Assembly: GCA_024072375.1 (NCBI GenBank)
Contig: CP099617.1
Location: forward strand, 1,468,001 to 1,532,000
Length of the DNA: 64,000 nt
Direction: 5' to 3'
Source of the DNA: Sphingomonadaceae bacterium OTU29LAMAA1
GTDB lineage: Bacteria; Pseudomonadota; Alphaproteobacteria; Sphingomonadales; Sphingomonadaceae
In this document: piece after piece, positions 1 to 64,000 of the stretch
How the letters are laid out: every line of letters begins with the position of its first letter
Position numbering within the stretch: the first letter of the stretch is position 1
Position numbers and translations under genes: made by a program
Notes under the pieces: generated by a model
Databases searched by the model: none
The model's input: the letters and a program-made list of their open reading frames with translations, nothing else
Told to the model about the DNA's origin: nothing

Positions 1-618
1 CGACAATGCCACCGGCTGGCCCGCCTTGGTCGGGTCGAGCAGCCGCTCGTCGAGCACGCGCTCCATGCCGCTCATGCCGTGGCCGTCGGTCGACAGGAAA
101 CCGAGCGCGTGGCTCGCCATCGTCGACTGCGGGTACAGCCGCTGCGTTTCGCGCGCGAACACCAGCGCCGGCTCGCCGATCGCATTGACCTGTTCGACCA
201 GTGCCGGACTGGCGCGCCGCTGGAGATAGACGAAGCTGACGTTGCGGGTCAGCTGACCATAGAACCACGCCTGATCGCCGCGATCGGGCATCAGGGCCGC
301 CAGACGACTGGCGATCTCCATCTTATCGCCGATGATCTTCCTGGGGTGGACCGCGATCGTCCACGCGTCGATCGTACGGGCGAGCGGCGCGCCGTTGCGA
401 TCGACGATGTCGCCACGCGCCGCGAGTGCCGCGACCCGCGCCTCCGCCTCGCCGCCCGACAGCACGCCCAGCATCGCCAGCCGCCCGATGACCAACGTCA
501 CCGCCGCCGCGAACAGCATCAGCAACATCATCAGCCGCGTATGCGAGGTCGCCACCAACGCATGGCGTTGGCCCGCGCTACGCCGCTGCGGCACCGGACG
601 GGCGACGATGACGGTCAA
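1..618 (-). CDS. ftsI: Peptidoglycan transpeptidase FtsI (PBP3), N-terminal part
   Basis: Class B penicillin-binding protein that cross-links septal peptidoglycan as part of the divisome. Only the first 206 codons are present; the transpeptidase domain lies beyond the left edge. The translation shows a basic cytoplasmic N-terminus, one membrane span (LMMLLMLFAAAVTLVI) and then the class B pedestal motif ARGDIVDRNGAPLA. The start is taken as TTG at 618-616, whose bases overlap the ftsL stop (TGA 617-615); a GTG nine codons in (594) is the alternative. It is the fourth gene of the leftward chain mraZ-rsmH-ftsL-ftsI, all linked by stop/start overlaps, so it is co-transcribed and probably translationally coupled. 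The identity is firm from context and motifs; the start codon is less certain. Confidence 0.93.
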   Translation of the reverse strand, partial: MTVIVARPVPQRRSAGQRHALVATSHTRLMMLLMLFAAAVTLVIGRLAMLGVLSGGEAEARVAALAARGDIVDRNGAPLARTIDAWTIAVHPRKIIGDKMEIASRLAALMPDRGDQAWFYGQLTRNVSFVYLQRRASPALVEQVNAIGEPALVFARETQRLYPQSTMASHALGFLSTDGHGMSGMERVLDERLLDPTKAGQPVALS

Positions 619-1253
619 CGCTTGCGGGCCTCCGCACGCGCGCTGCTGAGGATATCGCCGAGCGTCGTGTCGGACAGCAGCTTCTTGTCGAGCATCGCCA
701 CCGCCTGCGGCCGGACCTTGGCGACGGCCGCCTTGCCGCGAGCCGCCTCGTCCAGCTTGGCGATCAGCGGCGCGCTCTTCGCGATTGCGGCGACACGGAT
801 CACCGCGCGTTTGGCGGTCGGCATGGCAGCGGCGACCTGAATGACGGCAGGCGTAGCCGCGGCAGGAGCGGCGGTCGGAGCCGGTGTGGCGATCGTCGGC
901 AGCGACGGCACGACCAGCGCGGCGGTCTGCATGCCCGGCTGCATCGGCAGGCCGATCTGATTGACGTCGAGGCTGGCGAGCGCCGCTTCGTCAGTGACGA
1001 ACTGGTGCGCGACCGGCGCGGCGAGCGCCAGCGTCTCGCCGTTCCACTTTTCCAGCTGGGCGAGGTTCGCACGTGTCTCGAACTCGGTCTCGAGCGCGCG
1101 GATATCGCGCTCGGCGGAATCGATCTTGCGATCCATGCCTTCCAGCTTCTTGCGCTCCGCCGCGACCTGCAGCGACACCAGGTAGAAACCGAGGACGATG
1201 GCGACGCAGCCACCGAACCACCCGATCCCCTTGAACCGATACGCCGCAGTCAT
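615..1253 (-). CDS. ftsL: Cell division protein FtsL
   Basis: Bitopic divisome protein (212 residues) that with FtsB and FtsQ recruits and activates FtsW/FtsI. It has a short cytoplasmic head, one membrane span ([20 protein letters not shown]) and then a charged heptad-rich coiled coil beginning [13 protein letters not shown]. The long Ala/Pro/Thr-rich periplasmic tail is typical of alphaproteobacterial FtsL and makes the protein longer than the E. coli one (about 120 residues). ATG at 1253 is chosen because it forms an ATGA overlap with the rsmH stop; an upstream in-frame start at 1286 would lie inside rsmH. FtsL is poorly conserved, so the call leans on position between rsmH and ftsI as well as on topology. 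Confidence 0.88.
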
Positions 1254-2188
1254 AATGCCACCTCCGCCAAGTCGTTGCTGTTCCAAGCGGGGGCCGCCGT
1301 CCGCCGCGCAGTCCGTAAAGTCGCCGATCGGGCGCGCGGGTTGCGCGCCACTTCCGCCTCGCCCGCGCGCACCGCACGGCCGACCGCTTCGAAACTGGGT
1401 GCCACCACCGTACTCGCCTGCGGCAGGTGCCGCGAACCGCCGGGGGTATTGCCGGACCGGTCGCGCAGGAACCGCTTCACCATGCGATCCTCCAGACTGT
1501 GGAAGGTGACCACCGCCAAACGACCGCCCGGCTTCAACGCGCGCTCGGCCGCGGCGAGGCCGTCCGCCAGTTCGCCGAGTTCCCGGTTCACGTGGATGCG
1601 AATCGCCTGGAAGGTGCGCGTCGCCGGGTCCTTCTTGTCATGCGGGCGGTAGCCGAGCGCCTTGCGGACGACGTGGGCCAGCTCCGACGTCCGGGTCAGC
1701 GGGCGCGCGGCGACGATCGCGCGCGCGACGCGGCGCGACTTGGGCTCGTCGCCGTAATGGTACAGAACGTCGGCGATCGCCTCTTCGTCCGCTTCGTTGA
1801 GGAAGTCGGCCGCGCTCGCGCCCTCCTGCGCCATCCGCATGTCGAGAGGGCCGTCCGACTGGAACGAAAAGCCGCGCTCCGCCTGATCGAGCTGCATCGA
1901 CGACACGCCGATATCCATCGTCAGCCCGTCGACCGGACCGTCCAGCGCCGCCTCCAATGCGGAGAAGTCGCTGTGCACCAGCGTCAGGCCGGGAATGTTC
2001 GCTGCGCGGCCCACGGCGATCGCGTCCGGATCGCGATCGAAGGCGATGACCTGCGCGCCGGTCGCGAGAATCGCACGCGTGTAGCCGCCGGCGCCGTAGG
2101 TGGCATCGACCATCGTCTCGCCCGGGGCAGGAGCGAGCGCGGCGATCACCTCTTCGAGCAGCACGGGGACGTGGGGCGCATCCGTCAC
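1250..2188 (-). CDS. rsmH: 16S rRNA (cytosine1402-N4)-methyltransferase RsmH (MraW)
   Basis: SAM-dependent methyltransferase that modifies N4 of C1402 in the ribosomal P site. At 312 residues it is full length for the family. The N-terminus [13 protein letters not shown], the SAM-binding motif [25 protein letters not shown], the [12 protein letters not shown] segment and the C-terminal [15 protein letters not shown] signature are all present. It starts at GTG 2188, overlapping the mraZ stop (GTGA), and its stop overlaps the ftsL start (ATGA). This is the standard second gene of the division and cell-wall cluster. Confidence 0.97.
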
Positions 2189-2685
2189 AGCGCTATTCCC
2201 TTGTCCTGACAGTAATAGCGGCAGGCGGCGACCATCTGCGGCGCAATTCCCGGCGTCGACAGCAGGGTCTTCGGATCCCAGATCTCGATATAGTCGAGCG
2301 TGCCCCAGAAGAAGGCGTGCGCGCCGATGTTGGCGTAGAAGCGGGGAAAGCCGGGCATGATGAAGCGCCCGGAACCATCGAACGGCACCGCTTCGCCATT
2401 CGCGCCGCCGCGTTTGATATTGTGATCGATCTTGCCGTCGACACCGCGCGACAGGGCGACACGTTCGTTCAGTTCGCGCTTCAGTTCGGCGATGTAGGCA
2501 GGGTCATAGGCGATCAGGCAGGGCTGATCCTCGTGCGCGGCGATGATGACGGTGCCGCCGTCCTTGCCGTCGGCGCGGGGCGCATTCTCGGCCAGCGTGC
2601 TGCGGAGCGCGTTGGGGATGGCGACCCGTCCCTTGTCGTCGACAAGAGCAAGTCCACTTCCCTGATAATCGCCCCTTTCCGACAC
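2185..2685 (-). CDS. mraZ: MraZ, transcriptional regulator of the division/cell-wall cluster
   Basis: AbrB-fold DNA-binding protein that forms rings and represses its own cluster. The protein (166 residues from GTG 2685) carries two MraZ/SpoVT-AbrB repeats: [17 protein letters not shown] near the N-terminus and [16 protein letters not shown] in the second half, both with the GRxxxP core. GTG 2685 (protein beginning [10 protein letters not shown]) is preferred because the upstream in-frame residues are low-complexity and unlike the family; the Shine-Dalgarno is weak. First gene of the leftward cluster, overlapping rsmH. The region upstream holds 10-bp-spaced GGG repeats that could be its binding boxes. 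Confidence 0.93.
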
Positions 2686-2813
2686 GCCCGTCTCGCACCC
2701 TGACGCGCACGGCTCACCGTTTCGAAAAACGGCCTGTCGCCGTCTCTCGACGTCTTGCGAAAACGCAAATCGGTGATGCCTGCCCCGTTGTTGACCGTTG
2801 GTATCAACAGGCC

Positions 2814-2853
2814 ACCGGGGAAGCAACGGGATTTTTGGGGATGAGCGGGGAAA
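2814..2853. promoter_or_regulatory. Candidate MraZ box array: four GGG(G) repeats at 10-bp period
   Basis: G-runs end at 2820, 2830, 2840 and 2850 on the plus strand, the last three followed by A (GGGA, GGGGA, GGGGA). E. coli MraZ binds TGGGN direct repeats with 5-nt spacers, that is a 10-bp period, upstream of mraZ. Here the G-rich strand is opposite to mraZ and the array lies about 130-165 bp from the mraZ start. Spacing and context fit; orientation and the missing T in three of four repeats leave it a candidate. The surrounding gene-free stretch 2686-2997 shows nothing else I can name. Confidence 0.4.
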
Positions 2854-2997
2854 TCACACCCGATGTCAGGCTATCCGGTGTTGATGTGACCCCGTTCCGA
2901 CAACAATACGCGGCAATTGCCCGATTGCTGCAGGCGCAAGGCCGAGACCGACGGCATTCCTGTCCCCGGATTTCCTCGAACTACGGCGATCATGATA

Positions 2998-3243
2998 TCA
3001 GCGGGCGGCCTGGCTGTTGGCCGTCGGCGGTGCGACGCCGAGTTCGGCCAGCGGCTCGCCCGATCCGTCGATGGCGGCAGCGCCGGCGTTGGTCATCGCC
3101 ATGTTCGCGACCACGTCCGCCTGCGCCGATCCGGCGGTCGCGATCGGCCGCTCTCGCGTGGCGGAACCCAGGATTGCGCTGGCGACGACGATCAGCAGCA
3201 CCACGGCGACGAGGCCGATGATCCCGACCTTGATCCGTTGCAT
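2998..3243 (-). CDS. Small single-span membrane protein, unknown
   Basis: Predicted 81-residue protein with a basic start (MQRIKVG), one long hydrophobic span (IIGLVAVVLLIVVASAIL) and an Ala/Gly-rich polar tail (about residues 35-81) that would sit outside the membrane. I do not recognise a family. It stands alone between mraZ and the cysteine synthase gene, on the same strand as both. ATG 3243 is chosen over the in-frame ATG ten codons upstream because it directly precedes the basic-hydrophobic N-terminus; no strong ribosome site distinguishes them. Codon-position GC bias and the clean membrane span support it being real. Confidence 0.6.
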   Translation of the reverse strand: MQRIKVGIIGLVAVVLLIVVASAILGSATRERPIATAGSAQADVVANMAMTNAGAAAIDGSGEPLAELGVAPPTANSQAAR

Positions 3244-3333
3244 CGTCTGGTGCGTGTCTCTAGCGGCTCTCATCTTGCCGTGTCGCTGTACCGCTTCGTC
3301 ATCCGTTTGTCGAATGGCGGAAAAGCGGGCGAC

Positions 3334-4302
3334 TCACCCCAGTCCCTTGGCTGCGCGCCATTCCGGATCGTGGAGCGTCGACAGATAGCGGAAGCCGGTA
3401 TCGCACAGGATGGTGGCGATCCTCTTTCCGGGTCCCAGATGCTCCGCCAGCCGCACCGCGCCGGCGACGTTGATGCCCGACGACAGGCCCAGACACAGCC
3501 CTTCCTCGTCGAGCAGTCGCCGCACCCAGCGATAGCCCTCCTGATCGGAAATGCGGAACTGCGTATCGATCGGGGCGCCTTCCAGATTGGCGGTGATCCG
3601 CCCCTGTCCGATCCCTTCGGCCACCGACGTGCCCTCCGACCGCAATTCGCCGTTGGCGTAAAATTCGTACAGCGCCGCGCCATGCGGATCGCTGAGCGCG
3701 ATGCACACGCTTTCATCCTTCGCCTTCAGCCCGAGCCCGACACCGGCGATCGTCCCGCCGGTGCCGGCCGCGCAGGTAAACCCGTCGATCCGGCCGTCCA
3801 TCTGCTGCCAGATCTCCTCCGCGGTGCCTACGATATGCGCACGCCGGTTGGCGACGTTGTCGAACTGATTGGCCCAGATCGCATTGTCGCGCTCCTCGGC
3901 AATCCGGCGGCTGGTGTGCACGAAGTGACAGGGGCTGGCGTAGGGCGCTGCGGGCACCAGCACCAGTTCGGCCCCGAGCGCCCGCAGCGTATCCATCTTT
4001 TCCCGGCTTTGCGTCTCGGGCATGACGATGATCGTCCTGTAGCCCTTGGCGTTGGCGACGAGCGCCAGCCCGATGCCGGTGTTGCCCGCCGTCCCCTCGA
4101 CGATCGTACCGCCGGGGTGCAGCACGCCGCGCGCTTCGGCATCCTCGACGATCGACAGCGCCGCGCGATCCTTCACCGATGCACCCGGGTTGGCGAATTC
4201 GCATTTGCCGAAGATGTCGCAGCCGGTGGCCTCGCTTGGTCCACGCAGACGGACGAGGGGCGTGTTGCCGATCAGGGCCAATGTGTCGGGGGTCGTATGC
4301 AT
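3334..4302 (-). CDS. cysK: Cysteine synthase A (O-acetylserine sulfhydrylase)
   Basis: PLP enzyme that makes L-cysteine from O-acetylserine and sulfide in the cytosol. The 322-residue translation shows the N-terminal IGNTPLVRL, the PLP-Schiff-base lysine in NPGASVKDRAA (Lys44), the substrate loop EGTAGNTGIGLA (about 70-80), the phosphate-binding GTGGTIAGVG and the late SSGINVAGAV, in family order. ATG 4302 gives a normal-length N-terminus. The reading frame stays open far upstream, antisense to the polymerase gene, but that extension is not family-like. A cystathionine beta-synthase-type or cysteine synthase B specificity cannot be fully excluded from motifs alone. Confidence 0.9.
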   Translation of the reverse strand: MHTTPDTLALIGNTPLVRLRGPSEATGCDIFGKCEFANPGASVKDRAALSIVEDAEARGVLHPGGTIVEGTAGNTGIGLALVANAKGYRTIIVMPETQSREKMDTLRALGAELVLVPAAPYASPCHFVHTSRRIAEERDNAIWANQFDNVANRRAHIVGTAEEIWQQMDGRIDGFTCAAGTGGTIAGVGLGLKAKDESVCIALSDPHGAALYEFYANGELRSEGTSVAEGIGQGRITANLEGAPIDTQFRISDQEGYRWVRRLLDEEGLCLGLSSGINVAGAVRLAEHLGPGKRIATILCDTGFRYLSTLHDPEWRAAKGLG

Positions 4303-4387
4303 CACCGCTAGATGGCGTGTGGCAACGCGAGCGGCAAGCGAAGCTGATCTTGGGGTGTATGAAGTCCCCACTCCCGGCTGCACCTGT

Positions 4388-4402
4388 GTTCTGCTAATGT
4401 TC
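4388..4402 (+). promoter_or_regulatory. Perfect alphaproteobacterial LexA (SOS) box
   Basis: The sequence reads GTTC at 4388-4391, seven bases, then GTTC at 4399-4402, an exact match to the alphaproteobacterial LexA operator GTTC-N7-GTTC. It ends 5 nt before the ATG of the Y-family polymerase gene at 4408, so bound LexA would block transcription start or very early elongation. Direct sequence observation; function inferred from family knowledge. Confidence 0.8.
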
Positions 4403-4407
4403 CGATC

Positions 4408-5718
4408 ATGCCGTCCGCGACTCGCCAGCCCCTGGACCTCCCGCCACGGCCGCTGCGCTGGCTGTTCCTCGATCTCAATTCCTACTTCGCCAGCGTCGAA
4501 CAACAGCTTCAGCCGACGCTTCGCGGCAGACCGGTCATCGTCGCGCCGGTGGGCAGCGATACCACCGTCGCCATCGCCGCCTCGATCGAGGCGAAGCGTT
4601 TCGGCATCTCCACCGGCACGCCGGTGTGGGAAGCGAAGCAGCGGTGCCGAGAACTGATCGTCACACCGGCGCGTCACGAGAAATACGTCGAATTTCACGA
4701 ACGGATCGTCGCCGAGGTATGGCGCCACATTCCCGTGACTCGCGTCTGTTCGATCGACGAGATGGCCTGTCGCCTGCTCGACAACGAGAACGATCGCGCC
4801 TCGGCCGAGGCGCTCGCGCGGCGGATCAAGGCAGGTATCCGCGCCCGTGTCGGCGACCGGCTGACCTGTTCGGTCGGCATCGCGCCCAACCGCCTGCTGG
4901 CGAAACTGGCGTCCGACCTGCAGAAGCCGGACGGCCTCGTCACCTTCGAGGCGGAGGACCTGCCGCAGGCGCTCTATCCATTGGCATTGCGCGAGATTGC
5001 GGGGATCGGCGCGAAGATGGAAGGACGGCTGGCGCGCGACGGCGTCAACGATATCAGGCAGCTTTGCGAGCGCCGTCCGCGCGATGCCGGCACCGCATGG
5101 GGCGGCACCAACGGTGATCGGCTCTGGTATCTGCTGCACGGCGTCGATCTGCCGGAAAAGGCGACGATGTCGCGGACGATCGGTCACAGCCACGTATTGT
5201 CGCCCGGCCGACGCGGCGCCGATCCGGCCCGCCTCACCGCGCGACGACTGGCGTTGAAGGCCGCGAGCCGACTGCGTCGCAAGGCCTGCCGCGCCCGCCT
5301 GCTGGTTCTCCATGTGAAGTTCGAAGATGATAAATCCGCCTGGCGCACCTCGTGCAAGCTGCCGGCGACGCAGGACAGTTTCGTCGTGCTCGAACGGCTG
5401 GAGACGTTGCTTCCGCGTTTGCGCGACGCGTGCCGCGGACGGCCCGGTGGCGGACAGCTGCGGATGATCGGAGTGACGCTGTGCGAGATCGAACCCGCGG
5501 TCGGGGAGCAGGGGTCGCTGTTCGCCGCACTCGATCCCGACGATCCGCTGGCCCGTGAAACACGTGGACTGTCGCTGTCGCGGGCGATGGACCGGATCAA
5601 CCAGCGTTTCGGGCGGCATGCCGTCAGTGTCGGACCGTTGAACGGCGGTCGACTGGACCGGATCGGCACCAAGATCGCCTTCGGACGAATCCCCGACCTC
5701 GACGAATTCCACGAATGA
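4408..5718 (+). CDS. Y-family DNA polymerase (DinB/UmuC-type), SOS-regulated
   Basis: Translesion DNA polymerase of 436 residues. Catalytic-site motifs are intact: LFLDLNSYFASVEQ near residue 22 (metal-binding Asp and the steric-gate Tyr-Phe) and CSIDEMAC with Asp117-Glu118. The helix-hairpin-helix-like LREIAGIGAKMEGRLARDGV follows, then a little-finger region. Catalytic residues being present argues against an ImuB-type inactive subunit. Neither imuA nor dnaE2 is adjacent. A perfect LexA box ends 5 nt before the start, supporting both the start and DNA-damage induction. It lacks an obvious C-terminal beta-clamp motif that I can name. DinB versus a distinct sphingomonad UmuC-like subgroup is not resolved. 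Confidence 0.87.
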   Translation: MPSATRQPLDLPPRPLRWLFLDLNSYFASVEQQLQPTLRGRPVIVAPVGSDTTVAIAASIEAKRFGISTGTPVWEAKQRCRELIVTPARHEKYVEFHERIVAEVWRHIPVTRVCSIDEMACRLLDNENDRASAEALARRIKAGIRARVGDRLTCSVGIAPNRLLAKLASDLQKPDGLVTFEAEDLPQALYPLALREIAGIGAKMEGRLARDGVNDIRQLCERRPRDAGTAWGGTNGDRLWYLLHGVDLPEKATMSRTIGHSHVLSPGRRGADPARLTARRLALKAASRLRRKACRARLLVLHVKFEDDKSAWRTSCKLPATQDSFVVLERLETLLPRLRDACRGRPGGGQLRMIGVTLCEIEPAVGEQGSLFAALDPDDPLARETRGLSLSRAMDRINQRFGRHAVSVGPLNGGRLDRIGTKIAFGRIPDLDEFHE

Positions 5719-5799
5719 CCGCAATTTGAGACAGGGTCTCACATATATCAGCCATCCAGCTTGACGCTCCGTGCTGCATGCGCAAAGCGTCGTGGCGCT

Positions 5800-6186
5800 A
5801 TGAAGAGCCCCCTCCTCCTCTCCGCCACTGCCGCGCTGCTTGCGCTGGCTGCCTGCAACTCCAAGCCCGCCGAGCCCGATGTGCTCGATTCCAATCCCGA
5901 TCCGATGGCGACCGAACTCGCCAATCGCGCCCCGGTCGAACTGCCGCCGTCGATCAAGGCGGAGAAGACGTTCCGCTGCAAGGACAACAGCCTGTTGTAC
6001 GTGACGCTGTTCAACGGCGACAAGCTGGCCTTCGTGAAGACGACGCCGACCGGCACGATCAACCGCCTGACCGCCGAAACCGCCGGCGATCCGCTGACGG
6101 CCGAGGGTGGCTGGTCGCTGACCGGCACGCCGTCGAGCATCACGGTGACGCAACCGGGCAAGCCGTCGCAGACCTGCAAGTCGTAA
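5800..6186 (+). CDS. Small lipoprotein, unknown function
   Basis: Protein of 128 residues beginning with a lipoprotein signal peptide whose lipobox is LAAC (Cys18 after MKSPLLLSATAALLALAA), so it should be lipidated and membrane-anchored. The mature part has two cysteines (FRCKDN and QTCKS at the C-terminus) and beta-rich stretches such as LLYVTLFNGDKLAFVKTT, reminiscent of MliC-like lysozyme-inhibitor or C-type folds, but I cannot assign a family. ATG 5800 is chosen because it begins the signal peptide. It is followed by a strong hairpin terminator, so it appears monocistronic. Confidence 0.75.
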   Translation: MKSPLLLSATAALLALAACNSKPAEPDVLDSNPDPMATELANRAPVELPPSIKAEKTFRCKDNSLLYVTLFNGDKLAFVKTTPTGTINRLTAETAGDPLTAEGGWSLTGTPSSITVTQPGKPSQTCKS

Positions 6187-6211
6187 GCGTTTCGGCATAA
6201 CACGAAACCGA

Positions 6212-6240
6212 GCCGGCGGATGTATCCGCCGGCCCTTTGC
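6212..6240 (+). terminator. Rho-independent-type terminator
   Basis: Perfect 10-bp stem GCCGGCGGAT (6212-6221) / ATCCGCCGGC (6224-6233) with a 2-nt gap, followed by CCTTTGCTT. It lies 26 nt after the lipoprotein gene stop. The T-run is short, as is usual in high-GC genomes. Confidence 0.65.
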
Positions 6241-6295
6241 TTATTGGGCGCGGTAGCGGATTGCTGGGACGGGTCCGTCCCGGTACCATCCCGCC

Positions 6296-7006
6296 ATGGC
6301 CACGATCGCGATCTACAGTTCGAAGGGCGGCGTCGGAAAGACCACGCTGGCGATCAACCTCGCCTGGTGCTCTGCAATCCGGTCGAACCGCAGGACGGTG
6401 CTGTGGGACCTCGATCCGCAGGCGGCGAGCACGTGGATGCTCGATCGCGCGCCGGGCGGGGATCAGGCACGCGCCGTGTTCACGCGCGACAGCAAGGTCG
6501 CCGCGCATGTCCGGCCGACGGACATCCCCGGGCTCGATCTGATGCCTGCCGACGCCTCGCTCCGCACGCTCGACATCCTGTTGCACGACATCGGCAAGCG
6601 GCGGCGCCTCGACCGCCTCATCGAACGGCTGGGCGACTACGATCACGTGGTGCTCGATTGCCCGCCCGGCCTGACCGAGACCAGCGAACAGGTGATCCGT
6701 GCCGCCGATCTGATCGTCCTGCCGGTCATCCCGTCGCCGTTTGCCCAGCGTGCGCATGACGAGGTCGTGCGTCACGTCGGCGGCAAGGTGCCGGTCCTGC
6801 CCGTTCACACGATGGTCGATCGCCGCCGCCGGCTGCATGCGGATGCCGTCGCGGCGCAGCCCGACTGGCCCACGATCCCGATGGCCAGCGCGGTCGAAGC
6901 GATGGCCGAGCATCGAGCGCCGCTGGGCAGCTACGCGCCCCGATCGGCGGCGGCGGTCGCGTTCGGCAACTTGTGGACGACGATCGAACGCCGCCTGTCT
7001 GCGTGA
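6296..7006 (+). CDS. ParA-family ATPase (orphan)
   Basis: Deviant-Walker P-loop ATPase of 236 residues. It opens with YSSKGGVGKTTLAINLAW, which includes the signature lysine (Lys10) and P-loop Lys15. The switch I-like VLWDLDPQAAS and the Walker B/switch II LDCPPGLTETS follow. No ParB gene or parS-like repeats are visible next to it, so it is unlikely to be the chromosome-partition ParA. Candidates are a cargo-positioning ParA-like ATPase or a MinD/MipZ relative. It is preceded by a terminator and followed by a separately started membrane-protein gene, so it is probably a single-gene unit. No membrane-targeting amphipathic tail is evident at the C-terminus. Confidence 0.85.
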   Translation: MATIAIYSSKGGVGKTTLAINLAWCSAIRSNRRTVLWDLDPQAASTWMLDRAPGGDQARAVFTRDSKVAAHVRPTDIPGLDLMPADASLRTLDILLHDIGKRRRLDRLIERLGDYDHVVLDCPPGLTETSEQVIRAADLIVLPVIPSPFAQRAHDEVVRHVGGKVPVLPVHTMVDRRRRLHADAVAAQPDWPTIPMASAVEAMAEHRAPLGSYAPRSAAAVAFGNLWTTIERRLSA

Positions 7007-7112
7007 TGCCGTGCCAGTCTGCACCTGTCCTGCACGATCCTTCCTCCAAAGGCATGTTTCCCGACCTGTGCCCCCGACGCTATGATCCAGCCATCGTTCA
7101 GGGAGCTTTTCG

Positions 7113-7673
7113 ATGGCACAAGCCTATGCACAGGAAACATCGCGCCGGGGTCAACGCTTGCGGATCGCCGTCTGGGCGGGCGCGGCGGCGATCCTGACGC
7201 TGCCGCTGGTGGCGATGCAATTCACCCGCGAAGTGCGATGGACCGCCGCCGACTTCGCATTCGCCGCCGTCTTGCTGTTCGGCTCCCTTGGCGCCTTCGA
7301 ATTGTTGACGCGGCGGATGCAGGTGCCCGCCTTCCGCGTGGCCACCGCCCTGCTGCTGCTGGGCACGTTCCTGCTCATCTGGATCAACGCCGCGGTGGGG
7401 ATCATCGGTGAAGAGGGCAATCCCGCCAACCTCATGTTCGCCGGTGTGCTCGGCCTCGGCGCAGTTGGCGCGGTATATAGCCGCTTCCGTCCGACCGGCA
7501 TGGCCCGCACTGCCGGAGCGATGGCGGCCGCCCAGATCGGCGTCGCGCTGATCGCATTCTCCGGCTTCGCAGGTTCGGTAGCGGGAAGCGAACAGCCGGT
7601 GCTGGGACTGACCGCCGTCTTTACGCTGCTCTGGCTCGCGGCGGCGGCGCTGTTCGCCCGGGCCGTGCGCTGA
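7113..7673 (+). CDS. Multi-span membrane protein, unknown
   Basis: Protein of 186 residues with about five hydrophobic segments: WAGAAAILTLPLVAMQF, DFAFAAVLLFGSLGAF, VATALLLLGTFLLIWINAAV, NLMFAGVLGLGAVGAVYS, a pair around MAAAQIGVALIAF and VFTLLWLAAAALF. The N-terminus is cytoplasmic by the positive-inside rule (RRGQRLR). No functional residues are recognised. A purine-rich GGGAGC precedes the ATG by 8 nt. It sits between the orphan ParA gene and aat on the same strand, with 106 and 45 nt gaps. Confidence 0.75.
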   Translation: MAQAYAQETSRRGQRLRIAVWAGAAAILTLPLVAMQFTREVRWTAADFAFAAVLLFGSLGAFELLTRRMQVPAFRVATALLLLGTFLLIWINAAVGIIGEEGNPANLMFAGVLGLGAVGAVYSRFRPTGMARTAGAMAAAQIGVALIAFSGFAGSVAGSEQPVLGLTAVFTLLWLAAAALFARAVR

Positions 7674-7718
7674 CGGCACCTTGCCATCGGCCACTGGACG
7701 CGCCACCTGTCCGGTTCG

Positions 7719-8447
7719 ATGGAGATGCTCGATCCGCAACTCGTGCTCGGTGCCTATGCGATCGGCGTGTTCCCGATGGCAGACGATCGCGACACCGACA
7801 GCGTCTATTGGGTTGAACCGCGCACGCGGGCGATCCTGCCGCTCGATGGCTTCCACCTGTCGAAATCCCTGCGCAAGAGGATTTCGCAAAACCGTTTTCG
7901 GGTAACCGCCGACACCGCGTTTCACCGGATCATACAGCTGTGCGCCGAGAGTGCCGAGGATCGTCCGGAGACCTGGATCAACACCGGCATCGAGCGGTCG
8001 TTCATGGCATTGCACCACCTCGGCTTCGCCCATTCGATCGAATGCTGGGACGGCGACGAACTGGTCGGCGGCCTCTACGGACTGGCACTGGGGCGCGCGT
8101 TCTTCGGCGAATCGATGGTTAGCCGCCGCACCGACGCGTCGAAGGTCGCACTGGCGTGGCTCGTCGCCCGGCTGCGGGCCGGCGGGTTCGCGTTGCTCGA
8201 CTGCCAGTTCCAGACATCTCATCTCGCCTCGCTTGGCGCGGTGGAGATCAGCCGGACGGATTATTGCGCGTTGCTGGCCGCCGCGCTCGACGAGACCGCC
8301 GGCTCCGCCGCTTCCGTCGGCGCATCGCCGCCGGCCGGAGATTTCTTCGCGCTCGAACGCCGGGCCGGTTCGCCGCTCGCCAGCGAGGTCGTATCCGGCC
8401 CCGTCGCCGGCCACGACATCGTGCAGCTCTTGGTCCAGACGTCGTAG
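7719..8447 (+). CDS. aat: Leucyl/phenylalanyl-tRNA--protein transferase
   Basis: N-end-rule enzyme that adds Leu or Phe to proteins starting with Arg or Lys, marking them for ClpAP. The 242-residue protein has the family signatures YAIGVFPMADD, YWVEPRTRAILPLD, HSIECWDGDELVGGLYGLALGRAFFGESM and LDCQFQTSHLASLGAVEISR (each spread over the usual order). The C-terminal region SGPVAGHDIVQLLVQTS is an extension common in sphingomonads. Its last 187 nt overlap, antisense, the 3' end of the DUF2155 gene on the other strand. ATG 7719 is used; the ATG at 7725 is an alternative. Confidence 0.94.
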   Translation: MEMLDPQLVLGAYAIGVFPMADDRDTDSVYWVEPRTRAILPLDGFHLSKSLRKRISQNRFRVTADTAFHRIIQLCAESAEDRPETWINTGIERSFMALHHLGFAHSIECWDGDELVGGLYGLALGRAFFGESMVSRRTDASKVALAWLVARLRAGGFALLDCQFQTSHLASLGAVEISRTDYCALLAAALDETAGSAASVGASPPAGDFFALERRAGSPLASEVVSGPVAGHDIVQLLVQTS

Positions 8448-8932
8448 ACCGGGTGCTGCACGACGTTCAGGCCCGGCCGTTCCTTGAACAGCCAGCCCGA
8501 GAATGCCCGTCGCCAGTGTCGGTCGCTGCCGCGGACATCCAGTTGCACGAAGCTGCCGGTCAGCTGGTCCTGCTCCCACGGTGCCGTCCGTTCGCAGGCA
8601 CGCAAGCGTATGATGGCGTCGCCGACGCGCACCGCCTGACCGGGCTTCAGCGTGACGTCGCGGCTGACACCGTTACGCTTGTTGAGCAACCCGACGATGG
8701 CGACCCGTTGCGCCATCGGCGTTCCTCCGGTCGGCAGGGCGACATCGCTCGCGGCGACGGTCTCGATCGTCTGCGCGTCACCGGCCGCGTCCGGCAGCAA
8801 TTCCTGCGATGCGACCACCGGGCCGCTGCCACTCGATCGGTGCAGCGCGCGATAGCTGAACACCCCGGCGATCGCCAATGCCACCAGCAGGATGCCGGCG
8901 GCGAGCCAGCGTCCGACGCGTGGCGATCTCAC
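8261..8932 (-). CDS. DUF2155 domain protein, membrane-anchored
   Basis: Protein of 223 residues with an N-terminal signal anchor (WLAAGILLVALAIAGVFSY, about 9-27). The DUF2155 domain occupies about residues 75-172 and is recognised by the run LLNKRNGVSRDVTLKPG, the single-Cys LRACERTAPWE and FSGWLFKERPGLNVVQHPVY followed by VWTKSC. GTG 8932 overlaps the stop of the NDUFA12 gene (GTGA), so the two are translationally coupled. The last 62 codons, including the conserved VWTKSC, overlap the 3' end of aat on the opposite strand. The family is alphaproteobacterial and its biochemical role is unknown; it commonly sits next to NDUFA12 and aat. Confidence 0.88.
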   Translation of the reverse strand: MRSPRVGRWLAAGILLVALAIAGVFSYRALHRSSGSGPVVASQELLPDAAGDAQTIETVAASDVALPTGGTPMAQRVAIVGLLNKRNGVSRDVTLKPGQAVRVGDAIIRLRACERTAPWEQDQLTGSFVQLDVRGSDRHWRRAFSGWLFKERPGLNVVQHPVYDVWTKSCTMSWPATGPDTTSLASGEPARRSSAKKSPAGGDAPTEAAEPAVSSSAAASNAQ

Positions 8933-9324
8933 CCTTCGGGCGTCCACGCCTCGTAATCGCCGGTCGCGGCGGCGCGTTTGCCGCCCTTTTCCAGCGAACC
9001 CGAGGGGCGATAGGCGAGCGGCGTGCCGGTCATGTTCGGCACCGCCGGCTTCTGCCACGCGCGGACGGGCGGCATCGCGCGATCGGGTACGTCGTCGATG
9101 TGATGATGCAGCCAGCTGAACCATTCGGGCGGCACGCGGCTGGCGTCGTTCGCGCCCTCGTAGATCACCCAGCGGCGTACGCGGCCGCTGCCGTCCTTGC
9201 CACCTTCGTAATAGACGTTGCCGAGCGTGTCGGTCCCCATCTGCGCCATGCCACGCAGGCCATAGAGCATCGTGCCCCATGACGCGCCGTTCCACCAGGT
9301 GAAGGGATTGAGGTTGATGCCCAT
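8929..9324 (-). CDS. NDUFA12-family complex I accessory subunit
   Basis: Homolog of mitochondrial NDUFA12 (B17.2), an accessory subunit of respiratory NADH:ubiquinone oxidoreductase found in alphaproteobacteria and mitochondria. The 131-residue protein shows the family run GNVYYEGG, RRWVIYEG, PPEWFSWLHHHIDDVP and the C-terminal PNMTGTPLAYRPSGS. ATG 9324 (MGINLNPFTWW) is chosen over an upstream in-frame ATG at 9363. It starts a two-gene unit with DUF2155. Confidence 0.92.
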   Translation of the reverse strand: MGINLNPFTWWNGASWGTMLYGLRGMAQMGTDTLGNVYYEGGKDGSGRVRRWVIYEGANDASRVPPEWFSWLHHHIDDVPDRAMPPVRAWQKPAVPNMTGTPLAYRPSGSLEKGGKRAAATGDYEAWTPEG

Positions 9325-9372
9325 GATGCCCCTGCGCTTACCCGCGTCTCGTCCGCCCTTCAACCGGGATCG

Positions 9373-9750
9373 TCATCGGCTGCACAGCTGTGCACAGGCG
9401 GTCGCGACGGCATCGTGCATCGTCGGCTTGTTGAGCAGGGGCAGCTGACGGTAGCAGGCCGGAATGTCGTGCCGATCATAGCCGGTCACCAGCAGGAGCG
9501 GGATCGCGCGCTTTGCCAGAAGAGCGATAAGCGGGAACGACGCCTGCCCACGCAAATCGATGTCGATGACGGCATAGTCGATCTCGTTTCCGCACACCGC
9601 CGCCGTGGCTTCGTCGAGCGTCGCGATCGGCCCGACGACCCGGGCGCCGAGATCACGAAGCCGGATGCTGATATCGTCCGCGATCAGATATTCGTCCTCG
9701 ACGACCAGAACGCGTTTGCCATGAAGATCAGTGTGGTTTCCTGAAGTCAT
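9373..9750 (-). CDS. Single-domain response regulator (receiver only)
   Basis: CheY-like receiver of 125 residues with no output domain. It has the acidic pocket VLVVEDEYLIADD near residue 14, the phospho-acceptor Asp in YAVIDIDLRG, the conserved Thr in LLLVTGYD and the Lys in LLNKPT. The pattern matches the receiver-only proteins of alphaproteobacterial stress and light-signalling pathways. ATG 9750 is preferred; the frame is open further upstream but the extra 46 residues are not receiver-like. No histidine kinase gene is adjacent. The next gene upstream on the same strand is a Crp/Fnr regulator, 162 nt away. Confidence 0.85.
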   Translation of the reverse strand: MTSGNHTDLHGKRVLVVEDEYLIADDISIRLRDLGARVVGPIATLDEATAAVCGNEIDYAVIDIDLRGQASFPLIALLAKRAIPLLLVTGYDRHDIPACYRQLPLLNKPTMHDAVATACAQLCSR

Positions 9751-9912
9751 CTGATCGGTGCCTCGTTCGCAGACGCCACGATACGCAGCAACGTCGGGTT
9801 GGGCGGCTACATTCCACCAGTACCGCAGGGATCCGTGCGACACCCTGTAACGACCTATGCAGGGCCGCGGTAAATTGGCTATACCCATGTTATCGAAAGA
9901 GAATTTAGGTGA

Positions 9913-10671
9913 TCAAGCGGCCGGAAACTCCGGAGCAGCCTGATCGTCGAAGAGCATGAAGGTCGGCACGAAGTCGGCAAGGTCGGTAAGCCGGTCCCAG
10001 TCGTGGATCTCAACGACGTGCCGGTGCATCGACAGAATGCCCTCCGCTCGCAGGGTCTGCAGCGTCCGGCTGACGTGAACGGACGTTATCCCCATCGCAT
10101 CGCCGATCTGTTCCTGACTGACGGGCAGCCGGTATCGATGTCGGGTGCCGAGGTTCGCCCGCTCCATCCGCATGGCCATCTCACACAGAAGATGGGCGAC
10201 GCGGGCGCGCGAATCCTTGCGTCCGACGTTGGCCACCCATTTGGCGAGGATTGATGCGTCGACCGTCGTGTCTCGCCAGAATGCCATTACGAGGTTCGGG
10301 TATCTGGCGGCGATCACGCGGAGATCGGCATGGGCGATCTGCAGCACGACCGCCGTGCTGAGCGCCGTAATGCCCCAGCCCGTGACGGGGGCCACGACGG
10401 AATGCAGATCGCACATGTCGCCGGCGATGTGGAATGCCGTGATCTGCCGCCTGCCGTCCGCCATCTGGTCGAACCGGCCGACCAGCCCCTCTGCGACGAG
10501 CGATACGAAATGGACGTCGCGGCCGGGAAGGATCAGATCGCGGCGCGCGGGGACCTGCTTCTCCTGACCGTTAAGACCGAGGATCGCGGCCTGTTCCTCG
10601 TCGCTCAATCGCGAACGCAGCAGCAGACGTTCAAGGAATCCAGACAAGGCCGCGTGGTTCGGGGTCGTCAT
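9913..10671 (-). CDS. Crp/Fnr-family transcriptional regulator
   Basis: Regulator of 252 residues with an N-terminal cyclic-nucleotide-binding-type beta barrel (about 25-145: VPARRDLILPGRD, VSLVAEGLVGRFDQM, GDMCDLHSVV) and a C-terminal winged helix with VSQEQIGDAMGITSVHVSRT as recognition region. The four-cysteine Fe-S pattern of true FNR is not seen, so oxygen sensing through a cluster is unlikely. ATG 10671 (MTTPNHAAL) is used; an upstream ATG at 10704 is possible. The 233-nt stretch 10672-10904 before the DUF192 gene shows no further gene. Confidence 0.88.
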   Translation of the reverse strand: MTTPNHAALSGFLERLLLRSRLSDEEQAAILGLNGQEKQVPARRDLILPGRDVHFVSLVAEGLVGRFDQMADGRRQITAFHIAGDMCDLHSVVAPVTGWGITALSTAVVLQIAHADLRVIAARYPNLVMAFWRDTTVDASILAKWVANVGRKDSRARVAHLLCEMAMRMERANLGTRHRYRLPVSQEQIGDAMGITSVHVSRTLQTLRAEGILSMHRHVVEIHDWDRLTDLADFVPTFMLFDDQAAPEFPAA

Positions 10672-10904
10672 GACGTGTTCCGGTTGCAGGCAAGAGCACG
10701 TCACATCTCTCAGTCGCCGCGGCCCAGGACACTGATCGACGATGGCCGATCCTAGCGCAGGTTATCCGCACCCGTAACAAACCTATGTTTTTCGTACGAC
10801 ATATTCGGTCCCGAACCTCGCGACCGGAGGCGTTGAACGTTCCCGAGATCAGCCACACGCCCGCCGGCATGCGGTCGATTGCGACGCCCGCCGCGGGAGA
10901 CGCC

Positions 10905-11381
10905 TCATTTCGCCCAGCTGACCTTGTCGCCTTCTGCGATACCCAGGTCCGCGGCACGGCCGCCAACGATCTCCAGCACGGCGGCGACCGGTTCGCGCGA
11001 GGTCACCGGCGCTTCGGAGAACGGTACGGTATTTTCCGCGATCGTCGCGATCGTACCGTCGGCGCGGATGAACAGGATGTCGAGCGGGGTCGGCGTGTTC
11101 TTCATCCAGAAGCTCGCCTCGCGCGGGGCGCCGCCTTCCGCCGGATAGGGGTGGAACAGCATGCCGCCGTCGGGCTTGAGGTCGGTGCGGTACATCAGGC
11201 CCTGCGCCTGCTGCGCGGCGGTGACGGCGCGCTCTACCATGAAGACGTGCCGCCCACGACTGCCGGTAACGGTCACTGCCGTAGTCCCCTGAGCGGCGCC
11301 CGCCACGTCCGCCGCCGCATCGGGTCGGCCGGAACAGCCACCGATCGCCAGCAGCAGAACGGCCGCCGCAATCCCTTTCAT
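10905..11381 (-). CDS. DUF192 exported lipoprotein
   Basis: Protein of 158 residues with a lipoprotein signal peptide (MKGIAAAVLLLAIGGC, Cys16 as lipidation site) followed by a DUF192 domain: the core RTDLKPDGGMLF, FWMKNTPTPLDILFI and VLEIVGGRAADLGI is textbook for the family. The function of DUF192 is not established. It begins 20 nt after the stop of the double cold-shock gene and reads in the same direction, so the two may form an operon; that pairing is common in sphingomonads. Confidence 0.87.
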   Translation of the reverse strand: MKGIAAAVLLLAIGGCSGRPDAAADVAGAAQGTTAVTVTGSRGRHVFMVERAVTAAQQAQGLMYRTDLKPDGGMLFHPYPAEGGAPREASFWMKNTPTPLDILFIRADGTIATIAENTVPFSEAPVTSREPVAAVLEIVGGRAADLGIAEGDKVSWAK

Positions 11382-11400
11382 CGACACCGCCGCCACGCCT

Positions 11401-12018
11401 TTATTCCTCTTCGACGCTTACCGCCAGCGGTCCCTTGCGCCCCGCCACGATCCGGACCCGCATCCGCTGTTCGGGTTCAATCGCCATGATCCCCGCGCGG
11501 CGCAACGTCTCCATGTGAACGAAAACATCGCAGCCATCGCTGTCACGCACCAGAAAGCCGTAGCCTTTCAACCGATTGAACCATTTGACCATGGCCCCTT
11601 CGAATGCACCGGCGTCATCGATCAACGCGACCGGATCGACCCTGTCGACCGCACGCGGCGGCCGCGGTGGCTCCTCGACCGCTTGGCTCAGGTCGATCGC
11701 CAGCACCTCACGCGCCTGATAGCCGCGCCCGCGCTGGATCGACAGCGTCTCGACCCGCGCACCTTCGGGCAGGCTGCGCCGGCCATGGGGCTGGAGAACC
11801 GAAAAGTGGATCAGGACGTCGCCCAATGCCGCATCGTCGGCGACCGCAAAGCCGAAACCGCGGGTGACATCAAACCATTTGATCACGCCCGCGACGCGGA
11901 TGGCGCCATCGTCCTCGATTGCAGCGGTGTTCGTGGAGGCGGGCGCATCGACGCGATCGCCGGGCATCACCCCGTCGTCGTGCTCGTCGCCCTTACGTTG
12001 CGGCTCGCTACGCATCAC
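11401..12018 (-). CDS. Double cold-shock-domain protein
   Basis: Single-stranded nucleic-acid-binding protein of 205 residues with two cold-shock domains. The first (about 42-108) has [17 protein letters not shown] with the RNP1-like core and DVLIHFSVL. The second (about 137-204) has [18 protein letters not shown] and [10 protein letters not shown] charged linker joins them. The layout matches the alphaproteobacterial CspD-type two-domain proteins. Start is ATG 12018 or the adjacent ATG 12015. Likely co-transcribed with the DUF192 gene downstream. Confidence 0.9.
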
Positions 12019-12079
12019 TGCACCCCTGTTGACGCTACGCTAGCACGGTTCATCGCTGCTGCAATTGCGAAAGACCTGA

Positions 12080-12622
12080 TCAGCGCAATTCTTCCAGCTC
12101 GTCTTCACTGCGCGCAAAGACGATGCGACGCGCCAGCTCGAAACCATGCCCGGCGCGCATCATCGCGGCGAGTTGCTTGTCGCGGACCTTTCGATCCTCC
12201 GTCGGCGGCCCGAACGGACCGATCCGCTTGCGCCGTGCAAAGATCAGCGCGGCATCACCCGCCCGTGCCTCGATCGCAGGCGCGAGATCCTGCGCATCGG
12301 CCTCGGCGATATGCGCCTGCCGCAGCGCGACCGAAACCCGCCGTGCGCCAAGGCCACGACGACCCAGCGCGGCGGCCTTGCTTTCGGCATACAGGCGATC
12401 GTCGACATAGCCCAGATCGGCCATCCGCTGCGCCAGTCCGCGCGGATCGGCGGCTGGCCCGTCCCAGCCACGCTCGCGCACCTTGCGGGACAGGTATTCG
12501 GCCAGTTTGCCGCGCGTGGTGGCGAAGCGTTCGACGTAACGCAGCGCCAGCCGTTCCAACGCGGCGGCATCGAGCGGGGGTATGGCACGGCGTTCGCGGG
12601 GGGCGTCGGGCTTCACGGCCAT
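12080..12622 (-). CDS. recX: Regulatory protein RecX
   Basis: RecX modulates RecA filaments. The 180-residue protein has the helical repeats of the family: LERLALRYVERFATTRGKLA, LSRKVRERGW, LAQRMADLGYVDDRLYAES, the core GLGARRVSVALRQAHI and a third repeat rich in basic residues (FARRKRIGPFG). recA is not in the window. A LexA box is not visible in the 98-bp upstream gap shared with the divergent acyl-AMP ligase gene. Confidence 0.88.
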   Translation of the reverse strand: MAVKPDAPRERRAIPPLDAAALERLALRYVERFATTRGKLAEYLSRKVRERGWDGPAADPRGLAQRMADLGYVDDRLYAESKAAALGRRGLGARRVSVALRQAHIAEADAQDLAPAIEARAGDAALIFARRKRIGPFGPPTEDRKVRDKQLAAMMRAGHGFELARRIVFARSEDELEELR

Positions 12623-12720
12623 GTTGTTGCCACACTGGGGACGGATTGAGAACGATGATCGCGCGTTATAGCGTGAGGATTACGACAGCCGCGGGTCGCG
12701 GCGAGTGAACAGGATTTTCG

Positions 12721-14490
12721 ATGACCCAGCAGTCTGCGCCTTCGCCGACGCCTCCCATGGCCGCTACGCCGACGCTCGACGGCCTGCCGCGTCGCTATGC
12801 GGACTTCGCCACGCTGGGCGAGGCGCTGGACTATGCCGCGCAGGGGCGGCGTGGCCTCAACTTCCACGACGCACGCGGAACGCTGGCCCGTGCCTATCCC
12901 TTCGCCGAGCTGCGCGACGATGCGATCGCGATGGCGCACCGGCTGATCGCGGCGGGCGTAGGGCCGGAGGATCGCATCGCGCTGGTCGCCGAAACGGGTC
13001 CGGAATTCGCCGCCCTGTTCTTCGGCACCGTCTATGCCGGTGCATGGCCGGTGCCGCTGCCCCTGCCGACGTCGTTCGGCGGACGCGACTCGTATATCGA
13101 GCAATTGCGCGTCCAGCTCGCCAGTTGCGACCCCAGGATGCTGATCTTCCCGCCCGAGCTGGCGGCGATGGCGGCGGAAGCGGCGAAGCTCGCCGGGACC
13201 GAGGGGATCGACTGGTCCGAGTTCCAGACGCGCGAGGCGACGGCGGTGGCACTGCCGCAGGCGGACGGACAGGCGATCGCGTATCTGCAATATTCCAGCG
13301 GATCGACCCGCTTCCCGCACGGCGTCGCGATCACGCATCATGCGCTGCTCAACAACCTCGCCGCGCACAGCCACGGCATGGAGATCGACGGCACCGATCG
13401 CTGCATTTCGTGGCTGCCCTGGTATCACGACATGGGCCTGGTCGGCTGTTTCCTGTCGCCGGTCGCCAATCAGGTGTCGACGGATTATCTGAAGACCGAG
13501 GATTTCGCCCGGCGCCCGCTGGCGTGGCTGGACCTGATCAGCCGGCACGACGGCACCGCGCTCAGCTATTCGCCGACATTCGGATACGACATCTGCGCGC
13601 GCCGCATGTCGTCGCAGACCAAGGCGAGCGACCGGTTCGACCTGTCGCGCTGGCGCGTCGCGGGCAATGGCGCCGACATGATCCGTCCCGACGTGATGCA
13701 GGCTTTCGTCGACGCCTTCGCCGATGCCGGGTTCAAGGCCAGCGCGTTCCTGCCGAGCTATGGCCTGGCCGAGGCGACGCTCGCGGTATCGTTGATGCCG
13801 CCCGGCGAAGGCATCCGGGTGGAGCTGGTCGAAGAGACGCAGCTGTCGGGCGGCGGCGAATCGCTCGCGGCCAACGACGGCCCGCGCCCGCAGCGCTTCC
13901 GCGCCATCGTCAATTGCGGCAAGCCGGTGCGCGACATGGCCGTCGAGATTCGCGAAGAGGACGGCACCCCCCTGCCCGACGGCGCGATCGGCAAGCTATG
14001 GTGCAAGGGGCCGAGCGTAATGGTCGGTTATTTCCGCGATGACGCCGCGACCGAAGCGTGCATGAGCGATGGCTGGCTGGACACCGGCGATATGGCCTAC
14101 ATGTCGAACGGCTACATCTACATCGTCGGCCGCGCCAAGGACATGATCATCGTCAATGGCAAGAACCATTGGCCGCAGGACATCGAATGGGCGGTCGAGC
14201 AATTGCCGGGCTTCAAGGCCGGCGATATCGCCGCCTTCGCGATCACCACGCCGGGCGGCGAGGAGACGCCGGCGGTGCTGGTCCAGTGCCGCAGCAGCGA
14301 CGATGCCGAACGCCAGCGCCTGCGCGAGGAGATCCGCGAGCGTGTCCGTTCGGTGACGGGCATGAACTGCGTGATCGAGCTGATCCCGCCGCGTACGCTG
14401 CCGCGGACCAGCTCGGGCAAGCTGAGCCGGGCGAAGGCGCGCAACCTGTATCTGAATGGCGATATCAAACCCTATGCGATCGCTGCCTGA
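12721..14490 (+). CDS. Fatty acyl-AMP ligase (FAAL)
   Basis: Adenylate-forming enzyme of 589 residues that activates a fatty acid as acyl-AMP for transfer to an acyl carrier protein. Motifs in order: the P-loop-like YLQYSSGSTRFPHGVAITH (about 181-199), the FAAL-specific SWLPWYHDMGLVG, LPSYGLAEATLAVSLMP, DGWLDTGDMAYM and the hinge region IYIVGRAKDMIIVNGKN, ending with the catalytic-Lys motif RTSSGKLSRAKAR. The WYHDMGLVG and GLAEATL forms favour an acyl-AMP over an acyl-CoA ligase. No acyl carrier protein, PKS or NRPS gene is adjacent. A hairpin follows the stop. Confidence 0.88.
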   Translation: MTQQSAPSPTPPMAATPTLDGLPRRYADFATLGEALDYAAQGRRGLNFHDARGTLARAYPFAELRDDAIAMAHRLIAAGVGPEDRIALVAETGPEFAALFFGTVYAGAWPVPLPLPTSFGGRDSYIEQLRVQLASCDPRMLIFPPELAAMAAEAAKLAGTEGIDWSEFQTREATAVALPQADGQAIAYLQYSSGSTRFPHGVAITHHALLNNLAAHSHGMEIDGTDRCISWLPWYHDMGLVGCFLSPVANQVSTDYLKTEDFARRPLAWLDLISRHDGTALSYSPTFGYDICARRMSSQTKASDRFDLSRWRVAGNGADMIRPDVMQAFVDAFADAGFKASAFLPSYGLAEATLAVSLMPPGEGIRVELVEETQLSGGGESLAANDGPRPQRFRAIVNCGKPVRDMAVEIREEDGTPLPDGAIGKLWCKGPSVMVGYFRDDAATEACMSDGWLDTGDMAYMSNGYIYIVGRAKDMIIVNGKNHWPQDIEWAVEQLPGFKAGDIAAFAITTPGGEETPAVLVQCRSSDDAERQRLREEIRERVRSVTGMNCVIELIPPRTLPRTSSGKLSRAKARNLYLNGDIKPYAIAA

Positions 14491-14497
14491 CCGGTTC

Positions 14498-14529
14498 GTC
14501 CCGGTGGCGCGTTTTTCGACCGCCGGGAC
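14498..14529 (+). terminator. Hairpin after the acyl-AMP ligase gene
   Basis: GTCCCGG (14498-14504) pairs with CCGGGAC (14523-14529), with extra G-C pairing toward an 11-nt T-rich loop (GTTTTTC). It lies 8 nt after the stop. There is no T-tract beyond it, so it may be a stability hairpin and not a terminator. Confidence 0.4.
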
Positions 14530-14575
14530 CCGCTCATAACGATACGTCAACCTCACTCGCTTAATCGCTGATCGG

Positions 14576-16933
14576 GTGAGCCAGGATATCGCCCCCGCCA
14601 CGGATCCGACCGCGATCCGCTTCTCGCGATTGCTCGGCTTCAGCGATGGTGCCGACGCCGCGCAATGGGCCCGCATCCGTTCGACCCAGCTGGACGCGGG
14701 GCGTCAGCTCGCGCTGTTCCTGCTCGCCGCCAATTTGAGCGCCGCAGCGATGACCGTGTCGCTGTTCGCCGACGAAGTGCGGCATATGCTACTCACCGGA
14801 TGGGCGGCACTGGTCGCGATCGTATCGGTGGCGGTTGCCGTTCGCCGCCTGTCGACCCGCCACCGCGACGGGGGCTATGCGACGCAGGCCGATCTTCGAA
14901 CGACCGCAATCGAAGGCGTGGCACTTGCCGCGGCCTGGTCCATCCCCTGCCTCGTCTTCGATCCGCATCCGGGATCGAACAGCGCCTATGTGCTGTGGAT
15001 GATCCTGTCGGTGCTGATGACGGCCGGCGCGGTCGCCATGGCACCGTTGGCGCTGGCGACGATCGCCTTCGTCGGCGGTCTGGGGACCATCGTCACCGCA
15101 AAGTTACTGCTGCTGCACAGCTTCGCCGCCGCCGGTGCGACTTCGCTTTTCACGGCGATGCTCGTCATCATCTGCCTCAATCGCGCGCGTTCGCTCGTCG
15201 TGATCCGCGCGAGCCAGATGGCGCTGGGCGAGCGCGACGAGACGGTCAGCCTGTTGCTGCGCGAGTTCGAGGAGACGAGCGCGGACTGGCTGTGGGAAAC
15301 CGACGCCGCCCGCCGCGTGATCAAGGCGTCGCCGCGCTTCGCCTATGCCTGCGGTCTCGACCCGGTCACGATCGAGGGTATGCCGTTTCTGCAGGTGCTC
15401 GCCGGGCCGACCTGGGAATCCGGCAATTTTTCGGCCGGGCTGCGCAGCCTCGCCGACAAGCTCAAGACGCGCGAAAGCTTCCGCGATCTGCGTTTGCCGC
15501 TCGACGTGCGGGGCGAGGAGCGGTGGTGGGAACTCGCCGCGAGCCCCCGTTTCGACGAGACCGGGTCGTTCTGCGGCTTTCGCGGTGTCGGCTCCGATGT
15601 GACCGAACAGCGCGCCTCGGCGGACAAGATCAACCGGATGGCTCGGTTCGACACGCTGACGGGTCTGCCCAACCGCCTGATGGTCAACGAGACGCTCGTC
15701 CGCGCGATGGCGGATGCCGACAAATGGGGCCGGCGCTGCGCGTTCATGATGATCGATCTCGATCGATTCAAGGCGGTCAACGACACGCTGGGCCACCCGA
15801 TCGGCGACCGTCTGCTGGGTCGTGTATCCGAACGGCTCGGCCAGTTGATGAGCGAAAACGAGATGTGCGGGCGTCTGGGTGGCGATGAATTCGCCGTCGT
15901 GATGCGCGATGCGACGAACACCGCCGCGGTGGAAGGCCTCGCCCGCCGGATCATCGAAACGCTGTCGCGCCCCTATGAAGTCGACGCGCACACGCTCTAC
16001 ATCGGCGCCTCCGTCGGGCTGGCGATCGGGCCGCGGGACGGACGAACCGCGGAGATGCTGATCCGCTCCGCCGACCTTGCGCTATACCGTGCGAAAGATG
16101 CAGGCCGCGGCGTATACCATGCCTACGAGCCCGAACTGCATGTTCAGGCGGAAGAGCGCCGCGTGCTCGAGATGGCACTGCGACAAGCGCTCGATAACGG
16201 CGAGATGCATCTTCACTATCAGCCGGTCGTCGATGCGGGCACCGGCGGACTGAAGGGGTTCGAGGCGTTGCTGCGCTGGCAAAGCCCGCAATTCGGCAAC
16301 GTTTCGCCTGCCAAGTTCATACCGCTTGCCGAAGAGGCGCGACTGATCCAGCCGATCGGCGAATGGGTGTTGCGCACCGCCTGTGCCGAGGCGGCGACAT
16401 GGCGGTCGGATGTGCGGATCGCGGTGAACGTGTCCCCCGATCAGTTGCAGAACCCCAATTTCGTCACGGTCGTGACGTCGGCGCTGGCCAATTCGGGCTT
16501 GTCGGCGGAACGGCTCGAACTGGAGGTGACCGAGAGCGTCTTCATGCATGAAGGCCTCGGTGCGACCAAGGTATTGGAGCGCATCCTCGACCTTGGCGTC
16601 CGGCTCAGCCTGGACGATTTCGGGACCGGCTATTCGTCGCTGGGGTATCTGTCGCGAACGCGCTTCTCGTCGATCAAGATTGATCGCAGTTTCGTGCAGG
16701 GCGCGTCCAGAGGTGTGAAGGAAGCGATCGCGATCATCCGCGCGGTCGTGGCGCTGGCCCAGAGCCTCGGCATGGCGACCACGGCCGAAGGCGTCGAGAC
16801 CGAGGCCGAGCATCGGATGGTCCAGGACTTGGGCTGTACCAAGGTGCAGGGCTATTATTTCGGGCGACCGCTACCCGTCGACGAGGCGCGGTCCCTGGCT
16901 ACCCGTCGGTGGGACGATACGGCGGCGGCCTAG
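14576..16933 (+). CDS. Membrane-bound PAS-GGDEF-EAL cyclic-di-GMP protein
   Basis: Protein of 785 residues combining a membrane sensor with both cyclic-di-GMP synthesis and hydrolysis domains. About six hydrophobic segments lie in residues 40-215. A PAS domain follows (about 230-345; WLWETDAARRVIKASPRF). The GGDEF domain (about 350-515) has an intact GRLGGDEFAVV motif near residue 436. The EAL domain (about 530-780) has FEALLRW near 562, DDFGTGYSSLGYL and QGYYFGRPLP. Both catalytic motifs look intact, so net activity cannot be predicted. It starts at GTG 14576; no ATG alternative fits better. It stands alone, convergent with the DUF3140 gene. Confidence 0.9.
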   Translation: MSQDIAPATDPTAIRFSRLLGFSDGADAAQWARIRSTQLDAGRQLALFLLAANLSAAAMTVSLFADEVRHMLLTGWAALVAIVSVAVAVRRLSTRHRDGGYATQADLRTTAIEGVALAAAWSIPCLVFDPHPGSNSAYVLWMILSVLMTAGAVAMAPLALATIAFVGGLGTIVTAKLLLLHSFAAAGATSLFTAMLVIICLNRARSLVVIRASQMALGERDETVSLLLREFEETSADWLWETDAARRVIKASPRFAYACGLDPVTIEGMPFLQVLAGPTWESGNFSAGLRSLADKLKTRESFRDLRLPLDVRGEERWWELAASPRFDETGSFCGFRGVGSDVTEQRASADKINRMARFDTLTGLPNRLMVNETLVRAMADADKWGRRCAFMMIDLDRFKAVNDTLGHPIGDRLLGRVSERLGQLMSENEMCGRLGGDEFAVVMRDATNTAAVEGLARRIIETLSRPYEVDAHTLYIGASVGLAIGPRDGRTAEMLIRSADLALYRAKDAGRGVYHAYEPELHVQAEERRVLEMALRQALDNGEMHLHYQPVVDAGTGGLKGFEALLRWQSPQFGNVSPAKFIPLAEEARLIQPIGEWVLRTACAEAATWRSDVRIAVNVSPDQLQNPNFVTVVTSALANSGLSAERLELEVTESVFMHEGLGATKVLERILDLGVRLSLDDFGTGYSSLGYLSRTRFSSIKIDRSFVQGASRGVKEAIAIIRAVVALAQSLGMATTAEGVETEAEHRMVQDLGCTKVQGYYFGRPLPVDEARSLATRRWDDTAAA

Positions 16934-16949
16934 CCGTGAAGGGTGCGGG

Positions 16950-17303
16950 TCACGTCTTCATGGGATCGTGGCCCCAGTTCATCAGCGAATAGCGCCAGTC
17001 GCTCCGGGCGACATCGTCGGCTGGACCGCCCTGCGCCAGATGGCGGTGGACGTATCCGACCACCTTTTTCATATGAGCATAATCGTCGTCGGTGAAATCG
17101 GCCTTCTTCGTCCGCTTGATCGCGACGATCCGTCTGCCGGAACGATGCCCGACGCTTTCGCCCGATCCTTTGCCATCCTCGCCCTTCCAGCCGACGCGCT
17201 TGCTATCGTCGCTCTCGAGGAAGCGCTCCAGTTCGGCGGGCGCCATGTTCACCGCGTCGCTGAAGTCCTTGTAAGTGTGTTCGTGATCGGTGTGCGTCGT
17301 CAT
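16950..17303 (-). CDS. DUF3140 domain protein
   Basis: Small soluble protein of 117 residues. The segment FSDAVNMAPAELERFLESDD, then KRVGWKG, SVGHRSGRRIVAIKRTKKAD and YAHMKKVVGYVHRHLAQ matches the DUF3140 family, whose function is unknown; it is often seen with DUF2945 proteins. ATG 17303 is chosen because GGGAGAAGG lies just upstream; the frame is open to 17402 but that part is not family-like. Confidence 0.82.
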   Translation of the reverse strand: MTTHTDHEHTYKDFSDAVNMAPAELERFLESDDSKRVGWKGEDGKGSGESVGHRSGRRIVAIKRTKKADFTDDDYAHMKKVVGYVHRHLAQGGPADDVARSDWRYSLMNWGHDPMKT

Positions 17304-17433
17304 GGCCTTCTCCCGGCGATTATCGTGCGATCCACGGAACCGCACGGTCCCACCGATAACGCGAAACGACGAACCGGGTGCCGGACGTGCTGTACGATCC
17401 ACAAGCCGCTCAGCAGCCCACGCCAGATCGAGC

Positions 17434-17712
17434 CTATGCCGCAGGCATCCGATAGGCGGTGACGGTCTGCATCTGGCCGGTGACGAAGACGATGTCGGTG
17501 TCGATCACGACACCGGGCGGCTGGGCCAGCGGCATACCCGAACAGAGCAGGATGTTGCGTGTGCCCGCCTGATCGGTGTCGTAGCTGCCGATCGTCTCCC
17601 CTGCCTGATTGCCGATACCGATCAACGCCTTGCGCGGCCCATCCAGCTCCGTCAGGGCCACCTGCAACTCGGTCAGGCTCAACGATGCGTCGAACGCCTT
17701 GTGCTTGATCAT
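17434..17712 (-). CDS. Small soluble protein, unknown, coupled to a lipoprotein gene
   Basis: Predicted protein of 92 residues, beta-rich, no signal peptide and no family I recognise. The ATG at 17712 shares one base with the stop of the upstream lipoprotein gene (TGATG), which implies translational coupling and supports this start. Segments such as LTELQVALTELDGPRKALIG and VVIDTDIVFVTGQMQ suggest a compact alpha/beta fold. Possibly a partner of the lipoprotein. Confidence 0.6.
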   Translation of the reverse strand: MIKHKAFDASLSLTELQVALTELDGPRKALIGIGNQAGETIGSYDTDQAGTRNILLCSGMPLAQPPGVVIDTDIVFVTGQMQTVTAYRMPAA

Positions 17713-18638
17713 CAGAACGCCACCTTCGTTTCCAAGGAAATACGGGTCATCAGCGCCGTCATCGCGCTACGGGTGCAGTAGATCGCTTCCACGCGATCAC
17801 TGATCGCGTTCGGCTGATCCGCAACGGGCAGAGCCGGGTCGGACCCGATGAGGGTGCTGATGTCCTGCAACGTCTTCGCGTCGGCCGCGAGTGCCGGCTG
17901 CAACCGGTCGATTGCCGCCGCGAAAGTATCCCAGTCCCGCCCCACACCTTGCTCCGGACGGCTGCAAGCCGGCGTGACGTTCTCGTACTTCGCTTCCGCC
18001 TTCGCCTGCTCCTTTGCTGCGGAAGCGGTAAGCTGGCCGATCGCGGAGTCGATGCTGGCGCTGTTCTGGTACGCGAACAGATCGACGACCGCCTGTGCAA
18101 GCGGATACGCCTTGGTGTCGCGCCCGAGCCCCGCCATGATCGGTGTCCGCGCGGCGATCCTCTGCGCATCCATGCTGGCGAGGATGGCAGGCAGCGTGCG
18201 CTCGAAGTACACCTCCTTGCTCAGAGCCGCCTTGGTTCCCGTCAGTCCGGCTCCACCCGCTGACAGGACATTGGCCAGAGAGGTGGTCACCACCGATCCG
18301 GCACCCGTCAACGCGAGCACCCCGAGCTCCAGCCCGAAATTGGCGCCTTTGGACTGGGCGGACAGCTTGCTGCGGAATTGGAGATAGCGGGCGTCGATCG
18401 CCGCCATCTGCACGGCAATGAACGCATCGCGATACGACTTCGACACGTCGGACGAGGCTTCGATCCTGTCCGCCGCCATCGCGAGCCCGTATTTTCCATC
18501 GGACGCGAGATCGACGATGCTACGCAGCGGAATAACCGTTTTCGGCACGCCTGAAAACGAGGCGCATCCGCCCAGCATGGCAGGCAAGAGCCACAACGCA
18601 CCTGCGCAATAGCGTGGTGTCGCAATCGTCCTCGTCAT
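17712..18638 (-). CDS. Predicted lipoprotein, unknown
   Basis: Protein of 308 residues with a lipoprotein signal peptide (lipobox LGGC, Cys25). The mature part is mainly helical: YRDAFIAVQMAAIDARYLQF, a Gly/Ala-rich hydrophobic patch (LELGVLALTGAGSVVTTSLA, about 103-122) and a C-terminal helical region with two Cys (PACSRPE, IYCTRSA) that may form a disulfide. No family recognised. It couples to the 92-residue gene downstream by a TGATG junction, and a 204-nt gap without visible genes separates it from lpdA upstream. Confidence 0.68.
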   Translation of the reverse strand: MTRTIATPRYCAGALWLLPAMLGGCASFSGVPKTVIPLRSIVDLASDGKYGLAMAADRIEASSDVSKSYRDAFIAVQMAAIDARYLQFRSKLSAQSKGANFGLELGVLALTGAGSVVTTSLANVLSAGGAGLTGTKAALSKEVYFERTLPAILASMDAQRIAARTPIMAGLGRDTKAYPLAQAVVDLFAYQNSASIDSAIGQLTASAAKEQAKAEAKYENVTPACSRPEQGVGRDWDTFAAAIDRLQPALAADAKTLQDISTLIGSDPALPVADQPNAISDRVEAIYCTRSAMTALMTRISLETKVAF

Positions 18639-18842
18639 ATGTCAGCTCCCCCCGCCATCGACTTAAAGCCGACTGGAGGAAGCTGCACGCATCAGGTCCG
18701 ATGCACAATGGCCGGTGCGGCCACACCCAGTACAAGTGCAGCCGTTTCGGATGTACCGCCGGTATCCAGCAGGTCGGGACTGATTGACGAATACCCCGTG
18801 CCCGGCACGATCCTCGTCTCCGCCCGCGAATGCGGCTCGACT

Positions 18843-20237
18843 CTAGAAGTGGATCGCCCGATTGTACGACGACAATACGCTCTCATGCATCATTTCGCTC
18901 AGTGTCGGGTGCGCGAACACCGTTTCCATCAGCTCGTGCTCGGTCGTCTCCAGCTGGCGGGCGATGACATAGCCCTGGATCAGCTCGGTGACTTCGGCGC
19001 CGACCATGTGCGCGCCGAGCAGTTCGCCGGTCTTGGCATCGAACACCGTCTTGACGAAGCCTTCCGCCTCGCCGAGCGCGATCGCCTTGCCGTTGCCGAT
19101 GAAGGGGAATTTGCCCGCCTTCACTTCGTAACCCGCTTCCTTGGCCTTGGCCTCGGTAAAGCCGACGCTGGCGACCTGCGGGCGCGAATAGGTGCAGCCC
19201 GGGATATTCCACGTCTCGAACGGATGCGGGTTCTTGCCGGCAATCTGCTCGACGCAGACGATGCCCTCGTGGCTCGCCTTGTGCGCCAGCCACGGCGCGC
19301 CGGTGACGTCGCCGATCGCATAGATGCCCTCGACGTTGGTGCGGCCATAGCCGTCGACCTTGATGTGGCCGCGATCGGTTTCGACGCCCAGCGCTTCCAG
19401 ACCGATGTTCTCGGTGTTGGGGACGATGCCGATCGCAACGATGGCATGGCTGAACTCGGTCGACGTCACCTTGCCGTCCGCACCCTTGATCGCCACGGTG
19501 ACGCCGTTCGCACCGGCTTCCAGCTTTTCGAGGCCGGACTTGGTGAGGATCTTGATGCCCTGCTTGGTCAGCGCCTTGTGCATGAATTCGCTGACTTCGG
19601 CATCCTCGACCGGCAGGATGCGGTCGAGCATTTCGACGATCGTCACGTCGGCGCCCATGTCGTTGTAGAAGCTAGCGAATTCGACGCCGATCGCGCCCGA
19701 TCCGATGACCAGAAGCTTGGTCGGCATCACCTCCGGCACCATCGCGTGGCGATAGGTCCAGATGCGCTTGCCGTCGGCCTTGGCGAACGGCAGATCGCGG
19801 GCGCGTGCACCGGTGGCGATCATGATGTGCTTGGCTTCGAGGTCGAGCGTCTTGTCGCCCTGCTTGACCTGCAACTTGCCCTTCCCGGTGAGCGCGCCGA
19901 CGCCTTCGAAGACCTGGACCTTGTTCTTCTTCATCAGGCCCTTGACGCCGGCATTGAGCTGCCCCGCCACCTTGCGGCTTCGATCGACGATCTTGCCGAG
20001 GTCGAACGAGACGTTGTCCGCCTTCAGCCCGTAGGCATCGGCATGGGTCATGTAGTGATAGACTTCCGACGTGCGCAGCAGCGCCTTGGTCGGGATGCAG
20101 CCCCAGTTGAGGCAGATGCCGCCCAGCCGCTCGCGCTCGACGATGCCGACCTTCAGGCCGAGCTGGCTCGCGCGGATCGCCGCGACATAGCCGCCGGGAC
20201 CGGAGCCGAGGATAAGGAGGTCGAAGGTATCAGCCAC
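18843..20237 (-). CDS. lpdA: Dihydrolipoyl dehydrogenase (E3)
   Basis: FAD enzyme of 464 residues that reoxidises dihydrolipoyl groups of 2-oxoacid dehydrogenase complexes. Visible: the FAD-binding LILGSGPGGYVAAIRASQLG, the redox disulfide GGICLNWGCIPTKALL (Cys43 and Cys48), the NAD-binding LVIGSGAIGVEFASFYNDMG, AIGDVTGAPWLAHKA and the C-terminal catalytic His-Glu in VFAHPTLSEMMHE. It lies at the 3' end of the leftward pdhC-small protein-thioesterase-lpdA run, so it most likely serves the pyruvate dehydrogenase complex, although E3 is often shared. Confidence 0.96.
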   Translation of the reverse strand: MADTFDLLILGSGPGGYVAAIRASQLGLKVGIVERERLGGICLNWGCIPTKALLRTSEVYHYMTHADAYGLKADNVSFDLGKIVDRSRKVAGQLNAGVKGLMKKNKVQVFEGVGALTGKGKLQVKQGDKTLDLEAKHIMIATGARARDLPFAKADGKRIWTYRHAMVPEVMPTKLLVIGSGAIGVEFASFYNDMGADVTIVEMLDRILPVEDAEVSEFMHKALTKQGIKILTKSGLEKLEAGANGVTVAIKGADGKVTSTEFSHAIVAIGIVPNTENIGLEALGVETDRGHIKVDGYGRTNVEGIYAIGDVTGAPWLAHKASHEGIVCVEQIAGKNPHPFETWNIPGCTYSRPQVASVGFTEAKAKEAGYEVKAGKFPFIGNGKAIALGEAEGFVKTVFDAKTGELLGAHMVGAEVTELIQGYVIARQLETTEHELMETVFAHPTLSEMMHESVLSSYNRAIHF

Positions 20238-20274
20238 GTTGGGAGGTCCTTACCGGGGAGGTTTCAAACAAATA

Positions 20275-20658
20275 TCAGGCGAGCGGCGCGACGGGGCGCG
20301 GCTTGCGGTCGGCGTCGGTGGCGACGAAGATGAAGCGCGCCTGCGTCACTTTGCAGGCGTCTTCGGCATGACGGGCACGGCGCCACGCCTCGACCTCGAT
20401 CGTCATCGACGTGGTGCCGACCGCGGCGAGCCGACCGTAGACGGACACTTCGTCGCCGACGAGCACCGGCGCGTGGAACTTCATCGCATCGCAGGCGATC
20501 GTCACCGCCCGGCCACGGGCGTGGCGCGACGCCACCGAACCGGCTGCCAAATCCATCTGGCCCATCAGCCACCCGCCGAAGATGTCGCCATAGGGATTGG
20601 CGTCGGACGGCATCGCAGTGACGCGGATCGTCGGCGACCCCTCGGGAAGGCCGCTCAT
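20275..20658 (-). CDS. Acyl-CoA thioesterase, YciA/BACH-type hotdog fold
   Basis: Hotdog-fold thioesterase of 127 residues. The family pattern is clear: SDANPYGDIFGGWLMGQMDL with the catalytic Asp region, AAGSVASRHARGRAVTIACD, MKFHAPVLVGDEVSVYGRL and the final strand QARFIFVATDADRKPRPV. Likely hydrolyses short to medium acyl-CoA. ATG 20658 overlaps the stop of the small membrane-protein gene by ATGA, fixing the start. It sits between pdhC and lpdA, where acetyl-CoA is made, which hints at a role in CoA homeostasis. Confidence 0.88.
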   Translation of the reverse strand: MSGLPEGSPTIRVTAMPSDANPYGDIFGGWLMGQMDLAAGSVASRHARGRAVTIACDAMKFHAPVLVGDEVSVYGRLAAVGTTSMTIEVEAWRRARHAEDACKVTQARFIFVATDADRKPRPVAPLA

Positions 20659-20855
20659 GCGCGCCTCCGGTCGATCGCGCGGGCGCGGCGCAGCGGGCCG
20701 ATGCCCATCAGCACCGTCGCCAGCATCGCCCCCGCGCCGCACCACCAGATCACGTCACGTCCCAATGGATAGGCCCAGGCTGCGGCCCACGTCATCGCCA
20801 CCGCCGCCACCAGCCCGGCAGCGATGTAGAGCAATTCGACCGTGGTCCGTGCCAT
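20655..20855 (-). CDS. Small two-span membrane protein in the pdh operon
   Basis: Protein of 66 residues with two hydrophobic helices (LLYIAAGLVAAVAMTWAAAW and VIWWCGAGAMLATVLMGIG) and a basic C-terminus (RRARAIDRRR). No family recognised. It starts 7 nt after the pdhC stop and its stop overlaps the thioesterase start (ATGA), so it is embedded in the operon and is probably translated. Confidence 0.68.
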   Translation of the reverse strand: MARTTVELLYIAAGLVAAVAMTWAAAWAYPLGRDVIWWCGAGAMLATVLMGIGPLRRARAIDRRRA

Positions 20856-20862
20856 CGCGAGA

Positions 20863-22215
20863 TCAGGCGAGCATGCCGAGCGGCCGCTCGACCAGCTCCT
20901 TGAACACCTTCATCAGCTGGGCGCCGTCGGCACCGTCGATCGCACGGTGATCGAAGCTGCCGGTCGCGGACATCACGGTCGCGACCGCCAGTTCGCCGTT
21001 CACGACATACGGCCGCTTCTCGCCTGCGCCGATCGCCATGATCATGCCCTGTGGCGGGTTGATGACCGCCTCGAACTGCTTGATGCCGAACATGCCCATG
21101 TTGCTGATCGACGCGGTGCCGCCCTGGAATTCCTCGGGCTTCAGCTTGTTCTCCTTGGCGCGGGCCGCAAGGTCCTTCACCTCGGTGGAGATCGCCGACA
21201 GGCTCTTGGTGTCCGCACCCACGACGATCGGTGTGATCAGGCCCGACGGCGTCGACACCGCGACCGACACGTCGGCGCGCTTGAAGCTGATCAGCTGATC
21301 GGGCGTGAACATCACGTTGCACTTCGGCACCGCGATCAGCGCGACGCCCAGCGCCTTCACCAGCATGTCGTTGACCGACAGCTTGACGCCGCGGCTCTCC
21401 AGCGACGTGTTCAATTCGCCACGCAGCTTGAGCAGCGCGTCGAGCTGGATATCCACCGTCAGGTAGATGTGCGGCACCGTCTGCTTCGATTCGGTCAGGC
21501 GACGCGCGATCGTCTTGCGCATGTTGCTGAGCTTGGTCGCCTCGTGCGGGATATCCGGCACGGCGGCGGGCTTGGCAGCAGCGACGGGCGCGGCGGCAGC
21601 GGGCGCAGCGTCGCTCTTGGCAGAGGCAGGCGATGCGGCGGCACCGGGCTTGGCGCTGTCGACGTCGGCCTTGACGATGCGACCGTTCGGACCTGATCCG
21701 GTGACGCCCGACAGTTCGATGCCCTTTTCGGCGGCGATGCGGCGGGCGAGCGGGCTGGCCTTGACGCGCTGGCCATCACCACCCGAAGGCGCAGCACCGG
21801 CGTCGGCGGGCTTGCCGTGATCCTCGGCTTGCGTGACATCACGCTCGGCGGGCTTGGCCTCGGTGCCGGTCTTGTTCGGATCGGTCGGCTCGGGACGGCC
21901 CTTGAACTGGTCGTCGGCGGGCTGGGGCGTCTCGCTCTTTGCCGCGGGAGCCGATACGGCGGACGCATCCTCGCCCTCTTCGGCCAAGATCGCGATCACC
22001 GCGCCGACCTTCACGCCATCGGTGCCCTCGGCGATCACGATCCTGGCGATCACGCCTTCGTCGACCGCCTCGAATTCCATCGTCGCCTTGTCGGTTTCGA
22101 TCTCAGCCATGATGTCACCGCTCTTGACGGTGTCGCCTTCCTTGACGAGCCACTTGGCGAGCGTACCCTCTTCCATCGTCGGCGACAGCGCGGGCATCTT
22201 GATCTCGATCGACAT
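20863..22215 (-). CDS. pdhC: Dihydrolipoamide acetyltransferase, pyruvate dehydrogenase E2
   Basis: E2 core enzyme of 450 residues. Domains in order: one lipoyl domain (about 3-78) with lipoyl-Lys motif [12 protein letters not shown]; a long Ala/Pro/Glu-rich linker; a peripheral subunit-binding domain (about 145-180; [20 protein letters not shown]); a second Ala/Pro linker; and the catalytic acyltransferase domain (about 220-450) ending in [14 protein letters not shown] with the active-site His. The [13 protein letters not shown] start is typical of pyruvate and not 2-oxoglutarate E2. ATG 22215 follows AAGAGGAC. The E1 genes are not in the window. Confidence 0.93.
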
Positions 22216-22325
22216 GCAGGTCCTCTTGCCTGGGGAGCAGGTATTCCCCTTCGCCCGCAGAGGCCAAGGGGTCAAGCCTTGCGCGTCGGGAAGCCGCGGG
22301 CCACGTAGCGGAAAAGGGGTCAGCC

Positions 22326-22781
22326 ATGCGCATCTATCTGGTCGTCATCGACGAAAGCCCGGAGGCGGAGATCGCCCTTCGCTTCGCCGCGCGTCGCGCG
22401 GTAAAGACCGGAGGCGGCGTGGAAATCCTGACACTGATCCCGCCGCAGGAGTTCATCGCATTCGGCGGCGTACAGGCGACGATCGAGGAAGAGGCGCTGC
22501 TGCACGCCGAGGGGCTGGTCGCCGCGGCAGCGGGGACTTTGGTCGAGGAATCGGGACTGAAGCCGGCGATCACCGTCCGCCAAGGCGAAGGACCGAAGAT
22601 CATCCGCGACATCATCGCCGCCAATCCCGATATCGCTGCGCTGGTGCTGGGCGCGGCGGCGAGCGGCGCGCCGGGCAAGCTGGTCGCCCATTTCGCCGGG
22701 ACCGACGCCGGCGCGCTGCCGGTGCCGGTGATGATCATTCCGGGATCGCTGACCCGGGAGGCGATCGACCGCCTGAGCTGA
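22326..22781 (+). CDS. Universal stress protein (UspA family)
   Basis: Single UspA domain of 151 residues. It begins [20 protein letters not shown], has the central [19 protein letters not shown], which approximates the ATP-binding G-x2-G-x9-G(S/T) motif, and ends with VPVMIIPG. A strong ribosome site (GGAAAAGGGG) precedes ATG 22326. It is transcribed divergently from pdhC. Confidence 0.85.
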
Positions 22782-22836
22782 TCTGCGCATAAACGAGGGC
22801 TTGAGCCGACGCGCGGAGCGGGCCACACCGGTCGGC

Positions 22837-24123
22837 ATGTCCATGCTGATCCTGATCGCCGCAGCGGCGGCTCCTGCTCCCGCCCTTCCCCAGCCCGACC
22901 CCGCCCGGTTGAAGAGGGACGTCGCGGCGATGGTCGGCTTCGGTACGCGCCACACCCTGTCCTCCACGACCGATCCGAAACGCGGCATCGGCGCGGCGCG
23001 CAACTGGGCGGCGAAGCGATTCGAGGCGATCGGCCGCGAATGCGGCGGCTGCATCAGGGTCGAGCGGATCAGCCGCAGCTTCACCGGTCCGCGCGCGCCT
23101 AATGGCGTGGTGGTCGAGGACGTGCTCGGGATCCAGCCGGGGCGCGACCCCGATCGCGTCATCATCATCGGCGGGCATATCGACAGCCGCGTCACCGACG
23201 TGATGGATGCGACCAGCGATGCGCCGGGCGCCAACGACGATGCATCGGGTGTGGCGCTGGTGCTGGAAGCGGCGCGGTTGTTGTCGAAGCGCAGGTTCGA
23301 CGCGACGATCGTCTACGTCGCCTTTTCCGCCGAGGAGCAAGGGCTGTGGGGCGCGGAACTGCTGGCGGACACCGCGCAGAAGCGCGGCTGGAACGTCACC
23401 GCAATGCTCAACAACGACATCGTCGGCAACTCGCTGGGTCAGGGCGGCGTGGTCGACGCCAACCGCGTGCGTGTGTTCTCGGAGGGCATTCGCGCATCGG
23501 AAGACCTGCCGCAGCAGCAGCGCCGCCGCGGCGAAGGTGGCGAGGACGACGGCCCCAGCCGCGCGCTCGCCAAGACGATCGACGGCATCGCCGATGCGAT
23601 CCCCGGCAGGTTCGACGTCGTGATCGATCGCCGCCCGGACCGCTTCGGGCGTGGCGGCGACCACGAACCCTTCCTGAAGCGCGGCTATCCTGCCGTCCGC
23701 TTCTCGGTCGGCGCGGAAAATTGGGATCGCCAGCATCAGAATTTGCGGACAGAGAAAGGCGTCGTCTACGGCGACACGATCGAGGGGATGGACTTCGCCT
23801 ATCTGGCGAAGGTGACCGCGATCAACGCGGCGACGATCGCCCGTCTCGCCGCCGCGCCTGCCGCTCCGACGACCGTGGGACTGGTCGGCGACCTGTCGCG
23901 CGACACGCAGGTCAGCTGGACCCCGGTGCCGGGTGCCGCCGGCTATCGCATCCGCTGGCGGGCGAACGACACGTCCGCATGGGCCAAGTCGCAGGACGTG
24001 CAGGGAAGCAGCGCGGTCCTGAAACAGGTGCCGGTCGACGACAATTTCATCGCCGTATCGGCGCTCGCGGCGGACGGAACGGAAAGCCTGCCGACCTTCG
24101 GCGGGCGCGCCCCGCGGAGATAA
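22837..24123 (+). CDS. M28-family zinc aminopeptidase, exported, with C-terminal Fn3-like domain
   Basis: Exported metallopeptidase of 428 residues. After a short signal peptide (MSMLILIAAAAAPAPALP) the catalytic domain shows the di-zinc ligands in M28 order: IIIGGHIDSR (His), GANDDASGVALVLEAARLL (bridging Asp), FSAEEQGLWGAELLA (catalytic Glu and Glu ligand), NNDIVGN (Asp) and GGDHEPFLKRGYPAVRFS (His). Residues from about 340 to 425 (VSWTPVPGAAGYRIRWRAND) resemble a fibronectin type III domain. ATG 22837 is chosen for the signal peptide; a TTG at 22801 would add a hydrophilic stretch and is less likely. Confidence 0.88.
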   Translation: MSMLILIAAAAAPAPALPQPDPARLKRDVAAMVGFGTRHTLSSTTDPKRGIGAARNWAAKRFEAIGRECGGCIRVERISRSFTGPRAPNGVVVEDVLGIQPGRDPDRVIIIGGHIDSRVTDVMDATSDAPGANDDASGVALVLEAARLLSKRRFDATIVYVAFSAEEQGLWGAELLADTAQKRGWNVTAMLNNDIVGNSLGQGGVVDANRVRVFSEGIRASEDLPQQQRRRGEGGEDDGPSRALAKTIDGIADAIPGRFDVVIDRRPDRFGRGGDHEPFLKRGYPAVRFSVGAENWDRQHQNLRTEKGVVYGDTIEGMDFAYLAKVTAINAATIARLAAAPAAPTTVGLVGDLSRDTQVSWTPVPGAAGYRIRWRANDTSAWAKSQDVQGSSAVLKQVPVDDNFIAVSALAADGTESLPTFGGRAPRR

Positions 24124-24219
24124 GGGGCAGGCATGAGCGGAGTGTCGCCGCAACCCGCAGCCGGCCGCGACGACCGGGTTTGCTCCGCGTCACCGGCACG
24201 CATTGCAGCCGGACATGAC

Positions 24220-24256
24220 GATGCCGTCCTGCGCGGCGTTCATGCAGGACGGCATC
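24220..24256. terminator. Bidirectional-type hairpin between convergent genes
   Basis: Perfect 13-bp stem GATGCCGTCCTGC (24220-24232) / GCAGGACGGCATC (24244-24256) with an 11-nt loop. It lies in the 179-nt gap between the M28 peptidase gene and the convergent RcnB-like gene. No T-run follows on either strand, so termination is inferred from position and stem strength. Confidence 0.5.
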
Positions 24257-24302
24257 GCCTCGACCCCGATCGGATCGCCGCTCGAAGCCGAGCGTTAGCC
24301 GA

Positions 24303-25571
24303 TCAGCGACAGAGGCACTTCGGCGCCGGGCGCCACACGCGCTTCGACTTGGTGCGCACCGTCGGCCTGGGGCGATAGGTCACCGTATCCTCGAAGATTT
24401 CGGTCGTCGTGGTGGTCACCACCGGTGCGGTCTGGACGACCACCGTCGTGGTGGAAGCGCCGGGATAGTAATAGCCGCCGCTGTAGTAACCGCCCGCCCC
24501 GCCCGTCGTCGTCACCGTGGTGGTGCCGTCGGCGGAGCGCCAGTTCGATCCACCGTCGCGATAGGCGACCGGCGGCGGCGGACCGCGATCCGGAGCGACC
24601 GGCACGGCATGACCACGACCGTAGCCGGCGGGCGGCGGCGGTGGGCCGCGGCGATCCTCTGCCTTGTCGATCGCGTAGCCGGCCGCGGCACCGACACCCG
24701 CGCCGATCAGCGCGCCGCCCAGTCGGTTGCCCCGGCCGGCGATCAGGTTGCCGGCAACGCCGCCCACCACAGCACCGGTCACCGCACCACCGACACCATT
24801 GTCGCGGCGATAGCCCCGCTGTTCGTAGCTGGAGTCGTTGTAGGCACGATCGTCATACCCGCGATCGTCGTAGCCGCCATCGGCATAGACGCGGTCGTCG
24901 CCGGCATAACCGTCATCGTACCGGTCCCAGTTGATCCCGCTACGCGTGTCGTAGACCGAACCACGACCGTCGACGAGCACCGCGTCATCGTAATAGCGCA
25001 CCCAATTATAGCCGTAGCTCGGCTGGGTCAGGCCATACGTCTGCCAGTCGCTGACGTAGAAGCGCGGTGCGACCCAATAGCTGGGCAGCGCATAGCCGCG
25101 GTATGGGCGGCGGTAGGCGTTCCAGCCGCCCGGCGCGTTCGCCCCGCCCCACCAGCGACCACCGACCTTGCTGCCCCAGCGCTGCTGGCCGGCGTGCACC
25201 ATCGGCGGACGACCGCCCTGATTCCAGCCGTTCGGCATTTGCGGGCGTCCCGGCTGGACATGACCGGGCTGAACGTGGCCGGGCTGCATCGGGTGCGGCT
25301 GCATCGGCTGGACATGACCTTGCTGTCCGCCGCCTTGCCACGTCGCGGGGCGCCATGAGCCGGCTTGCCCGCGCTGCCACTGACCTTGCCGCCGCATCTG
25401 CATAGGAGCCTGCTGGTGAATGACCTGCGGCGGCGCCATGCCCTGACGCGGCGCATGGAAGGTCGCGCCGGGTCGCATGCCGGCCGGGCCGTGCGCCACG
25501 ACGCGATCCTGCGCGCCGGCGCTACCGGCCACCAGTGCCAGTCCAGCCGTCGCGATCAACCAGCTACGCAT
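24303..25571 (-). CDS. Exported RcnB-like protein with glycine-zipper segment
   Basis: Secreted or envelope protein of 422 residues with a signal peptide (MRSWLIATAGLALVAGSAGA, then QDR). After a His/Pro/Gln/Met-rich low-complexity region (about 40-125), residues about 150-200 (WVAPRFYVSDWQTYGLTQ, YNWVRYYDDAVLVDGRGSVY) match the RcnB-type periplasmic domain family. An Asp/Tyr-rich stretch follows, then a glycine zipper (VGGAVTGAVVGGVAGNLIAG, about 255-300) that could insert in the outer membrane. The tail has Tyr/Gly/Thr-rich repeats and ends CLCR. Metal handling is suggested by RcnB homology and the His/Met-rich region but is not shown. AGGGAGAAG precedes the ATG. Confidence 0.8.
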   Translation of the reverse strand: MRSWLIATAGLALVAGSAGAQDRVVAHGPAGMRPGATFHAPRQGMAPPQVIHQQAPMQMRRQGQWQRGQAGSWRPATWQGGGQQGHVQPMQPHPMQPGHVQPGHVQPGRPQMPNGWNQGGRPPMVHAGQQRWGSKVGGRWWGGANAPGGWNAYRRPYRGYALPSYWVAPRFYVSDWQTYGLTQPSYGYNWVRYYDDAVLVDGRGSVYDTRSGINWDRYDDGYAGDDRVYADGGYDDRGYDDRAYNDSSYEQRGYRRDNGVGGAVTGAVVGGVAGNLIAGRGNRLGGALIGAGVGAAAGYAIDKAEDRRGPPPPPAGYGRGHAVPVAPDRGPPPPVAYRDGGSNWRSADGTTTVTTTGGAGGYYSGGYYYPGASTTTVVVQTAPVVTTTTTEIFEDTVTYRPRPTVRTKSKRVWRPAPKCLCR

Positions 25572-25730
25572 CGTCTTCTCCCTGTTGCCGGAACCCCGCC
25601 CCCGGCGCCGACGGTTAACACAATCTTGACGATCCGCTTACCACCGGCCTTTCCGAGTCGCCATAGCGCCGCCACGCAACTGCCTGTCCCGAATCGGATC
25701 AGCGCCGGTCCACAGTCGCAGGGAACCCGA

Positions 25731-26213
25731 TCAACCGAGCCGCGTCGCCAGTATCGCCGCCAGCGCCTCGCACCCTGTCGCATCCCCGGCATCGAATCGC
25801 GCGGGCTCCGGACTGTCGAGGTCGAGTACCGCGATTACCGCCCCGTCGCGAACGATCGGCACGACCAATTCCGACCGGCTCGCGACATCGCAGGCGATGT
25901 GGCCGGGAAAGGCATGGACATCCTCGACCAGCTGCGTCGTCGCAGTCTGCGCAGCCGTGCCGCACACGCCCCTGCCGAACGGAATGCGGATACACGCAGC
26001 CTTGCCCTGAAACGGTCCGAGCACCAGCTCGTCGCCTGTTGTCCGGTAGAAGCCCGCCCAGTTAAGGTCCGGAAGATACTGCCAGATCAGCGCGGCGGCA
26101 TTGGCCATGTTGGCGATGCCATCCGGCTCGTCGGCGGTCAGCGCGTCGAGCGCCGATAGCAAATCGCGGTACAGATCGGCCTTGGAGCCGGCGGAGATAT
26201 CGAACTGGTACAT
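25731..26213 (-). CDS. Free methionine-(R)-sulfoxide reductase (GAF domain)
   Basis: GAF-domain enzyme of 160 residues that reduces free Met-R-sulfoxide. The three conserved cysteines of the fRMsr family are present in their usual context: GKAACIRIPF, GRGVCGTAAQT and FPGHIACDVASRSELVVP. The N-terminal AALIWQYLPDLNWAGFY and the C-terminal AVLDLDSPEPARFD also match. ATG 26213 (MYQFDISAG) is preferred over 26264. It is the last gene of the leftward rluA-like/arfB/fRMsr group. Confidence 0.9.
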   Translation of the reverse strand: MYQFDISAGSKADLYRDLLSALDALTADEPDGIANMANAAALIWQYLPDLNWAGFYRTTGDELVLGPFQGKAACIRIPFGRGVCGTAAQTATTQLVEDVHAFPGHIACDVASRSELVVPIVRDGAVIAVLDLDSPEPARFDAGDATGCEALAAILATRLG

Positions 26214-26241
26214 GGGCCGCGATGTAGGCGCGGCCATTCCC

Positions 26242-26667
26242 TCAATCCAGCCGCACCTTGCCACGTCCGGCCTTTACCGTGCTGCGGCCCTTCTTCTCAT
26301 CCACCCGCCGCGCCTTGGCCGACTTGCTGGGTTTGGTCGGGCGACGCTTCTTGGGGACGATCGTCGCGTCATGAATGAGCGCGACCAGCCGCTCGCGCAC
26401 GTCGCGCCGGTTCATCTCCTGCGACCGGCTGCCTTCGCCACGCAGCGTCAGCACCCCGTCCTTGCTCAGCCGCGACCCGGCAAGAACGCTCATCCGCTGC
26501 TTGACCCTGTCGGGCAGCCCGGGCGATCCCCACACGTCGAACCGCAGCATCACCGCGCTGTCGGTGGTGTTGACGTGCTGGCCGCCGGAGCCGGACGAGC
26601 GGGTGAAGCTCTCCTCGATCTCGCGTTCGTCGATCGCGATCGAGCGTGTCACCTGGATCAGCGGCAT
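26242..26667 (-). CDS. arfB: Alternative ribosome-rescue factor ArfB (YaeJ)
   Basis: Peptidyl-tRNA hydrolase of 141 residues that frees stalled ribosomes. It has the catalytic GGQ motif in TRSSGSGGQHVNTTDSAVML and the Lys/Arg-rich C-terminal tail (VPKKRRPTKPSKSAKARRV and on to the end) that enters the mRNA channel, which separates ArfB from RF1/RF2. ATG 26667 begins MPLIQVTRSIAIDE, as in the family. It starts 16 nt after the pseudouridine synthase stop. Confidence 0.93.
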   Translation of the reverse strand: MPLIQVTRSIAIDEREIEESFTRSSGSGGQHVNTTDSAVMLRFDVWGSPGLPDRVKQRMSVLAGSRLSKDGVLTLRGEGSRSQEMNRRDVRERLVALIHDATIVPKKRRPTKPSKSAKARRVDEKKGRSTVKAGRGKVRLD

Positions 26668-26683
26668 CGTCCCGCCGCCGTGC

Positions 26684-27349
26684 TTAGGCCGGTTCTGCCG
26701 ACGCGATCCCCGGCCACACGCCAAAACGCTCGGGCAACGGGGCTTGTCCGACGATCGGTTCCTTGCCGACGCGCGGCACGGTCAGCGCCGCAGCGTGCAG
26801 CATCATGCCGCCCGGCTCGCCGCCGCCGTAATGGGGATCGCCGAGCACCGGCAGGCCCAGCCCGGTCGCGGCATGCACGCGGATCTGGTGCGTCCGGCCG
26901 GTTGCCGGGCGGAATTCGACCAGTGCATGGCCATCGCGCGTCGCAACCACGCGCCATGCGGTGCTGGCGGACTTGCCGTTCGGATCGGAGACGATCCGCC
27001 AGCCCTCCTCACGCGTGCTGACCTTGCCCAGCGCCATGTCGATCACGCCCTCCGACTCGGTGGGCACGCCGGCGAGGATCGCGAGATAGCGTTTCTCCAC
27101 CTCGCCCCGCTCGAACGCCTGCTGAAACTTCGCGTGCGCTTTCGGATTACGCGACAGCAACAGGCAGCCGCTGGTGTCGCGGTCCAGCCGATGCACCGCC
27201 ACAGGCCAGCGTTTGAAGCCGAACTTCAGCGAATCGAGGTGATTTTCCAGACTGAGGGAGCCGTCGCGCGGCTTGTCGACCGGCAGCCCTGCGGGCTTGT
27301 CGATGACCAGAGCCTCGCCGTCGATGAACAATACGCGGTCGCCATGCAT
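26684..27349 (-). CDS. RluA-family pseudouridine synthase
   Basis: RNA pseudouridine synthase of 221 residues. The RluA signatures are DGEALVIDKPAGLPVDKP, the catalytic Asp in VHRLDRDTSGCLLL, FRPATGRTHQIRVHAA and LPVLGDPHYGGG. It lacks an S4 domain. The target (23S rRNA or tRNA) is not assignable. ATG 27349 gives the expected N-terminus. Divergent from the M15 peptidase gene with a 46-nt gap. Confidence 0.9.
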   Translation of the reverse strand: MHGDRVLFIDGEALVIDKPAGLPVDKPRDGSLSLENHLDSLKFGFKRWPVAVHRLDRDTSGCLLLSRNPKAHAKFQQAFERGEVEKRYLAILAGVPTESEGVIDMALGKVSTREEGWRIVSDPNGKSASTAWRVVATRDGHALVEFRPATGRTHQIRVHAATGLGLPVLGDPHYGGGEPGGMMLHAAALTVPRVGKEPIVGQAPLPERFGVWPGIASAEPA

Positions 27350-27395
27350 GCGAAACGCCTTGCCACTCCCCGCCCCTTCGCGCCAGAGCCGTCGT

Positions 27396-28160
27396 ATGCG
27401 CTGCGTCCTCCCCCTGCTGCTCGCCGCGATCCTCGCCTCGCCCGCGCAAGGACAGGTGTGCGCCGGCGCCGCGGCCAGCATGGCGAGCGACGGCCGCGTC
27501 TACGGCCATCTGCCCTACGGCGATGCCGCCCCGACCGAGCTCGTCGTCGCCCCCGCCGGATTCGCGCTCAACGGCTGCATGGTCCGGCGCGACATCATCC
27601 CAGACCTCGAACGGCTCATCGCCGCTGCCGCCGGCGATCCCGCCGTTATGGGGCAGTTGCGCGCGCTGTCGTGCCACCGCTCTATCATTCGTCAGGCCAG
27701 CGTATTCTGCCGCGAACACCCCGACGCCGGCGGCGACCCCGATGCGACCCGCGCGATTTCGGTCGCGCCGCCGGGGCACAGCGAGCATTCGACCGGTTAT
27801 GCGCTCGATTTCGCCGTGCGCCCGGCAAACGGCTGTCCCGACGCCGAAGCGTGTATGGCCGCGACACCGGCGGCGCGCTGGCTGGTCAAGAATGCCCCGC
27901 GTTTCGGGTTCGAAATGTCCTTTCCCGGCGGCAACAAACAGAATGTAAAGTGGGAACCCTGGCACTGGCGCTGGGTCGGCACCAGCGCCGCCGCACCCGG
28001 TGCCGCCCGCGCCCGATTTCTGTTCGGCAAGGCGCGCGCCCAGTTTCCCGCCGATCCCGCGGTCGATCCGCTGGTAACGATCGCCAGCGTGACGCCGGTC
28101 GCGTTCGTAGCCGTGCCACCATGGGTCGAACCCGGCGAGAAGAAGCGCCGTCGCCGATAG
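27396..28160 (+). CDS. Exported M15-type D-alanyl-D-alanine carboxypeptidase (VanY-like)
   Basis: Secreted peptidoglycan carboxypeptidase-like protein of 254 residues. It has a signal peptide (MRCVLPLLLAAILASPAQGQ) and the M15B zinc motif SEHSTGYALDFAV (His and Asp ligands), with the distal EPWHWRW supplying catalytic Glu and the third His. Four to six cysteines in the mature part probably form disulfides. The Arg-rich end (KKRRRR) is unusual. Substrate specificity (D-Ala-D-Ala) is inferred from the family. Confidence 0.85.
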   Translation: MRCVLPLLLAAILASPAQGQVCAGAAASMASDGRVYGHLPYGDAAPTELVVAPAGFALNGCMVRRDIIPDLERLIAAAAGDPAVMGQLRALSCHRSIIRQASVFCREHPDAGGDPDATRAISVAPPGHSEHSTGYALDFAVRPANGCPDAEACMAATPAARWLVKNAPRFGFEMSFPGGNKQNVKWEPWHWRWVGTSAAAPGAARARFLFGKARAQFPADPAVDPLVTIASVTPVAFVAVPPWVEPGEKKRRRR

Positions 28161-28188
28161 CCGCCTGCCTCCAGCGAGGAGCCGTCCG

Positions 28189-28374
28189 ATGTTCATGGAT
28201 TTCCGCGACCAGCCGCCACCGCCCCGTTGGGAGCCTAGGCCGGGTTGCCGGCGGCTTACGCCGCGTGAGCGCAAGGCCGTGGAAGCGATCCTGCTGTTCA
28301 ACGCCGTGATGCTGGTCTGCGGCCCCCTCGCCGGCGCGACGCTGCTTCAGGCGATTCCGGCGCTGTTCCGCTAG
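28189..28374 (+). CDS. Small membrane protein, unknown
   Basis: Protein of 61 residues: a Pro/Arg-rich head (about 1-27) and one hydrophobic segment (AILLFNAVMLVCGPLAGATL). A good Shine-Dalgarno, GAGGAG, lies 8 nt before ATG 28189. It follows the M15 gene by 28 nt and its stop abuts the trmB stop on the opposite strand. No family recognised. Confidence 0.6.
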   Translation: MFMDFRDQPPPPRWEPRPGCRRLTPRERKAVEAILLFNAVMLVCGPLAGATLLQAIPALFR

Positions 28375-29055
28375 TTACTGCCGGATATACCGGAAATACC
28401 ACACCTCGTGCCCTTGCCGCCGCGCCTTGCGTTCGTAGCGGGTTTCCGGCCAGTCGTCGGGCCGGGTCAGGAAGTCGCCGGGCTTGCGCGCGGTCCACTC
28501 GAAATCGCGACGCTGGTTCATGATCATCATCGCCCAACGGCAATAGGTCGGATCGTCGGTCCCCAGCCGGAACTCGGCGCCCGGCTTCAGCTTGGCGGCG
28601 ATCGCATCGAGCGGCCCGTGGTTGATCATCCTGCGCTTGGCATGCCGCGCCTTCGGCCACGGATCAGGGTGGAGCAGGTAGACCCGGCTCAGGCTGGCAT
28701 CGGGAAGCCGTTCCACCACCTCCAGCGCATCGCCCATGTGGAGACGGACGTTGCTCAGGCCGCCGTCGCGGATATGTCCGAGCGCGCCGACGACACCGTT
28801 GAGGAACGGCTCGCAACCGATGAAGCCGGTGTCGGGACGCATCGCCGCCTGCCCGGCGAGATGCTCGCCCGCACCGAAACCGATCTCCAGTTCCAGCGGC
28901 CGTTCGTCGCCGAACAGAGCCTGCGCATCCAGCGGTCCGGCTTCGGCTATGCTCAGCGATGCCAGCGTCTCCTCGACCAGAGCGGCCTGGCCGATGCGCA
29001 GCTTATGGCCCTGACGGCGGCCGTAGAGGCGACGGATGGTAGTGGGATCGTTCAT
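28375..29055 (-). CDS. trmB: tRNA (guanine46-N7)-methyltransferase TrmB
   Basis: Methyltransferase of 226 residues that makes m7G46 in tRNA. Family motifs: PLELEIGFGAGEHLAGQA (SAM site), FIGCEPFLNGVVGAL, VYLLHPDPWPKARHAKRRM (the PDPWPKxRHxKRR signature) and EFRLGTDDPTYCRW. ATG 29055 (MNDPTTIRRLYGRRQGH) matches family starts. It is divergent from the FNT gene. Confidence 0.95.
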   Translation of the reverse strand: MNDPTTIRRLYGRRQGHKLRIGQAALVEETLASLSIAEAGPLDAQALFGDERPLELEIGFGAGEHLAGQAAMRPDTGFIGCEPFLNGVVGALGHIRDGGLSNVRLHMGDALEVVERLPDASLSRVYLLHPDPWPKARHAKRRMINHGPLDAIAAKLKPGAEFRLGTDDPTYCRWAMMIMNQRRDFEWTARKPGDFLTRPDDWPETRYERKARRQGHEVWYFRYIRQ

Positions 29056-29152
29056 GGTGGCGCGCCCTAGAACGTTTGGCGCGGCAGGGAAACGCCACGT
29101 TTGCGGGAAAGCGGTGGAGCAAAGGGTGCGCATGATCCGTTGCAGCAGCGTA

Positions 29153-29992
29153 ATGGCCGAACACACCTCCGACAGCGCATCCGCCAGTTCTTCCCACAGC
29201 GACAACGACGATCTGAAGGCGGCCGATGCCAAGGATCTGCATCGTACCGTTCGTGAAGAGGGGGAGGAAGAGTTACGCCGCCCCGCGCTCTCGCTGTTCT
29301 GGTCCGGCCTGGCGGCGGGCGTGGCGATCAGTGTATCGCTGGTGACCGAAGCTGCCTTGCATGCCGCGTTGCCCGATATGCCGTGGCGTGAACTGGTGGT
29401 CGGTCTGGGCTATCCCGTCGGCTTTCTGGTGGTGATCCTCGGCCGGATGCAATTGTTCACCGAAAGCACGATCACGGCGATGCTGCCCTTGGTGACCCGG
29501 CCGTCGGGTTGGGCGCTGACCCGCACGTTGCGACTGTGGGGGATCGTGCTCGGTGCCAATCTGCTGGGTACGATGATCGCCGCGCTGGCGCTGGCCAGCG
29601 GCGCGATGGGGAGCGACGCGATTCGTGAAGCGGCGATTGCCATTTCGCTCGGTATCACGGAATTGTCGGCAGGGCGGACCTTCGTCAATGCGATCCCCGC
29701 CGGGTTCATGATCGCCATCCTCGCCTGGGCGCTGCCGAATGCGCGCGACCAGAGCGTGCTGGTGATCGTCATCTTCACCTATGTGCTCACCATCGCGGGC
29801 TTCAGCCATTCGATCGTCGGTTCGGACGAGGCGTTCCTGCTGATGTTCGCCGGGCGGACCGGCATATGGCAAACGATCGCGGAATTGATCGCGCCGGCCG
29901 TGCTGGGCAATCTCGTCGGCGGAGCAGGCGTGTTCGCGCTGCTCGCCCATGCGCAAGTTCGCGGCGAAATGCCGCAGGGAGACGACAGTTGA
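29153..29992 (+). CDS. Formate/nitrite transporter family protein (YfdC-like)
   Basis: FNT-superfamily channel protein of 279 residues. A long charged N-terminus (DDLKAADAKDLHRTVREEGE) precedes six hydrophobic segments, among them LFWSGLAAGVAISVSLV, YPVGFLVVILGRMQLFTEST, LWGIVLGANLLGTMIAAL, AIPAGFMIAILAWALP, VIVIFTYVLTIAGFSHSIVG and AVLGNLVGGAGVFALL. The form with an extended polar head and LGRMQLFTEST is that of the YfdC subgroup, whose substrate is unknown. ATG 29153 or the in-frame ATG at 29132. Coupled to the PAP2 gene. Confidence 0.87.
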   Translation: MAEHTSDSASASSSHSDNDDLKAADAKDLHRTVREEGEEELRRPALSLFWSGLAAGVAISVSLVTEAALHAALPDMPWRELVVGLGYPVGFLVVILGRMQLFTESTITAMLPLVTRPSGWALTRTLRLWGIVLGANLLGTMIAALALASGAMGSDAIREAAIAISLGITELSAGRTFVNAIPAGFMIAILAWALPNARDQSVLVIVIFTYVLTIAGFSHSIVGSDEAFLLMFAGRTGIWQTIAELIAPAVLGNLVGGAGVFALLAHAQVRGEMPQGDDS

Positions 29993-30588
29993 GCAAGAAG
30001 GGCAAGAAAGCCGCCAGGAAACTCGCAAAGGCGGATCGCAAGACGACCCACGACATCGCCGCCCATCGCGATACGGTACCGGCCCGGATCGCCGGGCTGT
30101 TCGGGGAACTGGCGGACCAGCCACAGTTGATCACCGCATCGATCGGTACGATCGCGGCCGGCCTGATCGTCCGGCGACCCGATCTGGTTCGCGGCGGCGC
30201 GCGCATGCTTGCCGCGCATCTGGTCGCCACCGCCGCGAAGACCGCGATCAAGCGGTCCTTCGACCGCACGCGTCCGGCGAAAGCCTTGCGCGACGGCCAT
30301 CGCTTCCGCGCGGGCGACAGCACGGATCACGAGCTCAACTCCTTCCCGTCCGGCCATACCGCGGGTGCCGTCGCGGTCGCCCGTGCGGCATCCCGCGAGA
30401 TTGATGGCGCGGCTGCGCCGGCCGCGCTCGGCGTCGGTGCGATCGCCGCGATCCAGCCGGTGGCGGGCAATCACTATCTGTCGGATGTCATCGTCGGCGG
30501 TGCCATCGGGTGGATCGCCGAAGCACTCGTAGACCTGGCCTTCGACCGCATCGTGTCCGCAACCGGGACCATATCGTCAGATCGATAG
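29989..30588 (+). CDS. PAP2-superfamily phosphatase
   Basis: Acid-phosphatase-fold membrane-associated enzyme of 199 residues. The three PAP2 signature pieces are present: KRSFDRTRPAK (KxxxxxxRP), NSFPSGHTAGAV (PSGH) and the distal AGNHYLSDVIVGG (with catalytic His and Asp). The basic N-terminus (KKGKKAARKLAK) is cytosolic. TTG 29989 is chosen because it overlaps the FNT stop and is preceded by CAGGGAGA at the right distance; no ATG nearby fits. Likely substrate is a lipid phosphate or undecaprenyl pyrophosphate, unproven. Confidence 0.83.
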   Translation: MSKKGKKAARKLAKADRKTTHDIAAHRDTVPARIAGLFGELADQPQLITASIGTIAAGLIVRRPDLVRGGARMLAAHLVATAAKTAIKRSFDRTRPAKALRDGHRFRAGDSTDHELNSFPSGHTAGAVAVARAASREIDGAAAPAALGVGAIAAIQPVAGNHYLSDVIVGGAIGWIAEALVDLAFDRIVSATGTISSDR

Positions 30589-30627
30589 GCAGATTTTCAC
30601 CAAAGTTTACCGTCGCTTCAGAAAGCC

Positions 30628-31005
30628 ATGACAGGGACGGGCGTGGAGATGCCCATGGACAGCCCGCCCGAACCCGCCCGCGAAAAGCGCAGCAGCGTCA
30701 TCGTACGCGCGATCGTACATGGCACGAACGGCACGCAGGCGGAGCGAAGGGTGCGCAATCTGTCGCGCTCCGGAGCCTGCATCGAGCATGACGGCGACCT
30801 GACGAACGGTACGACCGTGTTGTTGCAGATGGGTGCGCTCACCGACCTGCCGGCCGTGGTCGTATGGGTCACCGAACGGCTTGCCGGCCTGCGTTTCGCG
30901 GACGCCGTCGATCTGGAAGAGGCTCGCAAGCCGCGCGGGATGGGCGTCAAACCCAAGGCAGGCTGGATGACCGACATGAACGATGCCTATCGCAGACCCG
31001 CCTGA
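30628..31005 (+). CDS. PilZ-domain protein
   Basis: Small PilZ protein of 125 residues, a likely cyclic-di-GMP receptor. The domain is recognised by EKRSSVIVRAIVHG, RRVRNLSRSGACIEHDGDL (an N/D-x-S-x-x-G type motif) and LRFADAVDLEEARKPR. The RxxxR element that precedes the domain in strong binders is only partly evident, so binding is uncertain. It may act together with the membrane GGDEF/EAL protein elsewhere in the window. ATG 30628 is used; an ATG at 30652 is also possible. Confidence 0.78.
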   Translation: MTGTGVEMPMDSPPEPAREKRSSVIVRAIVHGTNGTQAERRVRNLSRSGACIEHDGDLTNGTTVLLQMGALTDLPAVVVWVTERLAGLRFADAVDLEEARKPRGMGVKPKAGWMTDMNDAYRRPA

Positions 31006-31038
31006 CAAGATTCGGCAAGCGTCGTGCCGGACATAACG

Positions 31039-31070
31039 AACCCCTCCGCATCCATCGATACGGAGGGGTT
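31039..31070. terminator. Bidirectional terminator between PilZ and metK genes
   Basis: Perfect 10-bp stem AACCCCTCCG (31039-31048) / CGGAGGGGTT (31061-31070) with a 12-nt loop, placed between two convergent genes (stops at 31005 and 31100). Short T-containing flanks on both strands (GGTCGTT and CGTTATGT). Confidence 0.65.
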
Positions 31071-31099
31071 GGTCGTTCAGGCCGGTCGGGCGTCCCGGT

Positions 31100-32317
31100 T
31101 CAGGCGACGGCGGCTTTCAGTCGATCGACGAGGTCGGTCTTTTCCCAGGTGAACAGGTCGCCTTCCGGCTCGCGGCCGAAGTGCCCGTAGGCCGCCGACT
31201 TCACGTAGATCGGCGCATTGAGCTTCAGATGCTGGCGAATGCCCTTGGGCGTCAGGCGTACGAGCTGTGGCAGCACCTGTTCCAGCTTCGCTTCGTCCAC
31301 CGTGCCTGTGCCATGCGTGTCGACATAGACCGACAAGGGTTCGGCGATGCCGATCGCATAGGACAACTGGATCGTGCAACGCTTGGCAAGACCCGCGGCG
31401 ACGACGTTCTTCGCGAGGTAACGCGCAACATAAGCTGCGGAACGATCGACCTTCGTCGGGTCCTTGCCGCTGAACGCGCCACCGCCGTGAGGGGCGGCAC
31501 CGCCGTAGGTGTCGACGATGATCTTGCGCCCGGTAACGCCGGCATCGCCATCCGGCCCCCCGATCTCGAACGCGCCGGTCGGGTTGATGTAGACCTTGGT
31601 CTCGTCGGTGACGAAGCCTTCCGGAAGGATGCCGGTGAAGACGCCGGTGACGTAATCCTTCAGCACCTCGTACCTGGCGGGATCGGCGTTCTCGCCCTGC
31701 AGGCAGTAACCGGCCTTGTGCTGGGTCGACACGACCAGCGCGACCGCACGGACGGGCACGCCGTTCTCATAAGCGAGCGTCACCTGGCTCTTCGCGTCCG
31801 GCTCGAGGAACGGTGCCTTGCCGGAATGGCGATCGGCCGCCATCGTCTCGAGGATCTTGTGGCTGTAATAGAGCGTCGCCGGCATCAGTCCTGGCGTCTC
31901 GTCGGTCGCATAACCGAACATGATGCCCTGATCGCCCGCGCCCTCGTCCTTGTTCGACCCCTCGTCGACACCCATCGCGATTTCCGCGGACTGGCCGTGC
32001 AGGTTGTTCTCGAACGTGAAAGTTTCCCAGTGGAAGCCGGTCTGTTCGTAGCCGATCCGGCGAACCGTCGCGCGTACTGCAGCCTCGATCTCGTCGAGCG
32101 CGCCGTCAGCCCATGCGCCGTTCTCGTACACGCCCTTGCAACGGATCTCGCCCGCCAGCACGACGAGGTTGGTCGTCGTCAGCGTTTCGCACGCGATGCG
32201 CGCCTCGGGGTCCTTGGATAGGAACAGATCGACGATCGTGTCGCTGATCTGGTCGGCGACCTTGTCCGGATGGCCTTCGGAAACCGATTCCGACGTAAAG
32301 ATATAGCTGCTGCGCAT
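31100..32317 (-). CDS. metK: S-adenosylmethionine synthetase
   Basis: Enzyme of 405 residues making SAM from methionine and ATP. Motifs in order: [20 protein letters not shown], the substrate loop [36 protein letters not shown] and [22 protein letters not shown] 32317 has GAGG five bases upstream. A perfect 24-bp palindrome lies 13-37 nt before the start, and a strong hairpin follows the gene. lnt is immediately upstream on the same strand, so metK may be read from lnt, from its own promoter at the palindrome, or both. Confidence 0.97.
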
Positions 32318-32330
32318 CACTGCCTCATAA

Positions 32331-32354
32331 CGATATAAAGATGCCTTTATATCG
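32331..32354. promoter_or_regulatory. Perfect palindrome in front of metK, candidate operator
   Basis: CGATATAAAG (32331-32340) and CTTTATATCG (32345-32354) are exact inverted copies around 4 nt (ATGC). AT-rich palindromes of this size are typical operators for ArsR-type dimers, and SAM/SAH-responsive ArsR-family repressors (SahR-type) control metK in a number of proteobacteria. No regulator gene is adjacent, so the identity of the binder is inference. Confidence 0.6.
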
Positions 32355-32357
32355 GCC

Positions 32358-33899
32358 CTACCGCTCGCGGGGGCGGATGGCAACGGCGGCGATGACGAAC
32401 ATCAGCGCGACGATCAGCGCCGCCCAGTTGCCGATCCGGCTGAACGGCGTCGGCGGGAGCGCGGGTGGCATCGCCATCTCGATCGCGCCCGCGGTCTCGT
32501 GCGGCACGGCGGCGAGCAACCTGCCGTCGGCGGCGATCACCGCCGAGATGCCGGTCGGCGTCGATCGCACGATCGGCAGCCCTTCCTCGATCGCGCGCAT
32601 CCGCGCCTGCGCCAGATGCTGCGGCGGCCCCCAGCGCCCGAACCACGCGTCGGTGGAAGGATTGAAGATCATGCGCGGTCGATGCGACGGATCGACGACG
32701 TGGCCAGAGAAGATGATCTCGTAACAGATCTGGAAACCGATCGCACCGAAGCCGGGAACCTCGAGCGTGCGCGGTCCGGGACCGTCGTCGAAATCGAAAT
32801 CGCCCGGCACCAGCCGCGCGAGCCCCAGCGGGCGTAGCAGCCACGGCATCGGGAGATATTCGCCGTACGGCACCAGATGCGCCTTGTCGTAGCGCCCGAC
32901 GATCTGCGCCTTCGCATCCAGCGCGAACACCGAATTGGATGCACCGGCCACGTCCCCCTGCGCATCGAAGCGCAGAGGCGTATGACCGGTCATCAGGATA
33001 TCGCGCGGACCGAGCCGCTGCGCCAGCCGCCACCGGTTGAACAGCGGGCTCTGGCCGTCGTATATCCACCGGGGATAGCCGCTCTCCAGATAGTCGCGGA
33101 TCACGCCTTCGGGCCATAGTACCAGTCGCGGCCGCAGCCCGGGCTTGCCCGACTGGCGGAGGAGCGCGGCAAGCATCAGCTCCTGATCGTCCTCGCCGCG
33201 CGCATCCTGACCGATGTTCGGTTGCACGACGCGCAGCAATGGCGCGTCCGGTGCGGCGGCGGGTGCCTGCGTCCACGATGCCGAGATCGCGGCAAGCGTC
33301 AGAGCCGCCGCGATTGCCGCCGACATCCGCCAGCGGCGCTGCGCCAGCATCAGCAGCGATACCGCCGCCAGCACCGTCACGCCCGACAACGCATAGGTGC
33401 CGATCCATGCCGACAATCGCGCGACGCCGATCACGGGCAACCAGATCACGCCGATCGGGTCCCAAGCATAGCCGGTGAACAGCACGGCGCGGAGGTATTC
33501 GCTGCCGATCCATGCGGCGGCGAAGACCAGCGCGTAGCGGGCATCCGGCCTCCGTGCCCGCCCGAACTGCCAGCCGATCGCTGCCGTCAGCATCGGGAAT
33601 ACCGCCAGATACAACGCGAGGGCGACCGCGGCGAAATAACCGAGCACCGGCGGCATCTTGTCCTGAAAGTCGAACGCGTGCTGAAACCAGTTGTTGTTGA
33701 TCGTGAAGTGCCCAACGCCCCAGCACCAGCCGATCCATACGGCCCTGCGCCGTGTCGGCGCGGCATGGACCAGCATGGCGAGGCCCGCGAGACCGATCAC
33801 GGTGAGCGGCCATATTTGCAGCGGCGCAAAGCCGGTTGCGGCGATCGCACCGAGCAGCAGCGCTATGAAGGCAGGACGGCGGGTCAGAAAGCTAGGCAT
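32358..33899 (-). CDS. lnt: Apolipoprotein N-acyltransferase
   Basis: Inner-membrane enzyme of 513 residues that adds the third acyl chain to lipoproteins. About six to seven membrane spans in residues 1-215 are followed by a periplasmic nitrilase domain with the catalytic triad: Glu in [12 protein letters not shown], Lys in [16 protein letters not shown] and Cys in [11 protein letters not shown]; a last hydrophobic segment ([14 protein letters not shown]) ends the protein. ATG 33899 is chosen because it begins the first membrane region. It reads toward metK with only 40 nt between them. Confidence 0.95.
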
Positions 33900-34145
33900 C
33901 GCCGCGGCATGTAATGGCGCGCCACGCAAAAGTCCTGCCCTGCGAAAGGAGGACCGAAGCAAGATGCAAACGATACGTGCAGTCCCGTCCGCGGAGGAGG
34001 CAAGCATCGAACTCCAGACCTGAGCGCAATGCTTATGCGCCCGTCAGCGCAGGCATGCGCCCCCCTCCGGCCGGTGACGACGGAATGGACAACCTCGCCT
34101 TCAAGACAGTGGCATCTGTCCCTGCCCCGCCCTATCTCCGTCGAG

Positions 34146-34580
34146 ATGAAGCTGCGCCCGTTCCACCTCGCCTTTCCGGTCCACGACCTTGCCGCCGCTC
34201 GCGCCTTCTACGGCGGCACGCTCGGCTGCGCGGAGGGGCGTTCGAGCGATCACTGGATCGATTTCGATCTGTTCGGACACCAGATCGTCGCGCATCTCGA
34301 TCCCGCCGCGCACGCCGTCGCAGTATCGAACGCGGTGGATGGGCACGACGTCCCGGTGCCGCATTTCGGGGTCGTGCTGACGATGCCCGACTGGCAGGCG
34401 CTGAGCGAACGCGTGGCCGCCGCCGGGGTGCGTTTCGGTATCGAGCCGCACATCCGCTTCCAGGATCAGCCCGGCGAGCAAGCGACGATGTTCTTCCAAG
34501 ACCCATCCGGTAACGCGCTGGAGTTCAAGGCGTTCGCCGACGATGGGATGCTGTTCGCGACCACAAAGGACCCCGCATGA
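34146..34580 (+). CDS. VOC-family protein (glyoxalase/dioxygenase fold)
   Basis: Vicinal-oxygen-chelate fold protein of 144 residues: [20 protein letters not shown] supplies the first metal-ligand His, [18 protein letters not shown] the second region, and [15 protein letters not shown] the final Glu. Substrate unknown. Its stop overlaps the start of the polyhydroxyalkanoate-associated gene (ATGA). The upstream stretch 33900-34145 is the divergent promoter region shared with lnt; I see no other gene there. Confidence 0.83.
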
Positions 34581-34879
34581 GCGCCCCGATCGAGATCAAC
34601 GTTCCCCATCAGCTCGGCAAACAGGCGGTCCGCGACCGGCTGGACGGCGGTATCGGCAAGATCGGCCGGATGATTCCCGGCGGCGCGCAGGTCGATCACC
34701 GCTGGGAAGCGGATACGATGCACTTCACCGTGCAGGCTATGGGGCAGTCGATCGGTTGCCGCGCAACGGTGTCCGACACCAACGTCCATGCCATCGTCGA
34801 CCTGCCGGGCTTCCTGGGCCTGTTCGCCGGCAAGATCCGCGACGTGATCCAGCAGGAAGCGCCGAAATTGCTGAAGTAG
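34577..34879 (+). CDS. Polyhydroxyalkanoic-acid-system family protein
   Basis: Protein of 100 residues resembling the small polyhydroxyalkanoate granule-region family: [20 protein letters not shown] at the N-terminus and [20 protein letters not shown] near the end are the characteristic parts. The fold is related to SRPBCC-like binding proteins. The ATG overlaps the VOC gene stop. Convergent with the response regulator gene. Confidence 0.8.
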
Positions 34880-34897
34880 ATCGTCGGCATACGGGGG

Positions 34898-35434
34898 TCA
34901 CCCCATGTGCCGCTTGTCGAGCTTTCGCGCCAGCGTGCGGCGGTGCATCCCCAGACGCCGGGCCGCTTCCGAGATGTTGAAGTCCACGTCCGCCAGCGTC
35001 TGATGGATATGCTCCCATTCCAGCGTCTTGATCGAGGTCGGTGGCGCGGGCGCGATCGTCGCACCGGCATCGCCGTCGACGCGCGCGAACGCCGCCTCGA
35101 TATCGTCGGTATTGGCAGGTTTGGTGAGATAATTTGTCGCGCCCAGCTTGATCGCCTCGACCGCGGTAGCGATGCTGGCGAAGCCGGTGAGGACGACGAT
35201 CTTCATGCTCGCGTCGAGCGCATGTAGCGCCGCGACGCATGTGAGCCCGGACGCGCCGCCCAGCCGCAGGTCGACCACCGCATAATCCGGGCGGAAATCC
35301 GCCACCTGCGCCTCCAGACCGTCCGGCCCGGATAGCGTCGCCACCGCATAGCCGCGCCGTTCGAAAGACCGCGCTAGCGTTCGCGCGAAACTGGCGTCGT
35401 CCTCGACGATCAGCAGCCTGCGGCCCCCGGTCAT
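34898..35434 (-). CDS. regA: Redox response regulator, RegA/PrrA/ActR family
   Basis: Response regulator of 178 residues: receiver domain (Asp12-Asp13 region LLIVEDDASF, phospho-acceptor Asp55 in YAVVDLRLGG, Thr in VVLTGFAS, Lys in NYLTKPA), a proline hinge (APAPPTS) and a Fis-type helix-turn-helix (SEAARRLGMHRRTLARKL), the hallmark of RegA/PrrA/ActR. These global regulators adjust photosynthesis, respiration and carbon/nitrogen metabolism to redox state. The start overlaps the stop of the kinase gene by ATGA. Confidence 0.93.
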   Translation of the reverse strand: MTGGRRLLIVEDDASFARTLARSFERRGYAVATLSGPDGLEAQVADFRPDYAVVDLRLGGASGLTCVAALHALDASMKIVVLTGFASIATAVEAIKLGATNYLTKPANTDDIEAAFARVDGDAGATIAPAPPTSIKTLEWEHIHQTLADVDFNISEAARRLGMHRRTLARKLDKRHMG

Positions 35435-36711
35435 GCCGTCGTCAACGCGAGGCTGGCGATTGGCAGACGCAGGACCGTCTCCGCGCCACCGTTCGCGAGA
35501 TTGCGCGCCTGCAATGTCCCGCCGAGCGTCCGCAGCACATTGGTCGCAAGGAACAACCCGAGCCCCGCTCCCTTCCGATCCTTGCTGCTGTTGTAGGGGC
35601 GCCCGAGCGCGGCGAGCACCTCGGCGGAAAAACCGTTGCCATCGTCCCGTACGCTCATCACCACGATCCCGTCCTCCAAGCCCGCAATCAGCGTGATCGC
35701 GGATGCGCCGGCTTCCGCCGCATTGTCGAGCAGATTGGTCAGCGCCTGACCCAGGGCGCGATCCGCGACGATCGGCCGGTCATCGCCCAACCGATCCTCG
35801 AACAGGACGCGGCCCGGCCACGCCGCGACGATGCCGGTCAGGAACCGGCGTAACGTCGTTCGTTCGGGCGCCTCACCGGTCACCTCGCCCGCCGCGAACA
35901 GGATGCCCGAGACGATCGACTTGCAGCGCATGACTTCCGCCTGCATCTCATCGACTTCCGCCGCCAGCCGCGGCTCGCGACGGATCGCCGGTTCGCTCTT
36001 CCAGTCGCCGAGCAGGACCGAGATCGACGACAGTGGCGTCCCGAGTTCATGCGCCGCACCGCTCGCGAGCAATCCCATGCGGATGATATGATCCTCTTCG
36101 GCCGCGCGCTGGCGCATCGCGGCGAGATGCGCGTCCCGACTGCGCAAATTGGCGGCGATCCGCGTCACGAACAGCACCAGCAACACCGCCGCCAGCACGA
36201 AATTGCACCAGAGACCAAGGATGTAGGCCGGCGACAGGCTGGTCGCCAGCCAAGGCGGCAAATTGAGCGGCGGACTGGCCAGCGCGACGATCGCGAACGC
36301 GGCGGACGTGATCCCCACCAGCGCCCAACTCGACCAAGCATGCAGCAGCACCGCACCCATCACCACCTGCAACAGGTACAGCGACACGAAAGGATTGGCG
36401 GCGCCCCCGCTCAGGTGCAATTGCACGGTCAGGGCGACGACATCGCACACCAGCGCGCCGAACAGCTGGAAATTGGTCACCGGCCAGTGCGGATGCCCCA
36501 GCCCCGTCATCACGTTGAGCATGACGAGCGCGGCGAGCACGACCGCCATCGGTGCGACCGGCAGCTGGATGCCGAGCCCGTAATGGACCGTCAGGATCGT
36601 GGCACATTGTCCGCCGACGGCGAGCCAGCGGAGCAGCACCAGCTGGCGCATGTTGCGGGCCGCGGCATCTTCGGGCGCGGGCGGCGGCAGGCGGATAGGA
36701 TGCGTGGCCAT
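35431..36711 (-). CDS. regB: Redox sensor histidine kinase, RegB/PrrB/ActS family
   Basis: Membrane histidine kinase of 426 residues. About six spans lie in residues 23-185. The quinone-sensing GGxxNPF motif is intact (GGAANPF, 101-107). The H-box is SGAAHELGTPLS with phospho-acceptor His220, and Cys262 in VMRCKSIVSG sits where the redox-active cysteine of RegB is found. N-, G1- and G2-boxes follow (LTNLLDNAAEAG, VRDDGNGF, GLGLFLATNVL). ATG 36711 (MATHPIRLPPPA) is preferred over a longer in-frame start. First gene of a two-gene operon with the regulator. Confidence 0.93.
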   Translation of the reverse strand: MATHPIRLPPPAPEDAAARNMRQLVLLRWLAVGGQCATILTVHYGLGIQLPVAPMAVVLAALVMLNVMTGLGHPHWPVTNFQLFGALVCDVVALTVQLHLSGGAANPFVSLYLLQVVMGAVLLHAWSSWALVGITSAAFAIVALASPPLNLPPWLATSLSPAYILGLWCNFVLAAVLLVLFVTRIAANLRSRDAHLAAMRQRAAEEDHIIRMGLLASGAAHELGTPLSSISVLLGDWKSEPAIRREPRLAAEVDEMQAEVMRCKSIVSGILFAAGEVTGEAPERTTLRRFLTGIVAAWPGRVLFEDRLGDDRPIVADRALGQALTNLLDNAAEAGASAITLIAGLEDGIVVMSVRDDGNGFSAEVLAALGRPYNSSKDRKGAGLGLFLATNVLRTLGGTLQARNLANGGAETVLRLPIASLALTTA

Positions 36712-36832
36712 CGCCGCGAGTGTAGGCGCGATCCCGGCTGAGCGCGACAGCGCTCTGCCTCCCCGATACCCCCGCGCATCCTGCATTCGCGGGGGTATCG
36801 GGAATATCGGTGCGGCGAGCGCCGGCGTTTGC

Positions 36833-37432
36833 CTACTTAAGCTTGGCAGCAGTCTCCGCGATGCGCTTGCCCTGATAACGGGCACCCGCCAGTTCCTCCT
36901 CATGCGGCTGACGCGAGCCGTCGCCACCCGCGATCGTCGTCGCGCCATACGGCGAACCACCGCGAACTTCGTCGACGCCCATCTGGCCCTGGAAACCATA
37001 ATCGAGACCGACGATCGTCATGCCGTGGTGCAGCAGGTTAGTAATGATCGAGAACAGGGTCGTCTCCTGCCCGCCATGCTGGCTGGCGGTGGAGGTGAAC
37101 GCGCCGCCAACCTTGCCGACCAGTCCGCCGCGCATCCACAATCCACCGGTGGTGTCCCAGAAGCTCGCCATCTGGGCGGGCATACGGCCGTAACGAGTCG
37201 GCGCACCGACGACGATCGCGTCGTAATTCGCCAGCGCGTCGGGACTTTCGATCAGCGGATGCGCCGTATCGGTCTTAAAATGTGCCGCCTGCACCACCGC
37301 ATCCGGCGCCGTTTCGGCGACGCGGCGGATGTCGACCTCGGCACCCCCGGCGCGCGCGCCTTCGGCGACCGCGTCCGCCATCTGCTCGATATGGCCATAG
37401 GAAGAGTAATAGAGCACCAGAACCTTGGTCAT
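36833..37432 (-). CDS. wrbA: NAD(P)H:quinone oxidoreductase WrbA
   Basis: Flavodoxin-like FMN enzyme of 199 residues reducing quinones by two electrons. Motifs: [19 protein letters not shown] (FMN phosphate loop), [37 protein letters not shown] and the C-terminal [22 protein letters not shown] 37432 is the family start. Divergent from a LysR-type regulator, which is a likely regulator of wrbA. Confidence 0.95.
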
Positions 37433-37493
37433 GCGAACGTCTCCAATAAATCTCGTCGACGCCAAGATGGGCGGCGTCGATCGTCGCGTAAAC

Positions 37494-37519
37494 GGAAACG
37501 ATGGAAACCGATCGTTTCC
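37494..37519. promoter_or_regulatory. Repeated GGAAAC half-sites in the wrbA/LysR divergent promoter
   Basis: GGAAACGAT (37494-37502) and ATCGTTTCC (37511-37519) are a perfect inverted pair; a third copy of GGAAAC (37503-37508) sits between them in the same direction as the first. The cluster lies 35-60 nt before the LysR-type gene start, in the 121-bp divergent gap, where LysR-type activators normally bind. Confidence 0.5.
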
Positions 37520-37553
37520 ACGCTAGGTTCCTCCCGCCATCCGGAGGACGAAT

Positions 37554-38477
37554 ATGCGACTACCCGATCTGGAAGCCTGGGCGATCTTCGCCGCCGTCGT
37601 CGAGCATCGCTCGTTCAGCGGCGCCGCGGATGCGATCGGGCTGAGCAAGGCGACCGTATCGAAGGCGATCACCCGGTTGGAAGAACGGATCGGCCAGTCA
37701 CTGTTCGCCCGCACATCGCGCCGGCTGGCCCTGACCGAAGCGGGCAAGCCCCTGGCCGAACACGCCAAACGTATCCTTGCCGAGGCACAGGCTGCGGAGG
37801 AGGCGGCACGCGATGCGGCCAGCGCACCGACTGGCCGGGTCCGTTTGGCGACACCGATGAGCTTTGGGATCAGCAACGTCGCGCCACTGCTCGCCCGCTT
37901 CCTCGCCGCGCATCCGGGCATCGAGATCGACCTGCATTGTTCGGACGCGAGAGTGGATATCGTCGCGGAAGGGTTCGATGTCGCGCTGCGGATCGGCGAT
38001 CTGCCCGACAGCAGCCTGCGCGCGCGCCGGCTCTGCTCGATCGCAGCGCATCTGGTCGCAGCGCCCACCTATCTGATGGCGCATGGGACCCCGACGCATC
38101 CGTCGGAACTCACCCGGCACCGCATTCTCGGCTATTCGAACGTGCTCGGCCCGTGGCGATTCCAGCATGCCGACGGCGGCGATGTCGCGATTAGGCCGCA
38201 GGGGCCGCTGACGGCGAACAGCGGCGAGGCGTTGCTGCCGACCCTGATCGCCGGTCTCGGCATCGCGCGCCTGCCCGGCTTCATCGTCGGGCCGCACATC
38301 GCCAGCGGGGAGGTGGTGGAGATACTGCCCGAATGGGCGCCGGAACCGATCGGCCTTCACATCCTGACGCCGCCCAGCACGCTGCGTCCGGCCCGCGTCG
38401 AGGCGCTGATCGCGTTTCTGTCAGCCACGCTGCACGATCCGTGTGCGGTGAGGGATCAGCCCGATCGCGCAACCTGA
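37554..38477 (+). CDS. LysR-family transcriptional regulator
   Basis: Regulator of 307 residues with an N-terminal winged helix (FSGAADAIGLSKATVSKAI as the recognition region, about 20-40) and a periplasmic-binding-protein-like effector domain (about 90-295). Sequence of the domain start (GRVRLATPMSFGISNVAPLL) places it in the CrgA/AaeR-like subgroup that often controls quinone- or aromatic-stress genes. Divergent from wrbA. The last 22 nt overlap, antisense, the 3' end of the SDR gene. Confidence 0.9.
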   Translation: MRLPDLEAWAIFAAVVEHRSFSGAADAIGLSKATVSKAITRLEERIGQSLFARTSRRLALTEAGKPLAEHAKRILAEAQAAEEAARDAASAPTGRVRLATPMSFGISNVAPLLARFLAAHPGIEIDLHCSDARVDIVAEGFDVALRIGDLPDSSLRARRLCSIAAHLVAAPTYLMAHGTPTHPSELTRHRILGYSNVLGPWRFQHADGGDVAIRPQGPLTANSGEALLPTLIAGLGIARLPGFIVGPHIASGEVVEILPEWAPEPIGLHILTPPSTLRPARVEALIAFLSATLHDPCAVRDQPDRAT

Positions 38478-39208
38478 AATCCCGCGAACGACTGGCTAAC
38501 CGGCATCAACTCCAGGCGGTTGATGTTGAGGTGCGGCGGCAGCGTCGCGACCCAAAGCATCGTCGCCGCGATATCCTCCGCCGTCATCGGATCGGCGCCC
38601 TTGTAGAGCGCGTCGGACGCCTGCTGACTGCCGCCGGTGCGCACCTTGGTGAACTCCGTCTCCACCATCCCCGGCTCGATCGAGGTGACGCGCACGCCCT
38701 TGCCATGCAGGTCCGACCGCAGGCCGAGCGAGAACTGCTCGACGAAGGCCTTGGTGCCGCCATAGACGTTGCCGCCGGCATAGGGGTAGGTCGCGGCGAC
38801 CGACGACAGGTTGATGATCGCACCCTTGCGCGCGATCAGCCCGGGCAGCAGCCGATGCGTCAGCGATACCAGAGCCGTGACGTTGGTCGCGATCATCGTC
38901 CGCCAGTCGGCCGGGTCCGCCTCGTGCGCCGGTTTCGTACCCAATGCGAGCCCCGCATTGTTGATGAGCAGATCGATTGCCCGCCAATCGTCCGGCAGGC
39001 TCGCCAGAGTCGCGTCCATCGCGTCGTCGTCGGAGACATCGAACGCGAGCACATGGACCGATTCCGCCCCCAACCTCGCCTGCAACACTGCCAGCCGGTC
39101 AGCCCGCCGTCCGGTCGCGATCACGCGCCAGCCCGCGCCCACGAACTCCTCGACCGCAGCAAGGCCGATGCCGGAGGTCGCGCCGGTGATGAAGGCGGTG
39201 GGTGTCAT
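38456..39208 (-). CDS. SDR-family NAD(P)-dependent oxidoreductase
   Basis: Classical short-chain dehydrogenase of 250 residues: FITGATSGIGLAAVEEF (cofactor loop), LLINNAGLALG, the catalytic Ser in INLSSVAATY and YGGTKAF (Tyr and Lys). The Arg-rich ATGRRADRL after the second strand suggests NADP. It resembles YdfG-type 3-hydroxy acid dehydrogenases. Substrate not assignable. It forms the left border of the toxin-immunity island. Confidence 0.9.
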   Translation of the reverse strand: MTPTAFITGATSGIGLAAVEEFVGAGWRVIATGRRADRLAVLQARLGAESVHVLAFDVSDDDAMDATLASLPDDWRAIDLLINNAGLALGTKPAHEADPADWRTMIATNVTALVSLTHRLLPGLIARKGAIINLSSVAATYPYAGGNVYGGTKAFVEQFSLGLRSDLHGKGVRVTSIEPGMVETEFTKVRTGGSQQASDALYKGADPMTAEDIAATMLWVATLPPHLNINRLELMPVSQSFAGFQVARSG

Positions 39209-39338
39209 GATGTATCCTTCGGTTGGATTCGCGAGCCGTTCGCTTCGAGACCGCTAGAACCAAATGCCGGCCCGACAATCAACCGGTCTCGCCGCGATGA
39301 AACGCCGCTGGCGAGACGGCAGCCGAGTAACCCCGCTT

Positions 39339-39517
39339 TCAGCCCCCCGCGTCGCGCAGCGGATCCCGCTCGGCCAGCATGACCGGATCGTCCGCCCGCC
39401 AGCGCCTCCTCAAGGCAGAAGGTAGAGGCGACGTTCCGCACCACCTCTTCCCCCGCCGTATCGAGGGTCGGTTTATCCTCGTCGGTCAGCTCAACGCGCA
39501 ACCTGATGTGCGATCAT
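39339..39517 (-). pseudogene. Decayed copy of the toxin 1 immunity gene
   Basis: Start ATG 39517 and stop TGA 39341-39339 mirror the intact immunity gene at 39968-40279. Three blocks match: the first codons (MIAHQVA against MIAMQVA), then ELTDEDKPTLDTA against ELTDEEDLNLDTA after a small deletion and frameshift, and EEVVRNVASTFCLEEALA against QQVVRDIPHGFYLEEALA. The central ~45 residues are deleted. After EEALA the frame shifts once more, and in the shifted frame the end reads DDPVMLAERDPLRDAGG, matching DDPIKLAALEAERDRRG. At least two frameshifts and two deletions make it non-functional. Its ATG still overlaps the stop of the decayed toxin. Confidence 0.85.
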
Positions 39518-39790
39518 GGTTTCACTACGCTTGTCTTGATGTTGGTGACGTTCATCGGTTTGGAGCGCCCTAGCCTTTACCAAGGAAGGGGAGACTCCCG
39601 AACTTTAACGGCCGATGCTGGGCCAGCACTTCGGATTTCCGCAAGAGCTGAGTTCGCGCATTTGGTGCTTGATCACCTTCCATTTGCGGTCGGTAATGTA
39701 GTCCGCCTGGAAGCGGCCGAACTTCACGGGACGTTTCGAACCTTGTATCGGAACATTTCAGTAACAAGACTCGCTTCATCAAGCGGGCGG
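39514..39790 (-). pseudogene. Decayed copy of the toxin 1 C-terminal domain
   Basis: In three different frames this stretch aligns in order with the last ~80 residues of the intact toxin at 40276-41385. First comes GSKRPVKFGRFQADYITDRKW (matching GSKRPVKFDGIQGDYVIDRKW), then ARTQLLRKSEVLAQHRP (matching ARAQIVRQSAVLAEHRL), and last MNVTNIKTSVVKP-stop (matching MNVTNNHVKVVKP-stop). No N-terminal module precedes it, so it is a C-terminal fragment only, as in the orphan cassettes of polymorphic toxin loci. The left boundary is exact; the right boundary (about 39790) is approximate because similarity fades. Confidence 0.85.
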
Positions 39791-39852
39791 GTAACTCAAG
39801 TGACAGCGGTACACCCAACCTGCCCATTCGCAATCAAGGCTTTCGAACAAGG

Positions 39853-39879
39853 TGGTGCCCCACAGGGGACAAAGCTGGG
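39853..39879. repeat. 27-bp intergenic repeat, copy A
   Basis: Identical at 26 of 27 positions to 41511-41537. It begins TGGTGCCCCACAG. Copy A lies 89 nt beyond the stop of immunity gene 1, between it and the decayed cassette. Similarity continues in patches into the following ~30 bases (TATTGG, CAGTCG). Confidence 0.7.
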
Positions 39880-39967
39880 TATTGGAAGATTTAGTCAGTC
39901 GTCAGTAACGCAACGCATCGACGCTGGATCACGCGGCCATACGTTTGACGCACCCACGTCTCGTCGT

Positions 39968-40279
39968 TTAGCCCCTTCTGTCGCGCTCCGCCTCTAACGC
40001 GGCCAATTTGATGGGATCGTCGGCTGCCAGCGCCTCTTCGAGGTAGAAGCCATGGGGTATATCGCGCACCACCTGTTGCGCCTCGCCGCTGTATCCTTCC
40101 GCTATAACCGGGAATGCGTCCACCAATTCACGTAAAAATCCCTTGTCCATCTCTTGGAGATGACCGCCGAGCGCTTCCATCATTTTCACGGCGGTATCGA
40201 GGTTGAGGTCTTCCTCGTCGGTAAGCTCGAGAAAAACGACATATTCTGCGATAATGCCCGCAACCTGCATAGCAATCAT
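39968..40279 (-). CDS. Immunity protein 1 (predicted)
   Basis: Acidic soluble protein of 103 residues, no signal peptide or membrane span. It has a hydrophobic N-terminal strand (AGIIAEYVVFLEL), an acidic DEEDLNLDTAVKMMEAL and helical segments to LEEALAADDPIKLAALEAE. I do not recognise a named family. Calling it an immunity protein rests on context: its ATG overlaps the toxin 1 stop (ATGA), it is small and acidic, and a decayed duplicate of exactly this toxin C-terminus and gene lies just downstream. Neutralisation would be by direct binding in the cytoplasm. Confidence 0.7.
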   Translation of the reverse strand: MIAMQVAGIIAEYVVFLELTDEEDLNLDTAVKMMEALGGHLQEMDKGFLRELVDAFPVIAEGYSGEAQQVVRDIPHGFYLEEALAADDPIKLAALEAERDRRG

Positions 40280-41385
40280 GGTTTGACGACCTTTACGTGG
40301 TTGTTGGTGACGTTCATCGTCTTAAATAATCTCAAGGCCTTGGCCTTCTGGATCGCCGTGGGAACCTCCCACAACCCGATCAGGCGGTGTTCGGCCAACA
40401 CAGCCGACTGCCGCACGATCTGAGCTCGCGCGCGCGGCCTGTCCACGACAGACCATTTTCGGTCGATCACGTAATCGCCCTGGATGCCGTCAAACTTTAC
40501 AGGCCGCTTCGAGCCGTCGGCCATTGTCCGTATCAATGTCGGGGCTTGACCGGGACGCGCGCCGGCTGCTGCGTCGTTATACAGCTTCCATGGTTTTTTG
40601 GATTTGCTCGTTTCCCTGACCCAGCCGATCTGCGGCGGATCATAGCTCGTGCGCGGCACCGCCTTGCGCAGCCGGCTCAATCCGGAGACCTTGCTCAGCG
40701 CCGCCCCGGGCGCTGCCACAAGCGAAATGTTCCCGGCAACCGTCCCCGATGCACGGCCGATATCTCGCGCCGAGGCGTCGGCAATGGCGCTGGCCGCACG
40801 GGAAACCTGGATATAGGCGGGCGTATCCTCAGCAGCGATCGCGGCATCGATCACACCCGCGATTCTGTGACCGGCGTTGCGAACCGTGGTCGCCGGATTC
40901 GTCGTTAGCGCACCATAAACTCCCGCCGCCGTTCCTTTCCCAACATCGTATAGCCCCTCGCCGACTCCACCGATAAATTCGGTAAGAGAACCTGGTTCGT
41001 TACCGGGCCGCCGCCCGTCTATACGCCCGGGCCGCACCGCTGGTGAGGCATAGGTCATCGGCTTTCGGCGCTCTCTCTTCGGCAGTTGAGCAGGCTGTGA
41101 TCCCGCGATCGGCAGTGACGCGATCCGCGACTTTCTAAGTTTCCCTAAGGCAGAAGGGCCGCCAGCGCTGGCCGACGTCCGACTGCTTCCCCTGTTAATA
41201 CCATCGGCCTCTCCCGCTCCATAACGGTGTCCCGAGCCAGCAAAGGTGAATCGGCCATCTGCCGGATCATGCCACGGGTTGAACTTGAGTTCGAGACCGT
41301 CAGGACTGCGTACCGGTGGCAGCGTACCTGTTCGCAGCCACCATGAAAAAGCACTCGACTGCCCACCGCCTGCTATCCTGTTCAT
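40276..41385 (-). CDS. Polymorphic toxin 1, predicted nuclease C-terminus
   Basis: Protein of 369 residues with three parts. (1) Residues 12-52 (WLRTG, then DG-x-ELKFNP, HDP, G-x-FTFA) form a module that is 28/41 identical to the start of toxin 2. (2) A Gly/Ala-rich middle (about 135-240; VGEGLYDVGKGTAAGVYGAL, GNISLVAAPGAALSKVSGL) resembles pre-toxin spacer regions. (3) The C-terminal ~110 residues have KPWKLYNDAAAGARPGQAP, VKFDG (Asp299), YVIDRK (Asp308, Lys310) and GLWEVPT, a D..DxK arrangement like PD-(D/E)XK nuclease folds. No signal peptide or secretion genes are visible. ATG 41385 follows GGAG and is 25 nt from the shared upstream block. Nuclease activity is inference. Confidence 0.72.
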   Translation of the reverse strand: MNRIAGGGQSSAFSWWLRTGTLPPVRSPDGLELKFNPWHDPADGRFTFAGSGHRYGAGEADGINRGSSRTSASAGGPSALGKLRKSRIASLPIAGSQPAQLPKRERRKPMTYASPAVRPGRIDGRRPGNEPGSLTEFIGGVGEGLYDVGKGTAAGVYGALTTNPATTVRNAGHRIAGVIDAAIAAEDTPAYIQVSRAASAIADASARDIGRASGTVAGNISLVAAPGAALSKVSGLSRLRKAVPRTSYDPPQIGWVRETSKSKKPWKLYNDAAAGARPGQAPTLIRTMADGSKRPVKFDGIQGDYVIDRKWSVVDRPRARAQIVRQSAVLAEHRLIGLWEVPTAIQKAKALRLFKTMNVTNNHVKVVKP

Positions 41386-41410
41386 GCCGCTCCGCCTTTC
41401 ATTACGGCGA

Positions 41411-41443
41411 GAACATCTGAGCAACATTCCGCAACAAGTCAAG
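41411..41443 (-). promoter_or_regulatory. Shared 33-bp upstream block of toxin 1
   Basis: Matches the block before toxin 2 (43107-43139) at 28 of 33 positions and at the same distance from the start codon (25-26 nt). On the coding strand it contains TTGACT, a -35-like hexamer, and then GTTG-N7-GTTC, one base off the alphaproteobacterial LexA operator, around the expected -10 position. Confidence 0.6.
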
Positions 41444-41510
41444 TTTGGACATTACGGGCCAGCGGGACGGTGCCCACCTCGGTCGTCTTCAAAGTACGTC
41501 TTTTAAAGAA

Positions 41511-41537
41511 TGGTGCCCCACAGAGGACAAAGCTGGG
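41511..41537. repeat. 27-bp intergenic repeat, copy B
   Basis: Second copy of the repeat at 39853-39879 (one mismatch). It lies 25 nt beyond the stop of immunity gene 2. Both copies follow an immunity gene, which suggests a conserved cassette end. The first seven bases (TGGTGCC) also match the 3' end of the nearby tRNA-Thr gene including CCA, read on the same strand. Confidence 0.7.
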
Positions 41538-41562
41538 CACTCAAATTATTGGGAAATTGCGA

Positions 41563-41958
41563 TCAGTCGCCGGTGACCTCGCCCTCATCGTCCGGCAGTT
41601 CCTTTCGGACGCGCCGGTTGCGAACGTCCTTCAGCACGTCCTTCATCTCGAACAGCAACGCACGACCCTCGTCCGTCTTCCCGTTGGTGTCGTCGTGGTC
41701 GGCCGCAAATAGCGCCTTGGCCCGCACGGCTAGGTTCATCAGCGACGCATAGCGCTCCTCGCCCAGCTTTTTGCGGACGACCTCGAATCCGCCGGTAAGC
41801 GTGTGGAACTCGCTGTCAATATTTTGCCCGGGAAAGTCGCCGAGACGGTCCACGAATGTCGGCGCATCCAGGATCATCGACCCCAATAGGTCGTTGATCT
41901 CGCTTAGCGAGCCGGGAATGTAGGGTTTGGGATTGAAGTAGGGGTTCGGTCTGCTCAT
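41563..41958 (-). CDS. Immunity protein 2 (predicted)
   Basis: Soluble protein of 131 residues, no signal peptide. It has a Pro/Asn-rich start (MSRPNPYFNPKPYIPG) and helices such as EINDLLGSMILDAPTFVDRL and KKLGEERYASLMNLAVRAKAL, ending acidic (PDDEGEVTGD). No named family recognised, and no sequence similarity to immunity protein 1. Its ATG overlaps the stop of the toxin 2 C-terminal reading frame (ATGA), the same junction as in pair 1, which is the basis for the call. Confidence 0.65.
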   Translation of the reverse strand: MSRPNPYFNPKPYIPGSLSEINDLLGSMILDAPTFVDRLGDFPGQNIDSEFHTLTGGFEVVRKKLGEERYASLMNLAVRAKALFAADHDDTNGKTDEGRALLFEMKDVLKDVRNRRVRKELPDDEGEVTGD

Positions 41959-42416
41959 CGTTTCGTCTCCGGACGAGGAATAGCATAGGTGTGGTCGGAT
42001 CCGAGCTGGCGCGGGCGGATGATGACCACGCGGCTCGGACGGAAATCGGCGTCAAAGAATCCTCGAACTTGCGGTGTGCTCAGCGTCTTGCGGGTCAGGG
42101 TTACGTCGAACGCCACGTCGTTCACCCGCGCATCGGGACGGCGATAGGTCAAATCGCCACCCGAACTATTGTTCTCCCTCCGATTGACCCTCACCGGCCC
42201 CGCGCCTGCCGAGTCGATGCCGATTTGGTTATATTGCCTACGAAGGCGCAAACGCACCTGCTGATCCACATAGTTGCCCAGCGCTTCCTGATCAGACAGC
42301 CTCGGTGTGAGCCGACCTGCCTTAAGCAGCGCCACCCCCTGGTCATATGCCTCATCTGTGCGTCGTTGCACGAAGCGAAGCGTCTCCACCTGCAGCGACT
42401 CATAGTTACCCCTCAC
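41955..42416 (-). CDS. Toxin 2 C-terminal part (separate frame after a break)
   Basis: Reading frame of 153 residues starting at GTG 42416 and overlapping the end of the toxin 2 N-terminal frame by 11 nt. Helical start (ESLQVETLRFVQRRTDEAYD), then a C-terminal domain with VAFDVTLTRK, STPQVRGFFDADFRPSRVVI and PRQLGSDHTYAIPRPE; the FDVTLTRK element again has the D-x-(T)-x-K look of a nuclease core. There is no open frame upstream of GTG 42416 beyond about a dozen codons. Removing one G from the GGGG run at 42409-42412 would join it to the N-terminal part as AREGNYESLQVE. It is either the second half of a broken gene or a separately started coupled gene. Confidence 0.6.
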   Translation of the reverse strand: MRGNYESLQVETLRFVQRRTDEAYDQGVALLKAGRLTPRLSDQEALGNYVDQQVRLRLRRQYNQIGIDSAGAGPVRVNRRENNSSGGDLTYRRPDARVNDVAFDVTLTRKTLSTPQVRGFFDADFRPSRVVIIRPRQLGSDHTYAIPRPETKR

Positions 42417-43080
42417 GCGCAGTGACTGCAGCGCGCTGGAAACGCAGATCGTTCACCTTCGCTGTCAGGCCCTGTATCGTCTCGATCCGATTGCCGAGCG
42501 TGTCAGTCGGCACAATCTCGTCATAATGCCAGGCAGGATCGATAGCCTTGATCTGAGCTGAAAGCTGCCGCGTTTGATTCTGCAGCACCTCCGCGGTCAT
42601 TGCCTCTGCAGGGCCGGTGAGATCGAATAGGTTGTCAGCCACTGCGACCACCGCGCCGCCGGGCGAGTTGCGAAGTCCTGGGAACGACTGTTCCAAGGTC
42701 ATGGGATCCTCGAAGGCTCGGGTGTTCCCACCCCGCCCAACCACCGGTCTCTGCGGAGGTGCCGCAAGTTGCGCTCCGATATGTTGTTCGATTGCCGGCG
42801 GGTTTGGATGGGTAGATGCCCGACGGCCTCCCGTCTGCCCACCAATTGTCGTCGCGGAATCCAGCGCGTCCGAGTTCCGGGGGCGGACATTCGCATATCG
42901 TGCCGAAATCCCGTCGGTGCCCGACGCTCCGCCGGGAGCAAAGGTGAACTGCCCGTTGCGGGGATCGTGGTAGGGATTGAACTTGAGTTCGGTTCCGTCA
43001 GCCAGCCGAACCGTGGGAAGGTGCCCTGTCCTCAGCCAGCGCCCGAAAGCGCGCCGTTGTTCCTCCAAGTCGATGACCAT
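42406..43080 (-). CDS. Toxin 2 N-terminal part
   Basis: Reading frame of 224 residues that begins with the same N-terminal module as toxin 1 (residues 11-51: AFGRWLRTGHLPTVR, DGTELKFNPYHDP, GQFTFA). A Pro/Gly-rich linker and a helical region (EAMTAEVLQNQTRQLSAQIK, RIETIQGLTAKVNDLRFQRA) follow. It stops at TAA 42408-42406, immediately after a run of four G. The helix in progress at the stop appears to continue in the downstream frame. I read it as the 5' half of a single toxin gene that is frameshifted. ATG 43080 follows GGAG and is 26 nt from the shared block. Confidence 0.65.
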   Translation of the reverse strand: MVIDLEEQRRAFGRWLRTGHLPTVRLADGTELKFNPYHDPRNGQFTFAPGGASGTDGISARYANVRPRNSDALDSATTIGGQTGGRRASTHPNPPAIEQHIGAQLAAPPQRPVVGRGGNTRAFEDPMTLEQSFPGLRNSPGGAVVAVADNLFDLTGPAEAMTAEVLQNQTRQLSAQIKAIDPAWHYDEIVPTDTLGNRIETIQGLTAKVNDLRFQRAAVTAREG

Positions 43081-43106
43081 GATGCCGCCCCGCTCCGTTG
43101 CAGCCG

Positions 43107-43139
43107 GAACATAAGAGCAACATTCTCCAACAGGTCAAG
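43107..43139 (-). promoter_or_regulatory. Shared 33-bp upstream block of toxin 2
   Basis: Counterpart of 41411-41443 (28/33 identical). The coding strand reads TTGACC, 17-18 nt, then a weak -10 (TTATGT), and carries GTTG-CTCTTAT-GTTC, a near-LexA direct repeat with one mismatch to GTTC-N7-GTTC. Conservation in otherwise unlike intergenic DNA points to a functional promoter or operator. Confidence 0.6.
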
Positions 43140-43217
43140 CCCAAGCCAGCGCGCGCGCGTTATCGAGTCACCATCAGGTGACCAGCTCCGTCCTCTACGG
43201 TCCTAGATTTTAGAGTG

Positions 43218-43293
43218 TGGTGCCGCTTACAGGACTCGAACCTGTGACCCCCGCATTACGAATGCGATGCTCTACCAGCTGAGCTAAAGCGGC
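43218..43293 (-). tRNA. tRNA-Thr (anticodon CGU)
   Basis: 76-nt tRNA including encoded CCA. The acceptor stem pairs GCCGCTT with AAGCGGC, the D arm contains AGCTCAGCTGGTAGAGC, the anticodon loop is TTCGTAA (anticodon CGT, reading ACG), and the T arm is ACAGG-TTCGAGT-CCTGT. It marks the right border of the toxin-immunity island, a classical position for acquired DNA. Confidence 0.97.
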
Positions 43294-43456
43294 ACGGGCG
43301 AAGCGGCCATCAGGCCGTTCGGGGGTGCGCCTAACAGGTCGATCGGGGGCTGACAAGCATCGCTTTGCATTCGCGGCTTTACGACCCGTTTACCACAGCC
43401 GGCGCACAAGCGGTGTCGAACCGGGGCTGCAAGGTCCGCGTATGAAGGGTTTGGGC

Positions 43457-44737
43457 ATGGATAGCGCACGCGACTTCGATGGCGAGCGACTGGCGATCGA
43501 CGATGTGATGGATGTGGAGCTGGATCACGGCGGCGTCGATGAGGCGGGCGTCGACGATGCGATGTTCGACCTGGGCGGCGACGAGCGACGAATGCACGTA
43601 CGCGCCTACAATCACTGGGTTTCCCTGCTGAAGGGTCGCGCCTATCCGGGCATCGACGATCTGGATCCCGCCAATATCGGCGATTTCGGCCCGCACAGCG
43701 TGCTGCTGGATTTCACCGACGGGATCGAAAATCCGACGATCGCCTATCTCGGCCGCAGTCTTCGCGAGGAATGCGGACTGGAGGTCAGCATCACGCGAAT
43801 CGCCGATGTGCCCGGACGATCCCTGCTGTCGCGCCTCACCGACCATTATCTGCAGATCATCGCAAATCGCGCGCCGATCGGCTTCGAGGCGGAGTTCGTC
43901 GGTACGCGGGGCCGCACCACGCTGTATCGCGGCATCCTGATGCCCTTCTCATCCGAGGGTGAGACGATCGACTTCATCTATGGCGTCATCAACTGGAAGG
44001 AGATGGTGGACGCGGATACGCAGGCCACGCTGGACGCTGAACTCGACGCCGCCGTGCGGACGGCTCCGAAGCCCGCCCCCGATTCGCAGGTGTGGGCCGA
44101 TGGCCCGAGCGGCGGGTTCGAATCTTCGGAAGAGCCGGTTGATACGCTGCCGAACGGATCGCTCGGCGAACAATTGATGATGGCACGCGAAAGTGCCGCC
44201 GCCGTACGCGCCGCCGATACCCGTGGTCGTGCGGCGCTGTACCGGGCGCTGGGCCGCGCGCATGACTTCGCCATCGCCTGTGAAGAGGATGCCGACGGCT
44301 ATGCCGCGCTGCTTGAATCGTCGGGGTTGAAGGTGCAGCCGCGCGCGCCGCTGACGCCGATCGTCAAGCTGGTTTTCGGCGCGGACTACGACAAGACCCG
44401 GCTGGCCGAATATGGCGCCGTGCTGGCCCATGCCCGTCGGCATTATATCGTTGCGGGCGAACTGGCGCGGTTTCTCGACGCTGCGGACGGTGGGATCAAG
44501 GCGGTGGTCGCCGCCGAGCGCGCGGCCAAACGTCCGGTCAAGCGGCCCGACGTGTTCGACCGCGTCGCCGCTGAACTGCGCGTACTGCCGACGCTCGGCA
44601 ATGTGGCGATCGGCGCGGGCGCGGATGAATTCGTCGTGTTGCTGGCACGCGCCGGAGCAGACGGCACGGTCGACGTCATCAAGCGGGTCGAGGGCAAGGG
44701 ACTGGTCGACAGTATCGTACGCAAGGCGGCGGCCTGA
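43457..44737 (+). CDS. PAS-domain protein
   Basis: Soluble protein of 426 residues. Residues about 45-175 (YNHWVSLLKGRAYPGIDDLD, FGPHSVLLDFTDG, IAYLGRSLREECGLEV, FEAEFVGTRGRTTLYRGILM) match a PAS-like domain common in alphaproteobacteria. The second half is helical (AALYRALGRAHDFAIACEED, YGAVLAHARRHYIVAGELAR) and has no named output domain that I recognise. ATG 43457 (MDSARDFDGERL) has AAGGG nearby; ATG 43442 is an alternative. Probably a signalling or scaffold protein. Confidence 0.75.
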   Translation: MDSARDFDGERLAIDDVMDVELDHGGVDEAGVDDAMFDLGGDERRMHVRAYNHWVSLLKGRAYPGIDDLDPANIGDFGPHSVLLDFTDGIENPTIAYLGRSLREECGLEVSITRIADVPGRSLLSRLTDHYLQIIANRAPIGFEAEFVGTRGRTTLYRGILMPFSSEGETIDFIYGVINWKEMVDADTQATLDAELDAAVRTAPKPAPDSQVWADGPSGGFESSEEPVDTLPNGSLGEQLMMARESAAAVRAADTRGRAALYRALGRAHDFAIACEEDADGYAALLESSGLKVQPRAPLTPIVKLVFGADYDKTRLAEYGAVLAHARRHYIVAGELARFLDAADGGIKAVVAAERAAKRPVKRPDVFDRVAAELRVLPTLGNVAIGAGADEFVVLLARAGADGTVDVIKRVEGKGLVDSIVRKAAA

Positions 44738-44764
44738 CACCGCTCGCGTGATGGGCGCTTACGC

Positions 44765-45583
44765 TCAGGCTAGTATGGCCGGGCGATTGTCGCGTCGTGC
44801 CGGGCGAGTCCAGCCCAGTGCCACCGCCACGCTGCCCGCCATCAGGCCGAAGAGCATCAGCCATGTCAGTGGGAGCCTTGCCGTCGTCAGGAATGCGGCG
44901 ATCCATGACGGGCTTTTCGCCAGCGTCTCGAACCCCACGATCTGCACGGCGATCACCGCCGCTGCCACCGCCCATGGGCGACCGGCGCGCGGATCGCGCC
45001 GCCATAACCACCACAGCGCGACGATCCCCGCGCAGAGGTTGGCGCATTGCGCGCTCCAGCCGAAGATCGGAAAGTCCTGCGGTCCCCGGACGACGAAACC
45101 GGGAACCGTCTGCGCGAGAACGCGGCCGAGCACGGGGCTGACCAGAGGCAGAGCGGTGGAGAGCATATAGCCGGCGTGCAATCGAACGTCGTGCCGGTGC
45201 CGCAACGCCATGCCGGCCGCGTAGAGCAATGCGCCGAATGCGGCCGCGTCGATGAATGCCAGGCGCGCGCCCCAGAGCGCGTAGAAGGGATTCCCGCCGA
45301 GGGTGCCCGCCGCCATCGAATGGATCACCCCCATCGCGCCGGCGGCGAACAACGGGATCGCGACGAACGTCGCCAGCCCCAGCGTGCGATGCACCGCGAT
45401 CAGCCCACGCTGTGGCGTCCAGCTTTGCACGAGCAGGAGCAGCATCCACAGCGAGGCGGTGATGCCATGGGCATGAAAGCCGGGCGACGCCGTTGACAGA
45501 ACCGTGAAATAACTGCGCTGAAATGCGAAAACAGTGGCGACGATCAACGCGACGATGAACATCCAGGCGTGGCGATACGGCAT
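44765..45583 (-). CDS. Multi-span membrane protein, DUF2306-like
   Basis: Protein of 272 residues with seven to eight hydrophobic segments. Conserved-looking His positions on or next to helices (FHAHGITASLWMLLLL, LIAVHRTLGLATF, HRHDVRLHAGYMLS) resemble those in DUF2306/cytochrome b561-type membrane proteins, so haem binding is conceivable. ATG 45583 (MPYRHAWMFIVAL) is chosen because it begins the first span. Convergent with the PAS gene, divergent from glutamate dehydrogenase across a 431-nt gap that holds the palindrome at 45939-45964 and nothing else I can name. Confidence 0.7.
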   Translation of the reverse strand: MPYRHAWMFIVALIVATVFAFQRSYFTVLSTASPGFHAHGITASLWMLLLLVQSWTPQRGLIAVHRTLGLATFVAIPLFAAGAMGVIHSMAAGTLGGNPFYALWGARLAFIDAAAFGALLYAAGMALRHRHDVRLHAGYMLSTALPLVSPVLGRVLAQTVPGFVVRGPQDFPIFGWSAQCANLCAGIVALWWLWRRDPRAGRPWAVAAAVIAVQIVGFETLAKSPSWIAAFLTTARLPLTWLMLFGLMAGSVAVALGWTRPARRDNRPAILA

Positions 45584-45938
45584 GATTCCCCCCGAAACCA
45601 ATACGAACTCGAGAGAGACCATAAGCCCCGCGCCTGGCGAGTCCATCGCCATGCACGATCATGCTGGATCGCCATGATTTTCGTGGTCGGTGTCTCGTCA
45701 GCTGGCATCAGCGACCCCGCCTTTTTACGGCACCTGTCGAAACGCTTGTTACTATTACGATATGCTTGCTGATTGCCTCGGCACTTCATGAAGCCGGGCC
45801 GATCGACACTTAATACATCCACCTCGAGTGTGTTCATTGCGAGCGTAACGAGTGCAGAGGGTAAACCGCCGAACGCTCATATGGGCGATCCGATAAGGGA
45901 GCCGGTGGCCGATCCGGCACCACCTCGCTTTTGCCATA

Positions 45939-45964
45939 GAAAATTGCGCGTACACGCAATTTTC
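45939..45964. promoter_or_regulatory. Perfect inverted repeat upstream of glutamate dehydrogenase
   Basis: GAAAATTGCG (45939-45948) and CGCAATTTTC (45955-45964) are exact inverted copies around 6 nt with GTAC at the centre. It lies 50-76 nt before the gene start at 46015, a normal operator position. No regulator gene is adjacent. Confidence 0.55.
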
Positions 45965-46014
45965 GCAGCGCAGCAAAGCTTGAGGTCCGCAGCCGAGGGG
46001 AGCATAGGCACCCC

Positions 46015-49000
46015 ATGGCCGACCAGAACCAGAGCATGGCCGAGGCGCTTGCCGCCCGGCTGACCAAGGGCGCGCTACCGGGAGAGTTGACCGGCTTCGG
46101 AGAGGCGGAACGCGCCGCCGCTGCCGCGTTCGTCGCGCAGACCGCCGCGCGGCGTGAACCCGGCAAGCCGGCGATCGCGCTGGAAGCGATCGCATCCGAC
46201 GACGTCCGCCGCCGGATGCGGCTGGCGATCGTCAACGACGACATGCCGTTCCTGGTCGATTCGATCGCGGCATCGATCGGCGAACAGGACCTCGACATCG
46301 ACCGGGTGATCCACCCGGTCGTCCGCGTCAACCGCGACAGCGACGGCGCGCTGACCGACATCGGTGGGGCCGGCAATCCCGAATCGATGATCTATATCGA
46401 GCTGGAACGCGCCGATGCGCGCGACCGGCGCGGGCTGATCGAGGAGCTGACCGCAGTTCTCGCCGACGTTCGTGCCGCCGTCACCGACTGGCCGCAGCTG
46501 CAACGCGCGATGGCGCGCGACGAAGCCACGCTGCCACAGGGCGAGGGCGCGGCGCTGCTGCAATGGTTCCTGGACGGGCAATTCACCCTGCTGGGCCATC
46601 AGGTCTGGCGACGTGACGGCAGCGCCGGCGAGGCACTGGGGCTGGCACGCAACCCGCATCAAACGCCGGTGCTGGCGGAGGTAAGCCGCACCCTTGCCAT
46701 CAAATGGTTCGAGGATGGTGGCGACGCACCGCTGCTGCTCAAATCCAGCCTGATCTCCACCGTCCACCGTGCGGTGCCGCTCGACCTCGTCATCGTTCCG
46801 ATCATCGCGGCTGGCGAGATCACCGGCCTGTCGATCCATGCCGGCCTGTGGACCAGCGCCGCGCTGAATGCCCGGCCGCGCGACATCCCCGTGTTGCGGG
46901 CCCGGCTGGCGGCACTGGAAGCGAAGTTCGGCTTCGATCCCAAGGGGCATGCCGGCAAGGCGTTGACCCACGCGCTCACCTCGCTGCCGCACGATCTGGT
47001 CGTCGCCTTTCCCGCGCCAGCGCTGGAAGAGGTCGTACTCACCGCAATGAGCCTTGCCGATCGGCCGCGGCCAGCGCTGGTGCTGGTCAAATCGGCGCTC
47101 GGCCGGCACCTGTTCGCATTCGCCTGGCTGCCGCGTGACGACCTGACCACCGCGCGCCGCGTGGCTATCGCGCAGATGCTGACCGAAGCGTCAAACGGCA
47201 CGGTACTCAACTGGTCGATCAGCCTCGACGACGGCGTCGTCGCGCTACTGCGCTATACGATCGACCTGCGCGGCTCCGGCCGGATGCCCGACACCGAACC
47301 GCTCGCCGAACGCCTGCGCCGTATGGTCCGCGGCTGGGTGTCGGACGTCGAGGCGGCACTTGCCGAACAGGTGCCGCCGGCGCGTGCGGCGCGGCTGGCG
47401 CTGCGCTGGGCGCAGGCCTTCCCGCCCAATTACCGCAATGTCAGCAGCCCGGCAGAGGCCGCGGCGGACATCCTGCGGATCGCACCTCTGGAAGACGCCG
47501 ATGCGCGTTCGGTGCGCATCTTTCCGGTCGTGCCCGGCGAGGATCGCCAGCTGAAGATCTACAAGTCGCACGGCGCGCTGGCGCTGTCCGACGCGGTGCC
47601 GGTGCTGGAGAATTTCGGCTTCCGCGTCATCGGCGAACTGCCGACGCGGCTGCGCGAGGACAATGACAGCTTCGTCCACGATTTCGTCGTCGAGACCGAT
47701 GCGACCGACGCCAACGATCCCGCCACGCTGGAAGCCGCGATCGCCGCTGCGCTGGAGGGCAAGGCTGAGAACGACGCCTTCAACCGGCTGCTCGTCGACG
47801 TCGGCCTGTCGCCGCAATCGGTGGTGCTGTTGCGCGCCTGGTTCCGCTACCTGCGTCAGGCCGGGCTACCGTATGGACTGACCACGGTGGTCGACGCGCT
47901 ACGGCGCGCACCGAAGCTGACCAAGGCGCTTATCGCCCGCTTCGCCGCCGCGCACGATCCGGCCAACCCCGGCGACGTGATCGCGGCGGACGCAGTGATC
48001 GAACGCGGGCTGGATGCGGTGTCGGCGATCGACGACGACCGTATCCTGCGCGCCTATCACCACCTGATCGGTGCATGTCTGCGCACCAACGCTTTTGCGC
48101 CCGCGGCGGCGGAAGCACTGGCGTTCAAGCTCGACAGCCATCTGATCCCCGGCCTGCCGGCGCCGGTGCCCTGGCGTGAGATCTGGGTCTATTCGCCACG
48201 CATCGAGGGCATTCATCTCCGTGCTGGGCCGGTTGCGCGCGGAGGGTTGCGCTGGTCCGATCGCCGCGACGATTTCCGTACCGAGATCCTGGGCCTGATG
48301 AAGGCGCAGCGCGTCAAGAATGCAGTCATCGTACCCACCGGCGCGAAAGGCGGCTTTTATCCGAAGCAGCTCCCCTCGCCCGCGATCGATCGCGACGCTT
48401 GGCTGGCGGAAGGAACGGAGAGCTATCGCATCTTCATCCGGTCGCTGCTGTCGATCACCGACAATATTGTCGATGGGACGGTGGTGCATCCCGATGGCGT
48501 CGCGGTGCTGGACGGCGAAGACCCCTATTTCGTGGTCGCCGCAGACAAGGGGACCGCGACGTTCAGCGACGTCGCCAACGCCCTCGCGCTGGAACGCGAA
48601 TTCTGGCTGGGCGACGCCTTCGCCAGCGGCGGCTCGCAGGGTTACGACCACAAGGCGATGGGGATCACCGCCAAGGGCGCGTGGGTCTCGGTGCAGCGCC
48701 ACTTCGCAGAGCGCGGCGTCGACGTGCAGACGCAGCCGATTCGCGTCGTTGGATGCGGCGACATGTCGGGCGATGTGTTCGGCAACGGCATGCTGCTGTC
48801 GAAGGCGCTCAAGATCGTCGCGGCGTTCGACCACCGCCACATCTTCATCGATCCCGACCCCGATCCCGCCGCGAGCTGGGACGAGCGTGCCCGCATGTTC
48901 GCGCTGCCACGGTCGAGCTGGGCGGATTACGATACGTCGCTGATCAGCGCCGGCGGCGGCGTCTGGGCGCGAAGTGAAAAGGTCATTCGGCTGTCGGCGC

Positions 49001-50616
49001 ATGCGCAGGCGGCGCTTGGCATCACGCAAGCCGAACTCGATCCCGCTGCGTTGATCTCGGCGATCCTGAAGGCGCCTGCCGACCTGTTGTGGTTCGGCGG
49101 CATCGGCACCTACGTCAAGGCGGCGGCGGAGAACAACGCCGCCGTCGGCGATCCGGCCAACGATCGGCTGCGCGTCAATGCCGAGGCGCTGCGCGTCACC
49201 GCGATCGGCGAAGGCGCGAATCTGGGCGTGACGCAGGCTGCCCGCATCGCGTTCGCGCAGGCCGGCGGTCGCATCAACACCGACTTCATCGACAATTCGG
49301 CGGGCGTCGATTGTTCGGACAACGAGGTCAACATCAAGATCGCGCTCAACCGTGAGATGAACGAAGGCCGGTTGACCTTCGACGATCGCAACACGCTCCT
49401 CGCCAGCATGACCGACGACGTCGCACATCTGGTGCTGGAGGATAATCGCCTGCAGACGCTCGCACTGTCGATCGCCGAGGCGGACGGCGCACCGGCGATC
49501 CCGAGCTATGTCCGCGTGATCGAAATCTTCGAGAGCGCGGGACGACTGGACCGTGCGGTCGAGGGGCTGGCCGGCAACGAGGATCTGCTACGGCGCGGAC
49601 AGGAAGGGATCGGTCTGAGCCGGCCCGAACTCGCGGTGCTGCTGGCGACCGCCAAACTGGCGTTGCAGGACGGGATCGAGCGCACGCCGCTGGCGATGGC
49701 GCCCGAACTGGCCCCCGACTTGTATGCGGCGTTCCCTGCGGCGATGCAGCGCGATTATGCGACCGCGATCGACGAGCACCGACTGCGGCCGGAGATTGTC
49801 GCGACGAAGCTTGCCAACCGCATTGTTAACCGTCTCGGCATCCTGATTCCGTTCCAGCTCGCCGAGGAAGAGGGCGAGGCGATCGCCGACATTGCGGCGA
49901 TGTTCGTGGTGGCGGAGCGGCTGTTCGGGCTCGATGCCCTGTGGAGCGACATCGAGCGCGCCGACATCACCGAGGGCGCGCGGATCGCGTTGTTCAACGA
50001 GGTGGCGCTGGCGACGCGATCGCACATCGCCGACTTGTTGCGGGCGACGGCGCCGGGAACGTTGCCGGGTGCGGTGCTCGATCAATTGGGCAAGGGTATC
50101 GCCCAGCTGGAGGGGCAGACCGCCTCGCTGCTGCTCGAGGAAGCGAGCGCGCAGAGTGCCCGCATCACGGCGCAATTGCAGGCGGCAGGCGCACCGGTCG
50201 ATCTGGCGCAGCGCGTCGTCCGCCTGTTCGATCTGGATGGCGCGGTCGGGCTGGCGGCGCTGGGCGAACGGATGGGACTGGACGAGATCGAACTGACGCG
50301 GGCCTTCACGCATCTGGGTCAGGCGCTCGGCCTCGACTGGGCGCAGGCGGCGGCGGCGCGGATCGAATCCAGCGATCCCTGGGAGCGGCTGTTGCTCGCC
50401 GGGCTGGCGCGCGATTTCCAGCAGCAGCGGCTGGAATTCCTGTCGCGGAACGGCGGCAGCGATCCGCGCGGTGCGGTGACCGACTGGCTCGCAACCAATG
50501 CCGCGCGAATCGCGCAGTTCAAGCTGGTGATCGATCGTGCGCGGCATGCGGCACAGCCGAATGCCGCGATGCTGGCGCAGATTGCAGGGCAGGCGCGGGT
50601 GCTGCTGGGGCGGTGA
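46015..50616 (+). CDS. gdhB: NAD-specific glutamate dehydrogenase, 180-kDa class
   Basis: Very large (1533-residue) NAD-dependent glutamate dehydrogenase, which deaminates glutamate to 2-oxoglutarate. The N-terminal ~600 residues carry ACT-like regulatory regions (DMPFLVDSIAASIGEQDLD early on). The catalytic core (about 720-1180) shows RAGPVARGGLRWSDRRDDFR, the catalytic-Lys segment VPTGAKGGFYPKQL near residue 775, VVGCGDMSGDVFGNGML and LWFGGIGTYVKAAAEN. A long helical C-terminal domain follows. Length matches the alphaproteobacterial class, at the short end. This class is usually catabolic and allosterically controlled. A palindrome upstream may control it. Confidence 0.95.
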   Translation: MADQNQSMAEALAARLTKGALPGELTGFGEAERAAAAAFVAQTAARREPGKPAIALEAIASDDVRRRMRLAIVNDDMPFLVDSIAASIGEQDLDIDRVIHPVVRVNRDSDGALTDIGGAGNPESMIYIELERADARDRRGLIEELTAVLADVRAAVTDWPQLQRAMARDEATLPQGEGAALLQWFLDGQFTLLGHQVWRRDGSAGEALGLARNPHQTPVLAEVSRTLAIKWFEDGGDAPLLLKSSLISTVHRAVPLDLVIVPIIAAGEITGLSIHAGLWTSAALNARPRDIPVLRARLAALEAKFGFDPKGHAGKALTHALTSLPHDLVVAFPAPALEEVVLTAMSLADRPRPALVLVKSALGRHLFAFAWLPRDDLTTARRVAIAQMLTEASNGTVLNWSISLDDGVVALLRYTIDLRGSGRMPDTEPLAERLRRMVRGWVSDVEAALAEQVPPARAARLALRWAQAFPPNYRNVSSPAEAAADILRIAPLEDADARSVRIFPVVPGEDRQLKIYKSHGALALSDAVPVLENFGFRVIGELPTRLREDNDSFVHDFVVETDATDANDPATLEAAIAAALEGKAENDAFNRLLVDVGLSPQSVVLLRAWFRYLRQAGLPYGLTTVVDALRRAPKLTKALIARFAAAHDPANPGDVIAADAVIERGLDAVSAIDDDRILRAYHHLIGACLRTNAFAPAAAEALAFKLDSHLIPGLPAPVPWREIWVYSPRIEGIHLRAGPVARGGLRWSDRRDDFRTEILGLMKAQRVKNAVIVPTGAKGGFYPKQLPSPAIDRDAWLAEGTESYRIFIRSLLSITDNIVDGTVVHPDGVAVLDGEDPYFVVAADKGTATFSDVANALALEREFWLGDAFASGGSQGYDHKAMGITAKGAWVSVQRHFAERGVDVQTQPIRVVGCGDMSGDVFGNGMLLSKALKIVAAFDHRHIFIDPDPDPAASWDERARMFALPRSSWADYDTSLISAGGGVWARSEKVIRLSAHAQAALGITQAELDPAALISAILKAPADLLWFGGIGTYVKAAAENNAAVGDPANDRLRVNAEALRVTAIGEGANLGVTQAARIAFAQAGGRINTDFIDNSAGVDCSDNEVNIKIALNREMNEGRLTFDDRNTLLASMTDDVAHLVLEDNRLQTLALSIAEADGAPAIPSYVRVIEIFESAGRLDRAVEGLAGNEDLLRRGQEGIGLSRPELAVLLATAKLALQDGIERTPLAMAPELAPDLYAAFPAAMQRDYATAIDEHRLRPEIVATKLANRIVNRLGILIPFQLAEEEGEAIADIAAMFVVAERLFGLDALWSDIERADITEGARIALFNEVALATRSHIADLLRATAPGTLPGAVLDQLGKGIAQLEGQTASLLLEEASAQSARITAQLQAAGAPVDLAQRVVRLFDLDGAVGLAALGERMGLDEIELTRAFTHLGQALGLDWAQAAAARIESSDPWERLLLAGLARDFQQQRLEFLSRNGGSDPRGAVTDWLATNAARIAQFKLVIDRARHAAQPNAAMLAQIAGQARVLLGR

Positions 50617-50690
50617 TGGTCGTCGGGTGAGGCGGTGGGCGGTGATGCGGCCGCTTGATGCGTTGCGTCGACCGGCACCCAGCCTTCATT

Positions 50691-50718
50691 CGTCATCCCG
50701 GCATACATCGGGATGACG
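50691..50718. repeat. Dispersed-repeat-type hairpin, likely terminator
   Basis: CGTCATCCCG (50691-50700) / CGGGATGACG (50709-50718), perfect stem with an 8-nt loop, between the convergent glutamate dehydrogenase and PepSY genes. The CGTCATCCCG...CGGGATGACG core is that of common dispersed palindromic elements in proteobacterial genomes. Confidence 0.6.
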
Positions 50719-50729
50719 GACAGTTATCG

Positions 50730-51812
50730 TTATGCGCCCCTGCCCGTCCCTCTGATCGCCGCCTTCGCCCGCCATTCGCGCGCGCGCCACCACATAATCA
50801 CCCCGGTCACTGCGAGCGCCGCTGGCAAGACGCCGCCGAGGAAGATCACCATCTGCCAGACGATACCCATCCCGTCGCCGTCATGGATACGCCGCATCAG
50901 CCGCGCCGCACCCCCCGACTGGCGGGACGCGACCGCCACGGCGATGCCGCCATCGTCCGCGACCTTCACCGTCCCGCCGCCGGCATAGGTCACCGTCCAG
51001 TCGGGTGAGCGGGTCGTCGGCCAGGCGATGCTGCGGATCGCGCCGCGGCTTGCCGTCGCCGCGCGTTCGATGACGACACCGATCGGCTGAGCCGGATCGT
51101 CCAGCGCCTGCGCCCGCATCGCCGCGGCGCGATCGGGGCCACGTCCGCCGCCGAACACACCCGGAAAGCTGATCCATACGCCGGTCAGCGACAGCACGAA
51201 TAGCGGGACCGATATCCAGAAGCCCATCAGGAAATGGAGGTTCGTCTCGGTGTTGCGGTGCCGGCGCCAGCGCAATCCCTTCACCCACGCTCCGACCGTC
51301 GGCCACCACAGCCACAATCCGGTGAAGCTCGACACCAGCATCGCCACACCGATCCAACCGACGATCTGCCGCCCCACGCCCGGCACCTGCAAACTGCCGT
51401 GCAGCACATGAAGGAAGCGGACGACGCCCGAATTGCTTGGCGCGACCTGCAATATTCGCGCGGTCGGTGGGTCGAGGTAGACCATGGTGCGCACCGGCGG
51501 GCCACGACGACCTGTTGAAGCCCCGGCCGGCTGCGCGGCGATTGCGACCGGCCCGCCATCCCCGGGTATCGTCAGCTGCGATATACGATCGCCCGGTTTC
51601 AGCGCGGCGCGCGCGGCGGCGACATAGGTATCCGCTTCGAGTAGCGTGCTGCCTGTCACCGCATAGCGAGCCGGATTGACCATCCGGTCGAGCGCATCGT
51701 GCCAGACCAGCGCCGCCCCCGACAACGAAAGCGGTATGACGAGGATCGCCAGCGTCAGTCCGATCCACTTGTGAATTTGGAACCAGAGCTTCCGCCATGC
51801 CAGTCTGCTCAT
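50730..51812 (-). CDS. PepSY-associated transmembrane protein, probable ferric-siderophore reductase type
   Basis: Inner-membrane protein of 360 residues of the PepSY_TM family. The first span (IHKWIGLTLAILVIPLSLSG) with the conserved His, FLHVLHGSLQVPGVGRQIVG, GFWISVPLFVLSLTGVWISF and the C-terminal IVWQMVIFLGGVLPAALAVTG are typical. Members of this family next to TonB receptors are implicated in periplasmic or inner-membrane reduction of ferric siderophores. Last gene of the leftward receptor-hydroxylase-RHH-PepSY operon; ATG overlaps the RHH stop. Confidence 0.87.
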   Translation of the reverse strand: MSRLAWRKLWFQIHKWIGLTLAILVIPLSLSGAALVWHDALDRMVNPARYAVTGSTLLEADTYVAAARAALKPGDRISQLTIPGDGGPVAIAAQPAGASTGRRGPPVRTMVYLDPPTARILQVAPSNSGVVRFLHVLHGSLQVPGVGRQIVGWIGVAMLVSSFTGLWLWWPTVGAWVKGLRWRRHRNTETNLHFLMGFWISVPLFVLSLTGVWISFPGVFGGGRGPDRAAAMRAQALDDPAQPIGVVIERAATASRGAIRSIAWPTTRSPDWTVTYAGGGTVKVADDGGIAVAVASRQSGGAARLMRRIHDGDGMGIVWQMVIFLGGVLPAALAVTGVIMWWRAREWRAKAAIRGTGRGA

Positions 51813-52108
51813 CCGTCGCTCCCGTCCTCCGGGACTGGGGTCGCATGCAGGCCCTGTGCGGTCAATCGCGCGGCGAACAGCCAGCTGCGCAATGCGCTAG
51901 CGAGGTTGGGCGGTTCTTCCGCGGCGATACGGAGCACGTCGACCTGCGCGACCAGTGCCGACAGCGGCAATCCATGGGCGATCGCGGCCAGTTCCAGCGC
52001 CCGCCAGAACGCGGGTTCGAGGCTGATCGAGGTCTGATGGCCGGCGATGGTGATCGACCGCTTTACCGGTCCTTCGAACCCGAACGGCGGCGCTACGATC
52101 TCAGGCAT
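51809..52108 (-). CDS. Ribbon-helix-helix domain protein
   Basis: Protein of 99 residues whose central part ([40 protein letters not shown]) matches the ribbon-helix-helix family typical of alphaproteobacteria. It could be a small DNA-binding regulator. The start overlaps the hydroxylase stop by 8 nt and the stop overlaps the PepSY start (ATGA), so it is embedded in an iron-uptake operon. Confidence 0.8.
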
Positions 52109-52784
52109 CGGCCCAGCGGCGCAGCAGATTATGGTAGATGCCGGTCAGCCGGACCACCGCCGGATCGCCCTGCCCCTGCGTGGCGGCGACCGACTGGACC
52201 GCACCGTCGAGTTCGAACAGTGTCCGCCGCTCGCCGTCGTCGCGGACCATGGATTGCAGCCAGAAGAAAGACGCCGTTCGTACACCGCGCGTCACCGGCG
52301 TCACGCGATGCAGGCTGGAGGCGGGATACAGCACCAGATGGCCGGCGGGCAGCTTCACCGTCTGTGGCCCGAACTGGTCCTCGATCACCAGCTCGCCGCC
52401 ATCGTAGGCATCCGGGTCTTCGAGAAACAGGGTCGCCGACAGGTCCGACCGGATCCGGAATTCGGTGCCGCGCTGGATGCGGATCGCATTGTCGACGTGC
52501 AGGCCGAAATCCTGGCCGCCGGCATAGCGATTGAACAGCGGCGGAAACACCCTGAGCGGCAGCGCCGCCGCGAAGAACAGCGGGGACCGGCCGAGTGCAT
52601 CCAGCACCATGGCCGCCGCCTCGCGCGTCGCCGGCGCATCCTCCGGCAGTTGCTGATTGCGCTTGGCGAGCGCCGCCTGCGGACCGGACGTGACATTACC
52701 GTCCACCCAGTCCGCCGCGTCGATCAGCGCGCGCAGCCGGGCCACGCCATCGGCGTCGAGCACATCGGGTATCGCAATCAGCAT
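52101..52784 (-). CDS. piuC: PiuC/YbiX-type Fe(II)/2-oxoglutarate-dependent hydroxylase
   Basis: PKHD-type prolyl-4-hydroxylase-fold protein of 227 residues. Iron ligands are His and Asp in [11 protein letters not shown] and the distal His in [14 protein letters not shown]; the 2-oxoglutarate Arg is in [12 protein letters not shown]. Genes of this family regularly sit beside Fiu/PiuA-type catecholate receptors, as here. The reaction in vivo is not known. It follows the receptor gene by 53 nt, which hold a stable hairpin. Confidence 0.9.
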
Positions 52785-52804
52785 GTCATGGCTCGTCCGG
52801 TCTC

Positions 52805-52825
52805 CTCCCCGCCGGGGGCGGGGAG
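52805..52825. repeat. Intercistronic hairpin between receptor and hydroxylase genes
   Basis: CTCCCCGCC (52805-52813) / GGCGGGGAG (52817-52825), perfect 9-bp all-strong stem around GGG. Placed inside an operon, it could stabilise the receptor mRNA or attenuate downstream reading; it may also be a copy of a dispersed repeat. Confidence 0.55.
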
Positions 52826-52837
52826 AAGTAGCAGACT

Positions 52838-55342
52838 TCAGAAGCTGTAGAACAGGCTCAACACTGCCGAGCGCCCCTCGCCGGGTGCGGCCCAGCCGTT
52901 GTTGCGGATGCCGGTGTAGTATTTTTCGTTGGTGAAGTTCTGCACGTTGAGCTGCGCGGTCAGGCCGCCAGCAAAGCTGTAGGCCATATAGGCGCGGTGG
53001 ATCAGGTAATCGTCCGAACGATAGACCGGGGTCAACGTCGCCGCCGCGGTCAGCGGCGCAGCCAGCGCCGGATTGTTGAGCGCGAAGCTGCCCTGATAGG
53101 TCAGGCCATAGCCTACCTCGAGCCCGAACGGCAGCTTGTAGGTGGTGAACAGGCTACCCGAATGTTTCGGGGTCTGGATCAACTGGCTGTCGCGTTGCGG
53201 ATCGAGAACCGCCGTGTTGTTGCCGCACGGATTGGCCGTGGTGCTGGTATTCGGGCTGGTCAGGCAGCGGTCCGATACCGACTGCAGCACCTTGCTGTCG
53301 AGATAGGTATAATTGGCGAAGATCGTCCACGCGCGCGAGACGTTGCCCGAAGCACCGATCGCGATGCCGTCCACCCGGCTGCGGCCATCGAGCACCTGCG
53401 TCGTGGCTGGCAGCGCTGGGTCATTCGAGGTGACCCGGTAATTGGTGCGTTCGTTACGGAACACCGCTGCGGTCAGTTCCAGGCGACGGTTGAACAGCCC
53501 GGCCTTGATCCCCGCCTCGTAATTCTTGGCGGTTTCGGGTGCGACCTGACAGGGGTCGAACGTCACGTTCTGGCCGTTGACGACCGACGTTGTCGCCGCG
53601 CCGCAGCCTAGGCGCACCGTCGAGGAGGACGGTGTCCTGGCATTGCCGTAGCCGCCGTAGATGCTGACGTCCTTCACCGGATGGAACACCGCGCCGATGC
53701 GGTAGGAAAACAAACGTTCGTCGCTTCGCTGCGGCAGTTGTGCGGCGGCGGACACCTGCGTCGACCCCGGGGGTACGATCGTCAGCGGCAGCGTGCGGAA
53801 GCGGGCCTGCTGCGTTTCCCACCGGACGCCGCCGTTCAGCTCGAAATAGCGACCGAGTTCCAGCGTATCGAACAGATAGACCGCGACGTTGGTGGTTTCC
53901 GCCCTGGACTGCGCGGTGACGGTGCGGTTGACCGGGCCGGTGTAGACGGTGTCCGGGTTGCTGATCGCGATCGGCGGCAGCACCAGCGCCTGTCCCGCCG
54001 TGTTGCGGATCAGCGATGCCGAGGTGATCGCATAATCCTCGACCGACGCCGACATGCCGACATTGGCGACGTTGCGGATGCCGCCCTTCTCGCCTGTCTC
54101 GAACCGGATATCGGTCTGGTTGACGAGCAGCTGGTTCTCCTGATCGCGGACGAGGCCGCGCGGACCGTTGGGCTGGAACGTGCCGGGCGCTACGGTCAGC
54201 ACGAGCGGATTGGCTGCGGTACGGAAGACGCCGGCTGAATCGACGACGTTGGTCAACGATGCGGTGCACGCGCCTCCCGTCGGGGAGCGATTGGTGGCAG
54301 CAAGGCAGTACGTCCCCTGTGGTGCGCTGGTGACGCTATACTGGCCGACGCGCTGCCAGCGGGTCAGATTGCGGACCGACAGTTGCTCGTTGACCTGATG
54401 CCGGAACGTCGCGGTGAAGCGATCGACTGTCGTATCCTGCCGGTCGAGGTTGCGGATGCCAAAATAGTCGCTGCGGTCGACGCCGGGGATTTCACCGTCG
54501 AACAACGCGTTCTTGTAATAGGGCACGCCATAGATCGGCGTGTTGCGATCCTCCTGATGGACATAGGCGAGCGTCAGGCTGGTGGGTCCGTCGATGCCGA
54601 TCGTCACCGACGGTGCGATGCCCCAGCGCTTGTACTTCTCGACATCACGACCGGGCACGTCGTTGCGGTGATAGGCGCCGTTCAGGCGCACCGCGACGTT
54701 GTCGCCGATGCGGCGGTTGGCGTCGATCGCACCCCGATAATATTCGTCCGTGCCGACCGATCCCTGGATGATCGTCAGATCCTCGGCGCGCGGTTCCTTG
54801 GTGACGAGATTGATCGTACCGCCGACGCTACCCGATCCGTTGAAGACCGAATTGGCGCCGTTGTAGACCTCGATCTGCTGGATATTGAACGGATCGGTGC
54901 GGCTATATTGCGCGCTGTCGCGGATGCCGTCGACGGTGATGTCGTTGCTGGCGGAATAGCCGCGCAGGTTGATGCTGTCGCCATAGCCGCCGCCACCTTC
55001 GCCCGCACCAAAGGTGATGCCGGGGATCGTCTGGAGCGCGTCGCGGAGGGTCTGAAGGTTCTGCTTGCGGATCACCTGATCGGAGATGACGGTGATCGTC
55101 TGCGGCGTATCGATGATCGCGCTGGTCGCCTTGGGACTCTCGACGACCGCCACGGCGGCCTCGCCCTTGCCGTTGACGACGATCTCGTCACGCTCGACGG
55201 ACCGCTTCGCATCCTGTGCCTGCTGATCGGCGATCGCCTTCGCGCGCTCGGCTGCGGTTGCCGGCGCCGTGTCTGCTGCCATGGCAGGCGCGGACGCGAT
55301 GAAGCCGACGCACGACAGTGCGATGAAATGCGATTTGGTCAT
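52838..55342 (-). CDS. TonB-dependent catecholate siderophore receptor (Fiu-like)
   Basis: Outer-membrane receptor of 834 residues. Signal peptide ([22 protein letters not shown]), TonB-box-like DEIVVNG near residue 52, plug domain (about 70-195; [53 protein letters not shown]) and a 22-strand barrel ending in the aromatic C-terminus SLFYSF. Clustering with PiuC and a PepSY protein, and plug-domain resemblance, point to the Fiu/PiuA group for monomeric catechol or catecholate-type iron complexes. A Fur-box-like site lies 32-50 nt upstream. First gene of a four-gene operon. Confidence 0.92.
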
Positions 55343-55373
55343 GTAGATCCCCTTTGTCGAAGGGGCGCTTAAT

Positions 55374-55392
55374 GCGAATGATTATCATCGTC
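55374..55392 (-). promoter_or_regulatory. Fur box
   Basis: On the coding strand the 19-mer GACGATGATAATCATTCGC matches the classical 19-bp Fur consensus (GATAATGATAATCATTATC) at 15 of 19 positions, including the central TGATAATCATT. It lies 32-50 nt before the receptor start, so iron repression of the operon is expected. Confidence 0.7.
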
Positions 55393-55396
55393 AACG

Positions 55397-56500
55397 CTAT
55401 TGAGAGTCACACGCAGAAAAGTTCCGGCCGATGCGACATGCGGAGAGTTCGGTTACCAGTGTTGCGACGAGATCGGCGGTCGGTACGCTGCGTACGAGCG
55501 GTGCACCTTGCCCCGCCCATTGTGCACCGAAGCCCTGTTCTCCCGTGGCTCGCGCGGCTGCATGCAGCGCCTTGCCGGCATCATAGGCGATCGGATAATC
55601 CGGCGGCCGGTGATTGCCGACTCTGCCGTCCAGCGCGGTGAAGCGATTGGCGAGCGCACGGGCGGGGCGACCGGAGATCAGCGACGTCATCACCGTATGC
55701 CACGCAGCGGGTCCGGTCAGCGCTGCGCGATAGGCTTCGTCGGCGGCGGATTCGGGACACCCGACGAACGCCGTGCCGAGCTGTGCGGCCACCGCACCCA
55801 GATCGAGGGCAGCGGCGATACCGGCACCGTCCATGATGCCACCGGCCGCGATCACGGGCAGACGCGTCGCGCGCACCAGCAGGCGGGTCAGCGTCATCGT
55901 GCCGAGCGCATCGTCCGGCGCATCGGGATCGAACATGCCGCGGTGGCCGCCTGCCTCGATTCCCTGCGCGACGATGGCGTCGATGCCGGCGGCCTCAATC
56001 GCCTGCCCCTCCGCCACGCTGGTCGCCGTGGCGAGAAGCAAGACGCCGCGCCCGCGTAATGCTGTGATCGTGTCAGCGGGCGGTAGCCCGAAGTGGAAAC
56101 TGACGACCGGCGGCGCGGCTTCGACCAGTAGCGCCAGCATGGCGGGATCATCTGCAAAGCTGGGGTAGATCGCGCGCAATTCCGCCGGCGGCTCCGCGCC
56201 GAATGCCGCGAATTGCGGTGCAAGCCACGACAGCCACCGGGCTTCCCGCTCACGATCGACCCGTGGGGTCGGATGCACGAACAGGTTGACGTTGAACGCG
56301 CGGTCGGTGTGGTCGCGTACCGAGGCGATCGTCGCCGCAGCCTCGGTCACCCCAGCGGCGCCCAACGCGATCGATCCGAGTCCGCCGGCATTCGACACTG
56401 CCGCAGCCATGGTCGGCGTGGACACTCCTGCCATCGGCGCCTGCACGATCGGCAGGACAACCCCGATGCGGTCGAGCAACGGCGCGGTCGTACCGCTCAT
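55397..56500 (-). CDS. Nitronate monooxygenase family (2-nitropropane dioxygenase-like)
   Basis: FMN TIM-barrel protein of 367 residues: [20 protein letters not shown] at the N-terminus, [29 protein letters not shown] with the conserved His, and [17 protein letters not shown]. This is the class I nitronate monooxygenase fold, oxidising propionate 3-nitronate or alkyl nitronates; related enoyl-ACP-reductase-like enzymes cannot be excluded. Its start overlaps the cobT stop (ATGA), so it is the last gene of the cobS-tlde1-cobT run. The Fur box of the next operon begins right after its stop. Confidence 0.87.
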
Positions 56501-58323
56501 GGCGTGTCGAACAGCGCCGCCAGTTGCTCTATGATCGTGCCGCCCAGTTGCTCGGCATCCATGATCGTCACCGCGCGGGCATAATAGCGCGTTACATCGT
56601 GGCCGATGCCGATCGCAACCAGTTCGACCGGCGACTTACCCTCGATCCAGCCGATCACCTGCCGCAGATGGCGCTCCAGATAGCTGCCCGAATTGACTGA
56701 CAGGGTCGAATCGTCGACCGGCGCGCCGTCGCTGATGACCATCAGGATGCGGCGCTCTTCGGGGCGCGCCATCAGGCGGGCGTGCGCCCATAACAGCGCC
56801 TCGCCGTCGATGTTTTCCTTCAGCAGCCCTTCGCGCATCATCAGGCCAAGGTTGGTGCGTGCACGCCGCCACGGTTCGTCCGCCTTCTTGTAGACGATGT
56901 GGCGGATATCGTTGAGCCGCCCCGGCTGTGGCGGGCGTCCGGCCGCAAGCCACGTCTCGCGCGCCTGCCCGCCCTTCCATGCCCGCGTGGTGAAGCCGAG
57001 GATCTCGCTTTTCACGCCGCAACGTTCCAGCGTGCGGGCAAGGATGTCGGCACTGATCGCGGCGATGCCGATCGGGCGGCCGCGCATCGATCCGCTATTG
57101 TCGATCAGCAGCGTCACCACGGTGTCGCGGAAATCGGTCTCGCGCTCGATCTTGTAGCTCAGCGACTGGCCAGGGGTGACGACGACGCGGGCGAGGCGCG
57201 CGGCATCGAGCATGCCTTCGTCCTGATCGAAGTCCCACGAACGAGACTGCTGCGCCATCAACCGACGCTGCAAGCGGTTGGCGAGCTTGGACACCGCCGA
57301 TTGCAGATGCGCGAGCTGCTGGTCGAGATAGCCGCGCAGGCGAGCTAGTTCATCGGCGTCGCACAGGTCGGTCGCCGCGACGACCTCGTCGAATTGCGTC
57401 GTCCACGGCTTGTATTCGAACTGCGGCATGAAGTCGCTGTTCGGGCGATTGGGGCGGACCGGCTGCATCCCCTCATCGCCGTCGTCACCGGGTTCGCCGT
57501 CGAGATCGTCCATCGATTCGTCGCCGAATTCCTGGCCCTCGCCCTCGTCGCTGTCCGATTCCTGCGCCTCGCCGCGGGCATCGACTTCGCCATCGCCCTG
57601 CGCGGCCTGATCGTCGTCGCCTTCCTCGCTTTCGTCCTGCTGCTGTTCGTCGCTGCCCTCATCCTCCGAGCCGCCGTCGTCGGCGTTTTCGGGCAGGATC
57701 TCGCCCTCGACCAGTTCGAGGTCTTCGAGCATCTTCATCGCGAGCGACTGGAACGCACGTTGGTCGTCGAGGGCGAGGTTGAGCGCCGACAGGTCGGTGC
57801 GCTCGTCGATCCATTCACGCACCAGCGCCAGACCGGGTGCGGCGGCGGCCGGCGATTCGATCCCGGTCAGTTTTTCCCGCACCAGCAGCGACAGCGCCGT
57901 CGACAGCGGGACTTCCTCGCGAGTGCGGGCGCGAGTGATCGGGTCGGCCCGCAATCGAACGTCGAGCGCGTGTGCCAGATTTTCGGAGATACCCGCATAG
58001 CCGCGGCTACCCAGCGCCTCGACCCGCGCGGTTTCGACCGCGTCGAATACGGCGCGCGCGACGGCTTCCGGCGGCGCCGCCTTCAGGTGCATCGCGATAT
58101 CGTGATGCCGCAATCGCAACGCGAAGCCATCGGCGAATCCGCGCGCCTCCGCGACCTGCTCAGCGGGCAGTGCGCGTGCGGGCATCGGCACCTTGATATG
58201 CTTGCCGCTTTGCGTCGGCGCGTCGGCGGTGAACGCCAGTTCCACCTCAGGCTCCTCCGCGATTGCACGCGCCGTGCCGGCAAGGACGGCCTTGAACCGG
58301 TCGAGAGGGGTTTCGTTCGCCAT
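56497..58323 (-). CDS. cobT: Cobaltochelatase subunit CobT
   Basis: Large von Willebrand-A subunit (608 residues) of the aerobic cobaltochelatase, partner of the AAA+ CobS. A very acidic linker (about 215-300: runs of Asp/Glu/Gln/Ser) separates the N-terminal helical part from the C-terminal VWA domain, whose MIDAS motif is [28 protein letters not shown] and the terminal QLAALFDT complete the family pattern. CobN is not in the window, so use in cobalamin synthesis cannot be confirmed. Its ATG shares one base with the stop of the small membrane-protein gene (TAATG). Confidence 0.94.
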
Positions 58324-58589
58324 TAGTTCCGTATTTCCGTCGGCCGGACCGTGCCGCGCCGCCTGCCAAAGAGCGTGACGATCGCCACTGCTGCGCAAAA
58401 CGCCACAACGAAGCACAGGATCATGAAGAGATCCTCCGTATCCTCGATACCCAACCCGCCCAGCCGGCCCGACAGCGCACTGACAGCCAACCCGACGCTT
58501 TCAGGCCAGTGGATACGACCGAGCACCCAGGCGATCGCCAGCGTCAGCGCCGCGATCGCTGCGCCACGCGCTATTCGGCCTCGTATCAC
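58323..58589 (-). CDS. Small two-span membrane protein, coupled to the Tlde1-like gene
   Basis: Protein of 88 residues with two hydrophobic helices ([18 protein letters not shown], about 7-24; and [20 protein letters not shown], about 54-73) separated by a ~30-residue polar loop ([18 protein letters not shown]) that by the positive-inside rule would face the periplasm. No family recognised. Its ATG overlaps the stop of the Tlde1-like gene and its stop overlaps cobT. The combination with a Tlde1-like gene raises the possibility of an immunity-type partner. Confidence 0.65.
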
Positions 58590-59068
58590 GACACGACGAT
58601 CGTGCCATAGGCACGCCCGCCACCTTTCGGAATGGCGATCGTCTGCCCGTTACGCAATGCGGCGGCGAGACGCGTGAAATCGGCCAGACGTTGCAGCGTA
58701 ACGCAGCCTTCGCTGATACCGAGCGGGCCGACCGGATGCAGCCGGAACTCGCCGCGACGGACATGCCCGACGAAGGTCTCGTCATCCAGTCGGCCGTCAT
58801 CGCGAAGCAAGGCGAACCAGCTGGAATGATCGATGCCCGACCACGTATCCTTGACGAAATCGCGCAGCCAGCCGAGCCGCCCACCGCTTTCGCGATCGAC
58901 GATGTAGTAGCTGCCGGGCGGCAATGGCCCGATCTTCGCGACGCCCACACCCTTCGGATCGTTGCGCCAGCGTCCAGAGCCCGAGAAGGCGGCGAAGCTC
59001 CCGACACCCGGCGCCACCAGCGTCGACATCGCCCGGCTGTTGAGCGCGAAGGTGCAGGCGATCGCCAC
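58586..59068 (-). CDS. Tlde1-like (DUF2778) L,D-transpeptidase-fold protein
   Basis: Protein of 160 residues matching the DUF2778/Tlde1 family: TFALNSRAMSTLVAPGVGSF, FSGSGRWRNDPKGVGVAKIG, PLPPGSYYIVDRESGG and the active-site segment FRLHPVGPLGISEGCVTLQR with His and catalytic Cys. Salmonella Tlde1 is a T6SS effector that acts on peptidoglycan tetrapeptides by L,D-carboxypeptidase and exchange activity. No signal peptide is seen here. It begins 3 nt after the cobS stop. No T6SS genes lie in the window, so an effector role is inference; a housekeeping wall-remodelling role is the alternative. Confidence 0.82.
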   Translation of the reverse strand: MAIACTFALNSRAMSTLVAPGVGSFAAFSGSGRWRNDPKGVGVAKIGPLPPGSYYIVDRESGGRLGWLRDFVKDTWSGIDHSSWFALLRDDGRLDDETFVGHVRRGEFRLHPVGPLGISEGCVTLQRLADFTRLAAALRNGQTIAIPKGGGRAYGTIVVS

Positions 59069-59071
59069 GCG

Positions 59072-60076
59072 TCAGGCCTTCCCTACCACGCTTTCGGGCA
59101 AGTCCTTGCCGAAGACGCGCTGGTAATATTCCGCGACCAGCGGGCGTTCGTTCTCGTCGCACTTGTTGAGGAATGACAGGCGAAACGCGAAGCCCACGTC
59201 GCCGAAGATCAGCGTGTTCTGCGCCCAGGTAATGACGGTGCGCGGGCTCATCACGGTCGAGATGTCGCCGTTGATGAAGCCCTTGCGCGTCATGTCGGCA
59301 ACGCGGACCATGTTGTCGACGGTCTTCTTGCCTTCCGGCTTGTCGTATTCACCGGATTTGGCGAGCACGATCTGCGATTCGATGGCGGCGGGCAGGTAGT
59401 TGAGCGTGACCACGATGTTCCAGCGATCCATCTGACCCTGGTTGATCTGCTGCGTGCCGTGATACAATCCGCTGGTATCGCCCAGGCCGACCGTGTTGGC
59501 GGTGGCGAACAGGCGGAACCACGGGTTCGGCCGGATGACGCGGTTCTGGTCGAGCAACGTCAGCTTGCCCTCCGTCTCCAGCACGCGCTGGATCACGAAC
59601 ATCACGTCGGGACGGCCCGCATCATATTCGTCGAACACCAGCGCGGTCGGCGTCTGCAACGCCCATGGCAGCAGGCCTTCGCGGAATTCCGTCACCTGCT
59701 GACCGTCGCGCAACACGATCGCGTCGCGGCCGATCAGGTCGATGCGGCTGATGTGCGCGTCAAGGTTGATGCGGATGCACGGCCAGTTGAGGCGCGCCGC
59801 CACCTGTTCGATGTGGCTCGACTTGCCGGTGCCGTGATAGCCCTGCACCATCACGCGGCGGTTGTGCGCGAAGCCCGCCAGCACCGCCATCGTGGTGTCC
59901 GGGTCGAATACATAGGCGGGGTCGAGGTCGGGGACGCGCTCGTCCGCCTCGCTGAAGGCAGGGACCTGCATGTCGCTGTCGATCCCGAACAGGTCGCGCA
60001 CGCCAACCATTTTGTCGGGGGCGTCCATGATCGTCGTTTCGCGGCTGTCTGGCTGGGTGTTCGGGATATCGGTCAT
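59072..60076 (-). CDS. cobS: Cobaltochelatase subunit CobS (AAA+ ATPase)
   Basis: MoxR-like AAA+ ATPase of 334 residues, partner of CobT. Walker A is [17 protein letters not shown], Walker [30 protein letters not shown] is the sensor 1 region. The N-terminus ([20 protein letters not shown]) matches CobS. ATG 60076 is used. First gene of the leftward cobS-tlde1-membrane-cobT-NMO operon. Confidence 0.95.
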
Positions 60077-60185
60077 CGTTATCGGGGCACCATTCGGGCT
60101 GGGGCGAGTGTCTAGCGACCCCTCCCAACGCGCGAAGCGAGCGAACGGCGCAACGGATATGCAGTGGAAACGGATCGCCCCGCCG

Positions 60186-60878
60186 TCAAGCCGCCGCGGG
60201 CGCGATCTTGGCTGGCAGCGCGAACAGATCGGCGAACCGTTCGGCCAGCGCGCGGTCGCCGCTCAAGCGCAGCGATCCATCCGCCTCGGCCTCCGCCAGC
60301 GGTCGCTTGACGTAGATCCACACCGCCAGCGACGTCGGATCGGTGTCGATCACCACGTCAGCATCCGCCGGCTCTGCACGCGCGATCGTCAGCGCTCCGC
60401 GCTCCAGCCGCGCGAGGAAGCGGTCGCCGGCCAGCAGGAACCCGATCGTCATCGCCAGATCGCCGGACTTCGGCCCATCGATCATCGTGCGCAGCGAAAG
60501 CATCGCCGACGCGGGCGAGAACGGCCGCGTCGGGTCGTGCAGCGGCGAACGCGTCGCCCAGCGCCCCATCGTCTGCAACACCGGTTCGATTTCGTAACCC
60601 CAAGGGGTCAATTCGTAGACCTGCACCGACGCGGGCGACGGCAACATGCGACGGACGAGCATGCCGCCCGCCTCCAGTCCGTCGAGCCGCTGGGTCAGCA
60701 CGTTGGCACTGATCCCGTTCAAATGCGCCTTGATCTCGCCAAAGCGGCGCGGCCCGAACATCAGTTCGCGCAGGATCAGCAGCGACCAGCGTTCGCCGAC
60801 GAATTCCAGCGCCATCGCGGTTCCGCAGGCATCGTCGTACCATCGCCTGTCGACCTTGGTTACTTTTTCTGACTTCAT
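60186..60878 (-). CDS. HxlR-type winged-helix regulator with C-terminal sterol-carrier-like region
   Basis: Regulator of 230 residues. The N-terminal HxlR domain (about 10-105) has [40 protein letters not shown] and [20 protein letters not shown]. The C-terminal ~110 residues ([45 protein letters not shown]) look like the SCP2-like extension seen in some HxlR proteins and may bind a lipophilic ligand. Divergent from the VOC-GST-DUF1428-VOC-SRPBCC operon, which it probably controls; the gap is 65 nt. Confidence 0.88.
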
Positions 60879-60943
60879 AGTTGCTTTATGTAAGCATCCG
60901 GCGCATCCATTGCCAGAGACGATTCGGAGAGGAAGCGTTCGCC

Positions 60944-61384
60944 ATGCCAAAGATGATCTTCGTGAACCTGCCGGTGCGCGATGTCGCCATCGCCACCGAT
61001 TTCTACACGGCGCTGGGGTTCGAGAAGAATCCGATGTTCTCGAACGAACGGGGATCGTCGATGACATGGTCCGATAGCATCGCCGTCATGCTGCTGGACC
61101 ACGCCTTCTACGCGACCTTTACCGATAAGCAGATCATCGATGCCCGCACGCAGAGCGGTGCACTGCTGGCGCTGTCGTTCGACGACCGCGCGGCGGTGGA
61201 TGCGATCACCGAAGCCGCACTAGGCGCGGGCGGGCGCGAGCTGCACGATCCCGAGGATCACGGCTTCATGTACAGCCGCGCGTTCGAGGATCCGGACGGG
61301 CATGGCTGGGGACCGTTCCACATGGACATGGCCGCCGCCGAACAGGCGATGCGCCAGCCGGCAGATCAGGCGGCGACGTCATGA
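60944..61384 (+). CDS. VOC-family protein
   Basis: Glyoxalase-fold protein of 146 residues: MIFVNLPVRDVAIATDFYTA, LGFEKNPMFSNERGSSMTW, FDDRAAVDAITEAALGAGG and FEDPDGHGWGPFHMDM. The metal-ligand His of classical glyoxalases is replaced by Asn in the first motif, as in the PhnB-like group, so it may not bind metal in the usual way. First gene of the operon. Stop overlaps the GST start (ATGA). Confidence 0.85.
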   Translation: MPKMIFVNLPVRDVAIATDFYTALGFEKNPMFSNERGSSMTWSDSIAVMLLDHAFYATFTDKQIIDARTQSGALLALSFDDRAAVDAITEAALGAGGRELHDPEDHGFMYSRAFEDPDGHGWGPFHMDMAAAEQAMRQPADQAATS

Positions 61385-62091
61385 TCCCGACGATCACCGC
61401 GTTCGACTGGGTGCCCGGCTTCGCCCGCGGGCAGGTGCGGGACCTGCGTGTTCGCTGGGCACTGGAGGAAGTCGGCCAGTCGTACGACGTCCGCTACCTA
61501 CCGCAAGGCGGTCAGAAGCAGGCCGATCACCGCAGCAGGCAACCGTTCGGACAGGTGCCGACCTACGAACAGGGCGACCTGACGCTGTTCGAATCGGGTG
61601 CGATCGTGCTGCACATCGCGGAGACGCACAGCGGCGACCTGTTGCCCGCCGATCCGGCCGCCCGCGCCCGCGCGATCGAATGGATGTTCGCCGCGCTCAA
61701 CTCGGTCGAGCCGACGATGATGGACCATGCGACCTGCACCCTGTTCGAACGCGGCGAGCCATGGTCGGCGCAGCGCCTGCCCTCCGTCCTGCGGCGGATC
61801 GACGACCGGCTCCGCGACCTGTCGCAGCGGATGGGCGAGCGGACGTGGCTGGACGGCGATGCCTTTACCGCGGGCGACCTGCTGATGATCAGCGTGCTGC
61901 GCATCGTCGCGGACGATGGCCTGCTCGATCCTCACCCCAACCTGTCCGCCTATGTCGCGCGCGGCGAGGCGCGGCCCGCCTTTCGCCGCGCGCTGGATGC
62001 GCAACTGGCGGGCTTCACCGGCACTGCGCCGCCGGGAATCGCCGCGTGGCTGAAGGCGCAGGGACTGGACACGAAGGAGGACGTTCGATGA
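61381..62091 (+). CDS. Glutathione S-transferase family protein
   Basis: Cytosolic GST of 236 residues: an N-terminal thioredoxin-like domain with WALEEVGQSYDVRYLPQ, GQVPTYEQGDLTLFESGAIV (cis-Pro and the glutathione gamma-Glu site ESGAI), and an all-helical C-terminal domain (about 95-220) with TWLDGDAFTAGDLLMISVLR. Substrate unknown. ATGA overlaps at both ends show tight coupling. Confidence 0.88.
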   Translation: MIPTITAFDWVPGFARGQVRDLRVRWALEEVGQSYDVRYLPQGGQKQADHRSRQPFGQVPTYEQGDLTLFESGAIVLHIAETHSGDLLPADPAARARAIEWMFAALNSVEPTMMDHATCTLFERGEPWSAQRLPSVLRRIDDRLRDLSQRMGERTWLDGDAFTAGDLLMISVLRIVADDGLLDPHPNLSAYVARGEARPAFRRALDAQLAGFTGTAPPGIAAWLKAQGLDTKEDVR

Positions 62092-62804
62092 CCTATGTGG
62101 ATGGCTTCGTCGTCGCGGTGCCGACCGACAAGCGGGACGCCTATCGCGAGCATGCCGCCAAAGGCTGGGCGATGCTGAACGCGGCCGGCGCCACCCGCAA
62201 TTGCGAATGCTGGGGCGACGATGTGCCGCACGGGACGCTGACCGACTTCCATCGTGCGGTGCAGGCCACGGCGGACGAGACGGTGGTCTTTAGCTGGATC
62301 GAATATCCGGACAAGGCGACGCGCAACGCGGTCGCGGCGCGGATCATGGCCGATCCGAAGATGGAGGAACTCGCCGCGACGATGCCGTTCGACGGCAGGC
62401 GGATGATCTATGGCGGCTTCGATATGCTGGTCGAGACCGGCGCGCCCTCCCCGGACGACGGCTATGTCGACGGCTTCCTGATGGTGGTGAAGGACCGCGC
62501 GGCCTATGTCGCGATGGCCGAACGCGCGGAGATCGTGTTCCGCGACCATGGCGCGACCCGCGTCATCGAGGCCTGGGGCGACGATGTCCCCGCGGGCAAG
62601 GTGACCGGCTTCCCACAGGCGGTGCAGTTGCAGGACGGCGAAACGGTCGTCTTCTCCTGGGTCGAATGGCCGTCGAAGGCGGTGCGCGACACCGGCATGG
62701 CGGCGACGATGGCGGACGAGCGCATGCAGACCGCGCCGGAGGACATGCCCTTCGACGGCAAGCGCATGGTCTATGGCGGTTTCGCCAAGCTGTTCCAATC
62801 CTGA
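62088..62804 (+). CDS. Tandem DUF1428 protein
   Basis: Protein of 238 residues made of two DUF1428 units (about 1-118 and 124-238) joined by a short linker (TGAPSPDDG). Matching landmarks: YVDGFVVAVP and YVDGFLMVVK; WGDDVPHGTLTDF and WGDDVPAGKVTGF; VVFSWIEYPDKATRN and VVFSWVEWPSKAVRD; MPFDGRRMIYGGF and MPFDGKRMVYGGF. Usual members are a single ~117-residue unit of the dimeric alpha/beta-barrel fold, so this is an internal duplication that fuses a dimer into one chain. Function unknown. Confidence 0.88.
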   Translation: MTYVDGFVVAVPTDKRDAYREHAAKGWAMLNAAGATRNCECWGDDVPHGTLTDFHRAVQATADETVVFSWIEYPDKATRNAVAARIMADPKMEELAATMPFDGRRMIYGGFDMLVETGAPSPDDGYVDGFLMVVKDRAAYVAMAERAEIVFRDHGATRVIEAWGDDVPAGKVTGFPQAVQLQDGETVVFSWVEWPSKAVRDTGMAATMADERMQTAPEDMPFDGKRMVYGGFAKLFQS

Positions 62805-62818
62805 CGGGAGCGACGACG

Positions 62819-63610
62819 ATGACCCTGACCGATGGCCATCCGATCTGGTTCGAACTGAGCACGCCCGATCACGCCGCCGCCGTGACCTTTTATCAGGCGC
62901 TGTTCGCGTGGACGACGCGGGCGTCGCCGGTCGCCGAGCATGGCGGCTACGTCATCGCGTCCGCGCCCGACGGGGACGGGATCGCCGGACTGATGACGCC
63001 GCCGCCGGGTGCGCCGCCGGGCGGGGGCTGGTCGATCTATTTCCTGAGCCACGATATCGCCGCGACGCTGACCAAGGTCGGCGAACTGGGCGGCAGCGTC
63101 GCCTTCGGCCCGATGGACATCCCCCATGTCGGCCGGTTCGCGGTGGTGCTCGATCCGCAGGGCGTCGCGTTCTCGGTAATGCAGCCGTTCGCCGAGGATG
63201 CCGCCCGCCCGTTCAAACAGGCACCCGATGCGCAGGGCCATGCGGTGTGGATCGAGCTTGCGACCCCCGATCCCGACGCCGCCTTCGCCTTCTACGGCGG
63301 CCTGTTCGGCTGGACGAGGGAAGGCGCGATGCCGATGGGCGAGATGGGCGAATACGCGTTCCTCGGCGCGGGTGAGGCTCGGCCCGGCGCGGTGATGTCG
63401 AGCACCCTCACCCGCGCACCGCAGCAATGGAACAGCTATTTCCTCGTCGTCGACATCGACGCCGCGGTCGCGACGGCGGAGGCCGGTGGCGGCAAGCTGA
63501 TCCAGGGTCCCGACCCGATCCCCGGCGGCGACTATTCGGCCAACATCGTCGATCCGTACGGGCATCAGGTCGGCATCGTCGGACCGCGCAAGGGAGGAGA
63601 CGCCGCATGA
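62819..63610 (+). CDS. Two-domain VOC protein
   Basis: Protein of 263 residues with two glyoxalase-type units. The first starts GHPIWFELSTPDHAAAVTFY and ends LDPQGVAFSVMQP; the second starts GHAVWIELATPDPDAAFAFY and ends VDPYGHQVGIVGP. It resembles the 27-kDa two-domain hydroxylase-type VOC family of actinobacteria and proteobacteria. GGGAG precedes the start. Stop overlaps the SRPBCC start (ATGA). Confidence 0.87.
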   Translation: MTLTDGHPIWFELSTPDHAAAVTFYQALFAWTTRASPVAEHGGYVIASAPDGDGIAGLMTPPPGAPPGGGWSIYFLSHDIAATLTKVGELGGSVAFGPMDIPHVGRFAVVLDPQGVAFSVMQPFAEDAARPFKQAPDAQGHAVWIELATPDPDAAFAFYGGLFGWTREGAMPMGEMGEYAFLGAGEARPGAVMSSTLTRAPQQWNSYFLVVDIDAAVATAEAGGGKLIQGPDPIPGGDYSANIVDPYGHQVGIVGPRKGGDAA

Positions 63611-64000
63611 ATTACGAATTGTCGATCACCCGCCTGATCGATGCACCGGTCGATGCGGTCTGGCGCGCATGGACCGAGGACACGGGCGCGTGGTTCTGTC
63701 CGAAGCCGTGGATTGCCGAGTTCGTGACGCAGGACCTCGTCACCGGCGGCGCATCGGTGATCGTGATGCGTGGGCCGAACGGCGAGGAGAACCGGCTGGA
63801 GGGCGTGTACCTAGAGGTCGTACCCGGCGCCCGCATCGTCTCGACAGACGCATTCACCGCCGGCTGGCACCCGGCAGGCCCGTTCATGGTCCGCATCGAC
63901 ACGTTCGCGGACGAAGGCGGCAAGACCCGCTACACCGCGACGGCGCGGCACTGGACCGCCGAGGCGCGGGACAGCCATGCAGCGATGGGGTTCGAGGCCG
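63607..64000 (+). CDS. SRPBCC (AHSA1-like) protein, N-terminal part
   Basis: The first 131 codons of a START/Bet v1-like protein, cut by the right edge. The opening ITRLIDAPVDAVWRAWTED is the standard activator-of-Hsp90-like (AHSA1) motif, and EEARWF-type positions are represented by TGAWFCPKPW. TYTATARHW-like strand (KTRYTATARHWTAEARDSH) follows. Such proteins commonly accompany HxlR/ArsR regulators and VOC proteins. ATG overlaps the upstream stop. Confidence 0.85.
   Translation, partial: MNYELSITRLIDAPVDAVWRAWTEDTGAWFCPKPWIAEFVTQDLVTGGASVIVMRGPNGEENRLEGVYLEVVPGARIVSTDAFTAGWHPAGPFMVRIDTFADEGGKTRYTATARHWTAEARDSHAAMGFEA

Follow-up and report, generated by a model that had tools for sequence, protein, structure and literature searches.

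A perfect palindrome upstream of metK in a Sphingomonadaceae bacterium as a predicted operator of SahR

The perfect 24-bp palindrome that separates lnt from metK in Sphingomonadaceae bacterium OTU29LAMAA1 is, with a probability that we put at about 0.92, an operator through which SahR controls metK, as predicted by comparing the 64-kb stretch of DNA analysed here (the window) with the rest of its genome and with related genomes. SahR is an ArsR-methyltransferase fusion. In the mechanism that we propose, a SahR dimer, whose subunits would each join an ArsR-family winged-helix part to a domain with a methyltransferase fold, would bind both arms of the palindrome, cover the metK transcription start and thereby block RNA polymerase. 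Rising S-adenosylhomocysteine (SAH) would then bind to the methyltransferase-fold domain and release SahR from the DNA, allowing production of the enzymes for clearing SAH and for regenerating methionine and S-adenosylmethionine (SAM).

The palindrome and its copies in the genome

The palindrome, CGATATAAAG-ATGC-CTTTATATCG, lies at positions 32331-32354 with no mismatch between its arms and occurs once in the window; no copy was present in 100 dinucleotide shuffles of the window. It takes up most of the 40-nt gap between the stop codon of lnt (32358-32360) and the ATG of metK (32315-32317), both on the minus strand, with its centre 25 nt upstream of that ATG, and its A+T content is 67%, compared with 34% for the GC-rich window as a whole. 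A preliminary description, made from the letters of the window, had reported a flawless 24-bp palindrome between these genes, centred about 25 nt before the metK start in a gap of 40 nt, and all of these figures hold. The 20-bp core that is common to the other sites, ATATAAAG-N4-CTTTATAT, spans 32333-32352, and a likely ribosome-binding GAGG for metK, assigned by its sequence, occupies 32323-32326 (minus strand) in the interval between the operator and the ATG. The putatively regulated gene, metK (31100-32317, minus strand), encodes S-adenosylmethionine synthetase, as judged by a match to TIGR01034 above cut-off and by the N, M and C S-AdoMet_synt domains of Pfam. The upstream gene, lnt (32358-33899, minus strand), encodes apolipoprotein N-acyltransferase (TIGR00546, above cut-off), its start codon being uncertain in a frame that is open to 34007. 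In a survey of 29 genomes, one per genus and with our own included, a match to lnt was present upstream of metK and on the same strand in every case.

The motif was searched for in the whole 4.13-Mb genome with up to three mismatches, the reversed pattern serving as a control. A 22-mer was found at four places (control, none), as was the 20-mer core, each time without a mismatch (control, one); the recurrence of the motif is thus beyond that expected by chance. The four copies are located upstream of metK, upstream of ahcY, 11 bp upstream of the gene that we identify as sahR, and upstream of mesX-mesD. The sahR product contains an ArsR HTH (HTH_5) and methyltransferase domains. Downstream of sahR, and sharing its site, are metF, a gene for a homocysteine S-methyltransferase and the large part of metH. 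The genome therefore has what marks a SahR regulon, i.e. a 20-bp palindromic motif present four times, sites that serve sahR, ahcY, metK and metF/metH as its core genes, and a gene for an ArsR-family regulator. Further copies had been anticipated near ahcY, metF, metH or an ArsR-methyltransferase fusion gene; those at ahcY and at sahR-metF-metH agree with this expectation, to which the copy at mesXD is an addition.

A search of the PDB with the SahR protein itself returned proteins related to either its ArsR portion or its methyltransferase portion, with one weak match across both (AlpH, 8h3t, E 5e-4). In NCBIfam, among the 25 of 32 matched families that were listed, there was no SahR model, and a general ArsR/SmtB metalloregulator model was the sole one above cut-off.

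Conservation with sahR and competing explanations

Sites with two or fewer mismatches are widespread in the family. Among 199 genomes drawn evenly from it, with our own in the set, such a site is present in 166, the commonest count per genome being three. Target genes were assigned for 70 sites of relatives, comprising 66 of the 75 listed from 26 genomes (our own excluded) and four from further loci. Of these, 26 precede sahR, 22 ahcY and 19 metK, i.e. 67 of 70 in all, and three lie elsewhere; nine listed sites were left out of the classification (one in G176, three in G177, two each in G100 and G156, and one in G108). The three sites elsewhere (L100, L104 and L119) have two mismatches each and, judged by open frames alone, are probable chance matches. 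In the 29-genome survey, 22 genomes, our own among them, have a site with two or fewer mismatches within 300 bp upstream of metK. Of the seven with no good metK site, four (G008, G014, G017 and G026) also have no SahR and three (G013, G022 and G027) have it. The preliminary description had named conservation before metK as a check on its guess that the palindrome is an operator for a repressor of the ArsR-type SahR group; this conservation and the copies in the genome together support that prediction.

The regulator and the sites also co-occur among the 199 genomes. SahR was scored as present where the best E value was below 1e-40, a threshold chosen after the scores were known, the weakest positive genome being at 1.6e-47 and the best negative at 2.4e-13; on this basis 177 genomes, our own included, have SahR. 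From genome lists compiled by hand, 164 genomes have both site and SahR, two a site only, 13 SahR only and 20 neither (Fisher p 8e-17, uncorrected for relatedness). The 22 SahR-less genomes are spread over 14 genera, and the sites and sahR are lost together. Both genomes with a site and no SahR match (G025 and G176) are fragmented into hundreds of contigs. Seven of the 13 genomes with SahR only were inspected: the match in G032 is to a paralogue located next to mesX, a site stands at the usual place with three mismatches in G030, G038 and G163 and with four in G148, and G080 and G125 are more divergent. The genera g61 and g67 include both species with sahR and its sites and species with neither (G060, G132 and G136 versus G188, G066 and G191).

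Considered merely as an inverted repeat, the palindrome is weak evidence and is unremarkable for 64 kb. The window has five perfect inverted repeats with 10-nt arms and gaps of 0-8, compared with 2.7 on average and 10 at most in 40 surrogates from a first-order Markov model, so the repeat itself does not exclude a chance origin without function; it is the recurrence of its exact arms before methionine-cycle genes, here and throughout the family, that makes such an origin extremely unlikely. (The other four repeats begin at 6212, 45939, 46299 and 50691, with gaps of 2, 6, 3 and 8, respectively.) Binding of the site by a dimeric regulator other than SahR, be it a different ArsR protein or a SamR-like SAM sensor, is very unlikely. 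Such proteins are at hand, there being several ArsR-methyltransferase relatives per genome (five matches in our own), but the sites are absent where sahR has been lost, and all 26 classified sahR sites stand 5-11 bp before sahR, a position that points to SahR autoregulation. With respect to SamR, ahcY has a site here, whereas it lies outside the SamR regulons in the parts of Leyn et al. (PMC4239095) considered here.

An RNA hairpin in the metK leader, acting in translation control, in attenuation or as the end of the lnt transcript, is suggested by the folding of the minus strand, which can form a hairpin of 10 pairs 13 nt upstream of the metK ATG. We regard this explanation as extremely unlikely, because the changes among relatives do not preserve the pairing. 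The 59 distinct sites (unoriented) have 65 one-sided changes compared with three compensatory ones; of the former, 37 break a pair and 28 leave a G-U as written, and at least one pair is broken in 20 of the 26 distinct sites that could be oriented to the metK mRNA. The region folds only weakly better than its shuffles (z -1.87, with 8 of 200 shuffles equally good), a terminator scan was negative at the palindrome, and the same sequence is present at other genes at quite different distances. A hairpin or terminator at the palindrome was thus rejected by folding, by the terminator scan and by the pair changes; that the letters are kept and the pairing is not argues that the palindrome works as DNA. 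A SAM or SAH riboswitch near metK was likewise rejected, as no such family was matched in the window at the Rfam gathering thresholds, in line with the earlier observation that there is none at this place. The window's only Rfam match is a tRNA (43221-43293), near which a series of short open frames on the minus strand (39968-42416), without any obvious function, is possibly a mobile or toxin-immunity-like element.

Promoter geometry and the mesXD operon

The position of the operator relative to the promoter is gene-specific, a feature that looks to be less well known. Sites were oriented by their target gene and near-identical flanks were dropped; the promoter patterns were picked after viewing the sequences, and the shuffled flanks, which gave means of 1.5 or less in these comparisons, correct neither for that choice nor for relatedness. 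At sahR, a TTG-type -35 box is present in the 12 bp upstream of the site in 22 of 25 cases, usually starting 6-9 bp before it, so that the operator would overlap both the spacer and the -10 region. At ahcY, the TTG-type box is in the 12 bp downstream of the site (14 of 18), followed in 10 of 18 by GCTA at -10 spacing, and at mesX a -35 box is in the 12 bp downstream in all 22 cases, mostly starting at the sixth base. The metK sites have a pair of -35 TTG-box and GCTA upstream (17/36), and from this the operator would cover the metK transcription start; the distance between site and metK start is not constant, ranging from 8 to 167 bp. A sigma-70 scan found no metK promoter in the window, so the reading of a promoter here is drawn from comparison with relatives. 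The window's own candidate, TTGCCA-15 nt-GGTAGG, is a loose match that does not fit the strict pattern of the relatives: its putative -35 box TTGCCA (32378-32383, minus strand) would lie inside the end of lnt, and its putative -10 box GGTAGG (32357-32362, minus strand), one letter off the GCTA of the relatives, would overlap the lnt stop codon.

The mesX-mesD operon of our genome is located outside the window (G000:C2:3156840-3158216; loci L002 and L009). It is preceded by a SahR site, and between this site and mesX its leader contains a cobalamin riboswitch that scores 115 bits with Rfam. MesX is present in nine of the 199 family genomes, one of the matches being partial (73 residues). In four of the nine, a cobalamin riboswitch on the strand of mesX is preceded at 24-28 bp by a SahR site (two or fewer mismatches), and the other five have neither.

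The arrangement extends to public genomes, for which the best 80 mesX loci were scanned, more being in existence; riboswitches were identified with Rfam at 40 of the 80 and by a rough pattern alone at the rest. Within this set our MesX is closest to that of Sphingomonas phyllosphaerae (77% identical). At each of the 18 closest of the 80 loci (titled Sphingomonas in 10 cases, Brevundimonas in six and otherwise in two), mesX is preceded by a cobalamin riboswitch on its own strand, and 16 of the 18 have a SahR site with two or fewer mismatches, those of the other two having four and five. Loci of the 80 titled uncultured Devosia and Ochrobactrum also have both the site and the riboswitch. In the remaining 60 of the 80 there is no site with fewer than four mismatches in the 700 bp before mesX. 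At six Rhizobiales-titled loci, among the 40 of the best 80 covered by Rfam, the cobalamin riboswitch is on the strand opposite to mesX and hence serves another gene. At two public loci (L136 and L146), the opposite strand carries a further cobalamin riboswitch near that of mesX, from which the neighbouring divergent gene is probably also B12-controlled.

In two family genomes, G032 (L121) and G144 (L127), the mesXD operon is opened by a gene for a SahR-like paralogue (50-51% identical) directly before mesX, and there is no SahR site before mesX; no SahR-like gene is present at the best 80 public loci. Upstream of the G144 paralogue, right after a TTGAC box, there is an AT-rich palindrome-like stretch, CTATATTCCTATATTGGCATATAG, a weaker version of which is present in G032. 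The paralogue and this stretch suggest that these two operons may have a further regulator, acting at an operator of its own.

The combination of a SahR site and a cobalamin riboswitch at mesXD looks to be less well known, and our literature search found no paper joining MesX or PF08908 with a riboswitch. In the parts of Price et al. (2021, PMC7857596) considered here, MesD with MesX is described as a core methionine synthase that needs oxygen and MesX and neither B12 nor methyl-folate, and mesD and mesX are required without B12 in Sphingomonas koreensis; the latter requirement fits with control of mesXD by B12. We give an even chance to a model for aerobic alphaproteobacteria in which mesXD would be a two-input switch, with SahR responding to SAH at the promoter and a cobalamin riboswitch in the leader turning the operon off in the presence of B12, such that production of MesXD would require both a high level of SAH and a lack of B12. 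In the same model, SahR would act from gene-specific promoter positions, i.e. over the -10 region (sahR), over the transcription start (metK) and just upstream of the -35 box (ahcY and mesX), leaving room for the repression of some genes and the activation of others. The interest of the metK site is modest and that of the mesXD arrangement is higher: if conserved, a promoter-plus-riboswitch arrangement of this type would make the choice between B12-dependent and B12-independent methionine synthesis directly testable.

Comparison with known systems

The SAM-SAH, SAM-II and SAH riboswitches, through which, according to the sections of PMC4239095 used here, proteobacteria regulate metK or other genes for methionine, differ from the present case, in which there is a 40-nt gap with a DNA palindrome and no such Rfam element in the window. 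SamR of the Xanthomonadales resembles the system studied here in being an ArsR-type relative of SahR that controls metK via a palindromic operator, as outlined in the same sections. Its 24-bp motif, however, shares only ATC-10 nt-GAT with gammaproteobacterial SahR sites, and its regulon, as given there, is without SAM-cycle genes except metK, hence without ahcY. An assignment as a SamR operator was rejected, since the arms of the palindrome differ from ATC-10 nt-GAT and ahcY has a site both here and in relatives.

The closest known system is the alphaproteobacterial SahR regulon, which, in the portion of Leyn et al. (2014, PMC4239095) drawn on here, likewise has a 20-bp palindrome and the targets sahR, ahcY, metK and metF/metH, and was predicted in all seven Sphingomonadales genomes covered. 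SAH-dependent binding of SahR was shown in Desulfovibrio by Novichkov and colleagues, as cited in PMC4239095, and the Desulfovibrio work is cited in the relevant passages of both PMC8877191 and PMC4239095 for SAH as the effector that releases SahR from DNA; SahR motifs are reported to change in a taxon-specific manner in the corresponding passage of PMC5343134. Given the prediction for Sphingomonadales (PMC4239095, as excerpted), the metK palindrome is best filed as one more predicted operator of this already described regulon. A difference lies in metE2, which is merely a genome-specific SahR target in that account, where the MetR section pairs it with PF08908 (now MesX), whereas here mesXD has a full site. 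Similarly, the MesD/MesX system of PMC7857596 is represented here by mesX-mesD, one of the four site targets in our genome, but the portion of that paper considered here names neither a riboswitch nor SahR, and in our genome the operon combines a cobalamin riboswitch with a SahR site. Our results thus give a name, as a predicted SahR operator, to the control site of metK in this genome, and support with a large genome set the published prediction of an SAH-sensing circuit over SAM synthesis in sphingomonads.
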